From a virus, in IMG/VR virus record IMGVR_UViG_3300036770_005003, positions 1 to 26,750 of that record: a stretch of DNA of 26,750 nt. One strand, 5' to 3'. Below the pieces are notes generated by a model. It made no database searches and was not told where the DNA came from. It saw only the letters and a program-made list of their open reading frames with translations. This document shows positions 1-26,750 of the stretch, one piece after another; positions within the stretch are counted from its first letter, which is position 1, and each line of letters begins with the position of its first letter. The translations under genes and the position numbers were made by a program.

Positions 1-393
1 CTAATCCACGGATATGCTCTTAGTTTTCATTTTGAGTTCGAATGCGACACATTAGATGCTCGCAATTGGTGTATGGACTTCGGTGGATTAAAAAATCTAA
101 AACATAACTTAGAAGATTGGTTTGATCATACACTATTAGTTGCCCAAGACGATCCCCAGCGTGAAGAACTATTACGGTTGGGCTCATTAGGTTTGGCTAA
201 AATCACTGAAGTAGAAAAAACAGGCTGCGAAGGTATTGCAGACTTCTTATATGAATACGTAAATACCATTTACCTTCCAAGCTTTGGAAAAGGTGAAGCA
301 GAACGTGTTTGGTGCTGTCGAGTAGAAGTTCGCGAAACAGACTCAAACATGGCCATGCGTATAGGTCATAGAGAAGATAAAGAGTTCGTATAA
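1..393 (+). CDS. queD: 6-carboxy-tetrahydropterin synthase (QueD/PTPS family), 5'-truncated
   Basis: The frame is open from base 1, so the gene starts before the window; 130 residues are visible. QueD converts 7,8-dihydroneopterin triphosphate to 6-carboxy-tetrahydropterin, an early step to preQ0, the precursor of queuosine and of 7-deazaguanine DNA bases. The visible family signatures are IHGYALSFEFE at the left edge, DFGGLK at visible residues 26-31, and FDHTLLV with the catalytic Asp-His pair about ten residues later, followed by a late CEGIA segment and VEVRET. Classical QueD binds zinc through the two histidines of an HGH motif. Here the second is Tyr (HGY), which either marks a subfamily or changes metal binding. 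The next gene, a queuosine-precursor transporter, starts 10 bases after the stop, which supports the assignment. The N-terminal third cannot be judged. Confidence 0.88.
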   Translation, partial: LIHGYALSFHFEFECDTLDARNWCMDFGGLKNLKHNLEDWFDHTLLVAQDDPQREELLRLGSLGLAKITEVEKTGCEGIADFLYEYVNTIYLPSFGKGEAERVWCCRVEVRETDSNMAMRIGHREDKEFV

Positions 394-403
394 AGGAAAA
401 ATT

Positions 404-1036
404 ATGTTAAACAATCTCTTAAATGGAGTAGATCGTGTATTAGCTCTACGCTTGATGCTGGCACATATTGTTATTATTGCCATTAGTAACTATGTGGTGC
501 AATTTAAATTTGATGTATTTGGTCATCCATTGGCCGCGGCTGCATTTACATTCCCCTTAGTTGTAGTCTTAACTGATCTTACTGTAAGACTATTGGGCAA
601 ACAAACAGGTCGTGCAGTAGTAGGTATGGCATTTATTCCTGCTATCATTGTTTCAATGTTAGTGGTTAAATTAGGCGGTGCTCCAGACTCAGTTGCATTT
701 AGGATTGGACTTGGTAGTGGCATGGCCTACTTCATCAGTAACTTGTTAGATGTCTATGTGTTTCAATACTTCCGTGAAAAGTATCAGTCATGGTGGATTG
801 CTCCAACATTAAGCTCTATCGTAAGCACGTTTATTGATACTTATGTGTTCTTCTTCACAGCATTTGCCTATGGTGCCAATGAGTTTATGGCTGCTAACTG
901 GCATGTTGTAGCTACCAATAACTCAATCAGTAAAATTATTGTAAGCTTGTTAGTAATCCTACCTGCTTACGGATTACTATTGAACTGGCTACAAAAGAAA
1001 CTTGAAGAAAGACAAAATGATAACACAAATACGTGA
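404..1036 (+). CDS. yhhQ: Queuosine precursor transporter, YhhQ/VUT family
   Basis: This is a 210-residue polytopic inner-membrane protein. About six hydrophobic segments are visible, near residues 10-32, 40-62, 70-92, 97-118, 130-155 and 173-194. Segments such as AFTFPLVVVLTDLTVRLLG and FIDTYVFFFTAF are typical of the YhhQ/DUF165 family, which imports preQ0/preQ1. The length fits the family (about 210-230 residues). An AAAGGA Shine-Dalgarno at 393-397 supports the ATG at 404. It lies directly behind queD, so synthesis and uptake of deazaguanine precursors appear coupled in one operon. The C-terminus is charged and cytoplasmic-looking, and its last 20 bases overlap kdsA. The family call is confident; whether the substrate is preQ0 or preQ1 cannot be read from the sequence. 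Confidence 0.85.
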   Translation: MLNNLLNGVDRVLALRLMLAHIVIIAISNYVVQFKFDVFGHPLAAAAFTFPLVVVLTDLTVRLLGKQTGRAVVGMAFIPAIIVSMLVVKLGGAPDSVAFRIGLGSGMAYFISNLLDVYVFQYFREKYQSWWIAPTLSSIVSTFIDTYVFFFTAFAYGANEFMAANWHVVATNNSISKIIVSLLVILPAYGLLLNWLQKKLEERQNDNTNT

Positions 1037-1838
1037 TATCCAGATAGGTAAAGGTCACCCGTTATGTGTAATAGCGGGCCCTTGCCAAATTGAAAACAAG
1101 ACCCATGCTGAATTCCTAGCAGGAAAAATAAAACAGGTTTGCGATAGTTTAGAGCTTCCTGTAATTTATAAAAGCAGTTTTGATAAAGCTAATCGCAGTA
1201 GTCATCGGACTGGACGTGGTGTTGGCATGGAAAAAGGACTACAAATACTCAATGATATAAGATCAAAATTTGATATCCCAGTACTAACAGACATACACGA
1301 ATCATATCAAGCTGCTATTGTGGCCCAAGCTGGCATAGATGTCTTACAGATACCAGCGTTCCTATGTCGTCAAACTGACCTATTATTAGCTGCTGCCAAT
1401 ACAGGCAAGGCTATCAATGTTAAAAAAGGTCAGTTTCTTGCACCACACGACATGGAGAACGTGGCTAAGAAAATTTCCAGTACAGGCAATGAAAACATAT
1501 TATTATGTGAAAGAGGAGCAACTCATGGATATAACAATCTTGTTGTGGATATGCGTAGCCTGCCTATTATGGCAAGGACTGGTTACCCTGTGGTTTATGA
1601 CTGTACCCACAGCGTACAGCAGCCTGGAGGATTGGGTACCTCTTCTGGCGGGGATCGCGGGATGGTCCCTTACCTCGCAAGAGCAGCAGTTGCCACCGGA
1701 GAAGTAAGTGCCGTTTTTATTGAATGCCATGAAAATCCAGACTATGCTCCTAGTGACGGCCCGAATATGATAGTTCTGGATAATTTAAAACCTTTGCTAA
1801 AACAACTTAAAGAAATACACACCTTAGTAAATGGATAA
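1017..1838 (+). CDS. kdsA: 3-deoxy-8-phosphooctulonate (KDO-8-P) synthase, metal-dependent type
   Basis: KdsA condenses phosphoenolpyruvate with arabinose-5-phosphate to KDO-8-phosphate, the first committed step to the inner-core LPS sugar KDO. The 273-residue protein has full family length, with AGPCQIE, KSSFDKANRSS, VLTDIHE, IPAFLCRQTDLL, KKGQFLAPHDM, CERGATHGYNNL, THSVQQPGG and SGGDRGMVPYLARAA in the right order. Cys23, His198, Glu236 and Asp247 match the spacing of the metal ligands of the Aquifex enzyme (Cys11, His185, Glu222, Asp233), so this is the metal-dependent class. An in-frame TTG at 1002 is possible, but the ATG at 1017 is preceded by a GAAGAAAG purine run and is preferred. The gene overlaps the transporter by 20 bases and the downstream glycosyltransferase by 8, implying translational coupling. 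No kdsB, kdsC or kdsD is visible, so the product would enter the host pathway. Confidence 0.93.
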   Translation: MITQIRDIQIGKGHPLCVIAGPCQIENKTHAEFLAGKIKQVCDSLELPVIYKSSFDKANRSSHRTGRGVGMEKGLQILNDIRSKFDIPVLTDIHESYQAAIVAQAGIDVLQIPAFLCRQTDLLLAAANTGKAINVKKGQFLAPHDMENVAKKISSTGNENILLCERGATHGYNNLVVDMRSLPIMARTGYPVVYDCTHSVQQPGGLGTSSGGDRGMVPYLARAAVATGEVSAVFIECHENPDYAPSDGPNMIVLDNLKPLLKQLKEIHTLVNG

Positions 1839-2526
1839 ATGGATTATATGTCTTAAACATGGAGACAAATATTCATCTGTTTATGTAAACAGATTGTATA
1901 ATATGACTAAACGTCATAGCAAAACTAATTTTAAATTTGCCTGCTTGACCGAAAATAGTTCAGGATTAGATCCTAACATAATTGTTATTCCGTTACCATC
2001 AGTAGACTTAGTAGGATGGTGGTATAAGGTTTGGATATTCGATAGTGATTTTCCATTAAAAGGACAACTACTATATATGGATTTAGATATTGTTATTATT
2101 AATAACTTTGATCATATGTGGGATTTTGAACCAGATAAATTTTCTATTATACGAGACTTTAATAGAAAATTTATAAGTAATTACGAAAAATTTAACAGCA
2201 GCATTTTTAAACTTAAAACTGGTTCATTCCCACATGTCTGGAACAATCTTAAAGTTAACCCAGACATGATGCGTAGACTTCATGGGGATCAAGATTGGAT
2301 TTTTAAGCAGATTAAATCTAATTTTACCTTTTGGCCTGAAGATTGGATTCAAAGTTATAAATGGGAAATAAGATCAAAAAATGATTTAATTGCAGAAAAT
2401 GGCAAAAGAAAATTTAAAAATATAGCCGCACCATTTATTAAAAATGACACAAGTTTTCTCGTATTTCACGGAGACCCTAAACCTGAAGATGTAAAAGATC
2501 CAATTATTGTTGACAACTGGCAATAA
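1831..2526 (+). CDS. Putative GT-A fold glycosyltransferase with DxD motif
   Basis: This is a 231-residue soluble protein with no signal peptide. The N-terminal beta strand (DKWIICLKHG), a donor-site stretch LVGWWYKVWIF (residues 60-70) and MDLDIVI with a DxD motif at Asp84-Asp86 are the layout of small GT-A sugar transferases, where DxD holds the metal-bound nucleotide sugar. HGDQDWIFKQ near residue 150 resembles the conserved second half of GT8-like and related enzymes. Donor and acceptor cannot be told. The ATG lies inside the end of kdsA (8-base overlap), so the two are probably co-translated, which makes an LPS or other surface-glycan substrate plausible. Base composition is more AT-rich than kdsA. 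The next gene has its own promoter overlapping this gene's last codons. Confidence 0.68.
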   Translation: MDKWIICLKHGDKYSSVYVNRLYNMTKRHSKTNFKFACLTENSSGLDPNIIVIPLPSVDLVGWWYKVWIFDSDFPLKGQLLYMDLDIVIINNFDHMWDFEPDKFSIIRDFNRKFISNYEKFNSSIFKLKTGSFPHVWNNLKVNPDMMRRLHGDQDWIFKQIKSNFTFWPEDWIQSYKWEIRSKNDLIAENGKRKFKNIAAPFIKNDTSFLVFHGDPKPEDVKDPIIVDNWQ

Positions 2527-2538
2527 ACTGTGTATCAT
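2510..2538 (+). promoter_or_regulatory. sigma70-type promoter for uvdE
   Basis: A TTGACA box at 2510-2515 and a TATCAT box at 2533-2538 are separated by exactly 17 bases, 11 of 12 consensus positions. It overlaps the 3' end of the glycosyltransferase gene. The usual +1, about 7 bases after the -10 box, falls on the A of the ATG at 2545, so the transcript may be leaderless. Confidence 0.6.
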
Positions 2539-2544
2539 ACAAAC

Positions 2545-3573
2545 ATGAATAAACGTATAGGCTTTGCCTGCAAATGGATTGACCATCCTGGTCAAGTCGA
2601 TGGTATCAAACCCAAAGACGACTGTAAAAAATACAACACAGGTTCCACCACTGTGGCTTGGTTAAATAGACAGACCAAAGATCGTGCTGTAGAAAAACTT
2701 TGGGAATTAACAAAACAAAATATTGAATCTACGAGATTGCTAGTAGAAAAGGTAGGAAATTTAGACCATGGACTTAGAATGGTTCGTTTATCAAGCGATA
2801 TATTACCAGTATATACAGAGCCTACTTGGTGTTGGTTTTGGCGTCAACCTGACGTTATCGCTTATGCTGAAAAACACTTTGCCAAGGTTGGTGACCTTGC
2901 TCGTAGCCGTAGTGTGCGTCTGTCTTTTCATCCTGGTCAATTCACAGTTTTGGCTTCAGATAATCCAGACATTGTTAATAGAAGCATAGAGGAGTTTGAA
3001 TATCATGTGGATATGGCCCGTTGGATGGGATACGGTAAAGAATTTCAGGACTTCAAAATTAACGTCCACATCGCGGGTAGAGCCGGTCCCCAAGGTATTC
3101 GAGCAGCACTTAAGAGACTGTCTCCAGAAGCAAGAAACACAATTACCATCGAAAACGAGGAAATAAGTTATGGACTCGATGACTGCCTTTCTATTAGTGA
3201 TGTCGTTCCTATTGTTCTTGACATACATCATCATTGGATTCGCGAAGGCTCATATATCCAGCCTGGAGATGACCGTGTTAAAAGGGTTATCGATAGTTGG
3301 CGTGGCCGCCGTCCTACTTGCCATTATAGTGTCAGTAGAGAGGATATCTTGGTTGACCACTGCCCTCATACACCTCCCAATCATAAGGTTCTCTTAGAAT
3401 CAGGACATAAGAAACAAAAACTGCGGGCCCATAGTGATTTCTATTGGAACACCGCAGTTAATGAGTGGGCACTTGGCTTTTTAGAGTCTCACGATATCAT
3501 GTGCGAGTCTAAGGCTAAAAATCTAGCCAGCTTTAGCCTGCACAAACAGGCTAAGGAATTAGGCCTTAGTTGA
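2545..3573 (+). CDS. uvdE: UV DNA damage endonuclease (UvdE/UvsE family)
   Basis: UVDE nicks DNA 5' to cyclobutane dimers, 6-4 photoproducts and some other lesions, starting an alternative excision repair. The 342-residue product shows the family's TIM-barrel metal-site motifs: an N-terminal RIGFACKW, SFHPGQFTVL with His129, NVHIAG with His175, TIENEE with Glu203, and LDIHHHW with Asp226 and His228-230. It also has the C-terminal HSDFYW. An in-frame GTG at 2530 would add five residues but falls between the promoter boxes, so the ATG at 2545 is chosen. There is no Shine-Dalgarno before it. A phage repair enzyme fits a sunlit-water lifestyle. Its last 15 bases overlap the convergent EF-hand gene. 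Confidence 0.93.
   Translation: MNKRIGFACKWIDHPGQVDGIKPKDDCKKYNTGSTTVAWLNRQTKDRAVEKLWELTKQNIESTRLLVEKVGNLDHGLRMVRLSSDILPVYTEPTWCWFWRQPDVIAYAEKHFAKVGDLARSRSVRLSFHPGQFTVLASDNPDIVNRSIEEFEYHVDMARWMGYGKEFQDFKINVHIAGRAGPQGIRAALKRLSPEARNTITIENEEISYGLDDCLSISDVVPIVLDIHHHWIREGSYIQPGDDRVKRVIDSWRGRRPTCHYSVSREDILVDHCPHTPPNHKVLLESGHKKQKLRAHSDFYWNTAVNEWALGFLESHDIMCESKAKNLASFSLHKQAKELGLS
3531..3556. terminator. Inverted repeat at the convergent uvdE/EF-hand junction
   Basis: TTAGCCTG (3533-3540) and CAGGCTAA (3547-3554) form a perfect 8-bp stem with the six-base loop CACAAA. One C-G pair and one wobble pair extend it to 3531-3556. It lies in the last codons of uvdE and just past the stop of the minus-strand EF-hand gene. 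On the minus strand a T5 run follows some 12 bases later, so it could stop the EF-hand transcript, but this is not a classical U-tract terminator. Confidence 0.35.
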
Positions 3574-3885
3574 AGGCTTACGTCCGGTACGCTTTTTTAC
3601 TTCTGCTTTAACTTCTTCTACCTTGGCCTTAGCCTTGGCCTTGCCTCGCTTAACTGCTTCTTTAGCATCAGCAAGATCTACTTTACCATCTTGATTTAGG
3701 TCAAGTGGTTTAGCGGCTTCTTCTACCTTTTCTACTACCTTTTCTACAACAGGTTGAGCAGCAGCCTTGAGCTCTTCACCATCGATCTTACCATCTTTGT
3801 TGGTGTCAATCTTGTCTTTGCTGGTCAATACATAGGCAGCACCTACGCATACAGCAAGTAATAAAATTCCAAATAGAACTTCCAT
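3559..3885 (-). CDS. Small membrane-anchored protein with two EF-hand calcium-binding loops
   Basis: This is a 108-residue protein. Residues 3-20 are a hydrophobic segment without a clear signal-peptidase site, so it is probably a membrane anchor. Two EF-hand loops follow: DTNKDGKIDGEE (Asp27, Asn29, Asp31, Asp35, Glu38) and DLNQDGKVDLAD (Asp61, Asn63, Asp65, Asp69, Asp72). They are joined by an acidic/Val helix (residues 43-58). The C-terminal 30 residues are rich in Lys, Arg and Ala, like a nucleic-acid- or membrane-binding tail. The start is supported by an AAGGAGAG Shine-Dalgarno and a TATAAATA late promoter just upstream. Calcium binding is a strong prediction from the loops; the role in infection is unknown. 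It lies opposite to its neighbours as a one-gene late transcription unit and overlaps uvdE by 15 bases. Confidence 0.85.
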   Translation of the reverse strand: MEVLFGILLLAVCVGAAYVLTSKDKIDTNKDGKIDGEELKAAAQPVVEKVVEKVEEAAKPLDLNQDGKVDLADAKEAVKRGKAKAKAKVEEVKAEVKKRTGRKPSTKA

Positions 3886-3903
3886 AGTCCTCTCCTTGTG
3901 GAT

Positions 3904-3911
3904 TATTTATA
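3904..3911 (-). promoter_or_regulatory. T4-type late promoter TATAAATA for the EF-hand gene
   Basis: The minus strand reads TATAAATA exactly, the consensus bound by the T4-type late sigma gp55. With usual late-promoter geometry the transcript starts near 3898. That leaves a 13-base leader which is essentially just the AAGGAGAG ribosome site before the ATG at 3885. Confidence 0.7.
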
Positions 3912-3924
3912 GTTAAATAATATT

Positions 3925-4491
3925 ATGCCTTATAATTTTATCAAAAATGTAATACTAAATGAAAATACCCCTAGTAAAGAACTAGAACTACTGCCTTTAC
4001 CATATAGTAAAACTGATTTAGAGCCTGTCCTCAGTGAAGATGCTCTATTTTATCACTACAATAAACTGGCACAAGCTTATGTTGATCGTTATAATAAAAG
4101 AGAAGGTGACTTAGACTTTAATGAAGCTGGTGCTTTTTTACATAACCTATTATTTCCTCAATTTCAAAGAGTGGTAACAAGCAATGAACCAAATGGTCCT
4201 GCTCTTGATTTTATTAATGAAAACTATAAAAGCTTCGACAACTTTAAAAATAAATTTCAAGAAACTGCCATGGGCATACAAGGTAGTGGATGGGTCTATT
4301 TGGCCAAAGACGGTGATATAAAAACTATCACTAATCATCAGATACGCCAAGATATTGTCCTATTAATCGACTGGTGGGAACATGCTTGGGCACTTGATTA
4401 CAAATGGGACAAAAAGAAATACCTAGAAAATCAATGGAAGATAATTAACTGGGTGGTAATTGGAGCTCGTTTACAGACGGCTAATATCTAA
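3925..4491 (+). CDS. Fe/Mn superoxide dismutase-like protein
   Basis: The Fe/Mn-SOD family disproportionates superoxide at a mononuclear metal held by three His and one Asp. All four ligands can be placed in this 188-residue protein: His44 (FYHYNK), His73 (AFLHNLL), Asp149 and His153 (IDWWEHAW). The LPLPY...LEPVLS start, the QGSGWVYLA strand and the LDYKWDKKKYLENQW end also match the family. Tyr52 occupies the place of Tyr34. However, the usual KHHxxYV is KLAQAYV, so the active-site-channel His30 is Leu48. By hand alignment Gly69 and Gln139 fit the Mn-type pattern. About 20 extra residues precede the conserved start. It could be an active SOD or a non-enzymatic virion relative. No Shine-Dalgarno precedes the ATG; GTTAAATA at 3912-3919 is a weak late-promoter match. 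The 3' end overlaps the convergent zinc-ribbon gene by 21 bases. Confidence 0.8.
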   Translation: MPYNFIKNVILNENTPSKELELLPLPYSKTDLEPVLSEDALFYHYNKLAQAYVDRYNKREGDLDFNEAGAFLHNLLFPQFQRVVTSNEPNGPALDFINENYKSFDNFKNKFQETAMGIQGSGWVYLAKDGDIKTITNHQIRQDIVLLIDWWEHAWALDYKWDKKKYLENQWKIINWVVIGARLQTANI

Positions 4492-4758
4492 ATCACTATT
4501 AACACTTTTATCCCAAATAGTACGACGTTCAACACCTTTACGTTGAGCAAACTTTTTACTATTACAATCTTGACAACAATGAAAATAGTTATTGCTTAGT
4601 CGTTTAGGATCCATTTTTCCTATTTGCCGTGTAAAAATTAGACTGCAATTGTCACATCGTAATTTTGCCACCGAAGACTTTCTATAATATTGGTGTTCCT
4701 TACCTAATTTACTAATTCTTTTAAAACTTTTGTACTCTATTTCAGTGCTAATGTACAT
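4471..4758 (-). CDS. Small zinc-ribbon protein, conserved in T4-like marine phages
   Basis: This 95-residue basic protein carries CDNC (Cys35, Cys38) and, 23 residues on, CQDC (Cys62, Cys65), with His60 and Cys61 adjacent. This is a treble-clef or zinc-ribbon type metal site. The segment NNYFHCCQDCNSKKFAQ followed by KGVERRTIWD and a short SDLDIS tail resembles a small conserved protein I recall from T4-like cyanophages, but I know no function for it. A transcription- or nuclease-related role is only a guess from the fold. On the minus strand TGTAAATA (4764-4771) ends five bases before the ATG, so a late transcript, if it exists, would be leaderless. No Shine-Dalgarno is visible. It is convergent with the SOD-like gene. 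Confidence 0.72.
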   Translation of the reverse strand: MYISTEIEYKSFKRISKLGKEHQYYRKSSVAKLRCDNCSLIFTRQIGKMDPKRLSNNYFHCCQDCNSKKFAQRKGVERRTIWDKSVNSDLDISRL

Positions 4759-4763
4759 AATTT

Positions 4764-4771
4764 TATTTACA
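4764..4771 (-). promoter_or_regulatory. Candidate late promoter TGTAAATA for the zinc-ribbon gene
   Basis: Seven of eight bases match TATAAATA. It ends five bases upstream of the ATG at 4758, so the standard late-promoter +1 is the A of the start codon. The local DNA is very AT-rich, so chance is a serious alternative. Confidence 0.3.
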
Positions 4772-4778
4772 TTAAGGT

Positions 4779-4786
4779 TATAAAAA
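4779..4786 (+). promoter_or_regulatory. Candidate late promoter TATAAAAA before the Fe-S carrier and giant fibre genes
   Basis: Seven of eight bases match the late consensus, 35 bases before the ATG at 4822. It would drive the A-type carrier and the coupled giant gene. The stretch is AT-rich and the match is imperfect. Confidence 0.3.
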
Positions 4787-4821
4787 TATAAGGTAAATAT
4801 GTTAAAAGGATCTTAATATCT

Positions 4822-16767
<11,946 letters not shown>

Positions 16768-16768
<1 letters not shown>

Positions 16769-18219
16769 TGACAAAACAAGTAATTAATGTAGGCACAGCA
16801 GATAAAGGTAATGGCGATCCTTTACGAACAGCTTTTATCAAAGTCAATAGTAATTTTGATGAACTATATGCATCGTTGGCAGCAGACTTAACAAATGTAG
16901 GTACTAATATTATTCCAGATACAGATAACGTATACGATCTTGGTAGTGCTACACATAAATGGAGAAGTTTATATGTTAGCGGAAATACTATCTACTTAGA
17001 CAATATTGCACTAAGTGTCGAAGGAGGTGTTTTAAAATTAAACAATCAGGAAGTAGGTGAGTCGCCTGCATGGTCAAATATAACAGGTAAACCTCTTATA
17101 CCTACAAATTTAGATTCTTTAACTGATGTTAGTATAACAAGTGCAAGCTCAGGACAAGTATTAAAATACGATGGATCTAACTGGGTAAATGGAACAGATA
17201 ATAGTGGAAATCTAGATAAATTAATTGCTGGTGGTAAAGAAGTTGTATTAATTGGTGGATCAAATCCTTTTGTAACATTTCCCGCAGTGGCAACTGGTGA
17301 AAACATCATTATCCAAGGCGCTGAAATAGCATCCGCTAACGGAACCGTGGCAATTACATCATCTGGTTCTGTTGTTGTTAATACCAATGCTTTAACAGCC
17401 TTAAACACTTGGACATTCGGCGATGACGGCAACTTAGATCTGCCGTCAGGATTTATCAATTCTAACCAAGTAACTGGTTTAAATCTAAGATCTGGTTATG
17501 ATGTGCATATCATATCAAACCACATGGATGCTGATCATGAGTGGATATTAGATTCCTATGGCGACCTAACTATACCCGGCGGAATTAAGAGCGAAGGTGC
17601 TATCAATATCGATATCAACCTGAGTGATTCTACTCTAAGACGCTGGACATTCACAGAAGGTGGTGATTTAACTTTACCCGACGACGGAACGATACAAGTA
17701 AATTATGGTAACTTAAATTTATTTGCAGAAAATTATGTTTTTATAGATAGTACAGGCAATGGTCAGATTAACATTGGAAACGATAATCCCAACGGTACTC
17801 CTATTGTATTAGGTAACAAAAACTACGGTGGAACTGTAAATACATACGGTGATTTAATAATACAGGCAGGTGTGATTGAAAGATTTGCAGCGTTAGCTGA
17901 TGCTACCGGCACCGTAGAACATAGTTGCCTCGACGGACATATTTTTTATCACACAAGTCCAGATGCTAACTGGACTGCTAACATTACTAATTTAGAAATA
18001 AGCCAGTTGTATAGTACTGCTATTACCATTGTTATAGAACAAGGTGGTACTGGCTATTACCCTAGTGCTGTAGAAATTGAAGGAGTGTCACAGACAATTA
18101 ATTGGCAGGGCAACGCAACACCTACCCCCAGCACCAATAGAACAGATGTTGTTACATTTAGTATATTACTAAAAGCAAACGGTTCATATGTAGTGCTTGG
18201 ACAACTAACAGGATTCTAA
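16768..18219 (+). CDS. Tail-fibre-like structural protein with shared N-terminal leader
   Basis: This is a 483-residue protein. The N-terminus INVGTADKGNGDPLRTAF followed by VNSNFDELY is the same leader as the giant protein, so both probably dock to the same virion site. Residues around 55-70 (NVYDLGSATHKWRSLYV) resemble fibre proteins. The middle has repeated W-T-F/W-I-L...dGdLtlP units (WTFGDDGNLDLPSG, WILDSYGDLTIPGG, WTFTEGGDLTLPDD), as in repetitive beta fibres. The C-terminal 110 residues (GTVEHSCLDGHIFYH to VLGQLTGF) look like a tip domain I recall at the end of cyanophage fibres. Start and previous stop overlap as TAATG, so it is coupled to the giant gene. The specific receptor or position in the tail is not known. 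Confidence 0.78.
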
Positions 18220-18960
18220 ATGTTTAGTTCATTCACAGGTTCATTTAAGTTTGGTCGTAGGCGAGTCATACCTTCAGCAATAGTATCTACTAATCTACAA
18301 CTTTATTTAGATCCTGCTAACGCTTTGAGCTATCCTGGCACAGGCACCACAATCAATAATCTTGCCGCTACCAGTCTTCCCGGTACTATGAGCAACATCA
18401 CTTATACTGATCCCTATTTCACTTATAATGGATCAAGTTCGCAGATAAGTATCCCTGACAATGCTGTACTAGAACCCGGTTCTGGCAGTTGGACTATGGA
18501 GAGTTGGTTCAATATTTCGGCGGTATCTACCAGCAATGTGATCTTAGGTAAATTTAACAATGGCGGTCTATCTCAGAACGTGTCGTATTCAATCAGGACT
18601 AATACCAGTAGGAGTTTGTTCGCTCAATTCAGTAACGGTGTTACTGCTACCTTTGTCAATTCTACATCATATACTATCTCACTGAACACATGGTATCAAG
18701 CGGTATATGTCTGGACTAACGATGGCGGAACCAAAACTATAGATACTTACATCAATGGTTCTTTGATAGGCACAGTAAATCACACCTTTACCAGCATATT
18801 GAATTCCACCAACCCACTATACATCGGTAGTTATAACGGCGGAGAATATTCTCAGTATGTAAACGGTAAGATAGGTATTGTAAGATTGTACAACGCCGCA
18901 TTATCCGGCGGTCAAGTGCTAGGAAACTACAATGCTACTAAATCCAAGTATGGATTATAA
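18220..18960 (+). CDS. LamG/concanavalin A-like lectin-domain protein
   Basis: This is a 246-residue protein. After a short basic leader (GSFKFGRRRVIPS, residues 8-20) comes a single LamG-type jelly-roll, about residues 25-240. It starts LQLYLDPANALSYPGTGTT, followed by the YFTYNGSSSQISIPD strand, SWTMESWFNIS, WYQAVYVWTNDGGTKTIDTY, INGSLIG, PLYIGSYNGGEYSQYVNGKI and IVRLYNAALSGGQV, all hallmarks of the family. Such domains bind glycans, often with calcium. An AGGA at 18210-18213 supports the ATG, which directly follows the stop of the fibre gene. By eye it is richer in G and C than the giant gene, which may mean a later arrival. It is probably an exchangeable virion lectin that helps bind the host surface; that role is inferred from the fold and position. 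Confidence 0.8.
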   Translation: MFSSFTGSFKFGRRRVIPSAIVSTNLQLYLDPANALSYPGTGTTINNLAATSLPGTMSNITYTDPYFTYNGSSSQISIPDNAVLEPGSGSWTMESWFNISAVSTSNVILGKFNNGGLSQNVSYSIRTNTSRSLFAQFSNGVTATFVNSTSYTISLNTWYQAVYVWTNDGGTKTIDTYINGSLIGTVNHTFTSILNSTNPLYIGSYNGGEYSQYVNGKIGIVRLYNAALSGGQVLGNYNATKSKYGL

Positions 18961-18987
18961 CGGTAAATATACTAAAGAGAGCGAGCA

Positions 18988-20025
18988 ATGGCCATACAAA
19001 CAGTAAATTTAGGAACTTATGCTAACGATGGAACAGGCGACGATCTACGCACCGCTTTTACTAAAGTTAACAGCAACTTCGCAGAATTAGACACACTCAC
19101 CATTGTTGGTGGAACTAATCTTGGCAGCGGCAGTCCCGTATTTGCAAGTGTTGTAGCAGATGCAGGAACAGGCAATAAACTAAGCTTTCGTAGCATTTCT
19201 GCGGGCACAAACATTGCAGTCTCTAACGATAGTAACACAATATCCATCACAACTACAGGAACAATAACTGCTAACCTAACTGGTAATGTCGCAGGTAATG
19301 TAACAGGAAATCTTACTGGTAATGTCGCAGGTAATGTAACAGGAAATCTTACTGGTAATGTCACTGGACAAGTTAGCGATATTACTAATCATAAACTATC
19401 AGCGTTAGAAGATGTTAGTAATTTCGAACCGGTAGATGGTCAATTTTTAAGATACTCTTCAGGTCTATGGAGTTATACTGGAATTAATAGCGACATGATA
19501 GATGAGGGTACTAGTCGACTTTATTTCACTAATTACAGAGCTAGACAAAGTATAAGTGTTTCAGGTGATTTGTCTTATGACAACATAACAGGAATTTTAA
19601 GCTATACAGCTCCTACTAATTTAAGTCAATTCATCAATGATAGTCAGTATATTACTTCAGCAGCTCTAACAAGTTATGTAAATAATTCTATATCTACTTT
19701 AATTAATGGTGCCCCAGCATTTCTTGACACCCTGAATGAAATATCACAAGCAATTAACAATGATCAAAATTTTGCGGCAACTATAACTAATCAGCTAGCC
19801 TTAAAAGCAAATACAAGCTCACTTGCGATTGTTGCTATTAGTGGAAATTATAATGATTTAACTAATCGTCCAATTGAATCTATTCCAGGATCGACAATAG
19901 ATCTAGGTTCTATAATACCTAGACAAATATCATCATTATTAGAATTAGTAATTTATTCCGCTAATATTGACTTAGGCACATTCATTGACCCACTACCTTT
20001 ATTATATGATGCTGGAACAATATAA
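18988..20025 (+). CDS. Tail-fibre-like structural protein with leader module and Gly-Asn repeat
   Basis: This is a 345-residue protein, the third in this block with the leader (NLGTYANDGTGDDLRTAF followed by VNSNFAELD). Residues about 96-127 are a Thr/Ala-Gly-Asn-Val/Leu repeat encoded by a 36-bp tandem duplication. The second half has phage-fibre elements: DEGTSRLYFTNYRARQSI, LSQFINDSQYI and AFLDTLNEISQAINNDQNF. It ends with an unusual Leu/Ile-rich tail (IIPRQISSLLELVIYSANID) with no tip domain, so it may be a short connector or need a partner. AAAGAGAG upstream is the ribosome site, and a 27-base gap separates it from the lectin gene. It is probably a virion fibre subunit; its exact place is unknown. 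Confidence 0.75.
   Translation: MAIQTVNLGTYANDGTGDDLRTAFTKVNSNFAELDTLTIVGGTNLGSGSPVFASVVADAGTGNKLSFRSISAGTNIAVSNDSNTISITTTGTITANLTGNVAGNVTGNLTGNVAGNVTGNLTGNVTGQVSDITNHKLSALEDVSNFEPVDGQFLRYSSGLWSYTGINSDMIDEGTSRLYFTNYRARQSISVSGDLSYDNITGILSYTAPTNLSQFINDSQYITSAALTSYVNNSISTLINGAPAFLDTLNEISQAINNDQNFAATITNQLALKANTSSLAIVAISGNYNDLTNRPIESIPGSTIDLGSIIPRQISSLLELVIYSANIDLGTFIDPLPLLYDAGTI
19279..19362 (+). repeat. 36-bp perfect tandem repeat (2.3 copies) in a fibre gene
   Basis: Copies at 19279-19314 and 19315-19350 are identical; a third begins at 19351 and matches for 12 bases. Each unit encodes 12 residues, TGNVAGNVTGNL, itself built of three four-residue G-N units. Because 36 is divisible by three, copy-number change lengthens or shortens the fibre without breaking the frame. 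Confidence 0.95.
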
Positions 20026-20027
20026 AA

Positions 20028-22685
20028 ATGCTTTCGATATGGAATAAGTCTTCAGGTTATAAATTTCAAGATATCTATGAAAATGAATTTATAGAGTTAA
20101 GTTTACCTATAAATTTTGAAAACGGATTTAATGACAGTACTAACTTATCTTTTAAAATAATAAGTGGCACATTTCCTCCAGGACTAAGATTAAAGGATTT
20201 TAAAATACAAGGTACTGCACGAGAAGTAACAAGAACAACAGAATTTAAATTTGTTATACGAGCACAATTAGGAACAGACATATCCGATCGTACATTTTTT
20301 ATGAATGTAATTGGTTCTGATGACCCAGAATGGCAAACAAAAAGTGGGACTTTACAAGTAGGAAATCCTGGACAATTTTTTGTCTTAGACAGTAGTTTCA
20401 TAGATTTTCAACTAGAAGCTACCGACGAAGACACAGCAGCAGGACAAATTCTCACATATAATATAATATCAGGCTTACTACCTCCAGGTCTTATATTAAC
20501 TACAGACGGAAGAATAACAGGGTTTATAGAACCAGCTTTATCTATTCCTCCTAAAGATGCAGGAGGAGCATACGGAACCACCATATATGATTACCTAGGA
20601 TATGACTTTGGTGAACGAGTAGGCGAAGGATACGATAGTTTTCTATTCGAATCTACTAGATATGACTATTCAATACCAGGTTTAACACCTAAAAAAATAA
20701 ACAGATACTACGAATTTGTTGTAATGGTTACTGACGGTGATAGTAAATTAAATAGAACATTTAAAATATACGTTGTTGGAGACGATCATTTTCACGCAGA
20801 TTCGTCTGTAATAAAAGTCGGGTCAGGAACATTCAGTGCAGATGCTTCATTTGTAAGGGCACCCATATGGGTTACTCCTAAGAACCTAGGAATTAAAAGA
20901 GCTAGTAACTATCATACTTACAAATTAGATATATATGACGATAAAAATTTGAGCCCTGTAGCATACGAGCTAGATAAACTTAACCCTAGACTAAAGGCTA
21001 TAGCCTATACTACTTCGATCCTAGAAAACAAGATCAATACAAACAAAATAAGAATAACTGAAGTTGATAAGGTTCCTACTACATCAGATAAAGTTTATCT
21101 AAAATATTATATTGAAAGATATATTATTCCAGAAAATTCCGGAGATCCTATAGAAGTTATACAGGCAGACGATACATTATACTCAATTTCCAATGTACAA
21201 ACAATAAGTGACACAGAATATGTACTTACTATATACCCAAATTTAAATATAAGCATTACTAACGGTACAGCCATTGGAATTGGGTCATTAAGTGAACTAC
21301 CTCCAGGTATGAGTTTCGATGTAGGCAGTGCTGAGGTATATGGTGTTGTTCCTTATCAAGCAAATATTACACAAACTTACAACTTTACAGCTATAGCATA
21401 TAGATCAGATTATCAAGGCGATCACATTGAAACAGCAAGGTCTCGAAGAACTTTTACGATTACTATTTTAGGTACAGTTGATAATATAATATCATGGATT
21501 ACAGATCGAAACTTAGGACAATTACCTGCTAACATTCCTAGTAATTTATTTGTAGAAGCAATAACAACTATTCCGAATACAAGTATAATATACAATATAA
21601 AATCAGGATCGTTGCCGGCAGGACTATCACTAACATATGATGGACAAATAACTGGAAAAGTTAACCAATATGGTAGTAGCTCAAAACCTGGTTTAACTGT
21701 TTTAGACGATACTGAAACTACATTCGATGACGCTTCAACTACAATTGATAAAACATATCGATTTACTATAACAGCCAGAGACACTGTTAACTATGATAGC
21801 GTAGATAAAGAATTTATTTTAGAAATTACTACTCCAAAAGAAGAACTATACAGTAACATTATTGCTAGACCTTTTATGAAAATAGATCAAAGAAATAAGT
21901 TTAAATCTTTTGTAAACAACTCGGATATATTTGTACCTGAATATATCTATCGTCCAAACGATCCATACTTTGGAGTGCAACAGGATATTAAGATGATAAT
22001 ATACGCTGGTATAGAAACTAAGCCAGCAAGTATAATAGCTTCAGCTATGCTACGCAATCATAAAAGAAAAAGATTTTTAATGGGAGAATTACTTTCTGCA
22101 CAGGCAAAACTTCCTGGAACAAATACCATTGTTTACGAAGTAATTTACATAAAAATAATAGATCCTTTAGAGCATGATAATAAATTTTTACCTAACATTA
22201 TCAGAACATCTAAGGAAAACAGAGCAGTAACAGTTGACCAAACAAATGAATTTTATCAAGGACCGTTTGATAATACAAACCCTTATTGGAGTAGACCTGA
22301 TCCTTTTAATGTTACTATAGATAATAATTTTGTTTTTTCAGGTGACGGATTCACTGAATTTAAATTTCCTAGCAGTATTAGTCGTTGGAGACAAATATTA
22401 AAAACTATAGGCCTTCGAGATCGAACATATCTTCCACTTTGGATGCGTACTGTACAAGACGGAAATTTTGTAGAACTAGATTATCAGCTTGCTGCTCCTA
22501 TTTGTTACTGTAAACCTGGAAAAAGTCAAGACATTTTATTGAATATTAAAAACTATATAGGTAACACTGGTTTTACATTTACACAGTTTGATATAGAGAT
22601 TGATAGATATATAATTGATAGTGTGACTGGTGATAGCACTGATAAATATCTTGTATTCAATAACCACAGGACTTCTATATCATGA
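20028..22685 (+). CDS. Large virion structural protein with He_PIG-type Ig-like repeats
   Basis: This is an 885-residue protein. At least four Ig-like units of the putative-Ig (He_PIG) type are marked by S-G-x-L/F-P-P-G-L...G-x-I-x-G: SGTFPPGLRLKDFKIQGTA (about residue 45), SGLLPPGLILTTDGRITGF (about 150), LPPGMSFDVGSAEVYGV (about 424) and SGSLPAGLSLTYDGQITGK (about 526). Each is followed by a strand such as YRFTITARD. The last 260 residues form a different domain (IIARPFMKIDQRNKFKSF, YIYRPNDPYFGVQQDIKM, NHKRKRFLMGELLSAQAK) that I recall as a conserved part of cyanophage structural proteins. It starts two bases after the previous stop, and its own stop overlaps the next ATG (ATGA). Role: probably a tail or baseplate-associated structural protein. 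Confidence 0.78.
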   Translation: MLSIWNKSSGYKFQDIYENEFIELSLPINFENGFNDSTNLSFKIISGTFPPGLRLKDFKIQGTAREVTRTTEFKFVIRAQLGTDISDRTFFMNVIGSDDPEWQTKSGTLQVGNPGQFFVLDSSFIDFQLEATDEDTAAGQILTYNIISGLLPPGLILTTDGRITGFIEPALSIPPKDAGGAYGTTIYDYLGYDFGERVGEGYDSFLFESTRYDYSIPGLTPKKINRYYEFVVMVTDGDSKLNRTFKIYVVGDDHFHADSSVIKVGSGTFSADASFVRAPIWVTPKNLGIKRASNYHTYKLDIYDDKNLSPVAYELDKLNPRLKAIAYTTSILENKINTNKIRITEVDKVPTTSDKVYLKYYIERYIIPENSGDPIEVIQADDTLYSISNVQTISDTEYVLTIYPNLNISITNGTAIGIGSLSELPPGMSFDVGSAEVYGVVPYQANITQTYNFTAIAYRSDYQGDHIETARSRRTFTITILGTVDNIISWITDRNLGQLPANIPSNLFVEAITTIPNTSIIYNIKSGSLPAGLSLTYDGQITGKVNQYGSSSKPGLTVLDDTETTFDDASTTIDKTYRFTITARDTVNYDSVDKEFILEITTPKEELYSNIIARPFMKIDQRNKFKSFVNNSDIFVPEYIYRPNDPYFGVQQDIKMIIYAGIETKPASIIASAMLRNHKRKRFLMGELLSAQAKLPGTNTIVYEVIYIKIIDPLEHDNKFLPNIIRTSKENRAVTVDQTNEFYQGPFDNTNPYWSRPDPFNVTIDNNFVFSGDGFTEFKFPSSISRWRQILKTIGLRDRTYLPLWMRTVQDGNFVELDYQLAAPICYCKPGKSQDILLNIKNYIGNTGFTFTQFDIEIDRYIIDSVTGDSTDKYLVFNNHRTSIS
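22641..22648 (+). promoter_or_regulatory. Candidate late promoter GATAAATA
   Basis: Seven of eight bases match TATAAATA, and NATAAATA forms are used by cyanophages. It lies within the end of the Ig-repeat gene, 33 bases before the ATG at 22682. The predicted leader would hold a CAGGA site. Confidence 0.35.
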
Positions 22686-23284
22686 GCGCAATTATTTCTG
22701 ATACTATCAATGAAAATTTTCCAATAGCTGGAGTAGATAACGATAGTCAAGGATTTAGAACTAATTTTAATGTTATAAAGACTGCTTTAAGTGTTGCCAA
22801 TAGTGAAATCACTGATCTACAGAATAATGTAGTCAGAAATGACCAAGATAATGATCTATCCAATATATATTTGGAGAATTTTACTGTTCGTAATATGCAA
22901 GAAGCTGTAATTACCGGACCAACTAATTTATCTACTAATTTTTGGGATGTATCCGGTGAAAACAGCGGCAGCTACTGGACTGCACAGTCTAACGGAAACG
23001 AAAATATTGTTTTAAGAAGCTGGCCCATATCTGGATCAAATGTAAAAATGTACAAGATTAGAATAGCACTAAGAAGCTCGGGAGCAGCAGACGTAATTAC
23101 ATTTTCTGCAAGTGGAGGAACTGTTTGGAGGGATGACAGCACCAAATTTACAGCTGGATCTAGTAATGGAACTCAAAGAATAACATTAAACGCTAGTCAA
23201 AATATTCACACTGTTATTGATGCCTGGACCATAGATGGCGGAACAAATGTGTATCTTAACTATATTGGACAGTTCCAAGTATGA
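22682..23284 (+). CDS. Small virion structural protein with variant leader
   Basis: This is a 200-residue protein. The N-terminus (TINENFPIAGVDNDSQGF followed by RTNFNVIKTAL) is a diverged form of the leader seen on the fibre proteins, with NENF placed first and NF repeated. A short helical stretch (about residues 33-60) precedes a beta-rich C-terminal domain (YWTAQSNGNENIVLRSWP, GAADVITFSASGGTVWRDD, INASQ-like strands, VYLNYIGQFQV). ATGA overlaps join it to the genes on both sides, so it belongs to the same translational series. The leader plus beta-domain layout suggests a tail or fibre component. I do not recognise the C-terminal domain. Confidence 0.7.
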   Translation: MSAIISDTINENFPIAGVDNDSQGFRTNFNVIKTALSVANSEITDLQNNVVRNDQDNDLSNIYLENFTVRNMQEAVITGPTNLSTNFWDVSGENSGSYWTAQSNGNENIVLRSWPISGSNVKMYKIRIALRSSGAADVITFSASGGTVWRDDSTKFTAGSSNGTQRITLNASQNIHTVIDAWTIDGGTNVYLNYIGQFQV

Positions 23285-23514
23285 TACATCCTTTATCTCA
23301 GGATCTTGGGAAATTAAAAGACTCTGAGCTGGAATTAAAAATACAAGAACTTAGTCGTAAATATTGGCAGGCACGTAATCCTTATCTACAACAACAAATA
23401 TCTACTTTCTTAGAACTATATAATGACGAATTAAAATCTCGTAGAATGAAAACCTGGGAACAGCAACGCCAAAATATGGATAAAGGACTTGACAAGCTCA
23501 TTAATATAAACTAA
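23281..23514 (+). CDS. Small helical protein of unknown function, conserved in T4-like marine phages
   Basis: This 77-residue protein is charged and almost entirely helical by inspection, with two coiled-coil-like stretches (LGKLKDSELELKIQELSRKY and QQQISTFLELYNDELKSRR). It has no signal peptide, metal site or membrane segment. The ATG overlaps the previous stop (ATGA). I recall similar small proteins between structural and replication genes of T4-like marine phages but not a function. A chaperone or scaffold role would fit its neighbours but is a guess. Its final codons hold the -35 box of the promoter for the next gene. Confidence 0.65.
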   Translation: MIHPLSQDLGKLKDSELELKIQELSRKYWQARNPYLQQQISTFLELYNDELKSRRMKTWEQQRQNMDKGLDKLININ

Positions 23515-23517
23515 AAT
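23489..23517 (+). promoter_or_regulatory. sigma70-type promoter for the DnaE-like fragment gene
   Basis: TTGACA (23489-23494), 17 bases, TAAAAT (23512-23517): 11 of 12 consensus positions. The -10 box ends six bases before the ATG at 23524, the same geometry as the uvdE promoter, so +1 coincides with the start codon. Confidence 0.5.
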
Positions 23518-23523
23518 AGGTTT

Positions 23524-24015
23524 ATGTTAAACGACAAATACGGCAATCCTATTTTTCAGGAACAAGAATTGTTTGAATTACTTTATCAAGGTCAGTTAGA
23601 TAATCTTGACAAACTAATTATAGAAAAAACCACTGAAACAGAAAACATTTCCAATCTAAAATTTGCCGATGATATAAGTTGCACAATAGAAGAGTTTGAT
23701 AAAACATGTCAGCAAAATTGGCAAATGCCAAAAGAATATAAAGAATTAGATATTAAAGAGCATATATTAAGTTTGTGTCCACCTTGGGATCCAGATTATT
23801 CAAGAGTAATAGATGAACTCGTAGAATTTGAAAATAGAAACATGATTGATCTATTAAGATGGCTAAAATACTTTGTTGACTCTTGTAGAAAAGAAAATAT
23901 AATATGGGGAGTAGGAAGAGGAAGTAGTGTGTCCAGTTATGTGCTTTTTTTAATAGGTGTACATAAAATTAATAGTTTGGGATATAATTTAGACTATAAA
24001 GAATTTTTTAGATAA
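23524..24015 (+). CDS. DnaE-like (DNA polymerase III alpha) palm fragment, lacking catalytic aspartates
   Basis: This is a 163-residue protein. Residues 93-163 follow the start of the polymerase III alpha palm: a helix ending LLRWLKYFVDSCRKENIIWG, then VGRGSSVSSYVLFLIG (129-145) and NSLGYNLDYKEFF (150-162). In DnaE the matching text is a GPGRGS.AGSLVAY.LGI motif and a DPL.YDLLFERF segment, followed by the PDxDxD catalytic aspartates. This protein stops exactly before that point, and no continuation exists in any frame before the next gene. It therefore keeps the GS-loop that contacts the incoming nucleotide but cannot polymerise. Residues 1-90 are acidic and not recognised, though CPPWDPDY (85-92) is notable. 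It could bind nucleotides or imitate part of the host replicase; both are inference. No usable Shine-Dalgarno precedes the ATG. Confidence 0.7.
   Translation: MLNDKYGNPIFQEQELFELLYQGQLDNLDKLIIEKTTETENISNLKFADDISCTIEEFDKTCQQNWQMPKEYKELDIKEHILSLCPPWDPDYSRVIDELVEFENRNMIDLLRWLKYFVDSCRKENIIWGVGRGSSVSSYVLFLIGVHKINSLGYNLDYKEFFR
23876..23903 (+). promoter_or_regulatory. Candidate sigma70-type promoter for the 24038-25094 gene group
   Basis: TTGACT (23876-23881), 16 bases, TATAAT (23898-23903): 11 of 12 positions. It lies inside the DnaE-like gene. A transcript would start near 23910 with a leader of about 128 bases before the ATG at 24038. Confidence 0.4.
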
Positions 24016-24037
24016 GTATTGATTTAGGAGTTTTACT

Positions 24038-24253
24038 ATGGCAATGAAAGAACCACAAAGAAAAACATATCGCACAATGCAGGGTCAAGAAGTTGATTTA
24101 GATAAGCTAAGAATTAAAAACGAATCAGTCATAGCAGTTGGCAATGCGAAAATGAATGCTCGAGGGGATGAATTAGGTCCTGGAGGAAAAATTATTAAAA
24201 AACGTGAAGAGGCATCAGCAGAATATTATACAGATAATAAGGATATGAGATAA
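24038..24253 (+). CDS. Small conserved phage protein of unknown function
   Basis: This 71-residue soluble protein has an ideal AGGAG Shine-Dalgarno seven bases before the ATG. It is rich in charged residues; the segments TYRTMQGQEVDLDKL, AVGNAKMNARGDELGPGG and KIIKKREE look conserved and suggest a short, partly disordered adaptor rather than an enzyme. I recall proteins like this in T4-like cyanophages but not their role. It is followed after one base by the co-chaperonin gene, so the two are likely co-translated. No metal-binding motif or membrane segment is seen. Confidence 0.65.
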   Translation: MAMKEPQRKTYRTMQGQEVDLDKLRIKNESVIAVGNAKMNARGDELGPGGKIIKKREEASAEYYTDNKDMR

Positions 24254-24254
24254 C

Positions 24255-24599
24255 ATGGGTTATGATGTTGTAAAAGGAAAAGTGCGTCCAATTAGAGACC
24301 ATGTCCTTGTAACTGACCTACAAGAAGAAGGTATTCAACTTAAGTCTGGAATTTATATTCCTAGTCAAGATGGAAAAACTTCTGGGATTAAACCTAGATG
24401 GGCAAAAGTTTATGCTATTGGCCCAGAACAAAAGGATGTATCTATAGGCGAATGGATTTATGTAAGTCATGGACGATGGACTAGAGGTATAAAAATCGAA
24501 GAGGATGGAAAAGAACTTACACTACGCAGAATTGACAGTGATGATATACTGATCAAATCCGATGAACTACCCGAAGATATATTAATACAAAATGCCTAA
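24255..24599 (+). CDS. GroES-like co-chaperonin (T4 gp31 analogue)
   Basis: This is a 114-residue protein. The chaperonin-10 pattern is clear: VRPIRDHVLVTDL at the N-terminus (GroES IRPLHDRVIV), a mobile loop near residues 26-40 ending in SGIYIP, the position of the GroES GGIVL that docks to GroEL, then WAKVYAIGPEQKDVSIGEWI, ISHGRW-like hairpin (YVSHGRWTRGIKI) and a final DSDDILI. T4 gp31 replaces GroES so that host GroEL can fold the large capsid protein; an equivalent job here is probable. The KTSGIKPRW insertion after the loop is longer than in GroES. The end of the gene overlaps the MazG-like gene by 8 bases. Confidence 0.85.
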   Translation: MGYDVVKGKVRPIRDHVLVTDLQEEGIQLKSGIYIPSQDGKTSGIKPRWAKVYAIGPEQKDVSIGEWIYVSHGRWTRGIKIEEDGKELTLRRIDSDDILIKSDELPEDILIQNA

Positions 24600-24951
24600 T
24601 CTATTTAAAGATCAATCCGATTTTATGGTAGCTTGCGATCAAACTGTATATGAGATTAACGGACCGCAATTTGCCTTATATAAAAAACTAATAGCAGAAG
24701 AAGTTGATGAATTATGGACAGCTAAAAGTCAGCTAGAAGAACTTGATGCTTTAATTGATATTTTAGTTGTTACCATAGGAGCCATACACAGTATGGGAGC
24801 CGACGGAGAAGGTGCATGGAACGAAGTTATGCGTACTAATATGGCCAAGATCGATCCAAATACTGGAAAAGTTCGTAAACGTGAAGACGGCAAAGTTCTC
24901 AAACCCGAAGGCTGGCAACCTCCTAATCTCAAACCTTTCCTACACGAATGA
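24592..24951 (+). CDS. MazG-like / phosphoribosyl-ATP pyrophosphohydrolase-like NTP pyrophosphatase
   Basis: This is a 119-residue protein of the all-alpha NTP-pyrophosphohydrolase superfamily. The magnesium-binding motif EExxE (Glu36, Glu37, Glu40) is followed by ExxD (Glu49, Asp52) with Asp56 next, as in MazG and HisE. The segment GAWNEVMRTNMAKIDPNTG and the closing KREDGKVLKPEGWQPPN are typical of phage members often annotated as phosphoribosyl-ATP pyrophosphohydrolase. They are thought to act on NTPs or dNTPs and so shape the nucleotide pool, or alarmone levels in older proposals; the substrate is not settled. It overlaps the co-chaperonin gene by 8 bases and the next small gene by an ATGA, so it sits in a tightly coupled series. 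Confidence 0.85.
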   Translation: MPNLFKDQSDFMVACDQTVYEINGPQFALYKKLIAEEVDELWTAKSQLEELDALIDILVVTIGAIHSMGADGEGAWNEVMRTNMAKIDPNTGKVRKREDGKVLKPEGWQPPNLKPFLHE

Positions 24952-25094
24952 AATGCGATATCTGCCGTAAAGAATATTCACCTTCTTGTGACTTTCAACA
25001 AGGCAGATGTCCACTTCACCCTCCTATTATTGACATTCATTATCTTAGATTTTATAATCTATTCCAAGCAATTAAAAACTTTTTTAAGAGGTAA
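24948..25094 (+). CDS. 48-residue cysteine-rich (zinc-finger-like) small protein
   Basis: This short frame of 48 codons begins with an ATGA overlap on the MazG-like stop and ends TAA two bases before the gp44 ATG. The N-terminus is MKCDICRKEYSPSCDFQQGR followed by Cys21-Pro-Leu-His24. Cys3, Cys6, Cys14, Cys21 and His24 can form one zinc site. The second half (IHYLRFYNLFQAIKNFFKR) is a basic amphipathic helix. The overlap architecture and the organised Cys pattern argue it is real. Function is unknown. The gp44 promoter lies inside it, which constrains the sequence of residues 28-37. Confidence 0.6.
   Translation: MKCDICRKEYSPSCDFQQGRCPLHPPIIDIHYLRFYNLFQAIKNFFKR
25030..25058 (+). promoter_or_regulatory. 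Perfect-consensus sigma70 promoter for clamp loader gp44
   Basis: TTGACA (25030-25035), 17 bases, TATAAT (25053-25058): all 12 positions match. Transcription would start near 25065, giving a leader of about 32 bases that contains AAGAGG (25085-25090) before the ATG at 25097. This is the expected form of an early promoter read by unmodified host polymerase. Confidence 0.8.
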
Positions 25095-25096
25095 CA

Positions 25097-26014
25097 ATGA
25101 AAGAACTGTGGACAGAGAAATACAGACCTAGAACCTTGGACGGATATGTGTTTAAAGATGAGGCTACCAAAGCACAAATTGAACAGTGGGTTAAAGAATG
25201 TAGTATTCCACATCTATTGTTTAGTGGCAGTGCCGGTATAGGTAAAACTACTTTGGCAAAAATATTAATCAATCTTCTTAATGTAGAAGACACAGATGTG
25301 TTATTTGCCAACGGCAGTAAAGAAGGAAGAAAGATTGAATGGGTAGATAAACTAATAGGGTTTTGTCAAACTATGCCATTTGGAGAATTTAAAGTAGTTA
25401 TTATTGATGAAGCAGACTATCTTAATGCACAAAGTGTACAGCCTGCTATGCGTAATCTAATGGAACAATATAGTCAAACAGTTCGTTTTATTTTAACTTG
25501 TAATTATCCTAATAAAATTATCCCACCATTACATAGTCGCTGTCAAAAAATACACATCGAACGCACTGACATAGACGAGTTTACAGCTAGAGTAGCTACT
25601 ATACTGGTAGAAGAAAATATAGAATTTGACTTAGACACATTAGATACTTTCGTAAAGGCCACTTATCCAGATTTACGAAAATGTATTAACAATGCTCAAA
25701 TGAACAGTATCGGCGGTTCACTTAAACGAGAAGAATCCAGTAATGATTCTCAAGACTATCGTATTGAAATGGTAGAACTATTTAAGAAAGGTAAAATAAG
25801 TGAAGCACGAAAGCTAGTATGCGGACAGGTAAGACCTGAAGAAATAGAAGATGTTTATCGCTGGCTTTATGATAATGTTGAAATATTTGGAGATGAAGCC
25901 AGACAAGAAAAGGCTATTCTTACAATCAAGCAAGGGCTGGTAGATCATTCCTTAGTAATGGACCCAGAAATCAATCTAGCAGCCACTCTTATCAGACTAA
26001 GTCATATTAGTTAA
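25097..26014 (+). CDS. 44: Sliding clamp loader large subunit (T4 gp44-like AAA+ ATPase)
   Basis: This 305-residue AAA+ protein, together with a gp62-type partner, loads the gp45 clamp on DNA for the replicative polymerase and for late transcription. It begins LWTEKYRPRTLDGYVF, the standard clamp-loader opening. Walker A is GSAGIGKTT (residues 44-52), Walker B is VVIIDEAD with Asp104-Glu105, and the SRC motif with arginine finger is Ser147-Arg148-Cys149. The collar domain fills the C-terminal third. The length matches T4 gp44 (about 319 residues). Its partner subunit and clamp genes are not in the window. It has its own consensus sigma70 promoter and an AAGAGG ribosome site. Its stop overlaps the convergent phoH stop by 4 bases. 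Confidence 0.95.
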   Translation: MKELWTEKYRPRTLDGYVFKDEATKAQIEQWVKECSIPHLLFSGSAGIGKTTLAKILINLLNVEDTDVLFANGSKEGRKIEWVDKLIGFCQTMPFGEFKVVIIDEADYLNAQSVQPAMRNLMEQYSQTVRFILTCNYPNKIIPPLHSRCQKIHIERTDIDEFTARVATILVEENIEFDLDTLDTFVKATYPDLRKCINNAQMNSIGGSLKREESSNDSQDYRIEMVELFKKGKISEARKLVCGQVRPEEIEDVYRWLYDNVEIFGDEARQEKAILTIKQGLVDHSLVMDPEINLAATLIRLSHIS

Positions 26015-26727
26015 TCACCGTATATTGATAATATCTCCTTTACGGCGTGATGACGCTCAATGTCTTTGTGATCAAACTGAACTACAGTTAGATATTCTGT
26101 CTGTTTATGCTCTTGTAATAATTCGATAAAGTTAATAAGTCCGTTGTCTTTGAGCCTATCTGCCTGATTCAAGTCTCCGGTTACTACCATTTTACTAAAA
26201 TCACCTAGCCTAGTTAACAACATTTTCATTTGGTTAGGTGTGGCATTTTGCATTTCATCTGCTATAATATAACTGCTTTTAAACGTGCGACCCCTCATAT
26301 AGGCTAATGGGCTTATTTCAACTACTCCTTCATCTAACATGTTTGCTATATCTTTTTGACTGTAATATTCTCCTAGCACATCAAAAATAGGTCTTGTCCA
26401 AGGAGCCATTTTTTCCTGTAATGTTCCTGGTAGAAAACCTAGGTCTTCATCTACACTCACGGCGGGTCTAGTGATTATGATCTTGTCTACCTTACCTTCT
26501 TGAAACATGCGAATACCATGCTGGACTGCTAACATAGTTTTACCTGTGCCGGCTGGTCCCACTGCAATGACAATACTCTTATCGTCATTTTGTAGTTGTT
26601 GTAGGTATAGTTGTTGGTTTTTATTGCGAGGATTGACATCTACACGATGCTTCTTCGCTGGAAGGTATGTATGAAAATCAATTACGTTTACATTGCTATT
26701 AAAACGCTTCTTCACTCTTTTACTCAT
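26011..26727 (-). CDS. phoH: PhoH-like P-loop ATPase
   Basis: This is a 238-residue protein of the PhoH family, P-loop ATPases related to the helicase superfamily-1 core and widespread in marine phages. Walker A is GPAGTGKT (residues 57-64); then come TRPAVSVDEDLGFLPGTLQE, a Walker B ADEMQN (Asp157, Glu158) and VVTGDLNQAD, all in family order. The N-terminal 30 residues are basic and poorly conserved in the family. In bacteria phoH is part of the phosphate-starvation regulon; the phage role is not established, and RNA-related functions have been proposed. A GGGAGAA Shine-Dalgarno lies upstream of the ATG. Its promoter is probably beyond the window edge. It is convergent with gp44. Confidence 0.95.
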   Translation of the reverse strand: MSKRVKKRFNSNVNVIDFHTYLPAKKHRVDVNPRNKNQQLYLQQLQNDDKSIVIAVGPAGTGKTMLAVQHGIRMFQEGKVDKIIITRPAVSVDEDLGFLPGTLQEKMAPWTRPIFDVLGEYYSQKDIANMLDEGVVEISPLAYMRGRTFKSSYIIADEMQNATPNQMKMLLTRLGDFSKMVVTGDLNQADRLKDNGLINFIELLQEHKQTEYLTVVQFDHKDIERHHAVKEILSIYGD

Positions 26728-26750
26728 TAAGTTCTCCCACTTTTGGTAAA

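Follow-up and report, generated by a model that had tools for sequence, protein, structure and literature searches.

The N-terminal half of a probable two-gene DNA polymerase III alpha core in an uncultured virus

Introduction

Iyer et al. (2021; PMC7824862) propose that a minimal DNA polymerase III alpha (Pol III alpha) is split into two genes in the group 2.2 jumbo phages, and place Atu_ph07 in that group. Pol III alpha proteins are also mentioned in papers on individual phages: a 172-aa 'truncated' alpha was described from CBB (PMC5259590), and according to the Atu_ph07 paper most Rak2-like phages share a conserved Pol III alpha (PMC6102473). A literature search that covered few subscription papers gave Iyer et al. 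as the only account of the split, and no bench test of a split Pol III alpha was found in the literature searched.

The split system is therefore already known as a proposal, and the stretch of DNA analysed here (the window, 26,750 bases, IMG/VR record IMGVR_UViG_3300036770_005003) holds the N-terminal half (N-half) of a new member. The arrangement seen here across relatives agrees with the text of Iyer et al. (2021) in having a separate gene for an N-terminal NTP-binding half, a distant gene for a C-terminal Mg/template half (C-half) and a B-family polymerase beside them; the window virus differs in being uncultured, and its fragment shows only the N-half. From that text we infer that the two genes of Iyer et al. 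are PHROG 11127 (N) and PHROG 11778 (C). New here are the junction at residue level, occurrence counts, a non-jumbo carrier of 141 kb, an estimate of selection, models, and the gene neighbourhoods of both halves in uncultured phages.

The N-terminal half and its end point

An earlier reading of the window from its sequence alone had recognised DnaE homology in a 163-aa ORF (Table 1), and profile searches bear this out. Pfam PF07733 (DNA_pol3_alpha) matches the last 70 residues with E=1.3e-8 and 35.2 bits (curated cut-off 23.9 bits), and PHROG 11127 ('DNA polymerase', 171 positions) matches the ORF up to position 171/171 with E=3.3e-38. When a profile of 76 relatives was compared with the PDB, Pol III alpha chains were the sole matches at E<1. 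The AlphaFold2 model of the window protein has a mean pLDDT of 90.1. Structure prediction, which the sequence-only reading had proposed together with a profile search as a check against DnaE, also led to Pol III alpha, which accounted for all of the top 11 Foldseek matches in the PDB, although these were individually weak (best E=0.067).

The segment GVGRGSSVSS...YNLDYKEFFR corresponds to the GS-loop segment of DnaE, where the GS loop lies at the site of the incoming nucleotide. The identification of this loop, already made from the sequence, holds, and six of the seven GVGRGSS positions are invariant in 76 sequences (Table 1). Further upstream, hhalign placed the WxMPxEYKxLDI segment on the run-up to the palm in DnaE, the alignment to the E. 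coli protein starting at residue 273. The ORF ends just short of the PDxDxDF position, as had been noted: the PF07733 match is confined to profile positions 25-94 of 260, and so ends before the catalytic aspartates, and the N-half profile matches E. coli Pol III alpha no further than residue 392-393, a few positions short of the PDFDVDF at 400. Both PDxDxD and the third aspartate are absent from the N-half chain, which ends ahead of them, and the three frames downstream hold no PDxDxD continuation, again in agreement with the earlier reading. No match to a PHP domain was obtained in the N-half ORF or in the neighbouring ORFs.

Among 50,697 phage records, tblastn gave relatives of the N-half in 60, including RaK2, GAP32, CBB, PA5oct/Paride, Atu_ph07, SCTP-2, XacN1 and Phosso. 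In IMG/VR a single-sequence query gave 34 loci and an alignment query at least 589 stretches encoding N-half relatives, of which 80 were kept. With so many relatives, the ORF is not a product of chance. The window protein has a best identity of 63% to other IMG/VR members and of less than 50% to isolates over the aligned part. A common end point among relatives had been suggested as something to look for, and in 42/42 relatives inspected the stop comes 0-2 residues after the homology gives out, in most cases behind EFL(R/K). Besides the residues listed in Table 1, E98, S138, L141, H147, Y154 and F161 are invariant in 76 sequences. Close relatives compared in pairs give dN/dS values of about 0.11 (L011/L015) and about 0.14 (L019/L020), and the N-half is thus under purifying selection.

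Table 1. Coordinates of the features discussed (positions in the window unless a contig is named)
Feature	Position	Strand	Remarks
N-half of split minimal Pol III alpha (PHROG 11127)	23524..24015	+	ATG start, 163 aa, TAA stop
WxMPxEYKxLDI conserved segment (aa 66-76)	23719..23751	+	W66, P69 invariant; Y72 nearly so
GS loop GVGRGSS (aa 129-135)	23908..23928	+	G129, G131, R132, G133, S134, S135 invariant (76 sequences)
Split point: conserved C-terminal end YNLDYKEFFR, equivalent to DnaE LLFERFL	23983..24012	+	end constant, 42/42 relatives
Small syntenic ORF (PHROG 14844)	24038..24253	+	conserved neighbour; 3' of N-half in 70/75 loci
GroES/gp31-like co-chaperonin	24255..24599	+	PF00166 E=1.3e-8; conserved neighbour, 75/75 loci
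gp44-like clamp loader	25097..26014	+	PHROG 168 E=1.1e-78; conserved replication neighbour, 70/75 loci
Single-chain PHP-less DnaE	L263:1806-3530	+	marine C-half contig
Single-chain PHP-less DnaE	L264:3590-5281	-	PF07733 E=1.6e-43, PF17657 E=1.6e-14

The C-terminal half

Searches of eight complete relatives with PHROG 405 and PF17657 revealed a second short gene, the C-half, in most of them. This gene is PHROG 11778 ('DNA polymerase') and encodes about 190-215 aa. Its protein starts with (P/T)DIDIDF, followed in order by H-N-x-G-V/I, YK-A-E, KxDxLN, the fingers motif A-x-IRPxK and FKKSHAxxYA. The two metal aspartates are thus on this protein, as are the third aspartate, within the KxD, and the fingers motif KSHxxxYA; their counterparts in E. 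coli are PDFDVDF (from 400), K553/D555 and the KSH of NKSHS (K758-H760). Invariant in 40 IMG/VR C-halves are D3, D5, D7, K66, D68, R135, K165, K166 and H168. One C-half was modelled by AlphaFold2 with a pLDDT of 90.6, and the top 13 Foldseek matches of this model in the PDB are all Pol III alpha (best E=4.1e-4). PF07733 by itself was rejected as a detector, having missed the C-half in complete relatives; weak extra PF07733 matches in W05 and W08 carried stops and were dropped.

The sequence-only reading had taken the window ORF for an orphan, a domesticated fragment without catalysis. This is not borne out, since in every complete relative checked the aspartates lie on a separate conserved gene, which makes the ORF half of a split enzyme and not a remnant. 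The C-half profile had no match across the 26.7-kb fragment, and its ORF list contains no B-family polymerase; the record is a fragment of 26,750 bases, and any C-half or B-family polymerase of the virus itself would lie outside it. The practical lesson for the window is that its 'missing' catalytic half probably lies in another part of the genome.

Co-occurrence and fit of the two halves

Each of two different C-half queries gave 63 phage records by tblastn, and all 60 N-half records lie within these 63, as judged from the listed rows and organism counts. The three further records are PP728206, a partial 109-kb record from a RaK2-like phage, and those of two Alishewanella phages of 141 kb, of which one, Slicko01, was tested and did give an N-half with the N-half profile (E=2.7e-19). 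Both profiles were also run on 25 IMG/VR contigs. The five longest of these (G006 to G010, 181-372 kb; 5/5 over 175 kb), which had been drawn from C-half searches or alignment-based N-half searches, carried both halves at separate places, and the shorter ones held one half. Both halves are present in 15/15 genomes examined, and no fusion of the two in one ORF was seen among 151 N-type and 101 C-type ORFs.

A concatenated profile of the joined halves from 15 genomes was aligned by hhalign with E. coli DnaE along one collinear path (residues 273-642, E=5.4e-9), and was likewise collinear with a single-chain phage DnaE (E=7.6e-10). At the junction the last matched residues of the N-half are FL and the C-half takes up the alignment again at MPD, which leaves NPERVS as the only loss. 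Compared with bacterial DnaE (E. coli DnaE, M. tuberculosis DnaE1, Taq Pol III alpha), the pair shares the GS loop and the order of the palm, the N-half being collinear with residues 273-393 and the C-half from about 400 onward. It differs in being encoded by two genes, in the loss of the PHP domain, the NPERVS linker and most of the thumb, in its reduced fingers, and in having nothing that matches the C-terminal domains of DnaE.

Distances between genomes computed from the N-half and from the C-half are correlated (Mantel r=0.82, 0/5000 permutations), and a partial correlation of 0.51 is left after correction for gp44. The distances of the halves correlate about as strongly with those of gp44 (0.76, 0.84), and the N-C correlation therefore reflects co-inheritance more than contact: it shows shared descent without swapping and points only weakly to a specific link between the two proteins.

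Gene neighbourhoods and other polymerases

The window N-half has the conserved GroES-like and gp44 neighbours of PHROG 11127 members (Table 1); in IMG/VR the GroES-like gene was within 4.5 kb downstream of the N-half in 75/75 loci, and gp44 in 70/75. In relatives the C-half sits far from the N-half, between uvsW and gp61-gp41: uvsW was upstream in 43/43 IMG/VR loci, and gp61 and gp41 were no more than 5.8 kb downstream in 39/40. A DnaQ-like exonuclease, searched for with a RaK2 query as a conserved partner of the C-half, was found in 0/43 IMG/VR loci. The T4-type late promoter TATAAATA has 2 matches in the window, which is below chance expectation, and none is near the N-half gene. In Slicko01 (L080 / L267), which at 141 kb is below jumbo size, the two halves are about 11 kb apart, gp44 is close to the C-half and the gene order is unlike that of the jumbo relatives.

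That T4-like phages with this gene would also have a B-family polymerase had been anticipated, and PF00136 was found in 15/15 pair-bearing genomes checked. Six C-half loci carry a separate single-chain DnaE. In marine C-half contigs this is a PHP-less protein of 563-574 aa encoded a few kb downstream of the C-half; in L263 and L264 it sits just after gp41 and an Nth-like ORF, and is a second C-family polymerase beside the split one. Its best match in the phage records is LR756508 (484 kb, uncultured), at 38% identity. These single-chain proteins (PHROG 405/11165-like) resemble the split pair in being a C-family core without PHP on T4-like phage contigs, and differ in forming one chain with complete PF07733 and fingers, additional to the split C-half.

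What the pair may do

The best explanation of these data is that the window ORF is, probably, the N-half of a minimal two-gene Pol III alpha (C-family) core, which most likely assembles in trans with the C-half. The same split was proposed independently by Iyer et al. (2021). The N-half would contribute the stretch that runs into the palm as well as the GS loop, which in DnaE holds the phosphates of the incoming nucleotide. From the C-half would come the strand bearing both metal-binding aspartates, together with the KxD that carries the third catalytic aspartate and the reduced fingers. Assembly of the two proteins would then complete one beta-Pol-type nucleotidyltransferase active site. The pair may act beside the phage B-family replicase with its gp44 clamp loader, candidate roles being synthesis of one strand, repair, or primer extension near gp61-gp41. 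The stronger claim, that two proteins of about 165 and 195 residues give many large T4-like viruses, a 141-kb non-jumbo phage among them, a second, active DNA polymerase that shares the fork with the B-family replicase, is made tentatively, and we place it slightly below an even chance.

Since the pair lacks most of the thumb and some of the fingers, it may be inactive or a different nucleotidyltransferase. It is thus conceivable, if rather unlikely, that the halves assemble into something other than a DNA polymerase, either a nucleotidyltransferase that acts on another substrate or a part of the replisome that has no activity and serves in structure or regulation, and that these phages already have a B-family polymerase fits such a role. 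However, little or no variation is seen in the three catalytic aspartates, the lysine, the GS loop or the KSH motif, and the genes lie among gp61, gp41, uvsW and gp44. A further alternative dispenses with assembly, the N-half alone being a nucleotide-binding or host-replicase-interfering protein and the C-half a separate protein. The N-half is indeed a stand-alone, well-conserved ORF modelled with high AlphaFold2 confidence, and the two genes are far apart, but it co-occurs strictly with a complementary half and, in DnaE coordinates, ends where the C-half starts, which makes this improbable; for interference with a replicase there is no positive evidence.

Least credible of all is the view that a full-length DnaE was taken up from a host and is now decaying, with the N-half as what is left of it; this could appeal to the shortness of the N-half relative to DnaE and to the CBB paper, in which the homologue was called truncated (PMC5259590). 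The constant end in 42 relatives and the low dN/dS (about 0.1) are a strong argument against decay and refute a pseudogene. Moreover, relatives occur in at least 589 contig stretches, and a full-length polymerase in relatives, which the sequence-only reading had named as the sign of a decaying copy, was not found, a search of 13 pair-bearing genomes having given no full-length DnaE.

Should the two halves prove active together, they would make up a C-family polymerase of very small size, one split by nature so that its nucleotide-binding and metal-binding parts are on different proteins, with a B-family replicase beside it in one virus. The minimal Pol III core would then be directly testable in isolated phages such as RaK2, GAP32, 121Q, Paride and Atu_ph07.

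Other features of the window

A cluster of host-like metabolic genes at 73-5175 encodes a Vut_1 transporter, a DAHP/KDO8P synthase, a UvdE endonuclease, PTPS, an Fe/Mn superoxide dismutase and an Fe-S assembly protein; we take Vut_1 to be YhhQ-like, PTPS to be QueD-like and the Fe-S assembly protein to be IscA-like. On the minus strand at 3559-3885 a 108-aa protein has EF-hand/dockerin-like calcium-binding motifs and an N-terminal hydrophobic stretch. The ORFs at 5177-16768 (3863 aa), 16768-18219 and 18988-20025 have a similar N-terminus, resembling G..GNDGTGD.LR.AF.KVN.NF.(D/E)LY, which suggests that they may be a family of related structural proteins.
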